In this document: positions 1-64,000 of the stretch, piece by piece
Layout of the letters: each line of letters starts with the position of its first letter
Numbering within the stretch: position 1 is the stretch's first letter
Position numbers and translations under genes: made by a program
DNA from: Iocasia fonsfrigidae
Lineage (GTDB): Bacteria; Bacillota; Halanaerobiia; Halanaerobiales; DTU029
Assembly (NCBI RefSeq): GCF_017751145.1
Contig: NZ_CP046640.1
Location: 1,220,137-1,284,136, forward strand
Direction of reading: 5' to 3'
Length of the DNA stretch: 64,000 bases
The notes under the pieces: generated by a model
What the model was told of the DNA's origin: nothing
Database searches by the model: none
The model's input: only the letters and a program-made list of their open reading frames with translations

Positions 1-75
1 AAGGGAAATAATAAAGAATGGAGAGAGTTCTTTTACCGGGAAGTATTTGAGGGAATATATAAAAACATGAATTAA
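1..75 (+). CDS. 3' end of an unidentified gene (partial)
   Basis: Frame 1 is open from the window edge to a TAA at 73-75 and ends in a charged, aromatic-rich tail (KEWREFFYREVFEGIYKNMN). The rest lies outside the window. I do not recognise the family. Only 24 codons are visible, so it could also be a chance open frame, although the composition looks protein-like. Confidence 0.3.
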   Translation, partial: KGNNKEWREFFYREVFEGIYKNMN

Positions 76-143
76 CTAAGAATAGCTTATTTTGAGTTGC
101 TTAAACAGCAGAAAAAATTGATGAACTGTTATTTTGTTTCTGA

Positions 144-291
144 AGACCAAATGTTGAGATTGGAGAATACACCTATTATAGTGATAATAAAAAATCTCCA
201 GAAAAATTTTATGAGAATATAGAACATCAATATGAATTCTAGGAAGATAAGTTGATTATCTGGAAATTACTGGGGGTGCTGATAAAGATAC
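144..291 (+). pseudogene. Remnant of a CatB/Vat-like xenobiotic O-acetyltransferase
   Basis: The plus-strand frame from 144 reads RPNVEIGEYTYYSDNKKSP, followed by FYENIEHQYEF, an in-frame TAG, then EDKLIIWK. This matches the N-terminal region of CatB-related hexapeptide-repeat acetyltransferases (typically ...IGEYTYYSD...HYDFIGDKLIIGKF...). The family acetylates chloramphenicol or streptogramin A. No start codon, left-handed beta-helix body or catalytic histidine follows, so this is a decayed fragment. Family recognition is from memory of the motif. Confidence 0.6.
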
Positions 292-334
292 TGGAGTGAG
301 ATTTGTTTATCTTGCAATAATAAATAATCATTTT

Positions 335-360
335 CAGAGGGATATATATATATCCCTCTG
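335..360. repeat. 26-bp perfect palindrome
   Basis: CAGAGGGATATAT is followed directly by its exact reverse complement, so a 13-bp stem with almost no loop could form. Neither side carries a convincing T-tract, so I do not call it an intrinsic terminator. It lies about 90 bp beyond the 3' end of the convergent DUF2935 gene and may mark a transcript end or a protein-binding site. Confidence 0.6.
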
Positions 361-452
361 AGGATTATAAAATGAATATAATTAGATTTTACCAAGCATT
401 TTTTTCAGGGAAATTTAAATACTAAAATTTTATAGTTAACGGTTTTTTATCT

Positions 453-1355
453 CTAGCTTATTCTTTCTCTTAATATTCTAAAGTAATGGTTAGCCTCACG
501 CAGTACATGATCTGCTAAAAGGGGAGGAATAATGGATTTGATTTCACAGTCCAGTAAACCTTCTGTGGCAGCTCTTTTAAAACCCCTTATTTTGTCTGTA
601 GTTGTCAGGCTTCTTTGAAGTATTTCTCTTTCAGCTTCTCTTATACATCTTTCTACCAGTATTTCAAATCTTTCTGCAAACATCCTGGCGGTTTCCTTAA
701 GATTTTTTTCTGTTGGATCTAGCATTCCATCAATAAACTGGGCATGTTCTCCCATAATGTTATTCCAGAAATTAAGCTTTACACATAGAGTTCTTTCCGG
801 CATTCTTCTATTCTGAAGGTTTCTTAATGTTTCCCGGTAGTATTCTGTTTCCTGTGTAAGATGCTCTAACAGTTCATCATATAGAGTTATAAATATTTCA
901 CAACGTGACACTAGATTCATTAATCGCATTTGAAAGGCAATTACTTCTTCAAGGTAGTCTAATGTCCTGGCATTTAGATTCTGCACGTTGTTTTCCAGCT
1001 GTTTTGTATAGTAATAATCTTGAGAATTTAGTAAGTCAAGTTCTCTTCTGGTAATTTCTGTATCAATATTAGCACCGGTTAATTGTGAAGTAAGTCTTTC
1101 TGTTCTTAAGGTATATGGAGTTACAAATTCATTTGAATTTAGGGCTGCTCTTGATAAGGAAATTCTTCTTGCATAGTTTACTGTTTCTGATAAAAGTTGT
1201 TCAAAATTTCTTTTTAATCTACTGGCTTCAGCTATATATTCAGCTTCAGGTGCTTGTAAATTGGTTTCGATTAAAAATAGGTGTTCCTTTATGATTCTTT
1301 GAAAGAAAAGATTTATTTCTAGAGAGTTTCTTATAAACTCCTCTCTTGACAACAA
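453..1355 (-). CDS. DUF2935 family protein
   Basis: A 300-residue all-helical protein with two related halves, typical of DUF2935, a ferritin-like fold of unknown function common in Bacillus and Clostridia. The N-terminal half carries FIRNSLEINLFFQRIIKEH and the second carries FWNNIMGEHAQFIDGMLDP. The family's histidine/glutamate pattern (KEH, GEH, ADH...EANHY) probably binds metal. The open frame extends to an ATG at 1373, but codons 2-5 of that frame are the AAAGGAGGAATC ribosome binding site. The real start is therefore most likely TTG at 1355, seven bases after GGAGG (next TTG at 1352 possible). It is a single gene with no operon partner. The convergent flank is pseudogene debris. Confidence 0.85.
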   Translation of the reverse strand: MLSREEFIRNSLEINLFFQRIIKEHLFLIETNLQAPEAEYIAEASRLKRNFEQLLSETVNYARRISLSRAALNSNEFVTPYTLRTERLTSQLTGANIDTEITRRELDLLNSQDYYYTKQLENNVQNLNARTLDYLEEVIAFQMRLMNLVSRCEIFITLYDELLEHLTQETEYYRETLRNLQNRRMPERTLCVKLNFWNNIMGEHAQFIDGMLDPTEKNLKETARMFAERFEILVERCIREAEREILQRSLTTTDKIRGFKRAATEGLLDCEIKSIIPPLLADHVLREANHYFRILRERIS

Positions 1356-1579
1356 AAAGATTCCTCCTTTCATAATATTGTCTGGTATATATTATTTTTT
1401 AAAAAGAAAAGTGTGTAATAATTATCTGTATAATTTATTATTAGTAAGAATGAATCAAAAAATATGGTTGTATAATTAATGTTGTGAAGAAAAAACTGTA
1501 AATCAAAATAAAAAGACATTTGCCTGACTCCGTTGAATTAAATAGTTGTGACTAAAATTCAAAAAAGGAGGTCTAGCAA

Positions 1580-1651
1580 ATGCAAAATAATCTTATCATA
1601 AAACTTCTTGATTTACCAGACTTAATTGCAACAGCCAATAGAACTTTATAA
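1580..1651 (+). pseudogene. 23-codon stub with strong SD, transposase-like start
   Basis: AAAAAAGGAGGTCTAGCAA precedes an ATG that opens MQNNLIIKLLDLPDLI, closed by TAA after 23 codons. The opening resembles the N-termini of ISL3-type transposases from low-GC Firmicutes, so it may be an insertion-sequence scar. It has no terminal repeats that I can find and the assignment is weak. Confidence 0.3.
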
Positions 1652-1680
1652 TTGACAATTAAACAAGATATTGCTATAAT
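1652..1680 (+). promoter_or_regulatory. Consensus sigma-A promoter of the rsgA leader
   Basis: TTGACA at 1652-1657 and TATAAT at 1675-1680 with exactly 17 bp between them. Transcription should begin near 1687, giving a 5' leader of about 540 nt before the rsgA start at 2224. Confidence 0.85.
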
Positions 1681-1717
1681 TGTATTGTAGTAATAAATAA
1701 ACAAGGGAAGTGCTTTG

Positions 1718-1741
1718 ATGCAAGTTGGTTTATTAATCTAG
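1718..1741 (+). CDS. Putative 7-residue leader peptide (MQVGLLI)
   Basis: ATG at 1718 lies after GGGAAG with suitable spacing, about 31 nt into the predicted transcript, and the frame closes with TAG at 1739. Nucleotides 1728-1740, within and at the end of this mini-ORF, are exactly complementary to 1840-1852. Ribosome position on the mini-ORF would thus alter downstream folding. This arrangement is known from attenuators of antibiotic-resistance genes. Translation itself is inferred. Confidence 0.5.
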   Translation: MQVGLLI

Positions 1742-1862
1742 TAAATTAAATATTCTATTCTTTTTTAAGTTTTTAAAATCCCAGGGATTAGTGGGTTTAT
1801 TTTTTGATACTTAAATTAAGACTTAAGAGAGTATAGTTTTAGATTAATAAACTTTTGTTTAT
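1728..1862 (+). promoter_or_regulatory. Competing RNA pairings in the rsgA leader
   Basis: GTTTATTAATCTA (1728-1740, in the mini-ORF) pairs perfectly with TAGATTAATAAAC (1840-1852). The same downstream arm can instead form a local hairpin ATAAAC-TTTT-GTTTAT ending near 1862. Mutually exclusive folds controlled by ribosome occupancy are the expected design of a translation-sensitive attenuator. A TGGGTTTATT motif recurs at 1792, at 1902 and at 2017, the latter two inside terminators. Confidence 0.5.
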
Positions 1863-1895
1863 AGATAGCTATATATTATATAGTACGTTATTTTT

Positions 1896-1928
1896 ATGCT
1901 ATGGGTTTATTAGCCCGTAGCATTTTTT
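1896..1928 (+). terminator. Leader terminator A
   Basis: ATGCTATGGG pairs with CCCGTAGCAT (10 bp, one G-U) around the loop TTTATTAG and is followed by TTTTT. It lies inside the rsgA leader, about 300 nt before the gene, so it should stop transcription unless disrupted. Confidence 0.75.
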
Positions 1929-2010
1929 ATTAGTTCTATATAATAACCTCTTAAACTGTTTTTGAGAATAATTTTATTGGCTAAGAGGGATCTATTCTGG
2001 ATGAATATCT

Positions 2011-2050
2011 AAGCCATGGGTTTATTTAGCCCATGGCTTTTGTGCTTTTT
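2011..2050 (+). terminator. Leader terminator B
   Basis: AAGCCATGGG pairs perfectly with CCCATGGCTT around TTTATTTAG, followed by TTTGTGCTTTTT. It shares the loop sequence and GGGTTTATT core with terminator A, which suggests a duplicated regulatory module. Confidence 0.75.
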
Positions 2051-2094
2051 GCTTATAAATAAATCTTATTTTAATTAATTAAGGAGTGATGACT

Positions 2095-2190
2095 ATGATT
2101 GTAAATCAAAGAGAAGTGACTGGTGAAATTGCGAGACAGAAATGGGTAAGTATTGTTGAGTTAAAAATACAAGAGAGATGGACTCTCTAA
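2095..2190 (+). CDS. Short ORF (31 codons) between leader and rsgA
   Basis: ATG at 2095 follows AAGGAGTGATGACT, a strong ribosome binding site, and encodes MIVNQREVTGEIARQKW... ending RWTL with TAA at 2188. It sits between terminator B and rsgA. It could be a second leader peptide or the stub of a gene replaced by rsgA. I do not recognise it. Confidence 0.35.
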   Translation: MIVNQREVTGEIARQKWVSIVELKIQERWTL

Positions 2191-2223
2191 GCATTTGTTG
2201 GAATAAAAAGGGAGGGAAATACA

Positions 2224-3255
2224 TTGAGTTTAGCAGATTTAGGTTGGAATCAAGATTTTGAAAATAAATTCAATCAAATTAATAATCAAGGAGGTTATCA
2301 AGTAGCCAGAGTTGCTGTAGAGTATAAGGGGATTTATAAGCTATATACTGAAATAGGAAAGGTTTTAGGTGAGATAACAGGTAAGATGCGTTATAACAAT
2401 AAATTTCCTGTAGTAGGTGATTGGGTAGTTGTCGATTTACAAATTGGAGGAGAGCGGGCTATAATTTATGACATTTTACCTAGAAAGAGTAAGTTCTCTA
2501 GAAATAGAGCAGGAAGTAAAGCTCAAGAGCAAATAGTAGCTTCTAATGTTGATACTGTTTTTATAGTTACTTCTTTAAATCAAGATTTTAATTTAAGGAG
2601 AATAGAGCGATATTTGACAATTACCTGGGATAGTGGTGCTAATCCTGTTGTAATTTTAAATAAGGCTGATTTATGTGATGATATTGAGGCTAGAAAGAGT
2701 GAAGTAGAAGCTATTGCTTTGGGAGTTCCGGTTCATGTAATTGTTGCTTTAGACAATAAAGGTATTGAGCAACTGAAAAAATATTTTAAAAAAGGAGATA
2801 CTGTTGCTTTATTAGGTTCTTCAGGAGTAGGTAAATCTACTTTGATTAATAGTGTACTCGGTAAGGAAAAGATGAAGGTTAATAATATTAGAAAAGATGA
2901 TGGAAAGGGAAGACATACTACTACTCATCGGGAGATGATTCTTTTAGAAGAAGGTGGAATCATTATTGACACTCCAGGAATGAGAGAAATTCAATTATGG
3001 GATGTTTCTGAAGGATTGAGTGATAGTTTTACAGATATAGAAAAATTAGCTCAAGAATGTTATTTTAATGATTGTCAGCATGATTCTGAGCCCAGATGTG
3101 CAATTAAGAATGCTATTAAAGAAGGAATCATTACAGAAAAAAGGTTTAATAGTTACAAGAAGCTTCAACGAGAAATAAAATATATGGAGATTAAGAAGAA
3201 ACGAGGGGCTAATGCGGCAGAAAAATATAAGTGGACGACACTTGGAAAATTATAA
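2224..3255 (+). CDS. rsgA: Ribosome small-subunit-dependent GTPase A paralogue
   Basis: 343 residues with the circularly permuted GTPase order of RsgA/YloQ. The N-terminal OB-fold is followed by G4 (NKAD near 150), then G1 (GSSGVGKSTL near 195), G2/G3 (TTTH; DTPG near 245) and a C-terminal zinc finger (C-x6-H-x6-C in CYFNDCQHDSEPRC). RsgA acts in late 30S maturation and in releasing factors from the 30S subunit. The TTG start at 2224 is chosen by GGGAGGG seven bases upstream. The long attenuator-like leader is unusual for housekeeping rsgA and suggests an inducible second copy. A GNAT gene follows after 130 bp. Confidence 0.92.
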   Translation: MSLADLGWNQDFENKFNQINNQGGYQVARVAVEYKGIYKLYTEIGKVLGEITGKMRYNNKFPVVGDWVVVDLQIGGERAIIYDILPRKSKFSRNRAGSKAQEQIVASNVDTVFIVTSLNQDFNLRRIERYLTITWDSGANPVVILNKADLCDDIEARKSEVEAIALGVPVHVIVALDNKGIEQLKKYFKKGDTVALLGSSGVGKSTLINSVLGKEKMKVNNIRKDDGKGRHTTTHREMILLEEGGIIIDTPGMREIQLWDVSEGLSDSFTDIEKLAQECYFNDCQHDSEPRCAIKNAIKEGIITEKRFNSYKKLQREIKYMEIKKKRGANAAEKYKWTTLGKL

Positions 3256-3384
3256 GTTAATAAAAATATTAAGATTGAATAATATTTTTTATTGAGAAAG
3301 AGGTATAGTGCCATTGTATTAGTTGAAAGCATTAAACTTTTAATGTGGAATTTTCAAAAAAATAATATACTAAGGAGAAAAAAT

Positions 3385-3996
3385 ATGGAAAATATATTAA
3401 TTAGATTAGAAACTCAGGAAGATTATAGCGAAACAGAAAATATGATTAGAGAAGCATTTTGGGATGTTTATAAACCTGGATGTGATGAGCATTTAGTACT
3501 TCATAAGCTTAGGCAGGTTTCTGCTTTTGTAGAGGAATTAGATTTAGTTGCATGTGATAACAATAAAATTGTTGGTAATATTGTTTATTCAAAGGCAAAG
3601 ATAATGAACAATCAAAATCAAGAATTTACAGTTTTATGTATGGGACCTTTAGGGGTATTACCTTCTTATCAAGGAAGAGGAATTGGCTCATTATTAATAA
3701 AACAATCCATTTCAAAAGCAAAATTATTAGGTTATAAGGCAGTTGTAATATTTGGAGATCCAAATTATTACCGACGTTTTGGGTTTGAAAATGCTGAAAA
3801 ATATAACATTCAAACAGCACAAGGTGAGAATTTTGATGCGTTTATGGTGTTAGAACTTTATGATGACAGTTTAAACGGAATACAAGGTAAATTCTTTGAT
3901 GATCCAGTGTTCCGAATACAAAGTGAAGAATTGGAATTGTTTGAGAAGGAGTTTCCGTATAAGGTAAAACACATTATAGATACTCAACTAAAATAG
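3385..3996 (+). CDS. GNAT N-acetyltransferase, YhbS-like
   Basis: A 203-residue acetyltransferase of the COG3153/YhbS type. It opens with ENILIRLETQEDYSETENMIREAFW and has the acetyl-CoA binding motif VLPSYQGRGIGSLLIKQSI near residues 90-110, then VVIFGDPNYYRRFGFE, a typical YhbS signature. The frame is open back to 3292, but AAGGAG at 3372 sets the start at ATG 3385. The substrate is unknown. It lies directly after the inducible rsgA paralogue, so a shared stress response is possible. A hairpin at 4061 follows. Confidence 0.85.
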   Translation: MENILIRLETQEDYSETENMIREAFWDVYKPGCDEHLVLHKLRQVSAFVEELDLVACDNNKIVGNIVYSKAKIMNNQNQEFTVLCMGPLGVLPSYQGRGIGSLLIKQSISKAKLLGYKAVVIFGDPNYYRRFGFENAEKYNIQTAQGENFDAFMVLELYDDSLNGIQGKFFDDPVFRIQSEELELFEKEFPYKVKHIIDTQLK

Positions 3997-4409
3997 ACGA
4001 TAATTATGATCACAATTATTGTCTGTGTTTCCTTAAAATATCAATATATATTTGATTATTTAGAGATTCCGTAAAACGGAATCTCTAAAAATTATTATAA
4101 AGTTTGTACTTACTGATGGAGATAAATTTGATGGTGAGCTTTCTGCCAGGCCTAACGGCACAGGTGCGTCATAACAGGAACGTTATATAATGCTAAAATT
4201 TATTACAATCATGATCAATAAAATCGGATAAAATATAATTAGAATCTCTTTCAGCCATAGCATGGCGTATCTTATGTAATAGTCTTCAATATTCTTCCAA
4301 TTAATAAGGTTAATGCAGGAAACTATATTTTAATATTGAAATATTGTATTAGCAAGGCAAAATAAATCACAGTACTAAATGTAGTAAACGTACTAATAAA
4401 TGGAGGTTC
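3997..4409. other. Intergenic region with hairpin and decayed coding trace
   Basis: An 11-bp hairpin (TAGAGATTCCG / CGGAATCTCTA, 4061-4087) follows the GNAT gene and lacks a strong T-tract. From about 4100 one frame reads KFVLTDGDKFDGELSARPNGTG, a protein-like trace that soon stops. I see no intact gene here. Confidence 0.5.
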
Positions 4410-5258
4410 ATGGAAATGGTAAGAAAAAAAAATAACTTAGTGAAGCCTTTTGTAAAATGGGCTGGTGGGAAAAGACAAGTAATTGACGAAATCAAAAAAT
4501 ATATACCGGAGAATATTTCTACATATTATGAGCCCTTTGTGGGTGGTGGTGCAGTTTTGTTTGAATTGCAACCTAACAAGGCAGTTATAAATGATGTTAA
4601 TGTACATTTGTATAATGTTTATAATGTGATAAAAAATAATGTAGACGAACTTATTGAAGATTTAAAACAACATAAGAATGAAGAAGATTATTATTATAAA
4701 ATGAGGGCTAAAGACAGAACAGATGAATTTAATGGAATGACTGATGTACAAAAGGCATCAAGGATATTATACTTAAATAAGACTTGTTATAACGGTTTAT
4801 TTAGGGTTAATAGTTCTGGAGAGTTTAATGTCCCTTTTGGTAGGTATAAAAACCCCAGTATAGTAAATGAACCAGTATTAAGAGCGGTTAGTCATTATCT
4901 TAATAATAATAATATAGCTATTTTAAACGTAGACTTTGAAGAAGCTATTAAAGGTATGAGAAAGCAGGCTTTTGTTTATTTTGATCCCCCTTATCATCCC
5001 CTGTCTGATACATCATCTTTTACAGGTTATACATTAGATGGTTTTGATGAAAAGGATCAAATACGTCTAAGAAAATTATGTGATAAATTAAATAAACGCG
5101 GCTGCAGATTTTTATTATCTAATTCGAGTGCGAAATTTATAATAGACTTGTATGATCATAAGGATTATAAAATTGATTATGTTGGAGCAAATAGAAGTAT
5201 AAATTCAGATGCAAGCAGTCGGGGAGAAGTAAAGGAAGTATTGGTTAGAAATTATTAA
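4410..5258 (+). CDS. DNA adenine methyltransferase, DpnII/Dam class
   Basis: A 282-residue D12-class N6-adenine methyltransferase. It has the SAM motif KPFVKWAGGKRQ at the N-terminus, FxGGG (PFVGGGAVLF near residue 45), the NKTCYNGLFRVN recognition-region motif and the catalytic DPPY (FDPPYHPLS near 195). This family (DpnM, MboI-A, Dam) methylates GATC-type sites. ATG 4410 is only three bases after GGAGG, so ATG 4416 may be the true start. The expected endonuclease gene follows directly but is broken, leaving the methyltransferase an orphan. No mutH or seqA is visible here. Confidence 0.9.
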   Translation: MEMVRKKNNLVKPFVKWAGGKRQVIDEIKKYIPENISTYYEPFVGGGAVLFELQPNKAVINDVNVHLYNVYNVIKNNVDELIEDLKQHKNEEDYYYKMRAKDRTDEFNGMTDVQKASRILYLNKTCYNGLFRVNSSGEFNVPFGRYKNPSIVNEPVLRAVSHYLNNNNIAILNVDFEEAIKGMRKQAFVYFDPPYHPLSDTSSFTGYTLDGFDEKDQIRLRKLCDKLNKRGCRFLLSNSSAKFIIDLYDHKDYKIDYVGANRSINSDASSRGEVKEVLVRNY

Positions 5259-5274
5259 AATAAAAGGTGAGATT

Positions 5275-5478
5275 ATGGCTGATAGAAATAGAGATAGAAT
5301 TGTAGATGAAAAATGGATAAATATATTTGAAGATTATCCTATATTTGACGAATAGAAAAAATGGTTATTTCATTATTGCTTCTACTCAGGTAAATAATTA
5401 TAAAGAGGTAAGGTTAATGACAAAGTTTGACCATGAAAGTTCTGACAGGGGAAGCCAAGGCATTATAGTTTACTAAAT
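5275..5478 (+). pseudogene. Decayed type II restriction endonuclease
   Basis: GGTGAG precedes an ATG at 5275 giving MADRNRDRIVDEKWINIFEDY..., stopped by TAG at 5353. Just downstream in another frame comes GYFIIASTQVNNYKEVRLMTKFDHES, then a stop near 5478. The RLMTKFDH motif after an IxAxQIxxxxE stretch is familiar from the N-terminal part of a type II endonuclease family found beside such methyltransferases. The order methyltransferase-endonuclease, 17 bp apart, fits a lost restriction-modification pair. Family identity is inferred. Confidence 0.55.
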
Positions 5479-5624
5479 AGTGTCCGAAAAACTAAGAATG
5501 GGTCAGAACCTGGAAAAGCAGATATTTATACTTTGACATTGTGTTATATTTATAATATTATTTTAAATAGAAATAATTTAGTAAGGCAAAATGGATAAAA
5601 TGAATAATAGAAAGGGATATATCT

Positions 5625-6353
5625 ATGACAGAAAAGTATGGACTTTCTGAAAGACAATTTTATATTCTTATAAATATATTCAAGAAATATTCTGATATAA
5701 TTGAGGAAGTAATAATTTTTGGTTCTAGATCTAGAGGAGATTATAAAAAAGTATCAGATATTGATATGGCTATAAAATTCAGAAAGAGTAATGAAATCTT
5801 ATATAAAATTAAAGAAGATATTGAAAATCAACCAGTAATATATACTTTTGATATAATAGATTACCATAGAATCAATAATGAAAAACTAAAAAAATACATA
5901 GATATAGAAGGCAAAACGATATTTTTGTCTAATGAAAAGGGTGAGATTATGGTAACATTAAATAAAATAAAGGATAAATTAGCCAATTTAAAGAACGCTT
6001 TTAAAAAATTGGAGGAAAGTATTAAGAGAGATTATCGTAAAGATGATATAGTTTTAGATGCAGCAATACAGAGATTTGAATTTACATATGAATTATCCTG
6101 GAAGCTTATGAAAGCTTACCTTGAATATAATGGAAATTTAGAGGCTATTAGTCCCAGGAAAGCTATCAAGGAATCTTTCAAGGTAGGTTTGATAAAGGAT
6201 GGAGAAATATGGTTAGAAATGCTCCAGGATAGAAATAGAACATCGCATACCTATGATAAAGAAACGGCTATAGAAATCTTTAATAATGTAAAGGATAAAT
6301 ATATTTATTCTTTTAAAAAATTCATCAAAACTATAGAAAAAGAAATAGAGTAG
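5625..6353 (+). CDS. MNT-HEPN fusion (minimal nucleotidyltransferase + HI0074-like domain)
   Basis: 242 residues. Residues 1-105 are a minimal nucleotidyltransferase with GSRSRGDYKKVSDIDMAIK, the metal-binding GS...SDxD motif. Residues 109-242 are a HEPN domain of the HI0074 substrate-binding type carrying RNRTSH (Rx4H), the RNase motif. These are normally two genes of a toxin-antitoxin system in which MntA AMPylates the HEPN toxin. Here they are one frame. The join still holds AAGGGTGAGATT plus ATG at 5949, so the HEPN part (5949-6353, 134 aa) could also be made alone. An intrinsic terminator follows at 6441. Confidence 0.88.
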   Translation: MTEKYGLSERQFYILINIFKKYSDIIEEVIIFGSRSRGDYKKVSDIDMAIKFRKSNEILYKIKEDIENQPVIYTFDIIDYHRINNEKLKKYIDIEGKTIFLSNEKGEIMVTLNKIKDKLANLKNAFKKLEESIKRDYRKDDIVLDAAIQRFEFTYELSWKLMKAYLEYNGNLEAISPRKAIKESFKVGLIKDGEIWLEMLQDRNRTSHTYDKETAIEIFNNVKDKYIYSFKKFIKTIEKEIE

Positions 6354-6440
6354 AGGTAGTGAGAAAGGAAAAAATTTATTATGGAAAATTAATGAGATAT
6401 TATCCTGAACTAAAAGATAAAATAGACGATAAATTAGGGA

Positions 6441-6472
6441 AAGCCTCTGGATTTAATCCAGGGGCTTTTCTT
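6441..6472 (+). terminator. Terminator after MNT-HEPN
   Basis: AAGCC-T-CTGGAT pairs with ATCCAG-G-GGCTT around TTA (11 bp plus a mismatch), followed by TTTTCTTATT. Between the gene and this hairpin I see only a short unassigned frame. From 6480 to 6681 I see nothing coding. Confidence 0.85.
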
Positions 6473-6681
6473 ATTAAAGCTCTATTTTGACTACTAAAGT
6501 GTAGGCAAAGCATGCCACCAAGATTTAAACCAACTTTCAACAGATTTAGTAAACAATAAAGGTGTAATGTCAGAGTGTATGAAAACTAAGTAAAAAAATG
6601 GTATAATTAATATAAACTGTTGAAGGAAATATTGCGTGGCATTCACCCTTTACGAAAATAAAATTTGAAAGGAAGTATCAA

Positions 6682-7308
6682 ATGGCAAAAGTAATTTTAA
6701 GAGGTTTAACAACAGGATTAATTCTACAAATAGCAATAGGACCTGTGTTTTTCTTTCTAGTTAATATTGCCCTTCAAAAATCTTTAGTAGATGGATTGTT
6801 TGCAGTTTTTGCTGTAACAATTGTGGATTACTTATATATCGTATTAGCTATCGCTGGAATAGGTAGATTATTAGAAAAAGAAAAGGTTAAAAAAATTTTG
6901 GGATTTATAAGTTCTGTTGTTCTTATTGGTTTTGGGTTTTATATGGCAGTAAGTGTTTTAGATTCTGTTGATATAAATATGACTATAAACCATTCATCAA
7001 ATGTATATCAAAGTTTTATTTCAGCATTTATATTGACAATATCTAGTCCTTTAACAATTCTATTTTGGACTAGTGTTTTTGCAGCAAGGTCAGTTGAATA
7101 TTCTTTAACAAAAAAAGAGTTAATAGCATTTGGATTATCAGCAGGATTTGCTACCCCACTTTTCCTGAGTTTTTCTATACTTATTATAACAATATTAAAA
7201 TCATCAATTTCCCCATTGATTGTTCAAATAGCTAACATGTTAGTCGCATTAGTATTAATGGGTTACGGAATAATGAGAATTATAAAAATAATAAGGATAA
7301 AATCTTAA
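6682..7308 (+). CDS. LysE/RhtB family amino-acid exporter
   Basis: A 208-residue polytopic membrane protein with about six transmembrane segments. The opening GLILQIAIGPVFFFLVNIAL is the LysE signature region (G-x-x-x-G-P near residues 10-25) and SSPLTILFWTSVFA near 115 matches the second conserved core (NP/SP-x-x). The family exports amino acids or related metabolites by proton antiport. AAAGGAAG precedes the ATG. It stands alone, and a second family member is at 59478. The substrate cannot be predicted. Confidence 0.88.
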   Translation: MAKVILRGLTTGLILQIAIGPVFFFLVNIALQKSLVDGLFAVFAVTIVDYLYIVLAIAGIGRLLEKEKVKKILGFISSVVLIGFGFYMAVSVLDSVDINMTINHSSNVYQSFISAFILTISSPLTILFWTSVFAARSVEYSLTKKELIAFGLSAGFATPLFLSFSILIITILKSSISPLIVQIANMLVALVLMGYGIMRIIKIIRIKS

Positions 7309-7442
7309 GGCCCGGATGATTATTATTTAATTTTACAACTTTTCAACCCTGACCCCTTATACCCACTGACTCCTTACACCCCAAAATTTATATGAAACAT
7401 TGATTTAGTGTTGTTAACCTATCTAATTTACTGAACCCATTT

Positions 7443-7631
7443 TTGCCTTTTTCATCTCAAAAGCTTAGAGATATGATAAATTTAGATAGGGCTGAGTGGT
7501 TATATATAGAGCTAGAGACAAAAAGCCCTATCCGGGATGCAAAAATATTGTTTAAGAGAATAGATAAAGAACGGATTAAAGAAGAAAGAGAGAGATTATT
7601 AATGAATGAAATTAGAGGTATATTTTTCTGA
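7443..7631 (+). CDS. Doubtful short ORF, possibly a gene remnant
   Basis: A 62-codon frame starting at TTG with no convincing ribosome binding site. It encodes a charged helical peptide (MINLDRAEWLYIELETK... KERIKEERERLL). I do not recognise it. The lack of a start signal and its place just before the riboswitch suggest a remnant. Confidence 0.2.
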   Translation: MPFSSQKLRDMINLDRAEWLYIELETKSPIRDAKILFKRIDKERIKEERERLLMNEIRGIFF

Positions 7632-7684
7632 GAATTATTAACTGCAGTTGAAATTAATTTAAGAAAGAGTTATAATTGAAGTAA

Positions 7685-7828
7685 ATTCTCAGGGAAGGGT
7701 GAAATTCCCTATCGGCGGTAAGTATACAATTAGTATACAAGCCCGCAAGCGTTTGCTATTTATTTGGCAAAGCCAGCAGATTTGGTGAAAATCCAAGGCC
7801 GACGGTAAAGTCCGGATGAAAGAGAATG
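7685..7828 (+). ncRNA. FMN riboswitch (RFN element)
   Basis: The conserved RFN blocks occur in order: TTCTCAGGG, GGGTGAAATTCCC, ATCGGCGGTAA, GCCCGC, GCCAGCAGATTTGGTG, AATCCAAGGCCGACGGT, AAGTCCGGATG and AGAGAA. The 5' arm ATTCTCAGGG (7685-7694) is also exactly complementary to CCCTGAGAAT at 7911-7920, just before the ribB ribosome binding site. That gives a visible alternative pairing for switching. High FMN should repress ribB. Confidence 0.95.
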
Positions 7829-7943
7829 GAATATTATTGTAAATTAGTATTATGGCAAGAATAGTTGCCTACATATATCTATTTATAGTATTTCTATTTT
7901 TTATCATAATCCCTGAGAATATAATTTAAATTTAGGGGGTATT

Positions 7944-8594
7944 ATGATGGATTTATTAACAACAGAATTTGGAAACTCAGAGGAAAGGATTAAAAACGCT
8001 TTGGATAGTTTGCAGAGCAATAATGGAATTTTGCTAGTAGATGATGAGGACAGAGAGAATGAAGGGGACCTTATTTTTCCGGCAGAAACGATTAGTGTAT
8101 CTCAAATGGCTATGTTAATAAGAGAATGTAGTGGTATCGTTTGTTTATGTATGACAAAACATAAATTAGACCAGTTGAATTTAAAGCAGATGGTTACTAA
8201 TAATACCAGCAAATATCAAACTGCATTTACTGTATCAATTGAAGCTGCTTCTGGAGTGACAACAGGTGTTTCGGCCTCTGACAGGGTAACTACAATTCAT
8301 ACTGCAGTAAAAGCCGACTGTAAAAAAGAAGAGTTGTGTTCTCCTGGTCATGTTTTTCCTCTTTGCGCAAAAGAGGGAGGGGTTTTTACTAGAAAAGGTC
8401 ATACTGAGGGAACAGTAGACCTCATGAAACTGGCAGGACATAAACCGGCAGGAATCTTATGTGAATTGACTAATCCTGATGGAAGTATGGCTAAGCTTCC
8501 AGAGATTGTAGACTTTGCGAAAAAAAATAATTTACCAGTGGTATCTATAGAAGATATTATTCAATATCGTAAGTTAAATGGGAAATTAGTATAG
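7944..8594 (+). CDS. ribB: 3,4-dihydroxy-2-butanone-4-phosphate synthase
   Basis: A 216-residue stand-alone RibB, similar in length to the E. coli enzyme and not fused to RibA. It converts ribulose 5-phosphate to the four-carbon precursor of the lumazine ring in riboflavin synthesis. Visible signatures are [16 protein letters not shown] near residues 33-48 (acidic metal-binding loop), [16 protein letters not shown] and the substrate-binding [24 protein letters not shown] precedes ATG 7944 (ATG 7947 is an alternative). It is controlled by the FMN riboswitch upstream and closed by the hairpin at 8657. Confidence 0.95.
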
Positions 8595-8656
8595 TCATTT
8601 TAAGTTTAATTAATTTGTAAAATATAGAACAGACGTAATTTATAAAAACCAGGAAT

Positions 8657-8685
8657 GGCACAGCAAATTATTGCTGTGCCTTCAT
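8657..8685 (+). terminator. Hairpin after ribB
   Basis: GGCACAGCAA and TTGCTGTGCC form a perfect 10-bp stem with an ATTA loop, followed by a weak TTCATT tract. It ends the ribB transcript and lies just before the ribosome binding site of the next gene. Confidence 0.75.
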
Positions 8686-8702
8686 TATAAGGAGAGATTT
8701 TA

Positions 8703-9449
8703 ATGCAAAATATATATGATAATAATAAATTTTATAATTCTTATCTAAAATTGAGAGAAAATAATGCAGGATTAAATGAAGTTTTAGAAATCCCTGCATT
8801 TAGGTCACTACTTCCGGATTTAGATAATAAAACAATTCTAGATTTAGGTTGTGGATATGGTGAGAACTGTAAATGGTATATAAATAAAGGTGCTAAAAAA
8901 GTAATAGGAATTGATATATCAAAAAATATGATAGAAAAGGCCAAAAAAGAATACAGTGATGATAAAATTGAATATAAGAATGTTCCAATGGAAGAATTAG
9001 ATTTTTCCAAAAATATTTTTGACATTGTATTAAGTTCTTTATCTTTTCATTATGTTAAAGATTTTAATAGCTTAATCGAAAAAATTAATAAAATGTTAAA
9101 ACCAAATGGGAGCTTAGTTTTTTCTCAAGAACATCCGATAGCGACAGCTAAAAAAAAGAAGAATGGTTGGTTTATAAATAATCAAGGAGAGAAATCACAT
9201 TGGATTATGGATAACTATCATTATGAAGGGAAACGAGAACAGGAATGGTTCATTGATGGCGTTATAAAATATCATAGAACAATAGCTACAATATTAAATA
9301 CATTAATTAAACACGGATTCAATATATTAAAAGTTTTGGAACCAATTGCCCTTGAAACAGCAGAAAAAAATAATGCCCAACTAAAAGAAGAACGAAGAAG
9401 GCCGCCTTTTATAATAATTAAAGTTAAAAGTACTAAATGTATTAATTAA
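8703..9449 (+). CDS. Class I SAM-dependent methyltransferase
   Basis: 248 residues with a Rossmann SAM fold. ILDLGCGYGENCKWYINKGAKKVIGIDIS near residues 45-75 provides motif I (DLGCGYG) and the acidic residue for the ribose hydroxyls. DIVLSSLSFHYVKDF near 110 is motif IV, and LKPNGSLVFSQEHPI is the post-motif region of Methyltransf_11/25 proteins. It probably methylates a small molecule, but the substrate cannot be told. AAGGAGAG precedes the ATG. The next genes downstream are stubs. Confidence 0.85.
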   Translation: MQNIYDNNKFYNSYLKLRENNAGLNEVLEIPAFRSLLPDLDNKTILDLGCGYGENCKWYINKGAKKVIGIDISKNMIEKAKKEYSDDKIEYKNVPMEELDFSKNIFDIVLSSLSFHYVKDFNSLIEKINKMLKPNGSLVFSQEHPIATAKKKKNGWFINNQGEKSHWIMDNYHYEGKREQEWFIDGVIKYHRTIATILNTLIKHGFNILKVLEPIALETAEKNNAQLKEERRRPPFIIIKVKSTKCIN

Positions 9450-9469
9450 AAAAAACTTAGGAGGAAAAA

Positions 9470-9514
9470 ATGAGTATTAAATACGTTCATACAAATATTA
9501 AACTTTATTTGTAG
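9470..9514 (+). pseudogene. N-terminal stub of a VOC (glyoxalase) family protein
   Basis: TTAGGAGGAAAAA precedes ATG and MSIKYVHTNI, the usual opening of a VOC-family protein (IKYVHTNIIAKDWKKLADFY...). After ten matching residues the frame runs into KLYL and TAG. The start signals are intact and the body is gone. The 9515-9700 stretch also contains RDGWIIATVGKSYPYYLDAAMGGQRG in one frame, another coding trace I cannot name. Confidence 0.55.
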
Positions 9515-9709
9515 AAATTAGGATTAAGGAAAGTTCGGTATAAGATGAGAAAAGAGAGAGATAGGAAGCAGCTAAAAAACGGGATGGATGGATTATTGCT
9601 ACTGTGGGGAAAAGCTATCCCTATTATTTAGATGCTGCTATGGGGGGACAGAGAGGTATAACTGTCAAGGACAATGTATGAAAGAATCAAATTTGTGAGG
9701 AGGCTAAAA

Positions 9710-9844
9710 ATGGAAGTGAAAATAGTTAAAAAACATTCCTTTCGAGTTATTGGAAAAGAAGGACAAGGGTTATCAAGTGAAGGAGAACAGTGGATACCAT
9801 CCTTATGGAAAGAAGCAAATGAAAATTTTAATGAAATTGAATAA
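9710..9844 (+). pseudogene. N-terminal stub of a GyrI-like / effector-binding domain protein
   Basis: GTGAGGAGGCTAAAA precedes ATG. The 44 codons read MEVKIVKKHSFRVIGKEGQG and then SSEGEQWIPSLWKEANENFNEI, the characteristic start of AraC-effector-binding/GyrI-like small-molecule-binding proteins. TAA follows at 9842, so about three quarters of the usual 150-residue domain is missing. It may still be translated. Confidence 0.6.
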
Positions 9845-9857
9845 TAGGACTTTATAA

Positions 9858-9887
9858 TTGACAAACATATAAAAGTTGTAATACAAT
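9858..9887 (+). promoter_or_regulatory. Probable sigma-A promoter for the DUF3795 gene
   Basis: TTGACA at 9858 and TACAAT at 9882 are 18 bp apart. The 16 bases ending in the -35 box (ACTTTATAATTGACAA) also occur at the rsgA leader promoter (1643-1658), although the flanks differ. That may be chance or shared origin. Confidence 0.6.
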
Positions 9888-10090
9888 TTATATAAATTAG
9901 CAAAATATTACAATATAATAATTCAGCTAAAGGATATTTTTACGAATTATGATATAGGCGAATTAATGCTATAAATTTGTAAGATGAAAGTATGTTTGCA
10001 TAAAGTATAGTTATTTACAATTGTTACATTATCAAAAATCAAGAACTATCTGTGTTGGTAAATAAAGGGATAGTGTTTGAGGGTGTAAAT

Positions 10091-10468
10091 ATGGATCGAA
10101 AAAAAGGGATTGCATATTGTGGTCTGGCTTGTGCTGTTTGCAGTGAAAATAAAAATTGTGTTGGATGTCGGAACGGAGATTGTGAAAATGAGGATAGCTG
10201 TAAAAACTTTCAGTGTTGTAAAACGAAGGGATTAGAAGGATGTTGGGAATGCAATGAATTTCCCTGCAGAGGTAGTATGTTAGATAAGATAAGGATAAGG
10301 GCTTTTGCAAAATTTATTAAATATTATAGTGTAGAATATCTTTTAGACTGTCTTGATAAAAACGAGAAAAGAGGTATTGTATATCATTATCCAGGTAAAT
10401 TAACAGGTGATTATGATCTGCCTGACACAAAAGATGATATTATTGATATGATTTTAAATGGTAAATAG
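10091..10468 (+). CDS. DUF3795 family cysteine-rich protein
   Basis: A 125-residue protein beginning MDRKKGIAYCGLACAVC. About a dozen cysteines fall in the first 65 residues (CGLAC-x2-C, C-x2-C, C-x4-C, CC, C-x2-C-x4-C). This is the DUF3795 pattern, thought to bind metal or an Fe-S cluster; the function is unknown. The frame can extend to GTG 10052, but GAGGGTG before ATG 10091 and family conservation from YCGLxC favour the later start. It is followed by 150 bp with no features before the two-component genes. Confidence 0.85.
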   Translation: MDRKKGIAYCGLACAVCSENKNCVGCRNGDCENEDSCKNFQCCKTKGLEGCWECNEFPCRGSMLDKIRIRAFAKFIKYYSVEYLLDCLDKNEKRGIVYHYPGKLTGDYDLPDTKDDIIDMILNGK

Positions 10469-10618
10469 AGTTAAATAAATGTTATTAAGACTGAAAGATT
10501 TTACTGATTAACGACTAAATAAGTAGAAGTAAATAGATTTAATGATATTTTGTTTTACTGTTTAAGCTTTATCTTTATTTAAGCGGAAATTAAAACACAT
10601 AATTAGGTTGGTGAATTT

Positions 10619-11332
10619 ATGAAAGATATAAGAATCCTTTTTGCTGATGATGAAAGTGAAATAAGGGAACTACTTGTAAAATATTTAAGTAGAGAAGGTT
10701 ATCGGGTTGATACAGTTCCTGATGGAGAGAGGGCTGTGGAGTTATTTAAAAAAAGAGAGTATAATCTGGTAATACTGGATATCATGCTGCCAGGTATTGA
10801 TGGTATTGAAGTCTGTAAATTGATCAGAGATAGGGCAAATATCCCTATTATTATGCTTACTGCTAAGGATAGTGAGGTTGATAGGGTTGTCGGTCTGAGG
10901 ATTGGAGCTGATGATTATATTACAAAGCCTTTTTCAATGGAGGAACTTATTGCCAGGATTAAGGCTCAATTACGGAGGTTTTATGTATTGGGAGGAGAGG
11001 GCAGTAGAGATAACAGTCAAACAAATGGTCCCCTGGAATTTGCCCCTTTATCTATTGATCTGGCTAGATATCTGGTATATAAAGATGGAGAGGAAATCAA
11101 ATTAACATCTACTGAATTTAAGATTTTAAAATTACTAATAGCTGCTCCAGGAAAGGTGTATACAAAGAAACAGATATTCAACAAGGTCTGGGGTGATGAT
11201 TATCTTGAAGCTGATAATAATGTAATGGTACATATTAGAAGATTAAGAAAGAAAATAGAGGAAGATCCTCAAAATCCTAGCTTTATAAAAACTGTCTGGG
11301 GAATTGGTTATTATTTTACAGAAGGTGAGTAA
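10619..11332 (+). CDS. OmpR/PhoB-family response regulator
   Basis: 237 residues. The receiver domain has acidic pocket residues (FADDE), phospho-acceptor Asp in LVILDIMLPG near residue 54, the TAKD threonine near 82 and Lys in ITKPF near 104. A winged-helix DNA-binding domain (LTSTEFKILKLLIAAPGKV... VWGIGYYF) fills the C-terminus. It pairs with the sensor kinase that begins one base after its stop codon. The following ABC-transporter stub suggests the pair once controlled that exporter. Confidence 0.92.
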   Translation: MKDIRILFADDESEIRELLVKYLSREGYRVDTVPDGERAVELFKKREYNLVILDIMLPGIDGIEVCKLIRDRANIPIIMLTAKDSEVDRVVGLRIGADDYITKPFSMEELIARIKAQLRRFYVLGGEGSRDNSQTNGPLEFAPLSIDLARYLVYKDGEEIKLTSTEFKILKLLIAAPGKVYTKKQIFNKVWGDDYLEADNNVMVHIRRLRKKIEEDPQNPSFIKTVWGIGYYFTEGE

Positions 11333-11333
11333 A

Positions 11334-12338
11334 GTGTTTAAATTTGAATTAGGTCTAATTATTTTTTTATTAATCTTGAATATAACACTGGTTTTTTTAA
11401 TAGAAATAAGCTTATTTGGACTTATCATTATTATATTATTATGTTTTGTAACTATTATTTTGTTATATCGGATTATTAAAAGAAAAAATCTATATCAGTT
11501 AATACTAAATCATCTTAAAGATATTTCCACCGGGAACCTTAACCGACGTATACATATAGGTGATACTGATATTTATTCAGAATTACTTCTGGTTTTAAAT
11601 CAAATAACTGAGAGATTACAGGAAGAAATTATTAAAAGTAAAGAGGCTGATGGGATACGCAAAAGACTTCTATCAAATATTTCACATGATATCAGGACTC
11701 CACTGACATCGATTCTGGGGTATCTTGAGGCTTTAAGAGATGATTTAGCTTTAGATAAGGAAGAAAGAGAAAAATATCTTAATATTCTTCTGATTAAAGC
11801 CGTAAATCTAAAAGAAATGATAGATGAAATATTTCAAATGGCTCGACTTGATGCTGATGACTTTGAATTAGATTTTCAATTATTTGATCTGACTGAGATT
11901 ATTCGAGAATGCTTAATAGATTTTCTGCCTGGAATAAAACAGAAAGGTCTTGATATGAAAATAGATATACCTGAAGAAGAGTGTATAATCTATGCTGATC
12001 GATTAAGTGTTGAAAGAATAATTGATAATATCTTAAAAAATAGTATTGAGTATGGTAAAGATGGAGGTTTTATAGGTATTGAATTGTCTCACACTAAAAA
12101 AGGTTTTATTTTATCTATCTGGGATAAGGGGCCAGGTATCGAAAAAAAGGAAATTCCCTATGTTTTTGAACGCCTTTATATGGGTAATAAAAGTAGGAAT
12201 AAATCCCTGGTAGGTAGTGGTAGCGGACTGGGACTGGCAATAGCAAAAAAATTGCTGGAAGAGCATGGAGGTAAGATTACTCTGGAGAGTATTCCCTGGG
12301 AAAAAACGGTTTTTCAATTATACTTTCCAGGAAATTGA
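11334..12338 (+). CDS. Sensor histidine kinase
   Basis: About 334 residues. Two transmembrane helices (residues 5-45) with almost no extracellular loop point to an intramembrane-sensing kinase of the cell-envelope stress type. Then come a HAMP-like linker, HisKA with SNISHDIRTPLTSILGYLE (phospho-His near 125) and HATPase_c with N-box NILKNSIEYG, DKGPGI and GSGSGLGLAIAKKL. The frame is open upstream to 11304, but GAAGGTGAG before GTG 11334 sets the start just after the regulator's stop. The ABC stub's start overlaps its stop codon (TTGA). Confidence 0.9.
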   Translation: MFKFELGLIIFLLILNITLVFLIEISLFGLIIIILLCFVTIILLYRIIKRKNLYQLILNHLKDISTGNLNRRIHIGDTDIYSELLLVLNQITERLQEEIIKSKEADGIRKRLLSNISHDIRTPLTSILGYLEALRDDLALDKEEREKYLNILLIKAVNLKEMIDEIFQMARLDADDFELDFQLFDLTEIIRECLIDFLPGIKQKGLDMKIDIPEEECIIYADRLSVERIIDNILKNSIEYGKDGGFIGIELSHTKKGFILSIWDKGPGIEKKEIPYVFERLYMGNKSRNKSLVGSGSGLGLAIAKKLLEEHGGKITLESIPWEKTVFQLYFPGN

Positions 12339-12469
12339 TAAACCTTTCCAAATGTTATGGACTTCAGAAAGCCGTAGATAGAATAAATATAACAGTAAAG
12401 CCTGGAGAAATATACGGTTTTTTAGGCTGTAATGAGGCTAAAGAAAAACACGTTACGATACCCAACTAA
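12335..12469 (+). pseudogene. Truncated ABC-transporter ATPase
   Basis: TTG at 12335 overlaps the kinase stop and opens INLSKCYGLQKAVDRINITV then KPGEIYGFLGCNEAKEK, ending with TAA at 12467. This is the start of an ABC ATPase up to where Walker A (GPNGAGKTT) should be. Walker A is destroyed and the remaining 200 or so residues and the permease are absent. A 14-bp hairpin follows. The regulatory pair has therefore probably lost its original target next door. Confidence 0.75.
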
Positions 12470-12495
12470 ATAAATGATTTATAGTTATAGAAATT

Positions 12496-12528
12496 CCCAC
12501 CAAAATACTAAACAAGTATTTTGGTGGG
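12496..12528. terminator. Bidirectional hairpin between convergent units
   Basis: CCCACCAAAATACT and AGTATTTTGGTGGG form a perfect 14-bp stem with an AAACA loop. It lies between the plus-strand kinase unit and the minus-strand RhiA-like genes. T-tracts are weak on both sides, so function as a terminator is inferred from position. Confidence 0.65.
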
Positions 12529-12560
12529 AGGGTATTATAGTAAAAGTAGGGTTATTCTAT

Positions 12561-13178
12561 TTAATCATAAATAATACTTTCCCAGGTATTATCAGATTTT
12601 AAAGTTACTGTTGCATTATATTTATTCATAGGATATTCTATTTTAAGTGATTTATTAACCAACTGTTGTGTATTTAATATTTCACCTTGATCAAATATAC
12701 CATAGGTTACCCAATATTGTGGTTTTGGCTGTATAACTAAATCTACATTTGGTTCAGTTTCCCATATAAAAGTTCCGAAACCTGACATACCTATACCAAC
12801 AGAAGCTTCTCCACCTGGAATTAATCCACTTTCTTCTATAATTAATTCCCCGGAGTGTATCGAATCAGTAACTTGATTTTTAAATAAGTACCCATATTTA
12901 TTTTTATCTAGCTCTATTTTATTATTTGCCTTAACATCTGTATTCACAATTTGTGTTGCTTTAAAAATGACTCCTGGTTTTAAATCCCCTTCTTCTGACC
13001 ATACAAAATTATAATTAACATTCCAGCCGAATTCCACTTCAGTGTTTGGATTAGATCCCTTTGTGAACCAGGCAAGACTCATAGCACCCATTTCTTCTAA
13101 ATCAGGTTGTTTTTGATAAACAGCTAGATCACCTTTAAATGTTCCTTCATTTTTTACGGTCAATTTGTATTCTGTCAT
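12561..13178 (-). CDS. RhiA-like protein, copy 2
   Basis: 205 residues, no signal peptide or membrane segment. It is a close paralogue of the next gene, of equal length, with more than half of positions identical by eye. Conserved blocks are GTFKGDLAVYQKQPDL, MSLAWFTKG, FVWSEEGDLKPGVIF, ASVGIGMSGFGTF and PKPQYWVTYG. The pattern resembles the RhiA family, named after the rhizosphere-expressed RhiA of Rhizobium leguminosarum, whose biochemical role is unknown. That family link is from memory. GGAGG precedes the ATG. It is the last gene of a sigma factor - RhiA1 - RhiA2 set. Confidence 0.6.
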   Translation of the reverse strand: MTEYKLTVKNEGTFKGDLAVYQKQPDLEEMGAMSLAWFTKGSNPNTEVEFGWNVNYNFVWSEEGDLKPGVIFKATQIVNTDVKANNKIELDKNKYGYLFKNQVTDSIHSGELIIEESGLIPGGEASVGIGMSGFGTFIWETEPNVDLVIQPKPQYWVTYGIFDQGEILNTQQLVNKSLKIEYPMNKYNATVTLKSDNTWESIIYD

Positions 13179-13253
13179 TTTAATTCCTCCTTATTTAATA
13201 TACTTAGGGATATGTTTTTCCCTAATAAAGTAAGTCTAAAAAGATATAGACCT

Positions 13254-13871
13254 TTAATTGTAAATAATATTTTCCCAGGTATTATTTGAACTTAAAGTGA
13301 CAATCGCATTGTACTTATTAGTAGGAAATTCAATCTGGATAGCCCGGTCAACAAGTTGCTGAGTATTTAAAATTTCTCCTTGGTTAAATGTCCCATAGCA
13401 TACCCAATATTGTGGTTTTGGTTGTATGTTTAAATCTACATTTGGTTCGCTTGACCAGACTAATGTTCCAATGCCTGACATACCAATTCCTATAGATGCT
13501 TCATTACCAGGTATCGAATTGTCTTCTTCAATTATTAATTGGCCTGTATGCATTGTATCAGTAACCTGGTTTGTAAAGAAATATCCATATTTGTTTTTTT
13601 CTAATGTTATTTTATTATTTGTTCTTAAATTAGCCGGTATAGTTTGAGAAGCACTAAAAACAACTTCTGGTTCTAATACATTTTTTTCTGACCATATAAA
13701 CCAGTAATCTTCAATCCAATTAAATTCTAATTTTGTGCCAGGGTTAGTCCCTTTTGTCAGCCAGGCAAGAGACATAGCACCTATAGCTTCTAAATCAGGT
13801 TGTTTTTGAAAGATTGATATATTCCCCCTAAATGTTCCACCATTTATGATTGTTATTGTCCGTTGGTCCAT
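13254..13871 (-). CDS. RhiA-like protein, copy 1
   Basis: 205 residues, paralogous to the gene at 12561-13178. Shared blocks are GTFRGNISIFQKQPDL, MSLAWLTKG, WFIWSEKNVLEPEVVF, ASIGIGMSGIGTL and PKPQYWVCYG. It is soluble by sequence and rich in beta-strand-like stretches. A strong AGGGAGGTG ribosome binding site precedes the ATG. The pair arose by tandem duplication and has diverged. A sigma-like gene lies directly upstream on the same strand and may control it. Confidence 0.6.
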   Translation of the reverse strand: MDQRTITIINGGTFRGNISIFQKQPDLEAIGAMSLAWLTKGTNPGTKLEFNWIEDYWFIWSEKNVLEPEVVFSASQTIPANLRTNNKITLEKNKYGYFFTNQVTDTMHTGQLIIEEDNSIPGNEASIGIGMSGIGTLVWSSEPNVDLNIQPKPQYWVCYGTFNQGEILNTQQLVDRAIQIEFPTNKYNAIVTLSSNNTWENIIYN

Positions 13872-13967
13872 TGTTTCACCTCCCTTCGCTTGTAGTTTTT
13901 AATTTTTGACCTAATGATAAAGTATGTATTATATAAATATTATTTTGTTTTATTTACCTTATTAGAC

Positions 13968-14479
13968 TCATTTATTAATCAAATATTCCCTAATGTTCTT
14001 TAAGGCTCTATTTTTGGCTCTGTTTACAGATTGTCTAGATACATTTAGCATTTTTCCAATCTCTTTTTCTGAATAACCTTCAATAAATTTTTTTTTAGAA
14101 TATTTCTTTGTAAATCAGTTATTACAAGTGAATTTAGTATTATTTTAAGAATTATTTCAGTATCCTTTTCAGAAGCCTTAGTAGTTAAAACATATGAATT
14201 CATAATAAATTCTCTGTTTGTTTCTTTATATTTTCTATACAAGTCTGTTTTTTTGTTATGGATTGCTTTAGATATGTAATTTACAGCTTGTCCATGGTGA
14301 TTGAAATTTTTCACTTTAAAGTCTCTAATTAATTCAATAAAAAATATAATTAAATCAGTTTTTGCTTCTTCATAGGGTAATTGAAAACTACATTTTTTTA
14401 TTAATGGGTCAAATATATTCAGTAGTTTAACCAATGAATCTTCATCACCTTTATTTGCTTTTTTAATTAAATCCAACAA
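13968..14479 (-). CDS. Sigma-70-like factor with frameshift at an A9 tract
   Basis: TTG 14479, after GGAGGTG, opens MLDLIKKANKGDEDSLVKLL, typical of small sigma factors (region 2-like). The frame ends early at 14045. A poly-A run (T9 on the plus strand, 14088-14096) interrupts it. Reading one extra A gives KKKFIEGYSEKEIGKMLNVS and RQSVNRAKNRALKNIREYL, a clear region-4 helix-turn-helix, ending at 13968. The complete protein would be about 170 residues. The break could be a disabling mutation, phase variation, or slippage/-1 frameshifting on A-AAA-AAA. It lies upstream of the two RhiA-like genes on the same strand. Confidence 0.7.
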
Positions 14480-15019
14480 TTTAGATTTTCACCTCCTAAC
14501 ATATTATGAAAAAATATAATCTTTTTATTAATTAATAACGTATAAAGCACATAATTTGTAAACCCATTAATTTGATAAATTATAAAAATATACCAGGAAG
14601 TGTAGGTTTAAAACTAGGGGTACGAATATGAATATCAAATAAAGATTAATGAGTAGTTTTATACTAGTGTGTTATATTTTATTATTTTTGGATATTTTAT
14701 CATATTATGATATTTTCTAAAATATTAAGAGAGAAAAATTAAATAAAATTGTGGGAAATTATATTGAGGTTTTTCCTCTAATTACAAGATGTAGCATTTT
14801 CACACAAAGGAAGATTAACGCATTATCAATAAAATCAGCTTTATAAGCGGCAATATTTTTTTAAAATCTTAAAACATGTTATAATAAACATGAGGTAATA
14901 AATTATGAAATGGCAAGATGTTAGAAAATTATAAATGGTGGATTTCTAGTGATTTAGAGGAAATGGAATTAAAGAAGATTAGAAATAGAAACTAAAAGAA
15001 ATATTTTGGGGGGGATATT
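14480..15019. other. Intergenic region with a 9-codon gene stub
   Basis: At 14905-14934 an ATG opens MKWQDVRKL and then TAA. This resembles the first residues of a small conserved Firmicutes protein (MKWQDVRKLYPNQFV...), again a cut-off start. Otherwise the stretch is AT-rich with the promoter side of the sigma-like gene. I see nothing else. Confidence 0.4.
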
Positions 15020-15796
15020 TTGAAAGCAACCTGGTTTACTGTTGAAGAAGTTGATAATAAAACATTTGCAATAAGTGAATATAATCATTGGGAAAAAGTA
15101 CATTCATATCTAATCTTAGGAAATAAAATCGCATGTTTAATTGATACAGGTTTGGGTATAGGTAATATAAAACAAATTACAGATAGTCTAACTGATTTAC
15201 CTGTAAAAGTTATTACTACTCATGTGCATTGGGATCATATTGGAGGTCATAGTTTATTTGATAATATTAGTGTTCATGAAAATGATGTTGAATGGATGAG
15301 GAATGGTATTCCAGTTCCGATTGATAATATCAAAATAAATTTAGTAAAAGGAGTTAGAAAAGAATTATTGCCTGAAAACTTTAATATAAATGATTATGAT
15401 ATATTTAAAGGAGAACCTAGGCATATACTAAATGATGGCGAAAAAATAAATTTAGGGAATAGGGAATTATTAGTATTACATACACCAGGACACTCGCCTG
15501 GTCATATATGTTTATATGAAAAAGAACGTGGTTATTTATATACTGGAGATTTGCTTTATAAAGGGACATTATATGCTTTTTACCCAAGTACTAACCCAAA
15601 TGATTATTATAAATCTATAATAAAGATCAGCAAATTAGATTATGTAGATAAGATATTACCTGGTCATAATGATATTGTTGTTAATAAAAAACTCATAATA
15701 GAAATAAGACAAGCTTTCGAAGAATTAAAAGAAAAAGACTTGCTGAAACATGGTAGTGGATTGCATGAATATAGTTCTTTTAAAATTAAGCTATAA
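15020..15796 (+). CDS. MBL-fold metallohydrolase
   Basis: 258 residues with the metallo-beta-lactamase fold. The zinc-binding motif HVHWDHIGGH (HxHxDH) is near residue 72, a further His lies in LHTPGHSPGHI near 155, an Asp in YTGDLLY near 173 and the last His in LPGHND near 215. This is the glyoxalase II/hydrolase branch, and the substrate is unknown. The TTG start at 15020 is set by GGGGGGG nine bases upstream. It is a single gene, followed by fragments of two oxidoreductase genes. Confidence 0.88.
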   Translation: MKATWFTVEEVDNKTFAISEYNHWEKVHSYLILGNKIACLIDTGLGIGNIKQITDSLTDLPVKVITTHVHWDHIGGHSLFDNISVHENDVEWMRNGIPVPIDNIKINLVKGVRKELLPENFNINDYDIFKGEPRHILNDGEKINLGNRELLVLHTPGHSPGHICLYEKERGYLYTGDLLYKGTLYAFYPSTNPNDYYKSIIKISKLDYVDKILPGHNDIVVNKKLIIEIRQAFEELKEKDLLKHGSGLHEYSSFKIKL

Positions 15797-15829
15797 AGTT
15801 TCTGTATACTTCAAATAACAAATTAGACA

Positions 15830-15904
15830 GTCGATCTTGTTGCAGAAATCAAAAGAATTGTTAATATACCTGTCTTTATAATAAACAGAATAAATGACTT
15901 AAGA
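15830..15904 (+). pseudogene. Fragment of an OYE-type NADH:flavin oxidoreductase
   Basis: The frame VDLVAEIKRIVNIPVFIINRINDLR matches the region of old-yellow-enzyme/enoate reductase proteins that reads (A)xxIKxxVNIPVI-x-GRIND. No start or remainder is present. It is joined within about 20 bp to an aldo/keto reductase fragment, a deletion scar. Confidence 0.55.
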
Positions 15905-15926
15905 ATGGTCTACGTTATCTCATGTA

Positions 15927-16094
15927 TACGATTTTTCTTTTCATGATACAGCCGATTTGTTAGATGAAATCCTTTCAGCACATCTGGAAGTGAATTTTGT
16001 TCAGTTACAGTTAAACTATCTGGATTGGGATAATGAGAGCATTCAATCTGGAAAATGCTATGAGGTGGCAAAGAAGCACAATAAGCTGGTTTAA
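15927..16094 (+). pseudogene. Fragment of an aldo/keto reductase
   Basis: The 55-codon frame YDFSFHDTADLLDEILSAH... VQLQLNYLDWDNESIQS then GKCYEVAKKHNKLV ends with TAA. This is the central part of an Fe-S-type aldo/keto reductase (FSFHD...VQLQINYLDW...CYEVARKHGKPV). Both ends are missing. Confidence 0.7.
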
Positions 16095-16143
16095 ACAACT
16101 AGAGATTACATTTTTTTCTTTATCAAGAAAAGACAGAACATTG

Positions 16144-16172
16144 TTGACAACCCCTTAATATTAATATATAAT
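16144..16172 (+). promoter_or_regulatory. Promoter of the Mn riboswitch-mntP unit
   Basis: TTGACA at 16144 and TATAAT at 16167 with a 17-bp spacer, a perfect sigma-A match. The transcript would start near 16179, just before the riboswitch. Confidence 0.85.
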
Positions 16173-16189
16173 ATCTTTTGTAATAAATA

Positions 16190-16310
16190 ATCAAATAAGA
16201 GATTCCAATAATAGCATTGGGGAGTAGTTTGTTAGGTGAAATCAACATAGTGGCTCTAAAGCCTGGTTTTACTGGCAGTGTATATTCTTCTGTTTAACGA
16301 GACCTTTGGT
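16190..16310 (+). ncRNA. yybP-ykoY (manganese) riboswitch
   Basis: The sequence has the family's 5' GGGGAGTAG block (16219) and 3' TTTAACGAGACCTTTG block (16293), with an irregular stem between. It is placed between a consensus promoter and mntP. yybP-ykoY RNAs bind Mn2+ and switch on Mn exporters. The terminator that follows shares GACCT with the aptamer's 3' strand, giving the expected mutually exclusive pairing. I did not fold it in full. Confidence 0.82.
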
Positions 16311-16341
16311 ACTTTTACTAGTATCAGCAGGTCTTTTTTTA
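16300..16341 (+). terminator. Riboswitch-controlled terminator
   Basis: AGACCT pairs with AGGTCT enclosing an inner GGTACT/AGTATC stem, followed by TTTTTTT. Its 5' arm is part of the aptamer's conserved 3' block, so Mn2+ binding should prevent termination. Confidence 0.8.
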
Positions 16342-16378
16342 TGTTAAAAAATATTAGTTATAAATTGGGGGTATTTAT

Positions 16379-16939
16379 ATGTTAGTAGATAAGATTTTTC
16401 TTTTTGGATTGGCTTTATCACTTGATGCCTTTGGGGTAGCAATGGGGGTAGGTTGCGGAAAAAAGCTAAATTTACAGGAAGGGGCTTCAATTGTGTTTTC
16501 CTTTGGACTTTTTCAGTGCCTTTTTGTTTTCCTGGGAGGAATATTTGGTAATTTTATTAATAGTAATTTATTTGAAATTTCCGGGGTGTTTAGTGGGATA
16601 GTTATATTGATTTTAGGTTTTTTACTGATAAAAGAAGGTTATAAGAATGAAGAGGAATGTACTTACTATAGTTTGAACTTCTGGAAATATATAGTATTAG
16701 GTATTAGTGTTAGTATTGATGCACTGGGTGTTGGCTTTTCAATTTTATATAAATATCCTATTTATATACTGTTTATCAATTCACTAATTGTAGGTGCTGT
16801 AACATTGGTATTAACCTTTATTTCGTTAAAAACAGTTAAATACATTAGAAATTTTAGCCTGGTTGAGAAGTATTCAGCTTATATAGGAGGGGTAATTTTA
16901 GTGTTTTTTGGTATAAGAATGATTATGTGGGTTTTTTAA
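16379..16939 (+). CDS. mntP: Manganese efflux pump MntP
   Basis: 186 residues, six transmembrane helices. The two internal repeats carry the conserved LALSLDAFGVAMGVG near the start and GISVSIDALGVGF near residue 105, whose aspartates are essential in MntP. The protein exports Mn2+ across the cytoplasmic membrane. Expression is set by the Mn-sensing riboswitch directly upstream. TTGGGGG precedes the ATG. Confidence 0.94.
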   Translation: MLVDKIFLFGLALSLDAFGVAMGVGCGKKLNLQEGASIVFSFGLFQCLFVFLGGIFGNFINSNLFEISGVFSGIVILILGFLLIKEGYKNEEECTYYSLNFWKYIVLGISVSIDALGVGFSILYKYPIYILFINSLIVGAVTLVLTFISLKTVKYIRNFSLVEKYSAYIGGVILVFFGIRMIMWVF

Positions 16940-17061
16940 AACCAGGATCTCATTATTTTATTTTAGAATAATAATGTTGATGGAAGATGATAATAAAAAT
17001 GTCTAGTTGTAAAAATAATATACAAGATGGATTATTTTATTAAGCAAATATAGGGGGGGGG

Positions 17062-17532
17062 GTGTTATTCTTTAATACTAATTATATTTACATTTTAATG
17101 TCCTTGGTAGTTGCTGGTTTAGCTTTAATTTTAATACCAAAAAAGGAATATAAACATTACTTTCTATATGGCATGATTTTTGGAGGTGTTGGTGAGGTAA
17201 TAGTAGTTACTTTTCTAAGATATATAGGATTGGTAAGATATAGGTATATGGGATCATTTAATATATTAGGTTTATTCCCATTCTGGACACCTCTAACTGG
17301 TATGTTTGTTTTTATGATTTTCTTTTATTTATTACCTGTCAGAAAAGTATTTTTAATTACATATATAATCTGTTTTTCGGCACTTAATTATGGGACTGGA
17401 TTAATGTTAAATCAACTAGGTCTATTTGAATATGCAGCAATATATCTATATATAGCCCCGTTTATATCCATTTTATGGTACAGCCTGGCTGCTCATGTTT
17501 ATTTTAGATCTGGTGGTATTAGATTAAAATAA
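17062..17532 (+). CDS. Small integral membrane protein, CBO0543-like
   Basis: 156 residues with about five transmembrane helices and short polar loops (IPKKEYKHY, RYRYMG). It resembles the CBO0543 family of Firmicutes membrane proteins of unknown function. A second protein of similar layout is at 60322. The GTG start abuts a run of ten G (17053-17062), so the presumed ribosome binding site touches the start codon. The ATG at 17098 is an alternative. The homopolymer could change expression by slippage. Confidence 0.6.
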   Translation: MLFFNTNYIYILMSLVVAGLALILIPKKEYKHYFLYGMIFGGVGEVIVVTFLRYIGLVRYRYMGSFNILGLFPFWTPLTGMFVFMIFFYLLPVRKVFLITYIICFSALNYGTGLMLNQLGLFEYAAIYLYIAPFISILWYSLAAHVYFRSGGIRLK

Positions 17533-17713
17533 AGACAGTCATGTACACCCTATAGTTGGAACAACTTGTCCTAATTAAGTATCAATAATTTATTTTTCAG
17601 CCTATAGAAAATAAAGTTCAGAGTTTGGAGCTGGGATGTAGATTTAACTATCAAATCCTGAGTATTGTCAGTCAATTGTTAATCAAAAATTTATCTCAAA
17701 ATTATATTATTTT

Positions 17714-17754
17714 AATATTAAATCCCCAGGAATTATTCCAGGGGATTTAATATT
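17714..17754 (-). terminator. Hairpin over the 3' end of the DUF1657 gene
   Basis: AATATTAAATCCCC pairs with GGGGATTTAATATT (14 bp) with an inner GGAA/TTCC extension. It overlaps the last codons and stop of the DUF1657 gene. The region 17533-17713 shows nothing else. Confidence 0.65.
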
Positions 17755-17945
17755 GTTATCCAGAGGTCTTCTACATAATTTACTCTGCCCTCAAAACTAT
17801 TTATTAAATTTTCCAACTGCTGGTCATAATCAGTATACATTTTTTGAGCATTTTTATCTTCGGTAGAAAGAGCATAAGTTTCCATGTCAGCTTTGGCACC
17901 ACGTAATGATGCTAATGTTTGATGGAGTTGTTTGCCTACACTCAT
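17733..17945 (-). CDS. DUF1657 family protein
   Basis: 70 residues, MSVGKQLHQTLASLRGAKADMETYAL..., matching DUF1657, small helical proteins often found in spore-forming Firmicutes near spoVA-type genes. Its function is unknown. AAGGGGGTGAAATAAT precedes the ATG. No spoVA homologue is adjacent here. Confidence 0.85.
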   Translation of the reverse strand: MSVGKQLHQTLASLRGAKADMETYALSTEDKNAQKMYTDYDQQLENLINSFEGRVNYVEDLWITILNPLE

Positions 17946-18303
17946 ATTATTTCACCCCCTTATTATTCATCATCCATTATTAGTTATTTTCCGAATGATT
18001 TAATTAAATTATGGTAATTATTTTTAGATTTCTTAAAGGTTAATAATGAAGTCCAGATAGATGTTGCTATATATACCCATTTTGGAGAACTTCATTAATA
18101 TTGGGTAGTTCTCCTGAAGGGTAAACTTTAAGCCACATTACCTTGCTATTCTCATCAATAATGGTAGAATAATATTAAGCTATTGATAAAGTTATAGATA
18201 TTGTAAAATAATAATGATTTTTCTTTAAAAAGCAATATCAAGATTGATATGATAGTCAAATAATGATATAATTTGATTATTAAATATATGAGGAGGTTTT
18301 TCT
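17946..18303. other. Intergenic region upstream of the toxin-antitoxin pair
   Basis: It contains a GGAGAACT/AGTTCTCC hairpin at about 18084-18114. On the minus strand one frame reads YSTIIDENSKVMWLKVYPSGELP, a likely coding remnant I cannot assign. The promoter of the toxin-antitoxin operon occupies the 3' part. Confidence 0.4.
18244..18272 (+). promoter_or_regulatory. Promoter of the YefM/ParE operon
   Basis: TTGATA at 18244 and TATAAT at 18267 are 17 bp apart. AT-rich inverted motifs (ATCAAG...; TAATTTGATTATTA) flank the -10 and are likely antitoxin operator sites. AGGAGG at 18291 serves the antitoxin ATG. Confidence 0.7.
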
Positions 18304-18573
18304 ATGGATAGGATTAGACCATCTGCTGATTTAAGGAATAGATATAGTGAGATATCAAAAATTTGTCATGAAACAAGAGAACCTGTATATATAACAGTAA
18401 ATGGTAGAGGGGATACAGTAATTCTTGGCTTAGCAGAGTATGAACAAATAAAGTCGGAACTTAAATTACTAAGAATGCTGGCTGAATCTGAGGAAGATTT
18501 ATCGCAGGGGCGTGTAGCACCTATAAAAGATACTTTTGATGGAATTCGCCAGTCTCTTTCCTTAAGGAAGTAA
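18304..18573 (+). CDS. Phd/YefM-type antitoxin
   Basis: 89 residues. The N-terminus (RIRPSADLRNRYSEISKICHE then EPVYITVNGRGDTVILGLAEYEQI) is the Phd/YefM DNA-binding fold, which represses its own operon. The C-terminal 30 residues are the disordered toxin-neutralising tail. The toxin gene begins four bases after its stop codon. Confidence 0.9.
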   Translation: MDRIRPSADLRNRYSEISKICHETREPVYITVNGRGDTVILGLAEYEQIKSELKLLRMLAESEEDLSQGRVAPIKDTFDGIRQSLSLRK

Positions 18574-18576
18574 GCT

Positions 18577-18888
18577 ATGAAATATGAAATTATACGGACA
18601 GATAAAGCAAATGATCAACTATACGATATTATTAATTATATTGCAGATGATTCTGGTAGTGTAGATATTGCATTGGATTATTTAAGCAAGATAGAAGAAG
18701 CTGTAATGAAACTAGAAGATTATCCATATCGAGGAAGTTATCCCAGGTATAGTATTTTGAAACGACAGGGATATCGTGTGTTGATTATTGAAAGACATTT
18801 GATTTTTTATAAGGTATTAGAGCCTGAGAAAATAGTAGTTATACATGCAATTGTTGATGCAAGGCAGGAATATATGAATCTTATTTAA
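18577..18888 (+). CDS. RelE/ParE-family toxin
   Basis: 103 residues with the RelE/ParE fold: MKYEIIRTDKANDQLYDIINYIADD at the start, YPYRGSYPRYSILKRQGYRVLII in the middle and VVIHAIVDARQEY at the end. The ending matches ParE-like toxins (gyrase poisoning) as well as RelE-like RNases; sequence alone does not decide. It is cotranscribed with the antitoxin and looks intact. Confidence 0.88.
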   Translation: MKYEIIRTDKANDQLYDIINYIADDSGSVDIALDYLSKIEEAVMKLEDYPYRGSYPRYSILKRQGYRVLIIERHLIFYKVLEPEKIVVIHAIVDARQEYMNLI

Positions 18889-19087
18889 AAATCCTATTTC
18901 ATTGTTTAATTTTATGGGATAGTTTTTTTATGCCCCCCTAATAAGGCTTGAACTTTCCCTCGTAAATAAGAAACACCAATTACTTTTGCTATTTTTTAAT
19001 TTTAGAAAATAATTTTAGCATTTAGAAAGACATATAACTAAATTCTCAAACAAAATTTATTGCATGAAATATAGAATATTAATTCCG

Positions 19088-19116
19088 ATTCCTGTCATAA
19101 AAAGCAGGAATTTTTC
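19088..19116 (+). terminator. Terminator before the helicase cassette
   Basis: ATTCCTG and CAGGAAT form a 7-bp stem followed by TTTTTC. It probably ends the toxin-antitoxin transcript. The 18889-19087 stretch otherwise shows nothing. Confidence 0.65.
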
Positions 19117-19204
19117 ATTTTATATATAAACATATATTTGGATTGTAATTTGAAATAAAAGAAAAAACTTAATATAAATGAATATTTTTAGTGGGTGTAT
19201 AAAT

Positions 19205-21202
19205 ATGAAAACAATTTACTCTGGCCCAACCGGCTCTGGAAAAACAACACAATTATTAAATAAATACAAAGAAATAGGTAGTACACAGGGAACTGACGGA
19301 TGTCTAGTCCTGGTCAAGAATGCTGCCAGTAAGATGGACTGGCGCAAAAAAGTTGATCTGGAGACCATGGGTATGTTAAATGTCTATACCTATTTTAGTT
19401 TTGTACAAAGTGAGATCTCTGCTTACTGGCCCTGGATTGAGATAAAACTGCCTGGTGGTTATACCACCATAGATCCTACCTTTATGAATGTAGAGACTTC
19501 ACATTATTTAATGAGTAAATATGTAGAGAAGAATAGACAGTATAAGGATATTTTTGATTATATCAGTGCGACTTCGGCTCAGATAGCAGTGCAGTTAATA
19601 GATAACCTCAACCAGGCTGCTATGAACAACCTTTCTCTGGAAGAATTAGAGAAGAGACTATTAATCTGGGCTGCAGATGATCAGGAAAAAATCGTAGTAC
19701 TCAATGAAGCTATTGCCATTATGAAGACCTTCCGTAAGTTCTGTATCGATAACCGGATTCTCGATTATTCCTTAATGGTAGATCTATATAATCAAGAACT
19801 GTTGACCAATAAGGAATACCTGCAACAGTTAAGAGATAGATTCCAATATCTCCTGGTCGATAACCTGGAAAAAACTGTACCTTCAGCCCAGAAGTTGATT
19901 TTGTTTTTATTAAAAAATTGTCAAGAAAGCTATTTAACATATAATCCCGAAGAAGGGATTAATAAATTCTTCGGTGGTAATGCAGAACTGGCCCAAGAAG
20001 TCTTCTTCCCCTTATGTGAAATAAAAGAATTAGAGGAATCATATACTTCTTCTAAGGTGGCCCGTCAACTGGCCAGCTCTATCTATCAGACCGTCTTTGA
20101 AAATAAAGAACTATCAGGTAATGGTTTCATTAAAAAAGAGATTAACAGTGAATTAAGGGGAGATATGTTGTTGGACACGGTTAAGGAAATATTAATACTA
20201 CTGGAGCAGGGGGTAGACCCTGACCAGATAGCTATCATTGCTCCATTGATTGATAAGGTTATGGAATTCACCCTGGAACGCTATCTAAGAGCAGAGGGGT
20301 ATTCTGTTATTAACCTAACCAGATCAAAACGTCTGGTAGATATCCCCTTTTCCCAGGCCTTAATGACTTTAACTTTACTGGCTAATCCCGCATGGAGTGC
20401 CCAGCTGACCTATTCTTCACTGCAGCAGACCTTGAGTCTGGTCCTAAAATTAGATCCGATTAGAAGTGCTACCTTAACCGATGAAATATTTAAAAATAAT
20501 CTGCAGTTACCTGATCTGGACCAGCTCAAGTTCAGATCAAAGATAGGATTTGATAATTCAGCTAAATATGATTACTTACAGGAATGGCTCAGAGAAAAAC
20601 AAACACAGGATCTGGAACTGGAACACTTTTTTCAACTGGTCTTTGCTGAACTACTATCACCCCTGACACCATCCCAGGAAGATATCCTGGCCTGTCGGCA
20701 GATGATCGATTCGGTTACTAAATTTAAGAAGGTAGTTAAAAATTTCAAGGATATTCCTGAAGAGGAGCTGGGCAGACACTTTATCGATATGATCTATAAT
20801 GGTACCCTGGCAGCTGAGGTTTTATATAACTACCCTGAAGAGGAGCAGAAGATAGTCCTTTCAACCCCCTATAAATTTCTTTTCTCCCCTGATATAGACC
20901 AGGTAAAATATCTTTTCTGGCTGGATATTTCCAGTGAGAACTGGTTTAGAAGTATTGCTAAAGAACTATTTAATCCCTATATCCTCTCACCCCAGTGGAA
21001 GAAAAAGAATAACTGGGATGATCAAACAGACCAACAACTGCGCAAAGAACAGTTAATAGCCAATCTGCAGAGTATCCTGAGTAAGGCCACAGATGGTCTT
21101 TATCTGGCTGATAGTTATCTCAACAGCAGGGGCTGGGAACAGGAAGGACAGCTATATGAATGGCTACAGGCAGGAGATCAGGGAGTGAAGTCAAATGATT
21201 AA
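19205..21202 (+). CDS. SF1 helicase-like ATPase with degenerate Walker B (AddB-like?)
   Basis: About 665 residues. Walker A is at the very start (YSGPTGSGKTTQLL). The position expected for Walker B reads YLLVDNLEKTVPS near residue 217, lacking the usual DE. Later segments (QIAIIAPLIDKVMEFTLERY, IVLSTPYKF) resemble helicase domain 2 of UvrD/AddB proteins. It is probably a non-helicase partner subunit, like AddB in AddAB. GGGTG before ATG 19205 favours it over ATG 19178. Its last codons overlap the next gene, so the two are translationally coupled. Confidence 0.6.
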   Translation: MKTIYSGPTGSGKTTQLLNKYKEIGSTQGTDGCLVLVKNAASKMDWRKKVDLETMGMLNVYTYFSFVQSEISAYWPWIEIKLPGGYTTIDPTFMNVETSHYLMSKYVEKNRQYKDIFDYISATSAQIAVQLIDNLNQAAMNNLSLEELEKRLLIWAADDQEKIVVLNEAIAIMKTFRKFCIDNRILDYSLMVDLYNQELLTNKEYLQQLRDRFQYLLVDNLEKTVPSAQKLILFLLKNCQESYLTYNPEEGINKFFGGNAELAQEVFFPLCEIKELEESYTSSKVARQLASSIYQTVFENKELSGNGFIKKEINSELRGDMLLDTVKEILILLEQGVDPDQIAIIAPLIDKVMEFTLERYLRAEGYSVINLTRSKRLVDIPFSQALMTLTLLANPAWSAQLTYSSLQQTLSLVLKLDPIRSATLTDEIFKNNLQLPDLDQLKFRSKIGFDNSAKYDYLQEWLREKQTQDLELEHFFQLVFAELLSPLTPSQEDILACRQMIDSVTKFKKVVKNFKDIPEEELGRHFIDMIYNGTLAAEVLYNYPEEEQKIVLSTPYKFLFSPDIDQVKYLFWLDISSENWFRSIAKELFNPYILSPQWKKKNNWDDQTDQQLRKEQLIANLQSILSKATDGLYLADSYLNSRGWEQEGQLYEWLQAGDQGVKSND

Positions 21203-23423
21203 ACTACGGTCGGGACAGATTGAAGTTGCTGACTTTCGTCAGGGTTATATGGCTGTACCGGCTGTACCTGGTGCCGGTAAGACTACAGTTTTAGCCTATC
21301 TGGCTGCTAATCTGATCGAAGAAGGATGGACGGGGAAGGGTAAGATATTAATTGTAACCTATATGAATTCAGCGGTCTCCAATTTCAGAGCAAAAATAGG
21401 TGATTACCTGGCAGAACGGGGTTTATCCAGAAATAGGGGGTATGAAGTCCGGACTTTACATTCACTGGCCCTGAATATCTTAAAAGAAAAACCGGAATTT
21501 TTATTGATCAATGATCAATTTAATATCATCGAGCCTGCCCTGAGAGGTAGATTAATTAAGCAATTAATTGAAGAGTGGATCAGGGATAATAGCAGAACAT
21601 TTTTGAAGTATTTTGATTATGATCCTAATAGCCGGGGTTATCAAATGGCAGTTAAACGCTGGAAAGAAGATCATTTCCCCGCCTTAATTAAAGCTATGAT
21701 CGGCCAGTTTAAACTACACGGGCTAAACCGCGACCAAGTTAGTGAACTTAGAAGAAATTATCGGCAGAATACTTATCTGGACTGGGCTTTTTCCATTTAT
21801 ATAAATTATGACCGGATTATGCACCAGCAGGGTTTACTGGATTTTGATGACCTGGCTATGCAGGCCCTGCATCTCTTAGAAAAGGATCAGCAATTACTGG
21901 CCAGGATGCAGGAGAAATATAGCTATGTTTTTGAAGATGAGGCCCAGGATTCCAATCTACTATTAGGGAAAATACTCTCCTTACTGGCCGGAAAAAAAGG
22001 GAATCTGGTCAGGGTGGGTGATTCTAACCAGGCTATCATGGGTACCTTTACTAACGCAGATCCCCAGATATTCCGGAATTTTACTGCCAGAAAAGATGTT
22101 GCTAAACGGTCGATCCTTTATTCCAGTAGAAGTAGTCAGGAGATCATCAAACTGGCCAATTATTTAGTCAAATGGACAGTAAATGACCACCCCCAGCAGG
22201 AATGTAGAGAGGCCCTGGAAGAAAAATATATCTATCCGGTAGCAGCTGATGACCCCTATCCCAATCCGCAGACAGATGGTTATACTATTGTCAGCAAAGT
22301 TTTTAACACTTCCCGGGATGAAATGAAGAATGTCACCCGTTTAGCTGCCCGTCATGTTCAAGAAAATCCTGAGAAGACAGTAGCTATTCTGGTACCGGCC
22401 AATTATATTATGGAGGGAATTATCGAGGAGCTGGAAGAACAGGGTGTTAAATATGAGAGTTTAAATGAACCGCTGCAGGAAAAATTGAAGACTATCGAGG
22501 ATTTTAAAAGGGTACTTTACTATCTGGCTGAACCCAATCGGCAGAAAGTCTTAATTGAGATCCTAAAAGAGGTCTTATTAATAGATTATCTGGAAGAGGG
22601 AAAGGACCTGGATTTTCTTGACCAGCTCTTTGAAAAATATACCGTTGAAGAAATCGTCTATCCAATAGGGGGTTCTGTGCGTTTCCAGGAATATGCCCGG
22701 GGGATTGTCTCGGGAGAGATGCTGGCTGAACTGGTAAAAGCTCTAAACCAGCTCAGGTTATGGATTGATGCCAGTGTGGAATTACCTCCTGATGAACTTG
22801 TTTTACTAATAGCTGAACAGCTGAGATTAAAGGAAGAGGAACTGGCTGTAGCCCAGAATATAGCTCTGCAAATCAAGGCCGAGTTGGAGAGTAATCCCCA
22901 TTGGAAACTCCACGAAATTGCCGATGAACTACCCCGGCTGGAAGATTCCTTTCGTCAGTTTGCCAGAAAGATTTATGAACGAAAGGGCTATGAACCCCAA
23001 GCTGGTGTTATAACTATCACTACTTTTCATAAATCGAAAGGACTGGAGTGGGATACAGTCTATATTACTTATCTGACCAATGATAATTTCCCCTCATCTG
23101 TTGAGGATAAATTTCGTTCTGAATATTATTATTTAGAAGATGATTATAGTAATCCGGTGGCAAATGCTAAGGCCAGTCTGGAAAATCTAATTTATGATCG
23201 AAAGACAGTTGACCCACAGCAGGAAGCGAATATAGAGTTTATCAAGGAACGACTGCGTTTGTTATATGTTGCTATCACCAGGGCTAAAAAGAATCTGCTC
23301 TTAACTGCTCACCGCGAGATTATCTATGACAATGGGGACAGTAAACAGGTCAAACCAGCTAGACCATTTTTAGTACTAAGTAATTTCATTGATAAGGAGA
23401 GGGAAGACTATGCTCAGCACTAA
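21195..23423 (+). CDS. UvrD/Rep-type ATP-dependent DNA helicase
   Basis: 742 residues of superfamily 1A. Motif Ia/Walker A is VPAVPGAGKTTVLAYLA near residue 22, Walker B is VFEDEAQDS near 247, motif III is VGDSNQAIMG, motif V is ITTFHKSKGLEWDTVYI and motif VI is RLLYVAITRAKKNLLL near 690. Spacing is that of a full UvrD-like 3'-5' helicase with short 1B/2B insertions. It has no fused nuclease domain. A separate PD-(D/E)XK nuclease gene overlaps its end. Probable role: DNA-end processing with its two neighbours. Confidence 0.88.
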   Translation: MIKLRSGQIEVADFRQGYMAVPAVPGAGKTTVLAYLAANLIEEGWTGKGKILIVTYMNSAVSNFRAKIGDYLAERGLSRNRGYEVRTLHSLALNILKEKPEFLLINDQFNIIEPALRGRLIKQLIEEWIRDNSRTFLKYFDYDPNSRGYQMAVKRWKEDHFPALIKAMIGQFKLHGLNRDQVSELRRNYRQNTYLDWAFSIYINYDRIMHQQGLLDFDDLAMQALHLLEKDQQLLARMQEKYSYVFEDEAQDSNLLLGKILSLLAGKKGNLVRVGDSNQAIMGTFTNADPQIFRNFTARKDVAKRSILYSSRSSQEIIKLANYLVKWTVNDHPQQECREALEEKYIYPVAADDPYPNPQTDGYTIVSKVFNTSRDEMKNVTRLAARHVQENPEKTVAILVPANYIMEGIIEELEEQGVKYESLNEPLQEKLKTIEDFKRVLYYLAEPNRQKVLIEILKEVLLIDYLEEGKDLDFLDQLFEKYTVEEIVYPIGGSVRFQEYARGIVSGEMLAELVKALNQLRLWIDASVELPPDELVLLIAEQLRLKEEELAVAQNIALQIKAELESNPHWKLHEIADELPRLEDSFRQFARKIYERKGYEPQAGVITITTFHKSKGLEWDTVYITYLTNDNFPSSVEDKFRSEYYYLEDDYSNPVANAKASLENLIYDRKTVDPQQEANIEFIKERLRLLYVAITRAKKNLLLTAHREIIYDNGDSKQVKPARPFLVLSNFIDKEREDYAQH

Positions 23424-24222
23424 TTTAAAGCAATTATATTTCAGTCAATCAGCCCTGGCTATCTATGAAAAATGCCCTTTGAAATTTCGCCGCCGCTATC
23501 GGGATGGATTATTCTGGCCTCAGGACTGGGGTGGAGATCTTGAACAGCGGGAAGTAATCGAAACAGGTAAACTATTTCACCGCCTGGCCCAGCGTTACTA
23601 TGCCCGGGGTGAAGAATTGACAGCAGAATTGCTGACAGTTGACTTGAAAGACTGGTTTAAACGGCTGCGGGAATTCCGTTCTTATAATCAAAGGGATGAT
23701 TTTTATCCTGAACAGGAGCTTCGTATTAACCGGGATGGTATCAAGTTGGTAGCAAAATTTGATTTATTATACCTGGATAAGACTGCCAACCGTTTTATTA
23801 TCTATGACTGGAAAACAAATAAAAGACCATTTAGTGAAGAAGATAAATTCAATAATAATCTGCAGAGTATTGTCTACCTCTATGTGCTTACTAAAGCCGG
23901 TAATCAGTATTTTCCTGGTAGTAATTTACAGCCTGCTGACATTAGTCTGCTTTACTGGAATCCGCGTTTTCCTAAGAATATAAAAACTGTTGACTATAAC
24001 CGGCGAAAATTTGCAGAGGATGAAGAATTTTTAACTAAGAAAATAACTGAGATCAAGAATTTAAACTATGCTGATTTTAAGGCAATTAATGATGAAAAGA
24101 TCTGTAAACATTGTGAATACCGGCCGATCTGCTTTGGCAAAAAACCGGAATTAATAGTACTGGAAGAAGATGACCTGGATTTGGAGCTGGACTGGGAGAT
24201 TATTGAAGAAATACAGTTTTAG
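23410..24222 (+). CDS. PD-(D/E)XK nuclease with Fe-S cluster motif
   Basis: 270 residues. One cysteine near residue 21 (YEKCPLKFRRRY) and three at the end (CKHCEYRPICF near 231-241) form the Fe-S-staple arrangement of AddB, Cas4 and related nucleases. Catalytic residues are the His in GKLFHRLA, Asp in KFDLLY near 116 and D-x-K in IYDWKTNK near 132. The ATG at 23410 overlaps the upstream helicase by 14 bases and has GGAGAGGGAAG before it. It appears to provide the nuclease of a three-subunit helicase-nuclease. Confidence 0.88.
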   Translation: MLSTNLKQLYFSQSALAIYEKCPLKFRRRYRDGLFWPQDWGGDLEQREVIETGKLFHRLAQRYYARGEELTAELLTVDLKDWFKRLREFRSYNQRDDFYPEQELRINRDGIKLVAKFDLLYLDKTANRFIIYDWKTNKRPFSEEDKFNNNLQSIVYLYVLTKAGNQYFPGSNLQPADISLLYWNPRFPKNIKTVDYNRRKFAEDEEFLTKKITEIKNLNYADFKAINDEKICKHCEYRPICFGKKPELIVLEEDDLDLELDWEIIEEIQF

Positions 24223-24253
24223 CTTAATACAGAGGAATGGTTGAGGTGATAGA

Positions 24254-26551
24254 ATGAAAACAGCAATTAATTATCAAAAAGATATCTATATACCGGAATG
24301 GTTAGAGCGAGAGCTGGATGGTAATCAGCTGCTGGCCAGGATATTATTACAGAGAGGCATTAATACCCAAGAAAAAGTCAAACGTTTTCTGGATCCTGAA
24401 CATTATCAGGCAACTGTTCCAGCTGAGTTTCCCGGGATGGAAGAGGCCGTGGATAGGATATTAACTGCAGTTAAAGCTAAGAAAAAGATTTGTATTTATG
24501 GTGATTATGATGTAGATGGTGTAACCTCAACGGTGATTCTGCTGGATTTGCTCAATAAAATAAAGGGGCAGGCTGTCTACCATCTACCTGATAGATTTAA
24601 AGAGGGTTATGGGATGAATAAAGCAGTGCTCAGGAGACTGGCCGGAGAAGTAGATTTAATCATTACCTGTGACTGTGGTATCTCCAATCAGGAAGAGATT
24701 GCTCTGGCTAAAGAACTGGGTCTGGAGGTAATCGTAACAGACCATCACCAGTTACCAGATAAACTTCCGCTGGCTGACCTTATTCTTTCAGCTAAACTAC
24801 TGGCCGAGGATCATCAGGCCTTTAATATTCCTGGGGCCGGTATGGCTTATTTCCTGGCTGTTGCTATTTTGAACAAGCTGGGAATAGCAGAAGAAAGCAA
24901 GGATTTTCTGGATTTATTATCTATGGCCATTGTTGCTGATGTGGTCCCCTTACTGGAAGAAAACCGTTACCTTTTACAGCTAGGTTTACCAGAACTGGTT
25001 AATACGAAAAGACCTGGTCTAATTGAATTATTTAAAGTGGCCGGTATAGCTGATCCCCAAAATATGACTGAAGAAGATATTGCCTTCAGAATAGCACCTA
25101 GGCTTAATTCCGCTGGTCGAATATTAAAAGCAGATCTGGCAGTAGAATTATTGTTAGCAGATGAAGAATTTTTAGCCCGGAAAAAAGCTATAGAACTGGA
25201 AGCAGTTAATCAGCGCCGGAAAAAATTACAGGATAAAGTAATTGAGGAAGCCCTGGAGATGCTGGGAGAAAACCGAGACAGGAAGTCGATTGTTTTATAC
25301 CGTCCTCACTGGAAGCAAGGTGTTATTGGTATTGCTGCTGGCAGGTTGTGTGAGGATTACCAGGTTCCAGTTTTATTAATGTGTCAGAAAGATGATGGTC
25401 AGACCGTGACTGGTTCTGCCCGTTCTATTCCCAGTATTAATATTATTCAGCAGTTAAAAGAATGCAAAAGATATCTGACTAAATATGGTGGCCATGCTGG
25501 AGCAGCTGGTTTCTCTCTGCAACGAGACAATCTGACCGGTTTTAGTAAGAATATAAGTAGTCTTTTAGCTAAAGAGTTAGCTGAAAAAGAAACAGATCGA
25601 GTGATTGATATTGATGGGGAATTATCTCTGGATAAAGTTGGCAAGAAGGATTATTATGCTTTAAGAAGACTGGCCCCCTTTGGGGAACAGAATCCAAAAC
25701 CTAAATTTATCGCTTATGATACAGAACTTATTCATAGTAGGACTACTAGCGGTGATCGTCATCTGCGTTTGATTCTGGCTCAGAATGGAGTGCAACATTC
25801 TGCTATCTGGTGGTGGGCTGGCAAGAAGAAACTGGCTAAGAAAGTTGATCTAATCTATTCCCTGGACATCAATGATTTTCAGGGAGAAAGAATACTACAA
25901 CTGCTTGTTGATGATATCTTGACTGAAAACAGACAAGTTGAAAAGGTAGTGGAAAAAAGTAATGGTCTGGAATTTGAGCTGCTTGATTACCGAAACTGGC
26001 AGGGCAAGAAATTGGAGCTACCTGTTTTTGCTGATGCTGCTTATTATTATGAGGGAATAAATAAGATAAAAGATAAGGAGATAATTAACCGTTATCAGCT
26101 GACTGATAAAAAGAGCCTGGTTTTATTAAGCTGTCCACCTTCACTGGAGATATTTAGGGAATTAATCTATGCCAATAGACCTGCAAAACTGGTGCTGGCT
26201 TTTTCAAAAGCTGATATTACTGGTAGTACTTTTTTGCAGCAGCTGACTGGCTTAATAAAGTATATAATAAATAAAAAAGGTGGACAGCTAGACGTCTATC
26301 AAATAGCCGTACTAACCGGTCAACTGGAGAGTACTATTGTGGCAGGTCTGCAGTACCTTGAGGCTAAAGGATATATTAGTTTAAATAGTTTTAATCCCAG
26401 ATATTATATTGTTAGAAATGGGGAAGGCAAGGTAAAGCATGAAAATAAAATGTACCTGAAAAACATCAAAGATCTTATTTCAGAAACAAGGTCATTTATA
26501 AAATATATCCTTTCAATGGATCTATCAATTATAAAAAATTTGATTGGTTAA
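24254..26551 (+). CDS. recJ: Single-stranded-DNA exonuclease RecJ
   Basis: 765 residues. DHH phosphoesterase motifs are present: IYGDYDVDGVTSTVILLDLL near 84, ITCDCGISN and IVTDHHQLP near 163, then SMAIVADVVPL. The DHHA1 domain carries GGHAGAAGFS and the OB domain PFGEQNPKPKF. A long C-terminal extension of about 200 residues ends in a winged-helix-like segment. RecJ degrades 5' single-stranded ends after helicase unwinding. It lies 31 bp after the nuclease gene with its own GAGGTG, so all four genes are probably one DNA-repair operon. Confidence 0.93.
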   Translation: MKTAINYQKDIYIPEWLERELDGNQLLARILLQRGINTQEKVKRFLDPEHYQATVPAEFPGMEEAVDRILTAVKAKKKICIYGDYDVDGVTSTVILLDLLNKIKGQAVYHLPDRFKEGYGMNKAVLRRLAGEVDLIITCDCGISNQEEIALAKELGLEVIVTDHHQLPDKLPLADLILSAKLLAEDHQAFNIPGAGMAYFLAVAILNKLGIAEESKDFLDLLSMAIVADVVPLLEENRYLLQLGLPELVNTKRPGLIELFKVAGIADPQNMTEEDIAFRIAPRLNSAGRILKADLAVELLLADEEFLARKKAIELEAVNQRRKKLQDKVIEEALEMLGENRDRKSIVLYRPHWKQGVIGIAAGRLCEDYQVPVLLMCQKDDGQTVTGSARSIPSINIIQQLKECKRYLTKYGGHAGAAGFSLQRDNLTGFSKNISSLLAKELAEKETDRVIDIDGELSLDKVGKKDYYALRRLAPFGEQNPKPKFIAYDTELIHSRTTSGDRHLRLILAQNGVQHSAIWWWAGKKKLAKKVDLIYSLDINDFQGERILQLLVDDILTENRQVEKVVEKSNGLEFELLDYRNWQGKKLELPVFADAAYYYEGINKIKDKEIINRYQLTDKKSLVLLSCPPSLEIFRELIYANRPAKLVLAFSKADITGSTFLQQLTGLIKYIINKKGGQLDVYQIAVLTGQLESTIVAGLQYLEAKGYISLNSFNPRYYIVRNGEGKVKHENKMYLKNIKDLISETRSFIKYILSMDLSIIKNLIG

Positions 26552-26620
26552 TTTTAGTTAGAAGACAAGTCTGGCTAAGACTTATGTGTTTTGTACTTCC
26601 CTGGAAGTAGAAAAATAGGT

Positions 26621-27319
26621 TTATTCTAATTGGAAAGTCTTGATTTGAGATAGTTTTGCACTGCTCATATACCAGTCATTATAAACTAAATCAAGCTTTT
26701 TAAGCTGACAATCTCCAAAATCATATTCCCTATAACTTTTTAAATGATCGAGGAAAGGTTTATTACTGGCCAATGGTTTTTTAAATCTAATGACTGTAGA
26801 ATGAGCAGTCTCCAGTTTATATCTCTGATCAATAGAATTTTCTAGGCTTGAACTTTTAAAGTTGTCCCTTAAACATTCCCGTAATAATTTTAGTCTGTTG
26901 CTCTGAGGAAATCCCTGAACCATAATACAGGAGGGAGAAGCAGTTATCCCTTGAAATGAAATTTTTATAGGACCCTGCTCAGCTTGTTCATCAATTGACT
27001 TTGCTATTATTTTACCATAAGCTTCTCTGGGAAAATTATTTAGAGTGAATCCTTCATAACAGGAAATAATTGATAGAATTGTTAGATGGATATCTTCTGC
27101 TTGATAATAATATTGATCAGGCTCTAATAATTGGCAGTGACCCAGGAAATCTATTATTTTTCTTATGATTTCACTATCCAGCCTCCCAATTAAGCTAATA
27201 CCCCGGCGTTTGTCTTTTGATTTCCTGTTTAAATTATTATCAAGTTCAACTATATTATTTCTAAAGTTTGTACTTGATTTTTTCCATAAGGAATTGTAAA
27301 TCATCTGTATATTATTCAT
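26621..27319 (-). CDS. 2H phosphoesterase (LigT-like) superfamily protein
   Basis: 232 residues. Two H-x-T/S-x motifs, HLTILSII near residue 80 and HSTVIRF near 170, are the paired catalytic motifs of 2H phosphoesterases and RNA-ligase-like proteins. Overall similarity to characterised members is low, so the substrate (2',3'-cyclic phosphates or other) is unknown. It is convergent with recJ. Confidence 0.7.
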   Translation of the reverse strand: MNNIQMIYNSLWKKSSTNFRNNIVELDNNLNRKSKDKRRGISLIGRLDSEIIRKIIDFLGHCQLLEPDQYYYQAEDIHLTILSIISCYEGFTLNNFPREAYGKIIAKSIDEQAEQGPIKISFQGITASPSCIMVQGFPQSNRLKLLRECLRDNFKSSSLENSIDQRYKLETAHSTVIRFKKPLASNKPFLDHLKSYREYDFGDCQLKKLDLVYNDWYMSSAKLSQIKTFQLE

Positions 27320-27342
27320 TTATAAATTCGACCTCCCTAATT

Positions 27343-27450
27343 TTACGTCCTTCTGTCTTCTACATTTTCGATCTGCCCATTATTTAAAGAGATGATGGTT
27401 TCACCATATTTATCAGCAATACTATTAGAATGTGTTATAATTAGGCTGCC
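27343..27450 (-). pseudogene. C-terminal remnant of an ABC-transporter ATPase
   Basis: On the minus strand GSLIITHSNSIADKYGETII then SLNNGQIENVE and a TAA form the end of an ABC ATPase (H-loop IITHS present). The upstream part and permease are absent. It lies downstream of the PadR gene on the same strand, as expected of a PadR-regulated exporter that was deleted. Confidence 0.65.
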
Positions 27451-27551
27451 ATTGCTGATAATGTAAACACAGGAAAGCTCCTCTTATAAAGTTACTAATC
27501 CTGGACTTTGCTCCTTTATATTGTTGGTATTTCAAGGATATAGTTATGATT

Positions 27552-27860
27552 TTATTCAATAATTTCATTAAACAGTTCTTTGGCTTTTTCTATAGCTTCA
27601 TTAAGAATTTCTTCACCATCTTTGGTCAGTGAATAGTATTTTCTGACCTTACTCTCAATAGTTTTTTCAGTGGCCTCCAGTATTCCATCTTGTTCCATTT
27701 TATGGAGAATGGGATAGAGGGTTCCTGCACTAACTTTATAACCATGGCTTTGTAGTTCTTCTATCATCCAGAGGCCAAAAAAGGGTTCTTGTTTGGCATG
27801 ATGTAGGATATGGACCCTCATAAAGGCTAAAAACATCTTTCGTAATATTCTGTTCTTCAC
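27552..27860 (-). CDS. PadR-family transcriptional regulator
   Basis: 102 residues with the PadR winged helix: LAFMRVHILHHAKQEPFFGLW, LQSHGYKVSAGTLYPILHKM and KYYSLTKDGEEIL. PadR proteins repress neighbouring multidrug exporters until a ligand binds. A consensus promoter with palindromes directly upstream suggests autoregulation. Its exporter target has decayed to a stub. Confidence 0.92.
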   Translation of the reverse strand: MKNRILRKMFLAFMRVHILHHAKQEPFFGLWMIEELQSHGYKVSAGTLYPILHKMEQDGILEATEKTIESKVRKYYSLTKDGEEILNEAIEKAKELFNEIIE

Positions 27861-27900
27861 TTGGTTTACACCTCATCTAGTTAAATTATTATTATCTAAA

Positions 27901-27948
27901 TACGATATCGTACAACAATATTGTATACTTAGATATAATTATTGTCAA
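27901..27948 (-). promoter_or_regulatory. padR promoter with palindromic operators
   Basis: On the minus strand TTGACA (27948-27943) and TACAAT (27925-27920) are 17 bp apart. A perfect 12-bp palindrome TACGATATCGTA (27901-27912) lies just downstream and a second, ACAATATTGT (27915-27924), overlaps the -10. Both are good candidates for PadR binding. From 27949 to 28174 a 15-bp direct repeat (ATTAAAAATAATTGC, twice) precedes jetA, and nothing else is evident. Confidence 0.75.
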
Positions 27949-28174
27949 GTGAAACAGCTTTTGCTCATTGACTCCCGAATTGTATGGAAAAATAAAAAGG
28001 TTAATAGATAATCTGGTTGAAGAATTGCAAGATCTAATGGTTTGATGTAAAATATCATTAGAGTAGAGTAGTCTGCAAACAGGATAAATCTGATAAGATT
28101 AATATATCTCTGCAAGTATAGTAGTATTAAAAATAATTGCATTAAAAATAATTGCATTAACAATAGGTGATTTT

Positions 28175-29668
28175 ATGGATGAAGCGAGTACTGGATTATA
28201 TGAACGATTGAAAAAGACAGCTGCTATTTCCAGATTGGGTCAGGGTATGGATCTAGGTGAATTAAATGATTATACCCATCAAATAGCACTATACTTATTA
28301 CTTAAGGTTTTTTACCGCGAGATTAATAATAATTTACAGCGCACTAAAAATGACTTGATAGAAATGACTGCTCAGATAATCGAGGAGATGAAGTTTACTG
28401 CTTCAAATGAACAACTTGAGCGTCTGGTGGATGGAGTGTTATATTCAGGGGATCCTCGTCAGCAGGCTCCCTTTTCTGTTATGCTTTTTGATGAAAATTT
28501 ACGGGAACACCGTGAGTTTAAGTATAGGTATCTAGTCCCTGACCGGGAAGCCTCCCGCTGGGATGAAGGTGGTAGTACAGTCTATATGTTAACAGAAACC
28601 TCCCAGGAGATTATTTTTCTTACCAGAGAGGTTTTACAGGAATTCGGTTTTGACCTGGAACAATTCTATACCTTGCAGTTGATCAAAAATGGTAATTTTA
28701 CAGAAGCCAAGAGTAGTGTCAGTAACCTGATAGCCCGGGTTAGAACCTTGATCAAAAATGAAAAGAACTGGCGGGAAGATATTATGCGTAATCCAGGGTT
28801 AATATTCTCAGCTCGTCAGGAAAGAAAAAAACGGACAGAGGTTGAAGTAAGAAAACAATTTGAAGATGAGAAAAAGGTTTTTAATGATATGTTCAGATGG
28901 AGAGATAGACTGGGTAGGTTTTCAGGTGAGCAGAAAAAAGAGGGTGAACTCCTCTTTGAAGAACTGGAAAGAGCCAGGGCTTTACATGACCGGCTGGCTG
29001 AACTGACTATCTCTAATTTATCATTGGAACTGGAAATCAGGAGAGAAAATCCCGATATTTTCTGGAAGACAGCCCAGACGAGTTTTAAGAAAGATTTTTG
29101 GCAGGATACGATAATTAGTTCCGGTTTATCTGATATGGATTTGTTGACTGAGCTTATAGCCCCCCTTTTTTCACCAGAACAGGGCTTTATCTTCCCACTG
29201 GACTGGGCCTGGTCTGAACAGCAGCTCTATACTTATCTACAGGAAGAAGATTATGAGGATGAAGAGGAGTGGGAAGAAGAAGAACCTGTTTTAAAAGAGC
29301 TTGACTGGGGTCTGCTGGTTGAACTCTGGGAGAGGGTTTTTGAAGAATTGTTGAGAAGTGGCCAGTATCCTTTAAATAAGCTTACACTACTGGCTGCAGA
29401 TGAACAGCGGAGATGGCTTTCCCAGGAGAAGAATCTGGAGTTGTTCATGATGTTTATTATAACTGAGATAAGACTCAGAGAAATAAATGAGGAGTTTGCT
29501 GGACTAGATGAACGGCTGGTTTTATTTAATAAATTATTGGAAAAGAATCAGCAGTTTAAAAGACTTATTGGTAAAAAGATGACAGCCAGTTTAGAAACAG
29601 GAGCTGAAAAGGTGAAACTGGGAGAAGAATTTGAAATATCACCATATATTTTATATGTAGTAGACTAG
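28175..29668 (+). CDS. jetA: Wadjet system protein JetA
   Basis: 497 residues of the JetA/DUF5716 type, the kleisin-like subunit of the Wadjet SMC complex. The N-terminus is a winged-helix region (YERLKKTAAISRLGQGMDLGEL... YTHQIALYLLLKVFY). The centre is helical and charged (RQERKKRTEVEVRKQFEDEKK). An acidic stretch (EEDYEDEEEWEEEEP near 355-370) precedes a C-terminal helical domain. Context is decisive: it is first in the order JetA-B-C-D. GGTG before ATG 28175. A mobile element of about 165 bp separates it from jetB. Confidence 0.85.
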   Translation: MDEASTGLYERLKKTAAISRLGQGMDLGELNDYTHQIALYLLLKVFYREINNNLQRTKNDLIEMTAQIIEEMKFTASNEQLERLVDGVLYSGDPRQQAPFSVMLFDENLREHREFKYRYLVPDREASRWDEGGSTVYMLTETSQEIIFLTREVLQEFGFDLEQFYTLQLIKNGNFTEAKSSVSNLIARVRTLIKNEKNWREDIMRNPGLIFSARQERKKRTEVEVRKQFEDEKKVFNDMFRWRDRLGRFSGEQKKEGELLFEELERARALHDRLAELTISNLSLELEIRRENPDIFWKTAQTSFKKDFWQDTIISSGLSDMDLLTELIAPLFSPEQGFIFPLDWAWSEQQLYTYLQEEDYEDEEEWEEEEPVLKELDWGLLVELWERVFEELLRSGQYPLNKLTLLAADEQRRWLSQEKNLELFMMFIITEIRLREINEEFAGLDERLVLFNKLLEKNQQFKRLIGKKMTASLETGAEKVKLGEEFEISPYILYVVD

Positions 29669-29701
29669 AACCCCCTATATTATAACTATTATATAAGCGT
29701 C

Positions 29702-29866
29702 TTGCATAATTGATTGTTCCCAGACAAAAACTCCGCAACGAATTGAGTTTCAGCCAATTAGGGCTGTTTTAAACTCCCTACGGTCAAACAGCAAAACAGC
29801 CTTTTCATAATTGTCTTTACTAAATTCTGCTCCGTTTTAATTCTGGATAACAATTCAATTATGCAA
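29702..29866. mobile_element. MITE-like element between jetA and jetB
   Basis: The ends are imperfect inverted repeats: TTGCATAATTGATTGTTCCCAG on the left, and CTGGATAACAATTCAATTATGCAA on the right reads back as TTGCATAATTGAATTGTTATCCAG on the other strand. Inside is a second inverted pair (GGGCTGTTTT / AAAACAGCC). It has no coding capacity. Length of about 165 bp, terminal repeats and position in an otherwise tight operon fit a non-autonomous transposon. I see no clear target duplication. Confidence 0.6.
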
Positions 29867-29925
29867 AAGGTCTATTATGAAAGAACCTTATATAGAAAAA
29901 ATAATTATTCGAAGGAGGAATATCT

Positions 29926-30699
29926 ATGCCTGTTAATCAAAATCAAATAGAAGAAGGGGCGGCCTTTTTCTTTAAATTATTAAATGAACAGATTGTTCCG
30001 CTTTCAGATCCATTAGCTGAGAAATACCGCAGTGATAGTGAACTGCGTAGTGTAGTCAATAGTATTGCAGCTGAGGGAGGATTAAGGGTTTTTATGACAC
30101 CACAGCATGTTCATCTACTAAGTAAGGCCCGGGGGTCGAATTTTGCTAATTCATATACCCAGATGAAGGAAAAGTATTCGGGTTTGAAGAGAAAGCGGTA
30201 TTTCTATCTGGCCAATATTATAATCTCTATTTTTCTGGCAGAAATTGATAAAGAAAGCCATGTGCGTATACGTTGGGAAGAAGAGGGGATCAGTTATTAC
30301 CGGCTGGCCGACTTGGTTACTGCTACCATAACAGCCTGGCAGGAACGGAAAGAGGATGATAGTAAATTTAGTCAGCAGTGGTCACTGGCTGTTGATCAGA
30401 TTGCTGAATTATGGTTGACTGAATTCAGTGAGTTTAAGTTGAGCCAGGTTGACGACAGTGTTGATGTAACCAGGACGAAAAATAACCGCTTGAGTTTTAT
30501 TAATACAGCCCTGAAGCCGCTGGCAGATCAGGGTTTGATTATCGATAATAGTGATGAGTTGAAGATTATTCCTAAACCTGTCTTATATGAAAGGATTGAC
30601 CATCTATACCATGACCAGAGGCGCTATAAGGATTTTAAGAAATTAATTGAAGAAAGCAGAAAAAAGCAGGAGGAAAAAGAAAATGCCGAGATTGAGTAA
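29926..30699 (+). CDS. jetB: Wadjet system protein JetB
   Basis: 257 residues matching the KITE-like subunit of the Wadjet complex in position and size (DUF4194/DUF6063 type). Visible features are an N-terminal helical region, an RVFMTPQHVHLLSKARGSN segment and a C-terminal winged-helix-like part (RLSFINTALKPLADQGLI). It ends in a basic, glutamate-rich helix. AAGGAGGAATATCT gives a strong start at 29926. The jetC start lies inside its 3' end. Assignment rests mainly on gene order. Confidence 0.78.
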   Translation: MPVNQNQIEEGAAFFFKLLNEQIVPLSDPLAEKYRSDSELRSVVNSIAAEGGLRVFMTPQHVHLLSKARGSNFANSYTQMKEKYSGLKRKRYFYLANIIISIFLAEIDKESHVRIRWEEEGISYYRLADLVTATITAWQERKEDDSKFSQQWSLAVDQIAELWLTEFSEFKLSQVDDSVDVTRTKNNRLSFINTALKPLADQGLIIDNSDELKIIPKPVLYERIDHLYHDQRRYKDFKKLIEESRKKQEEKENAEIE

Positions 30700-33600
30700 G
30701 ATAAGGATCTGTGGTAGTAAATATGAAGGTTTTAATAAACGACATGAAAACTCAATATTTGATCTTAGTCCCGGCAACAAAGGGGATCACAGCCTTTTCA
30801 CACTAAAGAATGGTAATGGTAAGGGTGTTATACTGCAATTGATATTTCAGCTGATGCTGCCGGGGATTTCCTGGGGAAGTAATAATGGTAATAAACTGGA
30901 AGGCATGTTTTATGACCGTTATAATGTCTTTAAACCATATACCTTTCATGTAGGCCTGGAATGGGACCTAGATGGCCTGGATAATAAAAAGCTTCTGAGT
31001 GGTATCTGTGTTTCAGCCCGTTGGCAGAAAGATACAGAGGATAGTGATGGTAAAGTAGGGTTAAAGTATTTTCTTTATACGCATAAATATACTGGGGAGA
31101 GTAGATTTAGTCTAAAAAATCTCCCTTTATATAGTAAATCGGCAGGTGGAGTCCTGGATTATGATAAATTAGAGGCTTTTATTGATGAGAATAAACAGCA
31201 ATTTATAAAATACTATAAAAGCTCAGTACAGAGTTTAAATTCTGACTATTATCAATATCTGGCCAGCCACGGTATCTATCGTTCAGAATGGGAAATCATG
31301 AAAATGATTAACCGTTCAGAGGGAGGTCTGGAGCAATATTTTTCCCGGTCTAAAGATAATCAGGCCCTTTTTGATAAACTGATTATACCTGCAGTTAGTG
31401 AGAGTATTAATTCCCGGAGTGGGGAAAATGATAAATCCCTGCTTAGTATGTTTGTTGATAATATAAAGATTGCCAGGAATCTACCTGAACTCATCTCCCG
31501 GACAGAAGATATCAATCAACTCTTACAGATGGTCATACCACTACTAACTGATGCTGAACACGGTATGAAATTAAAGAAGTCCAGACAGATGACCAGGGAA
31601 CGGGGAAATAATTATCTCCATGCTTTAAAGACCAGACAGTCTTTTCTTAAAAATGAACTGGACCGCAGCAGGGATGAAAAGAATAAAACCAGTGATATAA
31701 TTCTGGAATTAGAATATGAAGAGGCTAATCTAAAATATGCTGGCAAATTGCGGGAGTTAAATAGATTGAAAACAGAAAAATCGGAGTATGAGAAAGGGTT
31801 TCAAGGATTACAGGAAGGTCTTTTGGAGCTAAAAGAAAGGAAAAAATTACTACAGTTAAACCAGCATTACCTGGTTTATCAGGGGTATCAGAAGGACTTA
31901 CAGCATACTAAAGAGAGAATAGACTATCTGAAAGAGGCGGCTGGTTTATCTAATCTCCGGGATGCAATAAGCAAAACTAAAGAGAATATTGTCAAAAGCT
32001 GGCCGGAACTTAAAGAAAGACTGGAAGAAAGCAGTCAGGATATTGCTGTTTATCAAAATCACCTAAAATCTGAAGAAAAAAGCCTGAAACAGGAAGAACA
32101 GAATCTGAAAATTAATATCAGGGAACGGGAGTTAAAGATTGCCCGTTATGAAGAAAAGAAAGCTAAACTGGCCGAAAAACAGGAAAAACTCTCAGCCAGA
32201 TTTAATCCCCTTCAGTTGAGTACACCCTCTTATCTCCAGGAACAAATAGCTGCTGAACTGGAGAAGGAAAACAGCAAAATTAATCACTTAATAGAAGAGA
32301 AAGCGAAAAAAGGTGAAAATATTGAATCTCTAAAAAATAAAATAGCTGAGCTGAAGATTGAACTGGCTCATAGAGAAGATAGATATCAGGAGATAGAGTG
32401 CCTGTCAAAAGAAAGAAAGAGTGAAGAAGAGAATATACGTCTAAATCTGGTTAAGCTCCTGAATCTAGATAAATTTAAAGATGTCTATAATAAAGACTGG
32501 CTTGTGGAGAAAAGAATTAGTTTAAATAAATTGTTGGCTGAGAAAACAAGCCGACGGGGGGATCTAAATAACCGGAGATATGAGTTAGAGTTGGATCTGT
32601 CGTTAAATGATAAAGACTTCTGGATAGCCAATTATGATCAGAAACGTCTCTATAGAATGATTTCAGACCTGGATATTAAGGTCTATTATGGGAGTGATTT
32701 CCTATTAAATCTAGTAGATCAAGGTGAAGAATTAATTGAAAAATTTCCACTGCTTTCCTATGGACTAGTCTTGATGTATGAGGCAGATTGGGAACAGATT
32801 AAGAAAAATCTACCTGAAGAAGAGTTATTCCGTAATGCTGTGCCGATTTATATTAATCACCAGCTGGAAAAGAATGAAATAGAAGATTCCTTTAAATTAG
32901 TATCCGGCCGGGAGAAGAGATTTATATTTTCAGTTGAAAATTATCAGGAATGGTATAATAGTCTGAGCAGCCAGCAGGAAGAGATTACTGAAACCACTGC
33001 AGCTATTGATAAGAAGATTGAGCATATTAGAAGGATAGATTATTCGGCAGAAAGGCTGCTGCAGGAAAAGTCTTCACAGGAATTGGCAGTTGAATTATCA
33101 AAATCAAAAGATGAGATAGTTGAGCTGGAGTCGCAAATTGAAGAGAACCAGAAAAAACTGCTTCAGTTACAGGAAGAAAGGGATTTTTTTCAGGAAAAAA
33201 TAATAGCTGCAGAAGCCAGGAAAGATAGACTGGAAAATGATTATAGAGGGATAAAGGATTTTGCCAAAGAGAGCGCTGAACTGGAAGAGGCCGGACAAGA
33301 GATAAACAGGATTAGAGAAAAACTTACTGTCCTGGAAGATAAATTATCCCAGAATAGTAATAAGCGAGATGAGAATAGGAATCTTTACTTAAAAATAGGC
33401 AGTGAAAAAGAGAACTGGCTGAAGGATTTAAGGAGGTTTCTCCTTGAACTGGATGAAATAGTGCCAGATGTCGGTTTTGAAGAAAAGGATCTGGCTATAG
33501 AACAGCAGAATTACCCTGTTTTATATGATTACCGTGATTCCAGGGTCAACTATTTCTATCAAAATCTCCTTGACCTGGAAAAAAAAGAAGATGATAAGAG

Positions 33601-34837
33601 TGCTGAAATAAAGTATCTACGAGAAAAACAGGATTCTCTAAAAAACATGCTGCTAAAAGAGGAAGACGAATTATATACCCTTGATCCTGAGTGGCAGGAA
33701 TATACTTATGATTTTAAGAGTGAAGAGGAATTAAAGGTAAGTTTAGAGCCTGTATGTAAGCAGATAGCTAAACAGAAGGAAGAAATTAGCCTTTTTGATA
33801 GGAAAATAAATATCCTGACTGGTGAGATTAAAAATAGTAAAAAACAGACAGAAGAACTTTATCATGAAATTAATGAAAGCTTCAATAAGACAGCCCGTTC
33901 CTGGTTTGATGTAGATCTCAAGCAGAAAGAGCTGGAGATTAAAGATTCTTTAGAGGATTGTCAAAAGTACCTTGTTGAACTGGAAGATATGATTGAGGGA
34001 TATAATGAAAAGATTAACAGCCTGAGTAATCTGATCAATAAATTAGAATTATACCAGCTTGATGCTGATAAAGGTGAAATTAATAAGAAACTGGAAGAAC
34101 TGATTAAAGATAACCCCTTTGAACTAGTTGAACAATGGATTAATGATTACCAGGAGGTCAGTGGGAAACTAAAAGAATTAAAGCAGAAAACAGCGGATGA
34201 TTTTTATTCCTTTAAACGAAATATAAATGAATTGATAAAAAATAATATATTAAAGATCAAAATTAGAGAGAGGATTATTGAGGACTTCCGCAGCGATAAT
34301 TATGACTTTAATTATGAAATGTTGAGTAGTTTCAGGGAATATCTTTATAATGAGCTTAACCGGCTTGATGATAATAAAGCGGAGGCTGAAAGGGCCAGAA
34401 ATCAGTGGGCTGAAAGGTCAGCTATGCATGTCATGCGGATTATAACCTCTTTGAAGGAAATGATTAATAACATGGTTTTTCATAATCAGCGGGGTTATGC
34501 CTTTCCTCTGGTCAGAATGCGCAGAAGTGATTTTCTACCTGAACTGGAAGAAGAGATTATACCAGAACTTAGGGAGTACTTTGTTGAGTTAATTGCTAGA
34601 TTCAATACTGACGGGATAAATATAGATAGATTAAGTGAATCTCAGTTGATAGACTATACGGGGGATGCTGCCCTTTTCTCCCGGGCTGTCCGTGGGCGTT
34701 ATCCTGTTCTTCAGGTCTATAAGATGACAGAGAAAAATGAATTTCAATATGCTAAACCTCAGGATTACTTTTATGCTGACTGGGAGTCTGTTATCCAGGG
34801 TAAAGGTGATACACCTGAAGCCAGTGGAGGGCAGTCG
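30683..34837 (+). CDS. jetC: Wadjet SMC-like ATPase JetC, exon 1 (interrupted by group II intron)
   Basis: 1385 codons of an SMC/MukB-like ATPase. The N-terminal ATPase half has LFTLKNGNGKGVILQLIFQL near residue 40, a Walker A with Gly after the lysine. Two very long coiled-coil regions follow (about 200-470 and 690-1100) around a hinge-like segment. The exon ends exactly after ASGGQS, the first half of the ABC signature motif. Without splicing, translation runs into the intron and stops at 34885. Spliced to exon 2 (36717-37040) it gives 1492 residues in frame. ATG 30683 has AGGAGG before it and overlaps jetB by 17 bases. Confidence 0.88.
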
Positions 34838-36716
34838 GTGCGCCAAGAAAAGAGCATATCATATAGTAGGTGGGAATCCTACTGAGGAAGGTTTAGCAAA
34901 CCACTCATAGCGAGTTTTGGACATTTAATGGGTAACCATAGATGTTAAGCGTAAACAGTTAGGTAGTAGGCGGTAAGCATTTAGCTGAAGGGATTGAGCC
35001 TCGAAATCTTGGAGATTGGGAAAGGCCGATGCTGTCGACTGAGCAGAAGGCAACATTATAGTATTCGATAAGCGAGAATACAATAACACCCCGGGGTCGG
35101 AGACCTCCGCATGCTATACATAGATATGATATTGTTAACTTGGGAGGCCCTGTAATTTCTACGCAGAGAGATAGGATGTAACCAAGCGATAACAAAGTAA
35201 GGACATCTAATATTACAGGGAGTCGGATAATCGCATAGTACCGAGGAAGCAGAGTAATGCCTGTGGATGGGAAGGCGATTACACAAGATTAATCTTAAAA
35301 GGGAAACATATTCTATACACAGAGATAGGTGAAAATGTGGAAACGAAACTTGCAAGAATAGCTGAAGTAGCTAGAAATAGACCTAATGAAAGATTTACAT
35401 CACTAATACATCTAATTAATTATGAATTGATAGTCAAATGTCATCATGAACTAGCTGGAAACAAAGCAGCTGGAGTAGATGAAGTAACAAAAGCGGAGTA
35501 TGGAAAGAATCTTCCAGGGAATGTTAAGAGCTTAATAGCTAGAATGAAAAGATGGGCATATAGGCCATTACCTGCGAAAAGGGTATATATTCCAAAAGAA
35601 AATGGGAAGAAGAGACCGCTAGGGATTCCAGCATACGAAGACAAACTAGTTCAAAAGGCACTATCAAAGATTCTAAATGCGATATATGAAGAAGACTTTC
35701 TTGAATGTTCATTTGGTTTTCGTCCAGGAAGAAACTGTCATGATGCCTTGAGAATATTAGGAAGAATAGTTAACAGAGATGATATTAACTATGTAGTTGA
35801 TACAGATATTAAAGGATTCTTTGATAATGTAGACCACGGGTGGATGATGAAATTCATTGACCATCGAATTAAAGATCCTAATATACAACGACTCATATCG
35901 AGACTTCTTCGGGCTGGAGTCATGGAGGCAGGAATAAAATATGACACTCCACAAGGAACACCGCAAGGTGGAGTCTGTTCTCCAATTATGGCGAATTTAT
36001 ATCTACATCATGTTGTTGACCTATGGTTTAATAAAACAATGCGTAAAGAGTTAAAGGGTAAAGCTTACATGGTGAGATACGCAGATGATATAATATTTTG
36101 CCTACAGTATAAAGAAGATGTAAAATACTTCTATAAAGCAATGAAAGAAAGAATATCCAAATTCGGTTTAGAGTTATCAGAAGAGAAAACTAAGATAGTA
36201 AATGTATCTGCTGATGATGACAATGACACATTTGATTTTCTTGGATTTACCCATTATATGGGTAAATGTAAGGATGGAATCAAACGACTAAAGAGAAAGA
36301 CAAGTAATAAGCGATATCATCGTAGTATAATGAGATGTAAATCCTGGCTAAAATATAATAGAACTCTTCCAGTAAAAGAACTAATGAGGAAGTTAAACAG
36401 AAAACTAACAGGAACATACAACTATTATGCAGTATCAGATAACAGCAAAAGTATTGATAGCCTGTATGATGAGGTTCAAAAGCTAGTTTATAAATGGTTA
36501 AACAGACGCAGTCAAAAGAAAAGCTTTGACTGGGAGAAGTTCGAAATATTCTTGGAGAAATATCCTATTGTCAAGCCAAGAATAAAAGTAAATTTATATA
36601 GATTAGGTGCTGGTGCTAGTTATGTTAGGTGAATAATCGAGTGAAGAGCCGTATGCCTAAATAGGGCACGTACGGTTCTGTGAGGAGTTGGGGTTGTAAA
36701 GCCCCGCTTACTTGAC
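34838..36716 (+). mobile_element. Group II intron inside jetC
   Basis: The 5' end is GTGCGCCAAG, the canonical GUGYG boundary. Domain V is at 36646-36678 (GAGCCGTATGC...GCACGTACGGTTC, with the AGC triad). Domain VI is a GGGG/CCCC hairpin ending in TTACTTGAC. Placing the 3' end at 36716 gives an AC terminus, puts the candidate branch A seven bases from the end, and joins the exons in frame. Total length is 1879 nt with one RT/maturase ORF in domain IV. The insertion interrupts the ABC signature codons of jetC. Confidence 0.92.
35337..36632 (+). CDS. ltrA: Group II intron reverse transcriptase/maturase
   Basis: 431 residues. RT blocks are in order: YRPLPAKRVYIPKENGKKRP, FGFRPGRNCHDAL, VVDTDIKGFFDNVDH, TPQGTPQGGVCSPIMANLYLH and the catalytic MVRYADDIIF near 245. 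A thumb/maturase X domain follows (KELMRKLNRKLTGTYNYYAV). It stops after about 430 residues without an HNH endonuclease domain, so mobility would rely on priming from replication forks. GTG 35337 follows AGGTGA. All catalytic motifs look intact. Confidence 0.95.
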   Translation: METKLARIAEVARNRPNERFTSLIHLINYELIVKCHHELAGNKAAGVDEVTKAEYGKNLPGNVKSLIARMKRWAYRPLPAKRVYIPKENGKKRPLGIPAYEDKLVQKALSKILNAIYEEDFLECSFGFRPGRNCHDALRILGRIVNRDDINYVVDTDIKGFFDNVDHGWMMKFIDHRIKDPNIQRLISRLLRAGVMEAGIKYDTPQGTPQGGVCSPIMANLYLHHVVDLWFNKTMRKELKGKAYMVRYADDIIFCLQYKEDVKYFYKAMKERISKFGLELSEEKTKIVNVSADDDNDTFDFLGFTHYMGKCKDGIKRLKRKTSNKRYHRSIMRCKSWLKYNRTLPVKELMRKLNRKLTGTYNYYAVSDNSKSIDSLYDEVQKLVYKWLNRRSQKKSFDWEKFEIFLEKYPIVKPRIKVNLYRLGAGASYVR

Positions 36717-37040
36717 CTATCTATTAATGCCTTTATGATGATGATGTTACTAAATTATAAAAAGCAGCGTCTTGATAAGACAAACCCCTGGACTGTCTTA
36801 TTTCTGGACAATCCTTTTGGTAAGGCGTCAGCATCTCATGTCCTTGACCCTATCTTTGAAATCGCCAATAAGCTTAATTTCCAGATAATTGCCTTTGCTG
36901 CTCCGGAGATTATTAAGAGTGAGATTAGTGAAAGGTTCCCTGTTTTTTATCCCCTGGAGATTAAGACAGATGAGAAGGGTCGTGGTGTTGTAAGTGTAAG
37001 TGGGCAGGTGATCTATGGTGAACGGATCCGCAGAACTTAA
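36717..37040 (+). CDS. jetC: JetC exon 2 (ABC signature end and Walker B)
   Basis: 107 codons restoring the ATPase C-terminal half. After splicing the junction reads SGGQS-LSINAFMMMMLLNYKKQR, a proper ABC signature helix. Walker B is WTVLFLDNPFGKAS, with Asn where the catalytic Glu normally sits. The H-loop region is FQIIAFAAPE. As free DNA the first in-frame ATG is 36735, but there is no ribosome binding site, which supports expression only through splicing. Its end overlaps jetD by 26 bases. Confidence 0.85.
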   Translation, partial: LSINAFMMMMLLNYKKQRLDKTNPWTVLFLDNPFGKASASHVLDPIFEIANKLNFQIIAFAAPEIIKSEISERFPVFYPLEIKTDEKGRGVVSVSGQVIYGERIRRT

Positions 37041-38118
37041 TAAATTATTTGAACAGTATTTGAATTGTAAACTAAAGGGAAGAAAACGTTTTGAGCTTGA
37101 AGAACTGGAAACATTTCTAATAAAAAAAACAGGTGGTATGAGTACCTATCAATCAGCAGGTGGTTATCAGGCCTTATACCAGCTATTAAAGGAAAAAGAG
37201 GAAAAGGGTAGGATTAAAGCAATTAAGAGTTCTACTTATAACAGCCGCCAGCCGGTTCTTAAAAGCCGCTGGCAGTTAGTTGTTAAAAATGCTGTACAAG
37301 TCTGGCAGGATCAATTGATTTTTCAATTATCACGGCAGCTGGACCTTAGATATTATTTGAAAAGACCTTGGTTGCAGACGAAAGAACTGGCTGAAAGACT
37401 ACTAAGATTGGCTGAATTCCTTTGCAAAAAAAATGATAGGGAATGGGCTAGCCGTGAAGAGAGGTCACTGGAACTTTTTGCTGACGAAAAATTTTTGTCT
37501 ACTGCTGAAGGGAGGAAATTTTTAAGTTCTCTGAGTCTTAATCTGGCTGCTCTTAAAGCAGAAAAGTATAGTCAGATGTTTGTCTATTGGAATAAGGGGA
37601 CTATGATCAAAAAAATACTGATTCTGGAGAACCATTCAGCTTTTATTGCCTGCAAACGGGCCTTGACGGCAGACTATAATATTTTTTCATATGCCCCTGA
37701 TACCTTGATCTATGGAGAAGGGAAACACATTATTGAAAGCTTTAAATTTCTGGATGAATTACTTGCCCACCTGGAAAAAGAGAACAGGCAGCAGGTAGAG
37801 GTAAAATATGCTGGTGATATTGATCCGGAGGGCTGGTTAATTTATTATCGGCTTAAAGAAAAATATCCAGAATATAAATTGGAACTCTTCGCTGTATACT
37901 ATCGGGAGATGATTAAACAGGGTTCTCTGAATGCTTATCCAATTAATAGTCAGCAGAATAAAAATAATATTATCTTAGAAAAGATTCTTGGAGAACTTAA
38001 AAAGGCTGAAGATGTCAAAGCTAGTATGGTAGATAGGATTGAACAACTTTGGAATGAGGACTTGAGACTGCCAGAAGAGCTAATAACATATGAGGTATTA
38101 ACAAATAAGAGAGTATAG
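37015..38118 (+). CDS. jetD: Wadjet nuclease JetD (Toprim)
   Basis: 367 residues. The N-terminal half is a DNA-binding/arm region. The C-terminal half is a Toprim domain with the metal-binding glutamate in ILILENHSAF near residue 203 and the D-x-D pair in YAGDIDPEGWLIYYRL near 267. JetD cleaves plasmid DNA extruded by the JetABC complex. ATG 37015 lies inside the 3' end of jetC exon 2 with GGGCAGGTG upstream. A terminator follows at 38128. Confidence 0.88.
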   Translation: MVNGSAELNKLFEQYLNCKLKGRKRFELEELETFLIKKTGGMSTYQSAGGYQALYQLLKEKEEKGRIKAIKSSTYNSRQPVLKSRWQLVVKNAVQVWQDQLIFQLSRQLDLRYYLKRPWLQTKELAERLLRLAEFLCKKNDREWASREERSLELFADEKFLSTAEGRKFLSSLSLNLAALKAEKYSQMFVYWNKGTMIKKILILENHSAFIACKRALTADYNIFSYAPDTLIYGEGKHIIESFKFLDELLAHLEKENRQQVEVKYAGDIDPEGWLIYYRLKEKYPEYKLELFAVYYREMIKQGSLNAYPINSQQNKNNIILEKILGELKKAEDVKASMVDRIEQLWNEDLRLPEELITYEVLTNKRV

Positions 38119-38127
38119 TTGAAGATA

Positions 38128-38172
38128 GAGCTATCAATTCACTAAATGTGGTTGATAGCTCACTTTATTTTT
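38128..38172 (+). terminator. Terminator of the Wadjet operon
   Basis: GAGCTATCAA pairs with TTGATAGCTC (10 bp, 14-nt loop), followed by ACTTTATTTTTATT. It separates the operon from the convergent YmaF-like gene. Confidence 0.8.
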
Positions 38173-38192
38173 ATTATACTTTTGATTTTTGA

Positions 38193-38855
38193 CTAATCTT
38201 GATCCCGGTCTCTATCTTGATCCAGGTTTTTCTCCTGGTCCCAGTCTCTATCCTGATTCCAGTCTCTATCCCGATCACAGTCTCTATCCCGATCCCAGTC
38301 TCTATCCCGATCCCAGTCTCTATCCCGATCCCAGTCTCTATCCCGATCCCAGTCTCTATCCCGGTCCCAGTCTCTATCCCGGTCCCAGTCTCTATCCCGA
38401 TCCCAGTCTCTATCCCGGTCCCAGTCTCTATCCCGGTCCCAGTCTCTATCCCGATCCCAGTCTCTATCCCGGTCCCAGTCTCTATCCCGGTCCCAGTCTC
38501 TATCTCGGTCCCAGTCTCTATCCCGGTCCCAGTCTCTATCTCCGCCCTGGCTAATTGCTCTTCCTGTATCATTTTCATAATAATGACGGTGATTATCATT
38601 CCAGGTGGTTTGGCCTTCCATAAGATGAATATGGCCTCCTGCAGTTCTGATTGCAGGCCCAGTCCTTCCTTCATAATAATGGCGGTGACCATCATTTGTG
38701 GTAGTCCAACCACTATACCTATGATAATGGCTTTCACCATATTCAATTGCACTACTTGTTGTTCCACTATAATTATGCAAATGGTTGTCATTTACTGAAG
38801 TTGCACCACTATAATTGTGAACGTGTTGATTATTATAATTACGATAATTTCCCAC
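38193..38855 (-). CDS. YmaF-like HxH protein with Asp-Arg repeat tail
   Basis: 220 residues in two parts. Residues 1-100 repeat an H-x-H-x-Y/F-x-G pattern ([42 protein letters not shown]), as in YmaF-family proteins of Bacillus, of unknown function and probably metal-binding. The rest is about 17 copies of DRDRDW-type hexapeptides plus a degenerate end ([19 protein letters not shown]). GTG 38855 follows GGAG. The tail is encoded by a tandem 18-bp repeat and may vary in length. Confidence 0.72.
38242..38547. repeat. 17-copy 18-bp in-frame minisatellite
   Basis: Seventeen contiguous 18-bp units, CAGTCTCTATCCCGATCC and close variants, most differing by A/G at one position. The unit length is a multiple of three, so copy-number change alters the YmaF-like tail by six residues without a frameshift. 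GC content is well above the surroundings. Long open frames on the other strand here are by-products of the repeat. Confidence 0.95.
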
Positions 38856-39177
38856 ATAATCACTCCTTATAATACAATTATTTACAATATAATATGTAGA
38901 TAAGGATTATAATGTTAAAATTCATTCAACTTAGCAACTGGTGTAGAAGCTGGTTTTGTTAAAGAATATCATGGTTTTACAGCCAAGCAGGAATGAAGGT
39001 GTTGAACAGGAATGAGCAAATTTTAAATATAAAATTAAAAATATGTAAGTTTAATATTAATATAATTAATAAAATACAAAATAATATTAAAAAAATTAAT
39101 ATCACCATTGACATTTATAAAAATTTATAGTAATATTTAAATAAAGTTAAAACATTTTAAAGGGGTAATTATATATT
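38856..39177. promoter_or_regulatory. Divergent intergenic region with promoter for the DUF2089 operon
   Basis: TTGACA at 39108 and TAATAT at 39131 are 17 bp apart and lead to the gene at 39178. The rest is very AT-rich. The minus-strand promoter of the YmaF-like gene must lie near 38870-38920 but is not obvious. Confidence 0.65.
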
Positions 39178-39444
39178 ATGGCTGGAAAACTGAAAGTTAA
39201 ATTAAAAATAAATAGATATTATATACCTATTCCAGCAATTCCATTAGGCCTAATAGGGAGTTTGCTTAGATTTATCAATAAGCATTTTGCACATCATCTT
39301 TCAAAAGGAGGGAGTCAAAGGGTTAATCCCCAAGAAATAGACCGCTTGATTGCTGTTCTTAAAAATGAGGAACCATTTGAATTAGTACATTTAGAAACAG
39401 AAGATCAGGATGAACATGTTTTTATAAGGATATATACCAAATAG
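39178..39444 (+). CDS. Small conserved protein of the DUF2089/SHOCT-like operon
   Basis: 88 residues. A basic beta-rich start (KLKVKLKINRYYIPIPAIPLG) and an acidic end (ELVHLETEDQDEHVFIRIY) resemble, in order and spacing, the C-terminal domain of the third gene of this operon (WLRVRVKTE...VNVNIPISVV...IVDIKDEESNTTVEVFVE). The two are probably distant paralogues. Function unknown. GGGG precedes the ATG. Confidence 0.65.
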   Translation: MAGKLKVKLKINRYYIPIPAIPLGLIGSLLRFINKHFAHHLSKGGSQRVNPQEIDRLIAVLKNEEPFELVHLETEDQDEHVFIRIYTK

Positions 39445-39455
39445 GGGGTGGGTTG

Positions 39456-39818
39456 ATGGATTATAAAGTTATTGGTAGTTGTCCAGTCTGTAACCATGAG
39501 CTTAAGGTTACAGAAATCAGTTGTAATAAATGTAGAACAATTATTAGAGGTGAGTTTGAACTATCTAAATTCTGTAAGTTAGATAAAGAACAGCAGTATT
39601 TTATTGAAGTATTTATTAAAAATAGGGGCAACATTAAAGAGATGGAAAAAGAACTTGGTATATCTTATCCAACTGTAAGAAACAAACTGGAAGAGGTAAG
39701 GAAATCACTGGGGTTTGTAGGACAGGAAAAACCAGCAGTAAACAAAAAAGAAATTTTAGATAAATTAAGTAAAGGCGAAATATCAAAAGATAAGGCTTTG
39801 AAACTTTTAACGGAATAA
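39456..39818 (+). CDS. DUF2089 family zinc-ribbon/HTH protein
   Basis: 120 residues. Two C-x2-C pairs at the start (CPVCNHEL, CNKC) form a zinc ribbon. A helix-turn-helix follows (NRGNIKEMEKELGISYPTVRNKLEEV), then a short helical segment (ILDKLSKGEISKDKALKLL) like the start of SHOCT-like proteins. DUF2089 proteins are presumed regulators. GGGGGTGGG before ATG 39456. The next gene starts 18 bp after its stop. Confidence 0.88.
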   Translation: MDYKVIGSCPVCNHELKVTEISCNKCRTIIRGEFELSKFCKLDKEQQYFIEVFIKNRGNIKEMEKELGISYPTVRNKLEEVRKSLGFVGQEKPAVNKKEILDKLSKGEISKDKALKLLTE

Positions 39819-39836
39819 AACAAGGGGGGTTTAATA

Positions 39837-40223
39837 ATGAGTGTTAATGAAGAAAAAATGCAAATCTTAAAAATGATTGAAGAAGGAAAGATTAATTCAA
39901 AAGAGGGTTTGGAATTACTTGAGGCCGTTGATAGTAAGGATGAACAGCAGATTATTACTTCTGGGGGTTCTAAGGCAAAGTGGTTGAGGGTAAGGGTTAA
40001 GACTGAAGAGGATAAGACTAAAGTTAATGTTAACATACCAATATCCGTGGTAGATATTGGTTTTAAAATAGCCAAAGCCTATTCACCTGAACTAAATGCT
40101 GATGAGTTAAAAGATATTGATTTTGAAGAAATTATAAAGGCAATAAAAAATGGTGCTGAAGGGAAAATTGTTGATATTAAGGATGAAGAAAGCAATACAA
40201 CAGTTGAAGTTTTTGTAGAGTAG
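39837..40223 (+). CDS. SHOCT-like domain protein
   Basis: 128 residues. The N-terminal helical motif EEKMQILKMIEEGKINSKEGLELLEAV is SHOCT-like. It is followed by a beta-rich domain (KWLRVRVKTEEDKTKVNVNIPISVV) and an acidic end. Such proteins are regularly encoded beside DUF2089 regulators and may modulate membrane or stress responses; the role is unknown. AAGGGGGG precedes the ATG. Last gene of the three-gene operon. Confidence 0.8.
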   Translation: MSVNEEKMQILKMIEEGKINSKEGLELLEAVDSKDEQQIITSGGSKAKWLRVRVKTEEDKTKVNVNIPISVVDIGFKIAKAYSPELNADELKDIDFEEIIKAIKNGAEGKIVDIKDEESNTTVEVFVE

Positions 40224-40240
40224 AGGCTCAAAAATGAAAC

Positions 40241-40525
40241 TTATGGAGTAATGTTAACCATTATTTTATCTGCTAATTCAATCTGATTTTCACTAATATA
40301 GGTATTGTAAGCCAGGATCTTGACTCCTTGTTTTTCTGCATATTCTAAAGCAGAAGCAAAGTCTGGATCCATTTTTTTATTTGGAATAAAATTGTTTATT
40401 CCATTCATCTGAATAAGAAAAAAGATAACTCCCTGGCTTTAACCATCTCTTTAACATGTTTAGTTTCTCTGTTTGTTGGTGCCTCAGGGAATAGGGCTAC
40501 TTTGCTTGTAGAATAGATCACCTGG
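40241..40525 (-). pseudogene. sfsA: sfsA remnant (C-terminal part)
   Basis: On the minus strand VALFPEAPTNRETKHVKEMVKA then, after a frameshift and stops, KKMDPDFASALEYAEKQGVK then ILAYNTYISENQIELADKI. This matches the C-terminal half of SfsA (ALFPDAPTxRGxxHLxEL...DPEFAxAL...GVEILAY). The N-terminal half is missing. From 40530 to 40730 I see no gene; a run of eight C lies at 40531-40538. Confidence 0.75.
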
Positions 40526-40808
40526 CTCCCCCCCCAGTCTTCTTATATATGAATTATATTTTGATAGAACAGAGGGAGTCAATGATTATTTGGTACACAA
40601 ATTTGTTTTTACATAATAGAAAAATAGTTAATAAATTTGAAAATAAATATATATGGAGATTGTTATCATAAAATAAATTAATGCCAGAAGATGGCATGTA
40701 TAAAATTTTATATTGCTATTATACTAATAGTATGATATAGTTATATTCGTTGGGCATGGAAAAATATTGTAAGACTTGCCCTGAAAAAATTTAGGAGGAA
40801 TTCAATTA

Positions 40809-41012
40809 ATGGTTTACACAGGAAAAGTAAAATGGTTTAATGATCAAAAAGGTTTTGGCTTTATTGAAAGAGAAGCTGGAGACGATGTTTTTGTGCATTT
40901 CTCTGCTATTCAGACAGATGGTTTTAAGAGTTTAGAAGAAGGTCAAGATGTAGAATTTGAAGTTGTTGATGGTGAACGTGGCCCACAGGCTGCAAATGTT
41001 GTTGCATTATAA
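40809..41012 (+). CDS. csp: Cold-shock protein, CspA family
   Basis: 67 residues with the full cold-shock domain: [16 protein letters not shown] (RNP1) and DVFVHFSAI (RNP2), ending [10 protein letters not shown]. It binds single-stranded nucleic acids as an RNA chaperone. AGGAGG precedes the ATG. The AT-rich leader of about 100 nt may carry the structured 5' UTR usual for csp genes. Terminator at 41048. Confidence 0.96.
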
Positions 41013-41047
41013 AATAATTTATTATTTTAATATATAGCACAACTAGT

Positions 41048-41078
41048 CCCTGGCTATTTTTATAGTCAGGGTTTTTTT
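41048..41078 (+). terminator. Terminator after csp
   Basis: CCCTGGCTAT and ATAGTCAGGG form a 10-bp stem with one G-T pair, followed by TTTTTTT. The 41079-41407 stretch before the MFS gene shows no feature I can name. Confidence 0.9.
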
Positions 41079-41407
41079 ATATCTACTGGCTCCTATTTTT
41101 GTAAATTTTTTAGTCATTATGTTGTTAGCAAATTCAGCCAAGTTAGTCGGACAGTTATTTCTTCAATTCTGATTATGAAAAATATTAAAGGGGAGTAATC
41201 AGTAATTAGCTGCATTTTTTCTGAAAAGTAATATAATTTATAATAAATCAGCAGGATATAAAAGAAAGTATAGAGAAATAGACAACAAGTAAATTTTATA
41301 AAATTTTATGATTTACCAACATTTACTATATTACAAATAAATAAAAACCCAGTAAATAGTATCAGTTATTCTTGCCTAAGTTTATTAGGAGAGGGGAAGC
41401 ACAGTTT

Positions 41408-42670
41408 ATGAATAATGAAAAACTGTTAAACAGGAATTTTCTTATGGTGGTAATTGGTCAGATGGTCTCGATCTTTGGAAATGCCGTACTGCGTTTTGCC
41501 TTACCACTATATATTTTAGATCAGACTGGTTCAAGTATGATTTTTGGAACAATTCTGGCTATAGCAACAATCCCTACTCTTCTATTCTCACCACTGGGTG
41601 GTATAATGGCTGATAGGTTTAACCGCAGAAACCTGATGGTTATTCTGGATCTGCTAACAGCAGCTGTAATAGGGGGATTTAGCTTCTTTTTGTCCACTGG
41701 ACCGATTATTTTAGTAATTGCTGCTTTAATGGTTATTTTTTCTATTATACAGTCCTTTTATCAACCGGCAGTACAGGCGAGCATTCCACTAATATCTTCG
41801 AAAGATAATCTGGAGAAGGCCAATGGGTTTATAAGTCTGGTTAATGCCCTTTCTAATCTGTTAGCCCCTTTGTTTGCTGGGATTTTGTATGGGGCATTGG
41901 GTATCTGGCCGATTATGATAAGTGCTGTAATTTGTTTTTTCCTGGCTGCGGTTATGGAAATGTTTATTATAATGAGATTTGAAAGGAAACACCATGATGA
42001 GAGTATAATATCCATAATCAGGTCTGACTTAAAGGTCAGCATCAATTATATGGTCAAGGATAATTCTGTAATAATAAAGGCTATGTTTGTTATTTCAGGT
42101 ATAAATTTGTTTTTAACACCGGTAATCCTTGTTGGACTTCCCGCAATAATTAAGGTTAAACTTGGATTGAGCAGCCAGTTATATGGCCTTACCCAGGGTG
42201 TAATGGCTGCAGGTATGATTATAGGTGGTATAATCATTAGTGTAGTAGGCAAAAAGATAGAGATAGAAGAAGTATATAAGATGTTGTTTTATGCTTCAAT
42301 GGGCTTATTACCAATTGCCCTGTCATTAAGTATCAAGATGTCAGTTATGGTGGTATATTGGACTATTTCTATTTGTTGTTTTGTAATATCGATTTTTATT
42401 ACCATGTGTAATATAACCATGATCTCATTTATACAGCGGGAGACACCTGACCACTTAATTGGCAAGGTAATATCATATATATTTATGATGGCTCGATCTA
42501 CTTTGCCAGTAGGCCAGGCAATGTATGGGTTTCTATTTGAAGTCGTGATAGATTATTTAAACATACTTTTATTTGTAACAGCACTATGTAGTGGGTGGAT
42601 TGCGGTCTATTCAAAAAGGGTTTTTAGTGCATTGCCAGCAAAAGCTAAGTATGATTCTGTGTCACATTAG
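41408..42670 (+). CDS. MFS transporter
   Basis: 420 residues, 12 transmembrane helices. The motif A region GGIMADRFNRRNLMVILDL near residue 60 and the RFALPLYILDQTGSS opening place it with DHA/macrolide-efflux (MefA-like) MFS proteins, which export drugs by proton antiport. The substrate is unknown. AGGAGAGGGG before ATG 41408 is preferred to the upstream TTG 41372. A 17-bp terminator hairpin follows. Confidence 0.88.
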   Translation: MNNEKLLNRNFLMVVIGQMVSIFGNAVLRFALPLYILDQTGSSMIFGTILAIATIPTLLFSPLGGIMADRFNRRNLMVILDLLTAAVIGGFSFFLSTGPIILVIAALMVIFSIIQSFYQPAVQASIPLISSKDNLEKANGFISLVNALSNLLAPLFAGILYGALGIWPIMISAVICFFLAAVMEMFIIMRFERKHHDESIISIIRSDLKVSINYMVKDNSVIIKAMFVISGINLFLTPVILVGLPAIIKVKLGLSSQLYGLTQGVMAAGMIIGGIIISVVGKKIEIEEVYKMLFYASMGLLPIALSLSIKMSVMVVYWTISICCFVISIFITMCNITMISFIQRETPDHLIGKVISYIFMMARSTLPVGQAMYGFLFEVVIDYLNILLFVTALCSGWIAVYSKRVFSALPAKAKYDSVSH

Positions 42671-42691
42671 CTTAATATATAAATAATATTT

Positions 42692-42730
42692 AAGAGGGTT
42701 AGTGCCCTGATTTAGGGCACTAACCCTCTT
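42692..42730. terminator. Bidirectional terminator
   Basis: AAGAGGGTTAGTGCCCT and its exact complement form a 17-bp stem around GATTT. It lies between the convergent MFS and CotF genes and is the strongest hairpin in the window. Confidence 0.88.
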
Positions 42731-42738
42731 GGGTTTAA

Positions 42739-43335
42739 TTAGAGCATATTGGCTGGTTGGTAACTATTAACCATTGTTTGGGTAGTATTTTCCTGCATGG
42801 TAGGAACCTGGTAAAAACCCATCTGGTTCATATACTGGAAGATTTCATATGCCATGTCTATCTTACTAATTACACAATTTTTCATCATATTTCTGAGGTT
42901 TGGGTCTGTACATTCTAAAGCAGCCAGGGTTGCAAATACAGCAGATGACTTGGCGCAACCTAGCATACCAGAGGCAATATCACGGTCATTTAATTGGTTA
43001 ATGTTATAATTTGGGCTTTCAGGAGAGGGATTTCTCAGGCCCAGTTTAGGAGAAAAATTATTTTGTGCTTGATAAGTGCTGCCTGGCTTAATACCCCTAT
43101 TATGTAAATGATTGACTAGACTATTATATTCCTGAATCATAAAGTTAATCTGTTTGTCCAGGATTTGACCTAATTGCTGATCTTTGACATGGGGACGGTA
43201 TAATTCAAATTGATTAATACCATTGATTGCATCAGATAAAATTTCGTGGCATTCCATACATTCATGTGCCCCATAACTGGCTGCATTTCCCTGTTGATTA
43301 GTTTGATTAAAATTGTTATCCAGATTTAATTGCAT
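42739..43335 (-). CDS. Spore coat protein, CotF family
   Basis: 198 residues with a ferritin-like CotF domain: HECMECHEILSDAINGINQFELY near 25, then FMIQEYNSLVNHL and, after a linker, DRDIASGMLGCAKSSAVFATLA. CotF-type proteins are part of the endospore coat, so the organism probably sporulates. The ends are Asn/Gln-rich and likely disordered. AAGAAGGTGGTAAGGTGAT precedes the ATG. Confidence 0.85.
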   Translation of the reverse strand: MQLNLDNNFNQTNQQGNAASYGAHECMECHEILSDAINGINQFELYRPHVKDQQLGQILDKQINFMIQEYNSLVNHLHNRGIKPGSTYQAQNNFSPKLGLRNPSPESPNYNINQLNDRDIASGMLGCAKSSAVFATLAALECTDPNLRNMMKNCVISKIDMAYEIFQYMNQMGFYQVPTMQENTTQTMVNSYQPANML

Positions 43336-43681
43336 ATCACCTTACCACCTTCTTTTTGGATTTACAGTTATTATTACCTGGGAAATCATGAAATATGTCT
43401 ATTTTATTTAGATTATTATCTGGTTTTTTGTGTCAATATATTTTTTAGTTGTACAGGGAGTTTTTTATTACAAAAAATTCTAATTCGGTAGAGGAAATTT
43501 ACAATATTTGTAGAAACTATACTATTAGAAATGAAAAATATTGGTAGCAGTGATGATATCATTTAATATTTTAGTAATTTTAGTTGACAGATGATTAGCA
43601 AATAATCAAACCAGATAAATAATGTCCAGGGCCTGCTGGTATTATTAACCTAATAATTTTATAGTTTTAGGATGGTGAATT
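43336..43681. other. Divergent intergenic region
   Basis: About 345 bp between cotF and the GGDEF gene. AT-rich. TTGACA at about 43583 has no clear -10 partner. A sporulation-sigma promoter for cotF is expected but I cannot define it. I see no gene. Confidence 0.4.
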
Positions 43682-44503
43682 ATGTCTAAGGGAATTACTA
43701 ATTTTTTGTTCTATATGATGGTAGGTATTTTTATCCTGCTGGGTTTTTATCTTTATAAGCTAATTAACAGGGATTATTTTTTAATTATTATGATTATTTT
43801 ATTTTCGTTAGCAGGGATATCATATTATTACAAATTACTTACTGAAGAACTCCGGAAAAATGTAATTATTGGCTATGGTTTAATAATTCTAGGTTTAATA
43901 ATCTGGGGTCTAGGGGAACTTTTTGCTAAAAGTATAAGTATTTTTATAATAACCTTGATACTAATTTCAATCGGTATTATGAGTACTTACCATTCAATTT
44001 TTAAATACATTAAAGACCAGCTTAAAACAGTATCCCGGCTTGAATATTTTAGTTATCATGATCAGTTAACAGGTCTATATAACCGCAGGTATTTCAAACG
44101 GATAATAGAAGAAATAGAAGATACTAATAGTTTACCTGTTAGTATTATTATGGTTGATATAGATAATCTCAAGGGTATTAATGACCAGTATGGACATGCC
44201 AGAGGTGATGAGATTATTAAAAATGCAGCCAGGGTACTGGATTCGGTAAGCAGGAAAAGTGATACAGTAGTAAGAATGGGAGGAGATGAGTTTGTAATTA
44301 TACTTAAAGAAACAGATAAAATAGATGCCAAATATTTTTGTGACCGCATACAGAGAAAGTGCGCAGAAGTAAATGAAGAATATGATTATAATATACCACT
44401 CAATATTTCAGTTGGTTCAGCAACCAAAAGTGATCAAGGACAGGATATTGAAGAACTCCTGGATAATGCTGATATGAGTATGTATAAGGCTAAGATGCAG
44501 TAA
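43682..44503 (+). CDS. Membrane-bound GGDEF diguanylate cyclase
   Basis: 273 residues. Four transmembrane helices occupy residues 5-105, then a GGDEF domain with DQLTGLYNRRYFKR, VDIDNLKGINDQYGHARGD and the active-site RMGGDEFVIIL near residue 198. It makes cyclic di-GMP. No RxxD I-site is obvious five residues before GGDEF. GGATGGTG precedes the ATG. Single gene. Confidence 0.93.
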   Translation: MSKGITNFLFYMMVGIFILLGFYLYKLINRDYFLIIMIILFSLAGISYYYKLLTEELRKNVIIGYGLIILGLIIWGLGELFAKSISIFIITLILISIGIMSTYHSIFKYIKDQLKTVSRLEYFSYHDQLTGLYNRRYFKRIIEEIEDTNSLPVSIIMVDIDNLKGINDQYGHARGDEIIKNAARVLDSVSRKSDTVVRMGGDEFVIILKETDKIDAKYFCDRIQRKCAEVNEEYDYNIPLNISVGSATKSDQGQDIEELLDNADMSMYKAKMQ

Positions 44504-44651
44504 ATAAATGAGTACTTATAATATATTAAAGGAATATAATGGCTGAATAACGAAACTATTAATAGACTACTAATTCTAATGGGCATAATAATATAATTAT
44601 AACTGGCTGTGAACAGTTAGCTGGTAATGTACTTGACAGGAGTGATAGTAA

Positions 44652-47423
44652 ATGAAGAGTAATTTTTCTTTTCTGGCAGATAAATGGGAAACCCTTAGTG
44701 AACTGGGTAAGATGGCTGAGGGAAATCTGTATAAAGACCCTAATACTACTATTGTCAAATTAAGGATGTTTGCTGAACAGATGATAGAGTATATTTTTGC
44801 CTATGATCAATTAGAAAAACCGGAAGAAGACAGCCTGTTTAATAAATTGAAGTTACTTGAAAGAGAAGGACTTATTGTGGATGATATTGCAGCTATATTT
44901 CACAAACTCAGACTGGAGGGTAATAAGGCGGTACATGAGTCTTATGATTCACTGGAAACTGCTAAAGCACTTCTGTTAGCGGCCTATAAGACAGCGATCT
45001 GGTTTATGCAGGTTTACGGGGATTGGGATTTTGAAGGCGGAGATTTCATTTTCCCTGAAAAGGATTATCAGTCAAATGATAAGTTAGCAGAAATGCAGCA
45101 GAGGTATGAAGAAATGATAAATAAGGTTCAGGAAGAGATTGCAGCAGTTAAGGTCCAACAGAAAGAACTAAGTAATCTTAGTCTGCGCCGGGAGAAAAGT
45201 AGGAAATCAAATAATAAAATCAAACTGAACCAAGCCGAGAGGAAGATACTGGGCTTTTTTGATGGTAATAATAATCTGGAGGAGATAAATTCTGAATATA
45301 GGTTTATTACTACTGAAAAAATTCCTTCTGGACAAACAAATGCAGCAGGGAAGGCCTGGGATGCTGTCCGTAAATCATTCAGCGGCAGGGATTGTATTGC
45401 TTACTGGAGATATCCGATTTTCTCTAAAAGGGGTGAAAATAGAGAAGAACCGGATATACTAATTGCTGATAAGGAGTTTGGCCTGATAGTTCTTGAAATA
45501 GAGGGATATCAGCTTGATGATATAGCTGAAGTAACAGCAGATAACTGGCAGTTTAAAAAAACTGAAAGTAATGACTGCCCACCCTACAAGGTAGAGGACC
45601 AGCTTTATGCGGTCAAAGGCCTTTGTCAGAGTGATAGAACATTGAGGAGAATAAGTGGTAGGGCTGCAGTGGTCTTGCCCAATATTACTAAAAAAGAGTG
45701 GCAGAAGAAAGGTTATCCTGTAGACCATATAATCTTTGCTGAGGGACTGGGCAGGAAAAGCCTTTTTAAGGAACTGGCTGCTCTGACCCCAGCCTTCGGT
45801 AATGGTGAATTAAATAATGAACAGTGGCAGAATCTTTTACTGGTTTTAAGTGGACAAAATACCTTTGGGGAAGAAACTGCTGGAGGAGAGCAGGATGCTA
45901 AGACCAGAGGTGGTGTCAAGGAGTTAATTAAGGAAAAGCTCTTTGAGGTAGATCTGCAGCAGGAGTTTATCGGTAAGACGATTCCTCCAGGACCACAGCG
46001 TATCAGGGGGATAGCTGGTTCTGGTAAAACAGTTCTTTTGTGTCAGAAGGCTGCCCATATGTATTTAAAACACCCTGATTGGAAGATAGCCCTGGTCTTT
46101 TTTACAAGGAGTTTGTATGACAGTACCAAACGGGAAGTGGATAAATGGCTGAGGAGATTTAGTAATGGTGAGCTGGGTTATGATTCTATCAGTAGTGACA
46201 GGCTGCAGGTGCTTCATGCCTGGGGGGCTAAAGACCAGCCTGGATTTTACCGGACAATCTGTAGGCAGCACAGGGTAAAACCCCTTACGGCTACCCATCA
46301 GGCCCTTGGTGAGGGAGAGCCAAATGAAAGGTTGATTAAAGCCTGTAAACTACTTCTGGAAGGGGTTGAAGAGATTAAGCCTATTTATGATGCTGTATTA
46401 ATAGACGAGGCCCAGGACCTGATTGTTGATAATGGGGATTTAAAATATGAGGATAAACAGCCATTTTACTGGCTGGCCTATCAGTCTTTAAAACCAGTTG
46501 GTGATAAAAAGAAAAAAAGATTAATTTGGGCTTATGATGAGGCCCAGAGTCTAAATTCACTTAATATTCCAAGTGCCCCGGAACTTTTTGGTCAGGGGCC
46601 GGAGTTTAAAAGAATGGTAAGTGGGTTTCATGAAGGTGGCATCAGAAAAAGTGAGATTATGAATAAGTGTTACCGGACACCTGGGCCGGTGTTAACAGCT
46701 GCCCATGCTATTGGAATGGGGCTTTTAAGGCCTGGTGGAATGCTAAGGGGGTATACTACCCAGGAGGACTGGGAAAATATTGGTTATGAGGTACTGGAAG
46801 GTAGCTTTAACCCAGTAGGTCAGAAGGTTGTTTTACACAGGCCAGCAGAAATGACACCAAATAGGGTGCCAGAGATATGGGATGGTAAGGTAATAGAATT
46901 TAATAATTATAGTAACCGTCATGAAGAATTAACAGAATTGGCCCAGAAGATAAAATACAATATTGAAGTTGATGGTCTTAATCCCAGCAGGGATATACTG
47001 GTTATTGCCCTGGGTAATATACAGGAATCGTACAGGTTGAAGGTTGCTGTTGCCAGGGCAATTAAACAAGCTGGTATTGATATTTATATCCCCAAGGCCT
47101 TGAATAATAATGTCTATTACCCGAAATACCCTGAGATTGACCCCAACCGTTTCTGGAATAAGGGTGGGGTAACAATTTGCAATACCTATAGGGCCAAAGG
47201 TAATGAGGCCTATATGGTTTATGTCATTGGTCTGGATCAAGTAGCAGCAGCTGAAGATAATTTTGCTTTGCGGAATCAGCTTTTTGTGGCCCTGACCAGA
47301 ACAAAAGGCTGGCTTAATGTTAGTGGGGTAGGAGAGTTCTCCTTATATAAGGAGTTCAGGGAGGTGCTGGCCAGTGGTAACCGTTTTGAATTTATTTTTC
47401 AGAGACCATTGAGTAGAAGATAA
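44652..47423 (+). CDS. DUF4145 - NERD-like - UvrD helicase fusion
   Basis: 923 residues. Residues 20-115 are a DUF4145 (HEPN-like) module, with VKLRMFAEQMIEYIF and HKLRLEGNKAVHES. A coiled coil follows (140-190). Residues 210-330 look like a NERD/PD-(D/E)XK fold: PDILIADKEFGLIVLEIEGY near 275, with Glu where the catalytic Lys would be. From about 440 it is a UvrD-like helicase: Walker A GIAGSGKTVLL near 452, Walker B AVLIDEAQD near 581, NTYRAKGNEAYMVYV and FVALTRTKGWLNV near 880. This architecture suggests nucleic-acid surveillance or antiviral function. It is a single gene with its own GACAGGAGTGAT ribosome binding site. Confidence 0.78.
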   Translation: MKSNFSFLADKWETLSELGKMAEGNLYKDPNTTIVKLRMFAEQMIEYIFAYDQLEKPEEDSLFNKLKLLEREGLIVDDIAAIFHKLRLEGNKAVHESYDSLETAKALLLAAYKTAIWFMQVYGDWDFEGGDFIFPEKDYQSNDKLAEMQQRYEEMINKVQEEIAAVKVQQKELSNLSLRREKSRKSNNKIKLNQAERKILGFFDGNNNLEEINSEYRFITTEKIPSGQTNAAGKAWDAVRKSFSGRDCIAYWRYPIFSKRGENREEPDILIADKEFGLIVLEIEGYQLDDIAEVTADNWQFKKTESNDCPPYKVEDQLYAVKGLCQSDRTLRRISGRAAVVLPNITKKEWQKKGYPVDHIIFAEGLGRKSLFKELAALTPAFGNGELNNEQWQNLLLVLSGQNTFGEETAGGEQDAKTRGGVKELIKEKLFEVDLQQEFIGKTIPPGPQRIRGIAGSGKTVLLCQKAAHMYLKHPDWKIALVFFTRSLYDSTKREVDKWLRRFSNGELGYDSISSDRLQVLHAWGAKDQPGFYRTICRQHRVKPLTATHQALGEGEPNERLIKACKLLLEGVEEIKPIYDAVLIDEAQDLIVDNGDLKYEDKQPFYWLAYQSLKPVGDKKKKRLIWAYDEAQSLNSLNIPSAPELFGQGPEFKRMVSGFHEGGIRKSEIMNKCYRTPGPVLTAAHAIGMGLLRPGGMLRGYTTQEDWENIGYEVLEGSFNPVGQKVVLHRPAEMTPNRVPEIWDGKVIEFNNYSNRHEELTELAQKIKYNIEVDGLNPSRDILVIALGNIQESYRLKVAVARAIKQAGIDIYIPKALNNNVYYPKYPEIDPNRFWNKGGVTICNTYRAKGNEAYMVYVIGLDQVAAAEDNFALRNQLFVALTRTKGWLNVSGVGEFSLYKEFREVLASGNRFEFIFQRPLSRR

Positions 47424-47577
47424 AATTATTAATCTGGCTAATATCTAAAAACTAAGAAAACAATAATTTCTAAAAATCTCTTGTAATAATTTAAAAATAT
47501 GTTATACTAATTTATAGTGAAAAAAATAACAATATCTTATGTACTTAAGCAGTTATAATATATTTTTTTGCAAAAGG

Positions 47578-47595
47578 TTGTTAAATATTTAACAA
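47578..47595. promoter_or_regulatory. Rex operator 1
   Basis: TTGTTAAATATTTAACAA, an 18-bp perfect palindrome identical to the Firmicutes Rex consensus TTGTTAA-N4-TTAACAA. Rex is the NADH/NAD+ sensor that represses fermentative dehydrogenases. It lies upstream of the reductase stub at 47631. Confidence 0.85.
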
Positions 47596-47630
47596 TAAAT
47601 TAATTAATCTTGATCCAGGGGGGGAAAGCA

Positions 47631-47797
47631 TTGTACCATATTTTAGAAAAAAAGTATTAGCACCACAGATCACTTCTTTTATAATTGATGCACCAGAAAT
47701 TGCAGCTAAAGCTGAACCGGGGCATTTCCTGATTGTAAGGGTCAGTGAAAAGTCAGAGAGAATCCCCTTGACTATAGCTGATTGCCAGAGTCATTGA
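47631..47797 (+). pseudogene. Stub of ferredoxin-NADP reductase / sulfide dehydrogenase alpha subunit
   Basis: GGGGGGGAAAGCA precedes TTG and YHILEKK. An A7 run (47647-47653), one A short, breaks the frame. In the +1 frame VLAPQITSFIIDAPEIAAKA then EPGHFLIVRVSEKSERIPLT is the start of the FAD/NAD-binding subunit of NfnA/SudB-like enzymes. It stops at 47797 after about 55 residues of roughly 280. The intact Rex site ahead is a relic of its regulation. Confidence 0.75.
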
Positions 47798-47834
47798 TAA
47801 ATATATACAAAGCAAATGAAAAATTTACTTTTAT

Positions 47835-47852
47835 TTGTTAAAACATTAACAA
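47835..47852. promoter_or_regulatory. Rex operator 2 (adh)
   Basis: TTGTTAAAACATTAACAA matches TTGTTAA-N4-TTAACAA exactly and lies 30-47 bp before the alcohol dehydrogenase start, where bound Rex would block transcription. With operator 1, there are two perfect sites within 275 bp. Confidence 0.88.
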
Positions 47853-47881
47853 AATATTAAATTGCAGGGAGGAATTTTATA

Positions 47882-48940
47882 ATGAAGGGTTTTGCAATGC
47901 TTAAGATTGGTGAAACTGGCTGGATTGAAAAAGAAAAACCTACTGCTGGGGAATATGATGCAGTTGTTAAACCATTAGCAGTATCTCCATGTACATCAGA
48001 TATTCACACTGTTTTTGAAGGTGGAGTTGGAGAAAGACATAATATGATGTTGGGACATGAAGCTGTCGGTGAAGTTGTCGAAGTAGGGGATAAGGTTAAA
48101 GACTTCAAAGCAGGTGATAGAGTTGTTGTTCCTGCTATTACACCTGACTGGAATACACGTGAAATTCAAAATGGAAGACATCAGCACTCAGGTGGAATGC
48201 TTGCCGGTTGGAAATTTTCAAATATTAAAGATGGTGTTTTTGCTGAGTTTTTTCACGTTAATAATGCTGATATGAATCTGGCTCACTTACCTGAAGATAT
48301 TCCCTTAGAAGCTGCTGTGATGATAACTGATATGATGACTACTGGATTTCACGGAACAGAGATGGCTGATGTTCAATTTGGAGATACAGTTGCTGTTATA
48401 GGTATTGGTCCAGTTGGTTTAATGGCTGTAGCAAGTGCTAATTTAAGAGGTGCAGGAAGGATAATAGCTGTTGGAAGTAGACCTGTCTGTATTGATGTTG
48501 CTCAAAAATATGGTGCAACAGATATAGTAAGTTATAAAAATGGTGATACTGTTGAACAGATTATGGAGTTAACTAATGGTAATGGTGTAGATGCTACGAT
48601 AATTGCCGGTGGTTCAGTTGAGATAGCTTCATCAGCAGTAAAAATTACAGCCCCTAATGGAACAATTGCGAACATAAATTATTTTGGGTCAGGGGATAAT
48701 GTACCAATTCCTCGTGCTGAGTGGGGTTGTGGCATGGCTCATAAAACTATAACCGGTGGGCTCTGCCCAGGTGGAAGGGTAAGGATGGAAAAATTAGTTG
48801 AATTAATTAAGTATAACCGCCTGGATCCGGCTCTGATGGCCACCCATGTATTTAAGGGCTTGGATAAAGTTGAAGAGGCTTTGATGCTGATGAAAGATAA
48901 GCCTAGAGACTTAATCAAGCCGGTTGTACTTGTTAACTAG
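47882..48940 (+). CDS. adh: NADP-dependent secondary alcohol dehydrogenase (Thermoanaerobacter type)
   Basis: 352 residues, very close to the T. brockii/C. beijerinckii secondary ADH: MKGFAMLKIGETGWIEKEKP, SPCTSDIHTVFEG, GHEAVGEVVEVG, HQHSGGMLAGWKFS and WGCGMAHKTITGGLCPGGR. Catalytic zinc ligands are Cys37, His59 and Asp150. The fingerprint is GIGPVG, and VGSRP after it marks NADP(H) preference. It interconverts secondary alcohols and ketones and also reduces aldehydes such as acetaldehyde. AGGGAGG precedes the ATG. Probably Rex-controlled and closed by the terminator at 49037. The ethanolamine operon follows. Confidence 0.95.
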   Translation: MKGFAMLKIGETGWIEKEKPTAGEYDAVVKPLAVSPCTSDIHTVFEGGVGERHNMMLGHEAVGEVVEVGDKVKDFKAGDRVVVPAITPDWNTREIQNGRHQHSGGMLAGWKFSNIKDGVFAEFFHVNNADMNLAHLPEDIPLEAAVMITDMMTTGFHGTEMADVQFGDTVAVIGIGPVGLMAVASANLRGAGRIIAVGSRPVCIDVAQKYGATDIVSYKNGDTVEQIMELTNGNGVDATIIAGGSVEIASSAVKITAPNGTIANINYFGSGDNVPIPRAEWGCGMAHKTITGGLCPGGRVRMEKLVELIKYNRLDPALMATHVFKGLDKVEEALMLMKDKPRDLIKPVVLVN

Positions 48941-49036
48941 CCCTCAACATTTTATACTTAACTGCTAGAGGTATTAGTTAATTCTGGTACATCTACTAAG
49001 ATTATAATTTAATAAAATAATATGCTTAATATTCGA

Positions 49037-49071
49037 AAATGTCATGTAGATGTAATACATGACATTTTTTT
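49037..49071 (+). terminator. Terminator after adh
   Basis: AAATGTCATGTA and TACATGACATTT form a 12-bp stem with a GATGTAA loop, and the last Ts run on to TTTTTTT. It separates adh from the eut promoter. Confidence 0.88.
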
Positions 49072-49082
49072 AATAAAAGCAC

Positions 49083-49111
49083 TTGACAAAATCGGAAAAA
49101 TGTCCTATAAT
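49083..49111 (+). promoter_or_regulatory. Promoter of the eut operon
   Basis: TTGACA at 49083 and TATAAT at 49106 with a 17-bp spacer. It drives eutV and, if the antiterminator acts, the structural genes. The leader of about 95 nt ends in TGGGGGTAAAGCAG before ATG 49212. Confidence 0.85.
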
Positions 49112-49211
49112 ATCTCATATAACTGACATATACATGACACATACAGCTATTTTATTTAACACCCTGTGTGGGATAATTCAGTTTTAGAATGATGTAATGG
49201 GGGTAAAGCAG

Positions 49212-49790
49212 ATGACTAAGTATAATATTTTAATAGCAGAAGATGAACCCCTGATTAGAATGGATTTAAAGGAAATGGTTGCAGAATATGGCTATAATGT
49301 TGTAGCTGATGTAGGTAATGGTGAAGAGGCTGTAAAAAAGGCTAGAAGCTGTGAACCGGACCTGGCTATTCTGGATATTAAAATGCCAGGTTTGACGGGT
49401 TTAAAGGTGGCTGAAATAATGCATGCTGAAGATATTGCCCCAGTTATTTTATTAACTGCCTATAGTCAGTCTGAATTTATCGAAGATGCCAAAAATAAGG
49501 GTGTTATGCATTACTTGATTAAACCTGTTGATGAAAAGGAATTAATGGTTTCGATCGAACTGGTTATTGCCAGGTATAAGGACTTGAAATTAGCCCGGCA
49601 GGAGGTTCAAAGGGCATATAATAAGTTGAGTGAGAGAAAAATTATCGAAAGAGCTAAAGGTGTTTTAATGACTGATGAAAAATTCAGTGAAAAAGAAGCC
49701 TATCAGAAGATTCAAAGGGTAAGTATGAACAGGGGGATTTCCATGAAGGAGATTGCTGAGATGATAATAATCAATAGTGAGCTGAAGTAA
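49212..49790 (+). CDS. eutV: ANTAR-domain response regulator EutV
   Basis: 192 residues. The receiver domain has LIAEDEPLIRMD, phospho-acceptor Asp in LAILDIKMPG near 54 and LIKPVD. A coiled linker and ANTAR RNA-binding domain follow (LSERKIIERAKGVLMTDEKFSEKEAYQKIQ). EutV, phosphorylated by EutW when ethanolamine is present, binds paired hexaloop hairpins and prevents termination. GGGGG before ATG 49212 is better placed than the in-frame ATG 49197. The first target RNA lies immediately downstream, before eutA. Confidence 0.93.
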   Translation: MTKYNILIAEDEPLIRMDLKEMVAEYGYNVVADVGNGEEAVKKARSCEPDLAILDIKMPGLTGLKVAEIMHAEDIAPVILLTAYSQSEFIEDAKNKGVMHYLIKPVDEKELMVSIELVIARYKDLKLARQEVQRAYNKLSERKIIERAKGVLMTDEKFSEKEAYQKIQRVSMNRGISMKEIAEMIIINSELK

Positions 49791-49836
49791 TGTTTGTTTG
49801 GGTACTATGAGTATTTTACGAAAAATTAATAATTAT

Positions 49837-49882
49837 ATTAAAGGCAGTGGGGTTTTTAATATAATGAAGGCAATGGGGCCTT
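49837..49882 (+). promoter_or_regulatory. EutV ANTAR antiterminator (paired hexaloop hairpins)
   Basis: P1 (49837-49860) is ATTAAAGGC-AGTGGG-GTTTTTAAT and P2 (49867-49882) is AAGGC-AATGGG-GCCTT. Both hexaloops have A at position 1 and G at position 4, as required for ANTAR binding. They are six bases apart. P2's 3' arm is also the 5' arm of the terminator that follows, so the two structures exclude each other. Confidence 0.9.
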
Positions 49883-49940
49883 ATGTACAGGAAAAAGGTA
49901 TTGTTTACTTATTCCTGTCATAAGGCCTTGTCTATTTTTA
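49877..49940 (+). terminator. EutV-regulated terminator before eutA
   Basis: GGCCTTATG-TA-CAGGAA pairs with TTCCTG-T-CATAAGGCC (15 bp with a small bulge), followed by TTGTCTATTTTTA. GGCCTT is shared with antiterminator hairpin P2. Confidence 0.88.
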
Positions 49941-49967
49941 GTAACTCAAGTCTAAGGGGGTGAAATA

Positions 49968-51428
49968 ATGGGTCAGAAGATAATAAGTGTGGGACTTGAT
50001 ATTGGTACATCTACAACCCAGCTTGTTATTAGTGAACTAATACTGGCTGATCTGGCCGGTCAGGGAAAAGTGCCTAGTATAGAAATTCTTACTAAAGAGA
50101 TAAAATATCGCAGCAAGATCTATTTTACCCCTCTGCAGAGTAGTGATGTTATCGATGGACCAGCAGTAAGGGAGATTGTTAGTAATGAATATAAGCTGGC
50201 TGGAATAGAGAAAAAAGATATCCAGTCAGGGGCTGTAATAATAACCGGGGAAGCAGCCCGTAAGAAGAATTCGAAAGTAATTAGCCATCAGCTAGCAGAT
50301 TTAATTGGGGAGTTTGTGGTGGCTACAGCTGGCCCGGATCTGGAATCAGTTATAGCTGGAATGGGGTCAGGGGCCTGTCGCTTATCTAAAGAGAACAGTG
50401 AAGTGATCGCTAATTTTGATATTGGGGGTGGAACCAGTAATATAGCTGTTTTCCAGAAAGGAGAACTTATCGATACAGCCTGTTTAAATATTGGAGGTCG
50501 GCTTATAAAATTCGATGATGAGAACAGGATTTCCTATATTTCTAAATATGTAAAGGAGATAGCTGCTAGTTTGAATTTATCCCTGGGAATTGGTGACAGT
50601 CTTATTGATGACGGATTACAGGATAAGATTAAGAAGATAGTTGAGCAGATGGTACAGTGTTTTTTAGAACTGCTGGGTTTTAAACCACTGTCTGACATAT
50701 GTAAAAGCCTTCTGGTGGGTAGTAGTCTGAAAAATAGTTATCAGCTTGATAAAGTATCTTTTTCTGGAGGGGTTGGAGAATACTTTTATGCTGTTTCCCA
50801 TAGCCAGAGAAAGGAATTCAATGACCTTATTATAAGCTATGGTGATATTGGTCCTCTGCTGGCCCTGGCAATTAAGGATAGTGAACTTAAAAACATGGTC
50901 AGGATTAGTAAGACTCAGGAGAAGATTAATGCAACTGTGATTGGTGCTGGACTCCATGTAAGCGAAATAAGTGGTAGTACAATTACTTATACTGGAAACA
51001 GTCTGCCCCAAAAAAATATCCCACTTATAAAATTGTTTACTGCTGAGACTAAAGAAGATTTAGAGGGATTGGGATGGAAGATTAGACAGAGATTGCAATT
51101 ATATAATTTTAATGATGAGAAACAAAGGGTTGCCCTGGCGTTAAAAGGGCCGGAAGTACCATCATTTTCTGAAGTTACGGAATATGCCCGACAGATCACT
51201 ACTGGTCTACGGGAATATATTCAGGCAGGTCTGCCAGTAATTATTGTCCTGGAACATGATTTTGCCAAAGCCCTGGGTCAGGCCTTAAGAACCCTCCTGG
51301 GGATAGGTTATGAGCTGATCTGTATTGATGGTATTAATGTTAATAAGGGTGATTATATTGATATAGGAAAACCCCTTTCCCGGGGAATTGTTTTACCTGT
51401 TATTATAAAAACACTGATTTTTGAGTAA
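49968..51428 (+). CDS. eutA: Ethanolamine ammonia-lyase reactivating factor EutA
   Basis: 486 residues with the actin/Hsp70-like ATPase fold: VGLDIGTSTTQLVISEL at the start, FDIGGGTSNIAVF near 150 and SFSGGVGEYFYAV near 265. EutA exchanges damaged for fresh adenosylcobalamin in ethanolamine ammonia-lyase. AAGGGGGTG precedes the ATG. eutB follows 12 bp after the stop, so the two are translated together from the EutV-controlled transcript. Confidence 0.95.
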   Translation: MGQKIISVGLDIGTSTTQLVISELILADLAGQGKVPSIEILTKEIKYRSKIYFTPLQSSDVIDGPAVREIVSNEYKLAGIEKKDIQSGAVIITGEAARKKNSKVISHQLADLIGEFVVATAGPDLESVIAGMGSGACRLSKENSEVIANFDIGGGTSNIAVFQKGELIDTACLNIGGRLIKFDDENRISYISKYVKEIAASLNLSLGIGDSLIDDGLQDKIKKIVEQMVQCFLELLGFKPLSDICKSLLVGSSLKNSYQLDKVSFSGGVGEYFYAVSHSQRKEFNDLIISYGDIGPLLALAIKDSELKNMVRISKTQEKINATVIGAGLHVSEISGSTITYTGNSLPQKNIPLIKLFTAETKEDLEGLGWKIRQRLQLYNFNDEKQRVALALKGPEVPSFSEVTEYARQITTGLREYIQAGLPVIIVLEHDFAKALGQALRTLLGIGYELICIDGINVNKGDYIDIGKPLSRGIVLPVIIKTLIFE

Positions 51429-51440
51429 AAAAAGGGGATT

Positions 51441-52823
51441 ATGCTAATGTATAAAACCAGATTATTAAATAAGGTTTACCAATTTGTTGACCTTAAAGAG
51501 GTACTGGCTAAAGCCAATGAGGAAAAATCAGGTGATAAACTGGCTGGTATTGCTGCCAGTAGTATGGCAGAAAGGGTGGCGGCAAAGATAGTTTTAAGTG
51601 AGCTTCTGATTGAGGAGATTAGTAATAACCCGGTTATCAGATATGAGACAGATGAGGTTACCAGGGTTATCCAGGATGGAGTTGAGCAGGAGGTTTACAA
51701 TAATATAAAGAACTGGACCATTGCTGAACTAAGGGAATATATTCTGGATGAGAATACGAAAAATTCCCAGTTGAAAAGCCTTAGCCGGGGTTTGACCAGT
51801 GAGGTTATAGCTGCTGTTACTAAATTGATGTCAAACCTTGATTTGATCTACAGCGCAAAAAAAATTGAAGTGATTACTCATTGTAATACTGAAATTGGAG
51901 AAAGAGGAAGGCTTTCTTCTAGATTACAGCCCAATCACCCCAAAGATGACCTGGCAGGGGTACTTGCTTCGGTTAGAGAGGGTTTAAGTTATGGTATTGG
52001 GGATGCAGTAATCGGTATTAACCCTGTAGCAGATACGGTCAGTGGAACTATTAATCTATTGAAGGGTCTCCATGATTTTAAAGAAGAGTGGTCAGTACCT
52101 ACTCAGGTATGTGTCCTGGCTCATATTAATAGTCAGTTAGAGGCTGTTAAACAGGGGGCTCCAGCAGATCTTATTTTTCAGAGTATTGCTGGTTCAGAGA
52201 AAGGGAATGAGTCTTTCGGAGTTAATGTCAGCAGATTAGATCAGGCTCAAAAACTTATAAGAGAAGAAGGGACAGCCCCTGGTCCAAACCTACTTTATTT
52301 TGAAACAGGCCAGGGTTCTGAACTTTCGGCTGAGGCACATTTTGGAGTAGACCAGTTGACCATGGAAGCCCGCTGTTATGGCCTGGCCCGCTGTTATCAA
52401 CCCTTTCTGGTAAATACAGTAGTGGGTTTTATTGGTCCAGAATATCTTTATGACAGCAAACAGGTCATCAGGGCAGGGTTAGAAGACCATTTTATGGGTA
52501 AACTTAGTGGTCTGCCGATGGGGGTAGATGTCTGTTACACAAACCATATGAAAGCAGACCAGAATGATATTGAGAATCTAGCTGTTTTACTTACCTCAGC
52601 AGGTTGTAATTATTTTATTGGGATACCCCATGGTGATGATGTGATGTTAAATTATCAGGCTGCCAGTTATCATGACATTGTAACCTTACATCAGACCCTG
52701 GGCTGTCGTCCAGCCAGGGAATTTGAAGACTGGCTGGAAGAGATGGGGATTTATCAAGATGGTAAAATCACTCCTAAAATGGGGGACCCATCTATATTTT
52801 CTCAAAAAAGAAAGGGGGAGTAA
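51441..52823 (+). CDS. eutB: Ethanolamine ammonia-lyase large subunit
   Basis: 460 residues, full length for EutB. TIM-barrel signatures include RLSSRLQPNHPKDDLAGVLA near 155, YGIGDAVIGINPVADT, LYFETGQGSELSAEAHFGVDQ and GLPMGVDVCYTNHMKADQND. With EutC and adenosylcobalamin it splits ethanolamine into acetaldehyde and ammonia. ATG 51447 is an alternative start. eutC begins three bases after the stop. Confidence 0.96.
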   Translation: MLMYKTRLLNKVYQFVDLKEVLAKANEEKSGDKLAGIAASSMAERVAAKIVLSELLIEEISNNPVIRYETDEVTRVIQDGVEQEVYNNIKNWTIAELREYILDENTKNSQLKSLSRGLTSEVIAAVTKLMSNLDLIYSAKKIEVITHCNTEIGERGRLSSRLQPNHPKDDLAGVLASVREGLSYGIGDAVIGINPVADTVSGTINLLKGLHDFKEEWSVPTQVCVLAHINSQLEAVKQGAPADLIFQSIAGSEKGNESFGVNVSRLDQAQKLIREEGTAPGPNLLYFETGQGSELSAEAHFGVDQLTMEARCYGLARCYQPFLVNTVVGFIGPEYLYDSKQVIRAGLEDHFMGKLSGLPMGVDVCYTNHMKADQNDIENLAVLLTSAGCNYFIGIPHGDDVMLNYQAASYHDIVTLHQTLGCRPAREFEDWLEEMGIYQDGKITPKMGDPSIFSQKRKGE

Positions 52824-52825
52824 AC

Positions 52826-53614
52826 ATGACAGAGGGGGTTGATTTTCGAGAAGATAATATTGAGGATATCAGGGAGAGAAACATTCAGCAGGAGATATTT
52901 ATTAGCAGTCCACTGGATTTAAAGATGATCAGAGCTCTAAAAAAGACTACCCCGGCCAGGATTGCTGTGGGGAGATCAGGACCGCGCTATAAAACCAGTA
53001 CCCTTTTAAGGTTTCGGGCAGACCATGCTGCAGCCAGGGATTCGGTAATCAGTAAAACAGACCAAAGGGTAATTGAGGGAATGAATCTTTTTTCTGTTAA
53101 GACTTTATGCCGTGATAAGGAAGAATACTTAACCAGGCCGGACCTGGGGCGCAAATTTTCAGAGGAGACGATAAGTTTGATCAAAGAGAGGTGTATCTAT
53201 CAGCCGGATGTACAGATTGTAGTTGGTGATGGATTGAGTTCAAAATCAATCGAGGCCAATGCCAGGGATGTTCTTCTTTCTTTAACAGCAGGGCTTAAAT
53301 TATATGAAATCAGTGTCGGCACCCCCTTTTTTATTAAGTATGCCCGGGTAGCGGCCATGGATTATATCTCAGAGGCTTTACAAGCGAAGGTTACCTGTAT
53401 TTTGATCGGGGAGAGACCAGGCCTGGCTACTGCCCAAAGTATGTCTGCCTATCTGGCTTATGAAGCTAAGGTTGGTATGGTAGAAAACAGGAGAACGGTA
53501 GTATCCAATATTCATCAGGATGGTACTCCTCCAGTTGAGGCCGGAGCCTATCTGGTAAGTATTATCCAGCAGATGTTATTTCAGCAAGCTAGTGGTCTGG
53601 AACTACAATTATAA
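52826..53614 (+). CDS. eutC: Ethanolamine ammonia-lyase small subunit
   Basis: 262 residues. Conserved stretches are RIAVGRSGPRYKTSTLLRFRADHAAARDSV, VQIVVGDGLSSKSIEANA, GTPFFIKYARVAAMD and ILIGERPGLATAQSMSAYLA. The N-terminal extension is short and lacks an obvious microcompartment-targeting helix, which agrees with the absence of shell genes here. AAAGGGGGAG precedes the start. Cobalamin is bound at the EutB-EutC interface. Confidence 0.95.
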   Translation: MTEGVDFREDNIEDIRERNIQQEIFISSPLDLKMIRALKKTTPARIAVGRSGPRYKTSTLLRFRADHAAARDSVISKTDQRVIEGMNLFSVKTLCRDKEEYLTRPDLGRKFSEETISLIKERCIYQPDVQIVVGDGLSSKSIEANARDVLLSLTAGLKLYEISVGTPFFIKYARVAAMDYISEALQAKVTCILIGERPGLATAQSMSAYLAYEAKVGMVENRRTVVSNIHQDGTPPVEAGAYLVSIIQQMLFQQASGLELQL

Positions 53615-53646
53615 CGCATACTTACTTCTGTAAAGGTTGTGTTTTT

Positions 53647-55086
53647 ATGAATAGTTTAAAAGGATTTTGCCAGGAATATACAAAACTTAGTGCCGGGGAT
53701 ATAGCGATACTGGAAAAATATCAGGCTTCTTTGCAATCTATTGCTGATTTAAATAAAGCAGATGTTTTTATCGATTGTTTAATGAAAGATAGTAAGAAGG
53801 CAATTGTAGTTGCGGAAGCTAAACCCGAAAATAGTAGTTCAATCTACTATGATGCTTCCTGGTTAGGGGAAGGGGTATCCCAGCAGAATGAGCCTGGTGT
53901 TTTTCATACTATGTGGACCGGCCAGGATTCCCATAATACCTTGGGCAGAGCAGTTACAGAAAATAAGGTTTTATATAATGAAGGAATGATAATCAGACAG
54001 TCGGTAGTACCAATTAAAAATGGTGAGCAGGTAATTGCCTGTTTAATCATGGAAAAGAACATTGAAAAACAGGTTGAGCGGGAAAAGGAATATGAGATTT
54101 TTAAATATGCGGCTGATATGTTAAGTGAAAGTTTCCATGAAGTAGTGATCAGGGATGGCAATCTAATCTCCCATTTATATGAAGGGTTAATTATTACTAA
54201 TGTAGAGGGTAAAGTGGTTTTCGTCAACCCCAATGCAGAAAAAATTCTTGCTAAAATTGGTACAACTGTACGGCCTTATAATAATATCTATTTTGGTGAA
54301 CTGGCCTTTAATATTGGTTTTGATGAAATCAAAGAAACTAAGGAGAAAAAGATTAAAGAGCTTTCACTGCAAAATCTGGTTCTACAGTTAAAATGTATCC
54401 CGATTACTTCAGCTGAGGAAGAGATTGGTTTTATATTTTTGATCAGGGATATTACTGAGATTAAAGACAAGGAGAGGGAATTAATACTGAAATCTACGGC
54501 GATCAAAGAGATTCATCATCGGGTAAAAAATAACCTGCAGACAGTGGCGACCCTTTTAAGACTTCAGATGAGAAAACACAAGGATAGAGAGCTGAAAGAT
54601 CTGTTAAATCAAAGTATCAACCGGATTATGAGTATTTCAGTTATTTATCAATTGTTATGTAGTGAGGGTAATCAGATTTTAAACTTGAAGATGATTCTGA
54701 AAAAAATAATCGATATTAATACCAGGGGAATTATGGCAGATGAGCAAAAAATCCTTACAGAGATAAGTGGTCAGGATATTATGCTGGATTCAGATAAAGC
54801 TACAACTGTAGCCTTGATTGTAAATGAACTTATTCAAAATAGTCTAAAACATGCCTTTCAGGATCAGGATGAAGGGTTTATTAAAGTTAAAATTGTTGAA
54901 GATTCCGGATTGGTTAGTATTGTTGTTCATGATAATGGTAGAGGCATTCAGGAAGATGAAATATCTGAGAATAGTAATCTAGGCTTAAAAATAGTTAATA
55001 CCTTGATTAAGGAAAAATTAAAGGGAAACATTGATATAAAATCAAATTACGGTACAGAAACTATTATTGAATTTAGTAATTTTTAA
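53647..55086 (+). CDS. eutW: Sensor histidine kinase EutW
   Basis: 479 residues, no transmembrane helix, so a cytosolic sensor. Residues 1-150 are the H_kinase_N sensor region typical of EutW. A PAS domain follows (near 175-275), then HisKA_2 with IKEIHHRVKNNLQTVATLLRLQ (phospho-His near 290) and an HATPase with VNELIQNSLKHAF and DNGRGI. It phosphorylates EutV when ethanolamine and cobalamin are available. It lies downstream of the structural genes, 32 bp after eutC. Confidence 0.92.
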   Translation: MNSLKGFCQEYTKLSAGDIAILEKYQASLQSIADLNKADVFIDCLMKDSKKAIVVAEAKPENSSSIYYDASWLGEGVSQQNEPGVFHTMWTGQDSHNTLGRAVTENKVLYNEGMIIRQSVVPIKNGEQVIACLIMEKNIEKQVEREKEYEIFKYAADMLSESFHEVVIRDGNLISHLYEGLIITNVEGKVVFVNPNAEKILAKIGTTVRPYNNIYFGELAFNIGFDEIKETKEKKIKELSLQNLVLQLKCIPITSAEEEIGFIFLIRDITEIKDKERELILKSTAIKEIHHRVKNNLQTVATLLRLQMRKHKDRELKDLLNQSINRIMSISVIYQLLCSEGNQILNLKMILKKIIDINTRGIMADEQKILTEISGQDIMLDSDKATTVALIVNELIQNSLKHAFQDQDEGFIKVKIVEDSGLVSIVVHDNGRGIQEDEISENSNLGLKIVNTLIKEKLKGNIDIKSNYGTETIIEFSNF

Positions 55087-55201
55087 GATATTTTAACTGG
55101 AGGTGATTATTAATAAATATTGGACTAAAGTTTATGTGAACTAGCTAGAAATTGATTATTATTCTGACTATCAAATATTTTAAGAACAGGGGGCAAAGAT
55201 A

Positions 55202-56629
55202 ATGAATGATTTACAGGAAGGAAAACAGATGGAAAGGGGTATCAGCTTTCTGGGGCTGGTAACCCTGGCAAGTGGGACTGTAACAGGTGTAGGCTTTTTG
55301 ATGATGAGTGGTGATATTGTCAGTCATGTAGGGAGTTTTAATCTGGTGGTTACATATATAGTAGGCATGATGGCGGAAATATTTGCTATGTTGGCTGCTG
55401 CTACCCTGGCATCTAGTTATCCATCAGCTGGTAGTGTGGTAACCTATGCCCGCAAGGTATTAAATAATCATACCCTGGGTTTTCTGGCAGCCTGCGCACT
55501 ATGGCTAGGTATGATAGCTATTGATGGAGCAGAATTGATGGCTTTAGGAAGGTATATATATTATTTCCTACCTCAAATGGATTACTACTGGTGGGGGGTT
55601 ATTGTCACAATAGTTTTTATTGCTATCAATTTATTAGGAGTCTCGATGACTTCTAAAACTCAGTCTATTTTAGGTTTGGTTATGTGGTCTGGTCTGATGT
55701 CTGTACCTCTTATTGTTTTGTCAAGTGGGCAGACAGATATTTCTTACTGGCAGACTTTCCAGGAGACGATTGGTTTTAATGACTGGATGACAGCTATTTT
55801 CTTTGGGGTTTATTGTTATGTTGGTTTTGTAACTATTCTACCAGCAGCAGAGGAGACTGTTGAACCGGAGATCAGGATTCCCAAGGCAATGTTGGTAGGT
55901 ACATTGATAACTGGTTTTTTCTATATTGCCGGGGGTTTAGCAATTACGACTTTGAGGCCTACTTCAGAATTGCTGGCTTTGGCTGATAATGGGCCCTTTG
56001 CCAGTGTCTGGGTTAAAGCGATGGAGGTTATTTGGAATGGTAAAGGGGCAGTCTGGATGAATTCTATTGCTATTATTACCTCTTTAACAACTGCCAATGC
56101 CTGTGTCTATGGTGGGGCTAGAATGCTGTATGGTATGGCCAGAGAAAGACAGTTGCCTGAATCTTTCAGAAAGATAAGCGAAAGATTTAGAATACCGATT
56201 ATTCCGATTATTGTAACTGGAGGGGCTATTCTATTTTGTGTATTAACCGGGGCTATAAGGATAGTATCAGTAATAGCCAATTTTGTATTCTTCCCGCTCT
56301 GGGGTATAATTGGACTGGCTTCTTATAAAAACCTATCTAATAAATTAAAAGCTGGTGGTAAGTTAAGTGATAAGATACCTTTTTATATCCCTGGTGGAAG
56401 GCTCTGGCCGGTAGTTACTATTATTATGGCAGTTGCTTTTACCATAATTACCTTTCTGGCTACTGATGATGTTATCTTTGGTGGGGGAATAACGGTAGTT
56501 TTCTTTGTAGTGATGTGGCTCTATTATATCCTGTGGAATAAGTATAATAAAAACAAAGGAATAGATATTGTTACAGAAGCAGAGAAATATGAAACAATTA
56601 AGGCTGATGTCCAGAGTTGGGAGGCATAG
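55202..56629 (+). CDS. eat: Ethanolamine permease (APC superfamily)
   Basis: 475 residues, 12 transmembrane helices of the amino acid-polyamine-organocation type: MERGISFLGLVTLASGTVTGVGFLMMSG at the start, FFGVYCYVGFVTILPAAEETVEP near 205 and NACVYGGARMLYGMAR near 300. It resembles the Eat-type ethanolamine transporter and is unrelated to EutH. Its place at the end of the eut operon supports ethanolamine uptake. GGGGGCAAAGATA precedes the ATG. A gap of 115 bp after eutW leaves room for separate control. Confidence 0.85.
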   Translation: MNDLQEGKQMERGISFLGLVTLASGTVTGVGFLMMSGDIVSHVGSFNLVVTYIVGMMAEIFAMLAAATLASSYPSAGSVVTYARKVLNNHTLGFLAACALWLGMIAIDGAELMALGRYIYYFLPQMDYYWWGVIVTIVFIAINLLGVSMTSKTQSILGLVMWSGLMSVPLIVLSSGQTDISYWQTFQETIGFNDWMTAIFFGVYCYVGFVTILPAAEETVEPEIRIPKAMLVGTLITGFFYIAGGLAITTLRPTSELLALADNGPFASVWVKAMEVIWNGKGAVWMNSIAIITSLTTANACVYGGARMLYGMARERQLPESFRKISERFRIPIIPIIVTGGAILFCVLTGAIRIVSVIANFVFFPLWGIIGLASYKNLSNKLKAGGKLSDKIPFYIPGGRLWPVVTIIMAVAFTIITFLATDDVIFGGGITVVFFVVMWLYYILWNKYNKNKGIDIVTEAEKYETIKADVQSWEA

Positions 56630-56659
56630 TTAATTTGTTATCATAGTTATATATATATT

Positions 56660-56706
56660 AATCGTTGTTCCATTTCTTTAGTAAGGGAAATGGGGCAACG
56701 ATTTTG
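56660..56706. terminator. Terminator between eat and menG
   Basis: AATCGTTG...CCATTTC pairs with GAAATGG...CAACGATT, followed by TTTTG on the plus strand. It overlaps the last codons of the convergent menG gene and serves both directions. Confidence 0.8.
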
Positions 56707-57451
56707 TTCCTTCTACTATGGCTACTATTCCACCGCAGAGATTATGGTATTTAACATTAATTAAGCCTGAACTACGAAACAGTTCAGCTAATTGCTTTTG
56801 GGTGATAAAGGCCCTAGCTGATTCATAAAGATACTGGTAGGCTTTTTTATAAGAAGAAAATATTTTAGCAATGGGTGGTATTATTATTTTAAAAAGGTAC
56901 CAGTAAAGGTCTTTGAAAATAGGTATTTCGGGGTGTGCCATATCCAGAGAGATGACTTTTGCCCCTGGTTTAACAACCCGTCTCATTTCTTGGATGGCAA
57001 GTTGAAGATCGGAAACATTACGTAGACCCCAGGCAACTGTAGCACAGTCAAAGGTGTTTTCTTGAAATGGTATATTTAAGACATTTCCATTTATTAGCTT
57101 GATTACCTGTTCTAGATTATTACTATGTGTTCTTTTTCTGGCTAAAGCTAACATGTTAGCAGCAAAATCAATCCCAATTATTGTGCCACTTGAACCTACA
57201 GCATGAGCCAGCTCTATTGTTAAGATACCTGTTCCACAACAAAGGTCTAATCCCTTATCACCACTTCTAATTCCACTATAGTTAACCACTAACTTCCGCC
57301 AGTATCTATCTAACCCCATAGTCATTAGGGTATTCATCAAGTCATATTTATGTACTGCTGAATTAAAGATATCCAATACTATTTTTTCTTTGTTTTCTTT
57401 ACTTGAGTTTTTTATTAAACACCTGTCCCTAGTCTTTTCCTTCTTTTTCAA
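56678..57451 (-). CDS. menG: Demethylmenaquinone methyltransferase UbiE/MenG
   Basis: 257 residues. Family marks are FNSAVHKYDLMNTLMTMGLDRYWRK, the SAM motif GLDLCCGTGILTIELA, DCATVAWGLRNV and VISLDMAHPE. It would perform the last methylation in menaquinone synthesis. In a fermentative anaerobe this implies some quinone use or a different acceptor; no other men genes are in the window. The ATG lies after TTGAAAAAG with a weak ribosome binding site, and the true start could be nearer KENKEKIVLDIF. Confidence 0.88.
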   Translation of the reverse strand: MKKKEKTRDRCLIKNSSKENKEKIVLDIFNSAVHKYDLMNTLMTMGLDRYWRKLVVNYSGIRSGDKGLDLCCGTGILTIELAHAVGSSGTIIGIDFAANMLALARKRTHSNNLEQVIKLINGNVLNIPFQENTFDCATVAWGLRNVSDLQLAIQEMRRVVKPGAKVISLDMAHPEIPIFKDLYWYLFKIIIPPIAKIFSSYKKAYQYLYESARAFITQKQLAELFRSSGLINVKYHNLCGGIVAIVEGTKSLPHFPY

Positions 57452-57760
57452 GAAAATTCAACTCCAAATTATTATTTTTTTTACTATTCTTAATATAGTT
57501 TTACCACCAGCTTCTTTAATTATGTTGCTATAATACAAACAGGGGAGTAGACTTAAAACTAGAAAAAAATGTTATTTTAGCAGGATTAGTGCATAGGATT
57601 GTAGAATATATAAATAGGAAAAAACATCTAAGCAACTCAAATTCACTCAGCAAGTCAAGTCTGGCTAAGCTTCGTGAATTTCGCAAATGCCTGGTACGTT
57701 ATACGGCACGACTGACTTAAGTTGTTAAAAACAAAAGAAAGAATTCTTGGGAGGTAAAAA
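57452..57760. other. Intergenic region
   Basis: It holds the divergent promoters of menG and the deacylase gene and AT-rich sequence. I see no gene and no clear hairpin. TTGGGAGG at 57747 is the ribosome binding site for 57761. Confidence 0.4.
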
Positions 57761-58243
57761 ATGACTAATGAAGAAAAGGAAGTAATAGATCTACTTGAGA
57801 ATCTTGAGATTGAGTATAAAAGAGTAGAACATCCGCCAGTTTTTACAGTTGTGGAAGCAAAAAAGAGATGTGAAATTGAAGGAACAGGTTGCAAAAATTT
57901 ATTTTTAAAAACCAATAAAAATTATTATTTGACTATAATTGAAGATTCTAAAAGAGCAGATTTAAAAGGTATATCAAAACAATTAAAAATATCTAGATTA
58001 TCTTTTGCTAATGAAGAAGAATTAGCTGATTTATTAGGTTTAAAACCAGGGGAAGTAACTCCTTTTGGATTAATTAAAGATATAGATAATGAAGTTATAG
58101 TTATAGTTGATAATGAATTAGAAGATTCTAATTTTGTCTCATTTCATCCTAATGTTAATACGTCTACATTGACATTAAAATATAATGATTTTGAAAAGTT
58201 TTTAGATTGGACGGGAAATACAATTGTTAAAACAATAGTTTAA
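57761..58243 (+). CDS. YbaK/ProX-type aminoacyl-tRNA deacylase
   Basis: 160 residues of the YbaK/EbsC superfamily, ProX (PrdX) branch: YKRVEHPPVFTVVEAKKRCE at the start, GTGCKNLFLKTNKNYYLTII, the lysine/arginine region RADLKGISKQL, LGLKPGEVTPFGLI and NFVSFHPNVNTSTLTL. These proteins hydrolyse mischarged Ala-tRNA(Pro). Base composition is more AT-rich than the eut genes. GGGAGG precedes the ATG. Confidence 0.92.
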   Translation: MTNEEKEVIDLLENLEIEYKRVEHPPVFTVVEAKKRCEIEGTGCKNLFLKTNKNYYLTIIEDSKRADLKGISKQLKISRLSFANEEELADLLGLKPGEVTPFGLIKDIDNEVIVIVDNELEDSNFVSFHPNVNTSTLTLKYNDFEKFLDWTGNTIVKTIV

Positions 58244-58277
58244 GTGAAAAAAATATATTAAAAAGGAAGAGAGAAAA

Positions 58278-58316
58278 ATGATTAAATATAGAAAATTAAC
58301 AAAAAATGATATTTAA
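58278..58316 (+). pseudogene. GNAT acetyltransferase stub
   Basis: AAAAGGAAGAGAGAAAA precedes an ATG giving MIKYRKLTKNDI then TAA. NEIAED follows in the next frame. This is the usual opening of a GNAT protein cut after 12 residues. The 58320-58469 stretch contains nothing else. Confidence 0.45.
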
Positions 58317-58469
58317 TGAAATTGCAGAAGATAATAGCTATATTCTGGCAGTTTGCATATATAAATATAATATTAATATATATCAATATACATCATAGGT
58401 AATACGTAATACAGCTAAAACAAGTACTGAATTGATAAGTTTAAAATAATTTGTTTGTAGGAGGATAAA

Positions 58470-59255
58470 ATGTTTAAACATCATGAAGAAACAATTAGTA
58501 ATATTACTAAAAAATTAAGAAAAAGAGATGATATATTAGCAGTGATAGTGTGCGGTTCTATTGCCCATGGTTTTGAAACTGAATTATCAGATGTTGATAT
58601 AATGATAGTAATTTCCGATGAAAATTATAAAAAACGAAAAGAATCAGGAGATATTCATTACTACGAAAAGGAATCATGTACTTATGAATCTGGTTATATA
58701 GATGGTAAATATATAAGCATGGATTTTATAAATCAAGTTATAGAAAAAGGAAGTGAACCGGCAAGGTTTGCTTTTGAAGGTGCTTTTATTACCTATTCAC
58801 AGGTTTATAATTTAGATAAAAAACTAAAACAGATTATAAAGTATCCGATAAAAAAGAAGAAAGAAAATATATGTAGATTTTATGCCCAGTTTGAGGCTTG
58901 GAAATGGTATTCAGAAGAGGCAATAAAACATAAAAATGTTTATTTATTAAATCATTCTATATCTAAATTTATACTATTTGCAGGAAGGCTTATTTTGTCA
59001 TATAACGAAGTGCTGTATCCTTACCACAAATGGTTTATTAAAGTTTTAGATAGAGTTGAAAAAAAACCAATTAAAATGATAGATAAAATTAATTTATTAC
59101 TAAAAGAACCAACACATGATAATATCTCATCTCTTTATCAAGCTGTAAACGAATTTTATGATTGGGAAAAAATGAATCAAGATTGGCCGAGTGTATTTAT
59201 GCAAGATAGTGAGTTAAATTGGTTAGTTGGAAAAGTATCCATTGATGATATTTAG
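58470..59255 (+). CDS. Nucleotidyltransferase-domain protein
   Basis: 261 residues. The N-terminal nucleotidyltransferase motif is AVIVCGSIAHGFETELSDVDIMIVIS (GS...SDxD) near residues 25-50. The rest is helical (FYAQFEAWKWYSEEAIKHKN), like substrate-binding domains of aminoglycoside nucleotidyltransferase-like proteins. The reaction is unknown; antibiotic modification is possible but not supported by a specific motif. GTAGGAGG precedes the ATG. Confidence 0.8.
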   Translation: MFKHHEETISNITKKLRKRDDILAVIVCGSIAHGFETELSDVDIMIVISDENYKKRKESGDIHYYEKESCTYESGYIDGKYISMDFINQVIEKGSEPARFAFEGAFITYSQVYNLDKKLKQIIKYPIKKKKENICRFYAQFEAWKWYSEEAIKHKNVYLLNHSISKFILFAGRLILSYNEVLYPYHKWFIKVLDRVEKKPIKMIDKINLLLKEPTHDNISSLYQAVNEFYDWEKMNQDWPSVFMQDSELNWLVGKVSIDDI

Positions 59256-59477
59256 AAATTTTGAGTATTACAGTGGGGGACTGTAATATGTATAAAAATA
59301 TATTGCCGATTCCACTCCTGATGTCATTCACCCAAATTCAGGTGTCTAAGATAAGAGCTATCTAAAGTCCCCTGAACTTCGGTAATACCTGAACATTATC
59401 TGAAATTCAGCTAAAGTATAGTTTTGTAATGACTATTTTAATGTTATGTAATATTAGAGTTTAAAAAGGAGGAAATC

Positions 59478-60095
59478 ATGATAAGCTATGGATTTATATT
59501 AACATCTTTAATAGTAATTTTAATTCCAGGAACAGGAGTTATTTATACTGTTTCTATAGGGATAATGGGTAGTAAAAGAGATAGTATTGCAGCTGCAATT
59601 GGTTGTACTGTGGGAATTGTCCCACACTTGATAGCAAGTATTGTTGGTTTATCAGCAATTTTTCACATGAGCGCACTTGTTTTTCAAACAATAAAAATTG
59701 TTGGTGTTGTTTATTTACTTTATCTTGGATGGGGTATGATTAAAAATAAAGATGGTTTGGTAATCAATGAGGACTCTAAAGAAAAAAGTACTTTAAAAAT
59801 TATTGTTAAAGCAATTTTAATCAACTTATTAAATCCAAAACTTACTTTATTCTTTTTTTCATTTCTACCTCAATTTATTTTAAATAAGAACCTTGGTTAT
59901 ATATATCAAATGATCATATTGAGTATAGTTTTTATGGGATTAACTCTTATTGTATTTATTCTATATGGGATACTTGCAAATTATTTTAAGAGTTTGATTG
60001 TTACTTCCCCTAAACTAACTCTTAGAATACAGCAATTATTTGGTTTAGTTTTTATAGGGTTGGCTATTAAATTAGTACTTAGTGATGATTACTAA
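59478..60095 (+). CDS. LysE/RhtB family exporter, second copy
   Basis: 205 residues, six transmembrane helices. It has the family core LIPGTGVIYTVSIGIMGSKRDSIAAAIGCT near 15-45 and ILINLLNPKLTLFFFSFLPQFI near 120 (NPK motif). It exports an amino acid or homoserine lactone-like compound; the substrate is unknown. AAAAAGGAGG precedes the ATG. The 59256-59477 stretch before it has a short ATTACAGT/ACTGTAAT hairpin near 59265. Confidence 0.92.
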   Translation: MISYGFILTSLIVILIPGTGVIYTVSIGIMGSKRDSIAAAIGCTVGIVPHLIASIVGLSAIFHMSALVFQTIKIVGVVYLLYLGWGMIKNKDGLVINEDSKEKSTLKIIVKAILINLLNPKLTLFFFSFLPQFILNKNLGYIYQMIILSIVFMGLTLIVFILYGILANYFKSLIVTSPKLTLRIQQLFGLVFIGLAIKLVLSDDY

Positions 60096-60321
60096 TTTAT
60101 GACAGTATCAAGAATAACATCAAATTATTGAAGAAGTTTTGCTCAAGTTTTAAATCTCATATGGAGGCAAATGGTCTTAAGAATTTATGTTCCTAGCAAG
60201 AATATTATTGAAATAGGAGAATTAATGGAATATTTAGCATATAGATTATGAAAAGATGGAAGACTAAAGAAGAAATAGGAGGAATAACAAATCTGGGTAT
60301 AGAAATTTAGGGGTGTATAAA

Positions 60322-60771
60322 ATGTTCTTAAATATTGTAATTGGTTTTGTAATTCCGTGGATTTTTGGAATTTATCTCTATAAAATGGCTCCTAAAATAT
60401 TGCTTAGCATTTTTTCGTTAGGTACTGTCTTATCACATATAATCAATGCCTTTGCTGATGAACATAAAATGTGGCATCTCTTACCAGATAAATATTTATC
60501 TATAGACTATTTAATGTTTGATATCGGGTTATACGCTATTCTGCCTAGTTATATGATATTTTTTATTTATCGCTATGAACAAATGAATGGTTATATATTT
60601 GTGCTGATTTTTACTGTAATAACAACTATTTTAGAATTTTTCTGGTTCAAAATAGGTAGAGTTACTTATCATAATGGCTGGAGTATTTACCATACTTTTT
60701 TTTCTTACCTAATTCCTTATTTGCTTATCTTTATGTACTTTAAATTACTTAGAAAAGTAAAACTTTACTAA
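60322..60771 (+). CDS. Small integral membrane protein, CBO0543-like
   Basis: 149 residues with five hydrophobic helices and the loop HKMWHLLPDKYLSIDYLMFDIG. Size, helix spacing and aromatic loops resemble the protein at 17062. Function unknown. AGGGGTG is better spaced for ATG 60322 than for GTG 60313. The 60096-60321 stretch upstream holds no gene I can recognise. Confidence 0.6.
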   Translation: MFLNIVIGFVIPWIFGIYLYKMAPKILLSIFSLGTVLSHIINAFADEHKMWHLLPDKYLSIDYLMFDIGLYAILPSYMIFFIYRYEQMNGYIFVLIFTVITTILEFFWFKIGRVTYHNGWSIYHTFFSYLIPYLLIFMYFKLLRKVKLY

Positions 60772-60873
60772 CTGTTAGCAGCAGTAAGCTTAATTTATAG
60801 TATAGGGTGAAGTTAAGCTATGATACTATGGCAAACCCCAAAATGTAACTAAATAGTAAAATATATAAATTAC

Positions 60874-60902
60874 TTGACATAAATATAATATTAGAATATG
60901 AT
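60874..60902 (+). promoter_or_regulatory. Promoter of arsR
   Basis: TTGACA at 60874 and TATGAT at 60897, 17-bp spacer. The AT-rich repeats ATATATGAG and ATATATGAA just downstream may be the ArsR operator. Confidence 0.7.
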
Positions 60903-60953
60903 ATATATGAGTATAAACGGATATATGAATGCGAAAGGAATAGTGATAGTCTT

Positions 60954-61316
60954 ATGGATTTAGTCGAAATAGTAAAGGCTCTTTCACATGAAAACAGAAT
61001 AAGGATATTGAATTTGTTGAAGCAGCAGGAGTTATGTGTCTGTGAATTAGAAAGTATACTGGATGTTAACCAATCCAATGCTTCAAGGCATTTGAGCAAA
61101 TTAAAACATGAGAGACTTATAAATAGTAAGCAAAGGGCGCAATGGGTTTATTATAGCATTAATGAAGATTTATTTTCTGAACATATTTTTTTAAAGAACA
61201 TTCTTGATGAGTTAGATTCCCTGGATATTTGCCAGGGAGATAATCAAAGACTAAAAAAATACCAAGCCAGTGGCTTATCCTGTGAAGAATTGAGTGAAAA
61301 TACATTATTTAATTGA
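60954..61316 (+). CDS. arsR: ArsR-family repressor
   Basis: 120 residues with an ArsR winged helix: VEIVKALSHENRIRILNLLKQ, the metalloid-binding helix ELCVCELE near residue 25 and NQSNASRHLSKLKHERLI. The ELCVC motif is the As(III)/Sb(III) site of classic ArsR repressors. Its target is presumably the arsC gene 78 bp downstream plus itself. No arsB, acr3 or arsP transporter is in the window. Confidence 0.93.
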   Translation: MDLVEIVKALSHENRIRILNLLKQQELCVCELESILDVNQSNASRHLSKLKHERLINSKQRAQWVYYSINEDLFSEHIFLKNILDELDSLDICQGDNQRLKKYQASGLSCEELSENTLFN

Positions 61317-61393
61317 ACTTTCTAAAAACAGTAGATCTTTTTGTGGGCAAATTATGTTTATATTAATATTAAATAAAAGGGGAGGTATAACCA

Positions 61394-61795
61394 ATGAAAT
61401 ATAAAGTTGCTTTTGTTTGTATAGGAAATTCCTGTCGTAGTCAAATTGCTGAAGGATTTGCCAGAGAATATGGAAGTGATGTGCTGGAGGTTTACAGTGC
61501 AGGAACTAATCCAGCAGACCAGGTAAAACCAAATGCTGTTAAAGCTATGGAAGAGGTAGGAATTGATATTAGTGGTCAGTATCCGAAATTACTGGAAGAT
61601 ATCCCTGCTGAACTGGATATTTTGATAACCATGGGTTGTGGAGTAGAATGTCCATATGTTCCCTGTAAGGTGAGAGAAGATTGGGGACTCGATGACCCAG
61701 TTAGTAAACCAATGAATATTTTCAGGGAAACCCGGGATGTTATAGAGGGGAAAGTAAAGGAACTAATTGAAAAGGCCAGAGAAGGTAATATATAG
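61394..61795 (+). CDS. arsC: Arsenate reductase, thioredoxin-coupled
   Basis: 133 residues of the low-molecular-weight phosphatase fold: FVCIGNSCRSQIAEGFARE (C-x5-R loop, nucleophile Cys), AGTNPADQVKPNAVKAMEEVGID and GCGVECPYVPCKVREDWGLDDP with the two shuttle cysteines. It reduces arsenate to arsenite. Without an adjacent efflux gene arsenite export must depend on genes elsewhere. GGGGAGG precedes the ATG. Confidence 0.92.
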   Translation: MKYKVAFVCIGNSCRSQIAEGFAREYGSDVLEVYSAGTNPADQVKPNAVKAMEEVGIDISGQYPKLLEDIPAELDILITMGCGVECPYVPCKVREDWGLDDPVSKPMNIFRETRDVIEGKVKELIEKAREGNI

Positions 61796-61812
61796 AAAAA
61801 GGAGAGATTTTT

Positions 61813-61893
61813 ATGTTATTAATAGATACGAAAGAAGCAAATAAGTGGGTAGGTGCTAGACAGTTAAGATTATCTCAATCCTTTAAAATATAA
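61813..61893 (+). pseudogene. 26-codon gene stub after arsC
   Basis: AAAAAGGAGAGATTTTT precedes an ATG giving MLLIDTKEANKWVGARQLRL and six more residues, then TAA. Position and strong start signal suggest the beginning of a lost third gene of the arsenic operon. I do not recognise the sequence. Confidence 0.35.
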
Positions 61894-62026
61894 CATTAAG
61901 ATGGATTATAATTACTTAAAGCAGGAGAAATAATCTAAACTAAGAATATATAATATATACTAGGGAAAGAAGAATTAGAACAGACTGGTGGTCTATAGTT
62001 TTATTTGGAAAAGGGGATGATTAAAA

Positions 62027-62539
62027 ATGAAAGCAGGGGAACGGCGCAAAAAATTGATTTCAATGCTAAAAAATAGTAGTGAGCCTATTATAGGCTCAGA
62101 TTTGGCCGAAAAGTTTGCTGTTAGTAGACAGGTAATTGTGCAGGATATTGCCCTTCTCAGGGCAGAGGGAGAAAAAATTCTAGCTACATCCCAGGGTTAT
62201 CTTATTCCCGGTAATCAGTTAAACACTATAAAAAGGACTATTGCTTGTAGACACGATAATGAAGAGGTAGAAGATGAGTTGATGACCATTGTAAGTCATG
62301 GGGCTAAGGTCAATGATGTAATAGTTGAACACCCTATTTATGGTGAGATAAGAGGGATTTTGATGATTCAATCTCCCTTTGATGTAGAAAAATTTATGCT
62401 TAAATATAGAGAAAAAGAGGCAGCCCTACTGGCCTCTTTGACTGATGGAGTACATTTACACACAATAGAAGCTATTAATGAGAGTGTTATAAAACGTCTT
62501 AAGAATGAACTCAGGGTAAAGGGTTATCTCTTAGAATAG
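62027..62539 (+). CDS. niaR: Niacin-responsive repressor NiaR
   Basis: 170 residues. An N-terminal HTH_11 domain (RRKKLISMLKNSSEPIIGSDLAEKFAVSRQVIVQDIALLRAEG) is joined to a 3H domain with the conserved histidines in ACRHDNEEVEDEL, VEHPIYGEIRG and GVHLHTIEA. NiaR binds nicotinate with metal and represses NAD synthesis and niacin-uptake genes. AAAAGGGGATG before ATG. A transporter operon with a near-perfect palindrome at its promoter follows. Confidence 0.93.
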   Translation: MKAGERRKKLISMLKNSSEPIIGSDLAEKFAVSRQVIVQDIALLRAEGEKILATSQGYLIPGNQLNTIKRTIACRHDNEEVEDELMTIVSHGAKVNDVIVEHPIYGEIRGILMIQSPFDVEKFMLKYREKEAALLASLTDGVHLHTIEAINESVIKRLKNELRVKGYLLE

Positions 62540-62595
62540 GATTAAACTGGTGCTGGACTGTAAAATTATTTGATATTTATTAAGTTATTTTTTAT

Positions 62596-62642
62596 TGTCA
62601 TGTGTAAAGACACTTGACATTACATACATAATTAAATATAAT
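62596..62642 (+). promoter_or_regulatory. Promoter and palindromic operator of the SSS-transporter operon
   Basis: TTGACA at 62614 and TATAAT at 62637, 17-bp spacer. The -35 lies within a 24-bp inverted repeat (62596-62619): left arm TGTCATGTGT, AAAG centre, right arm ACACTTGACA, nine of ten positions symmetric. The position suits a repressor; the adjacent NiaR is the obvious candidate, but this is inferred. Confidence 0.7.
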
Positions 62643-62669
62643 TATTTTAAATAAATAGGAGGTGATTTT

Positions 62670-62909
62670 ATGTCAGGTAAAAATAATAATACGAGGGTAT
62701 CATCCAGGTCAAAGAGAAAAAGTCGCTTATCACATAAAAGATGGTTCTGGTTTATTTGTTTAAGTATATTAATTTTATCTGCTTATATTGTTCCTTATGT
62801 TTTCCTGGGGGATATTGCCAGGATTACTGCTTCATTTTTGTACTGGACTTTGTTTGCTGTACTGGCAATCTTTTTTACTATTAGAATAATAAAAAATTGG
62901 AGTGATTAA
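62670..62909 (+). CDS. Small two-helix membrane protein preceding an SSS transporter
   Basis: 79 residues. A basic N-terminus (RVSSRSKRKSRLSHKRWF) is followed by two transmembrane helices (residues 25-48 and 53-72). The layout matches the small DUF997/DUF3311-like partners encoded before sodium:solute symporters such as PanF. AGGAGG precedes the ATG. The transporter begins one base after its stop. Confidence 0.7.
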   Translation: MSGKNNNTRVSSRSKRKSRLSHKRWFWFICLSILILSAYIVPYVFLGDIARITASFLYWTLFAVLAIFFTIRIIKNWSD

Positions 62910-62910
62910 A

Positions 62911-64000
62911 ATGTCAGCAAGATATGTCTATCTGGCTATGTTTATTTATATTGTAATTGGCTGCTGGCTTGCATATGCTGCCCGTGTCGATATGAAAAAA
63001 GATATTATGGATTATTTTCTAGGTGGGAGATCTACCGGGGGGATTGTTGCTGCACTATCATACAGTGCAACTACTTATAGTGCTTTTATGATGGTTGGAC
63101 TGGTGGGTTTTACATATTCAGGTGGTGTTGGAGCTCTGGGGTTTGAGCTTGTTTATCTGGCTGGCTTATCATTAGTAGCCTTTTTTGGGCCCAGATTCTG
63201 GCTCCTGGGGAAAAAATACAGTTATATTTCACCGTATGAAATGTTAGCTGATCGGTATAATAATAAATGGATTTCTATTATATCTTCTTTCACTGCTTGT
63301 ATCTTTTTAATTCCTTATCTTTCGGTACAGCTAATGGGGGTTGGTTATTTAATGAACGGTCTATCAGATGGGGAAATTCCTTTTATGATTGGAGTACTGA
63401 TAGCAACTGTTTTGGCGATTGTCTGGGCCCTTGTTGCTGGTCTGCGTTCAGTAACCTGGACAGACTCATTACAATCTTTAATTATGATTATAGTTAGTGT
63501 TTTAGTCTTATTGTTTATTGTTTACAGCAGATTAGGCGGTTTTCTTAATTTTTTTGCTATACTTGAAAAAGATTTTCCAGAGTTTTTGTCTGTTCCTGGT
63601 CCTGGTTTTTTTAATTTCAAGACATTTCTTGGACTTACTCTACCCTGGTTTTTCTTTTCAATTTCGAATCCCCAGGTTAGTCAACGGCTATTTATTCCCG
63701 ATTCTTTGAGATCAATGAGGACTATGATTAAAGGTTTTCTGGTTTTTGGCTTTATTTATACCATGGTTTCAGTTTTCTGGGGTTTTACTGCTTTGATATT
63801 ACTGCCAGGTCTAGAGAGTGCAGATATGGCTACCCCTGTTTTACTGGGTTCCACTTATGTACCAGTAACGCTCGCCTTGTTCGCTATGGTTGGTATTACT
63901 GCAGCGGCTATTTCTACAATTGATTCTATTATGCTAACCTTGTCTTCCCTGGTATTGCGGGACTTATATCCAAAAAAGAATAGGGATCAAAAAAACAACC
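62911..64000 (+). CDS. Sodium:solute symporter family transporter (partial)
   Basis: The frame is open from ATG 62911 to the window edge, 363 codons, covering about nine transmembrane helices. SSS marks are DYFLGGRSTGGIVAALSYSATTYSAFMMVG at residues 35-65, GPRFWLLGKKYSYISPYEML and VAGLRSVTWTDSLQSLIM. Sodium-driven uptake is expected. Closeness to niaR and the shared palindrome make a nicotinate or other NAD-precursor transporter plausible; the family also takes pantothenate, proline and sugars. Confidence 0.88.
   Translation, partial: MSARYVYLAMFIYIVIGCWLAYAARVDMKKDIMDYFLGGRSTGGIVAALSYSATTYSAFMMVGLVGFTYSGGVGALGFELVYLAGLSLVAFFGPRFWLLGKKYSYISPYEMLADRYNNKWISIISSFTACIFLIPYLSVQLMGVGYLMNGLSDGEIPFMIGVLIATVLAIVWALVAGLRSVTWTDSLQSLIMIIVSVLVLLFIVYSRLGGFLNFFAILEKDFPEFLSVPGPGFFNFKTFLGLTLPWFFFSISNPQVSQRLFIPDSLRSMRTMIKGFLVFGFIYTMVSVFWGFTALILLPGLESADMATPVLLGSTYVPVTLALFAMVGITAAAISTIDSIMLTLSSLVLRDLYPKKNRDQKNN

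Follow-up and report, generated by a model that had tools for sequence, protein, structure and literature searches.

A precedent for ribosome-acting GTPases under attenuator control is found in Listeria monocytogenes, where an extra GTPase, HflXr (lmo0762), is encoded behind a constitutive small RNA, rli80, which carries a mini-ORF, an arm and an intrinsic terminator, the housekeeping copy lying elsewhere in the genome (PMC6310831). Comparable attenuators precede ABC-F genes such as vmlR, msrD and vga, in which a mini-ORF, a complementary arm and a leader-copying terminator are combined. In the toiL-topAI-yjhQ system of E. coli, several ribosome-targeting drugs are sensed by stalling at different codons of a mini-ORF whose RNA base-pairs with an element further downstream (PMC12121999).

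Paralogues of RsgA occur in many phyla, and some are encoded on plasmids. To our knowledge, no role beyond ribosome assembly has been assigned to them. A literature search for rsgA with an upstream ORF or attenuation, with subscription papers mostly outside its coverage, returned no report of such a leader. The RsgA/EngC pair SCO6149 and SCO5211 of Streptomyces coelicolor is listed among the WblC paralogue pairs, of which the WblC-activated member rises with tetracycline (the passage does not specify which of the two this is; PMC7157823), and rsgA is included among the protein-synthesis genes tabulated in the berninamycin-cluster section of a self-resistance screen (PMC9290621).

Here, we describe a 540-base stretch in front of an rsgA paralogue (rsgA2), located in a window of 64 kb (the whole stretch of DNA that was analyzed). 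This stretch is probably an RNA switch through which rsgA2 is read only when ribosomes stick on a mini-gene.

Organization of the leader and its genes

A sequence-only reading of this DNA had pointed out a perfect promoter, a 7-codon leader ORF, 13 nt of complementarity with a downstream arm and two related terminators with a common repeat. All four were recovered (Table 1). Transcription is expected to start near 1687; a -35/-10 pair is also present in relatives at a similar distance, and a G-rich stretch occupies the place of the Shine-Dalgarno in the aligned copies. The helix formed by strand 1 and the arm comprises 15 bp, of which 13 are Watson-Crick with a G-U at both ends, and it is part of the minimum-free-energy fold of positions 1687-1930. 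The energy of this fold was -60.4 kcal/mol versus -41.9 (sd 4.2) for shuffled sequences (z -4.4), and none of 200 shuffles was as good. The same reading had taken the local hairpin for a competing structure; instead, it is nested within the leader:arm pairing, and the real competitor is the pairing of the arm with TGGGTTTATT, which both terminators contain. A third TGGGTTTATT at 1792-1801, inside the inner hairpin, is not conserved.

Table 1. Features of the leader and of the genes that follow it (positions in the window)
Feature	Position	Strand	Basis or remark
Sigma-70-type promoter, extended -10	1652..1680	+	TTGACA-17-TATAAT, TG before -10; 12/12 consensus
Likely Shine-Dalgarno of mini-ORF, AAGGGAAG	1703..1710	+	sequence
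Leader mini-ORF, 7 codons, MQVGLLI and stop	1718..1741	+	ATG CAA GTT GGT TTA TTA ATC TAG
Leader strand 1, partner of the arm	1727..1741	+	MFE fold; conserved pairing
Nested inner stem-loop, holds conserved GGGGATTAGT-like segment	1755..1836	+	MFE fold; shuffle comparison
Arm (strand 2), partner leader strand or terminator strand 3	1839..1853	+	folding, covariation
Intrinsic terminator 1, loop GGGTTTATT, strands 3 and 4	1896..1923	+	terminator scan; conserved
Intrinsic terminator 2, loop GGGTTTATTT	2011..2039	+	terminator scan
Second small ORF, 31 aa (MIVNQREV...), own AAGGAG	2095..2190	+	ORF list; between terminator 2 and rsgA
rsgA paralogue (RsgA2), TTG start, full-length	2224..3255	+	GTPase motifs, C-x4-C-x-H-x5-C zinc motif
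GNAT acetyltransferase, likely same operon as rsgA2	3385..3996	+	PF13508, PF00583
Intrinsic terminator after operon	4059..4089	+	terminator scan

Six terminator-like sites were counted in 6 kb, versus 1.4 expected. The pattern TGGGTTTATTN0-2AGCCC occurs at only two places in the 3.93 Mb genome, terminators 1 and 2, and GTTTAT is found in two of the 13 terminator-like hairpins of the window, both in the leader. Similar starts of the second small ORF (MIV/MIA/MID) were seen at several related loci. The RsgA2 protein scored 195.3 bits with PF03193 (cut-off 30) and 187.8 bits with TIGR00157 (cut-off 100), and it shares 31% identity with the genome's other RsgA.

When the window was scanned with Rfam, only an FMN riboswitch and a group II intron reached the gathering score, and the leader matched no family. 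We regard it as a new family of putative attenuators whose target, an rsgA paralogue, is also of a new kind. The FMN riboswitch (7681-7831) lies upstream of a ribB gene (7944-8594); the group II intron (34873-36716), with its reverse transcriptase/maturase gene (35337-36632), begins in the last bases of a 1412-aa ORF without Pfam match. In addition, a stretch of about 90 bases is present twice in the genome, 82% alike (window 1457-1547; L163 1501-1586), each copy just upstream of a short ORF with a good ribosome-binding site, MQNNLIIKLLDLPDLIATANRTL and stop in the window and MAFIVEKHKIPG and stop in L163. At the latter, ATACCAGGT is complementary to a later ACCTGGTAT.

Two partners for the arm

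The repeat in both terminators is a copy of the leader sequence, so that the arm can pair with the leader or with a terminator. In foldings without the 3' half of the terminator, the arm paired with the free leader over 10-13 nt in all 11 confident copies of the family (see below); when the leader was masked, the arm was found on the half-made terminator, over 1-9 nt (11 of 11; 8.6 in the window). The second helix, short and rich in AU, is weak in one copy (L088). Once complete, the terminator outcompetes the arm at equilibrium, also when the leader is masked; readthrough must therefore depend on kinetics. Leader, arm and terminator may be modelled as a three-state attenuator, in which the second pairing of the arm, with GTTTAT of the terminator, is new here.

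In the mechanism that we propose, transcription would begin near 1687 and ribosomes would complete MQVGLLI and leave, after which the end of the mini-ORF would pair with the arm (1839-1853). With the arm occupied, terminators 1 and 2 would form and rsgA2 would not be transcribed. If a ribosome stalled on the mini-ORF, with an antibiotic against the ribosome as the most likely cause, it would cover the leader strand. While RNA polymerase is still short of the 3' half of terminator 1 (or 2), the free arm could then capture the GGGTTTATTA of that terminator co-transcriptionally; the polymerase would pass and RsgA2 and the GNAT would be made. RsgA2 would in turn act on the small subunit or on stalled ribosomes, as HflXr acts on stalled 70S. 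We consider it likely that rsgA2 is controlled by such a ribosome-mediated transcription attenuator, with an antibiotic as the most probable cause of stalling.

Conservation of the leader and nature of the signal

The upstream regions of the rsgA paralogues of relatives were compared in gene orientation, and several carried the same leader. A first covariance model, built from six leaders, was run over 59 genomes of the class and gave 10 strong copies. A second model (R2) added one copy, located upstream of an ABC-F gene (L125). In total, 11 confident copies were obtained in the 59 genomes, 10 of them outside the window, together with a divergent copy upstream of an rsgA paralogue in G022 (L073); weak R2 matches at E 0.08-1 were left out. 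Over 398 genomes of a sample of the phylum, R2 gave only false matches outside the class in an insensitive search that scored 6 candidates per genome, and a mini-ORF pattern search of the phylum sample likewise returned only false matches outside the class. Four rsgA2 loci of the class show no visible leader (G004, G015, G030, G054); in G030, an IS30-like element is found upstream of speD-rsgA2 (L113). In the tree, the rsgA2 proteins of the class make up a diverse group across which the leader is scattered, which suggests an old leader with losses.

On plasmids, the leader DNA was sought and none was detected. The RsgA2 loci of Brevibacillus and Peptoclostridium plasmids possess short ORFs upstream, but these were rejected, as the regions folded no better than shuffles and had no terminator. 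A search for GNAT genes next to RsgA2 in other phyla gave few matches, and no association there is proposed. On a Lysinibacillus plasmid (L159 2995-7032), an rsgA paralogue is followed by the fosfomycin-resistance gene fosM, a HAD hydrolase gene and metG.

An rsgA-paralogue operon, often with GNAT or speD, stands behind nine of the 11 confident copies (ten with the divergent one). The gene directly after the leader is rsgA2 in the window and in L063, L066, L067 and L069, as well as in the divergent L073; GNAT and then rsgA2 follow in L058, L059 and L060, and speD and then rsgA2 in L062. One copy precedes bpsA and speD, without rsgA2 (L091 and L115). The sequence-only reading had proposed a search for the leader before other genes, and it is this search that uncovered the homologous leader of the ABC-F gene, whose product scored 416.7 versus the NCBI cut-off of 380 for ribosomal protection. 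The leader concerned is the most divergent confident copy; its arm and a central CCAAGG[AG]ATTAGT segment also occur in the rsgA2 leader of that genome, which suggests that the two leaders descend from one ancestor. A recognized resistance-type gene is found behind this one copy of 11 only. Judged from sequence, its ABC-F gene would be the best evidence for antibiotic sensing and, since a relative of the rsgA2 leader precedes it, suggests that the GTPase RsgA2 is part of a response to ribosome-targeting drugs. Separately, the genome of the window has an ABC-F gene (L137) preceded, upstream of position 1501 (G000:C1:1108521), by an attenuator-like leader of another type (MRISTLTIQ and stop), which contains TACTTTAACCA, TGGTTAGAGTA and, later, TATTCTAACCA; related leaders precede ABC-F genes in L138-L140.

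The presence of the leader upstream of bpsA-speD (G020) and speD-rsgA2 (G033) could also indicate that the same attenuator responds to a shortage or excess of polyamines, ribosomes pausing accordingly at the end of the mini-ORF and the operons tuning the synthesis of polyamines (speD, bpsA), their acetylation (GNAT) and the assembly of 30S (RsgA). Polyamines do promote stalling at other upstream ORFs (as cited in PMC12121999). However, no polyamine gene lies beside the leader in nine of the 11 confident copies, the ABC-F gene has the leader and the GNATs score below the cut-off as spermidine acetyltransferases. A polyamine signal was therefore judged improbable in comparison with antibiotic stalling.

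The mini-ORF itself encodes MQVGLLI, MKVGLLI, MKVSLLIG, MRVSLLIR, MIVGLLIK, MKVRLLI, MNVGLLI or MEAGLLI, and MKFLLI at the ABC-F copy. In the ten copies where MxVGLLI-like peptides align, the third codon reads GTN, with each of the four bases at its last position, apart from one GCG. This free third base argues for selection on the leader peptide and, as a codon pattern, suggests that the mini-ORF is translated. As TTA TTA ATC is also fixed by the pairing with the arm, these codons are weaker evidence on the peptide. The RLR motif of macrolide leaders (rli80 type) was sought in MQVGLLI and its relatives and not found, and the peptide contains no other known arrest motif.

Since Leu-Leu-Ile codons occur in all confident copies, a starvation attenuator was envisaged, in which uncharged leucine or isoleucine tRNA would stall the ribosome at TTA TTA ATC; the unit lies between ilvD and a downstream ilvB-like gene in G057 and after ilvD in G058. 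Yet only three such codons exist, fixed by the arm pairing, the controlled genes are not branched-chain amino acid genes and, among the genes read, the remaining copies have no ilv neighbours, which makes this signal very unlikely. As to gene order, ilvD precedes the leader-GNAT-rsgA2 unit in two related genomes (L090 and L092 with L060 and L059).

The sequence-only reading had also made its ribosome-mediated attenuator depend on conservation of the mini-ORF and the pairings, and it gained support here: in the 10 further confident loci, the mini-ORF, the arm and the terminators are retained and compensatory changes are found. The mini-ORF overlaps one strand of the leader:arm helix, in which 99.3% of cells were paired (10 of 10 aligned copies) and three pairs differed on both sides between copies; with the partner shifted by one column, the pairing fell to about half. 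The same overlap was seen in L125. For the inner stem, the copies differ in sequence, and 10 of 11 folded better than at least 94% of shuffles. The family comprises 19 terminators in 11 copies, the second one being present in eight, and GTTTAT is found in 13 of the 19. While strong terminators would also suit a small RNA that simply ends there, or a promoter insulated by terminators, without regulated readthrough, this is hardly credible given the compensatory leader:arm changes, the codon-level conservation of the mini-ORF and terminator loops that copy the leader sequence.

RsgA2 compared with known translation-stress systems

If attenuation by stalled ribosomes operates at rsgA2, RsgA2 could be a drug-inducible GTPase dedicated to ribosome protection or rescue at the small subunit, the equivalent of HflXr for 30S. 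Amine acetylation, polyamine synthesis and ABC-F protection would be tied to it by the one attenuator family, as parts of a single translation-stress programme. We put this forward tentatively, at somewhat less than even chances. The polyamine genes speD and bpsA would fall under the same switch, and an antibiotic-type attenuator before RsgA paralogues offers a direct and cheap test of whether a small-subunit resistance or rescue class exists.

The leader resembles the ABC-F attenuators in its design, and one member of its family precedes an ABC-F gene; it differs from them in its main target, the RsgA paralogue, and the mini-ORFs before most of the ABC-F genes read in the class (e.g. MRISTLTIQ) are unrelated. 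As in toiL, the mini-ORF pairs with a downstream element, but toiL combines translational control with Rho (PMC12121999), whereas intrinsic terminators are used here. The WblC/WhiB7 regulon of Streptomyces likewise includes an RsgA/EngC paralogue and 16 GNAT genes, under a DNA-binding activator, in contrast to the cis attenuator proposed at the target gene in the window (PMC7157823).

Induction was shown for hflXr (PMC6310831) and is predicted for the window leader. Moreover, HflX splits 70S and RsgA acts on 30S; the rli80 leader has 14 codons with RLR, compared with seven codons (MQVGLLI) and two terminators in the window. All the traits of the hflXr locus given at the outset are nevertheless shared, namely an extra ribosome-acting GTPase behind a constitutive small RNA, the mini-ORF, the arm, the intrinsic terminator and a housekeeping copy elsewhere, and hflXr under rli80 is the closest and direct precedent for rsgA2.
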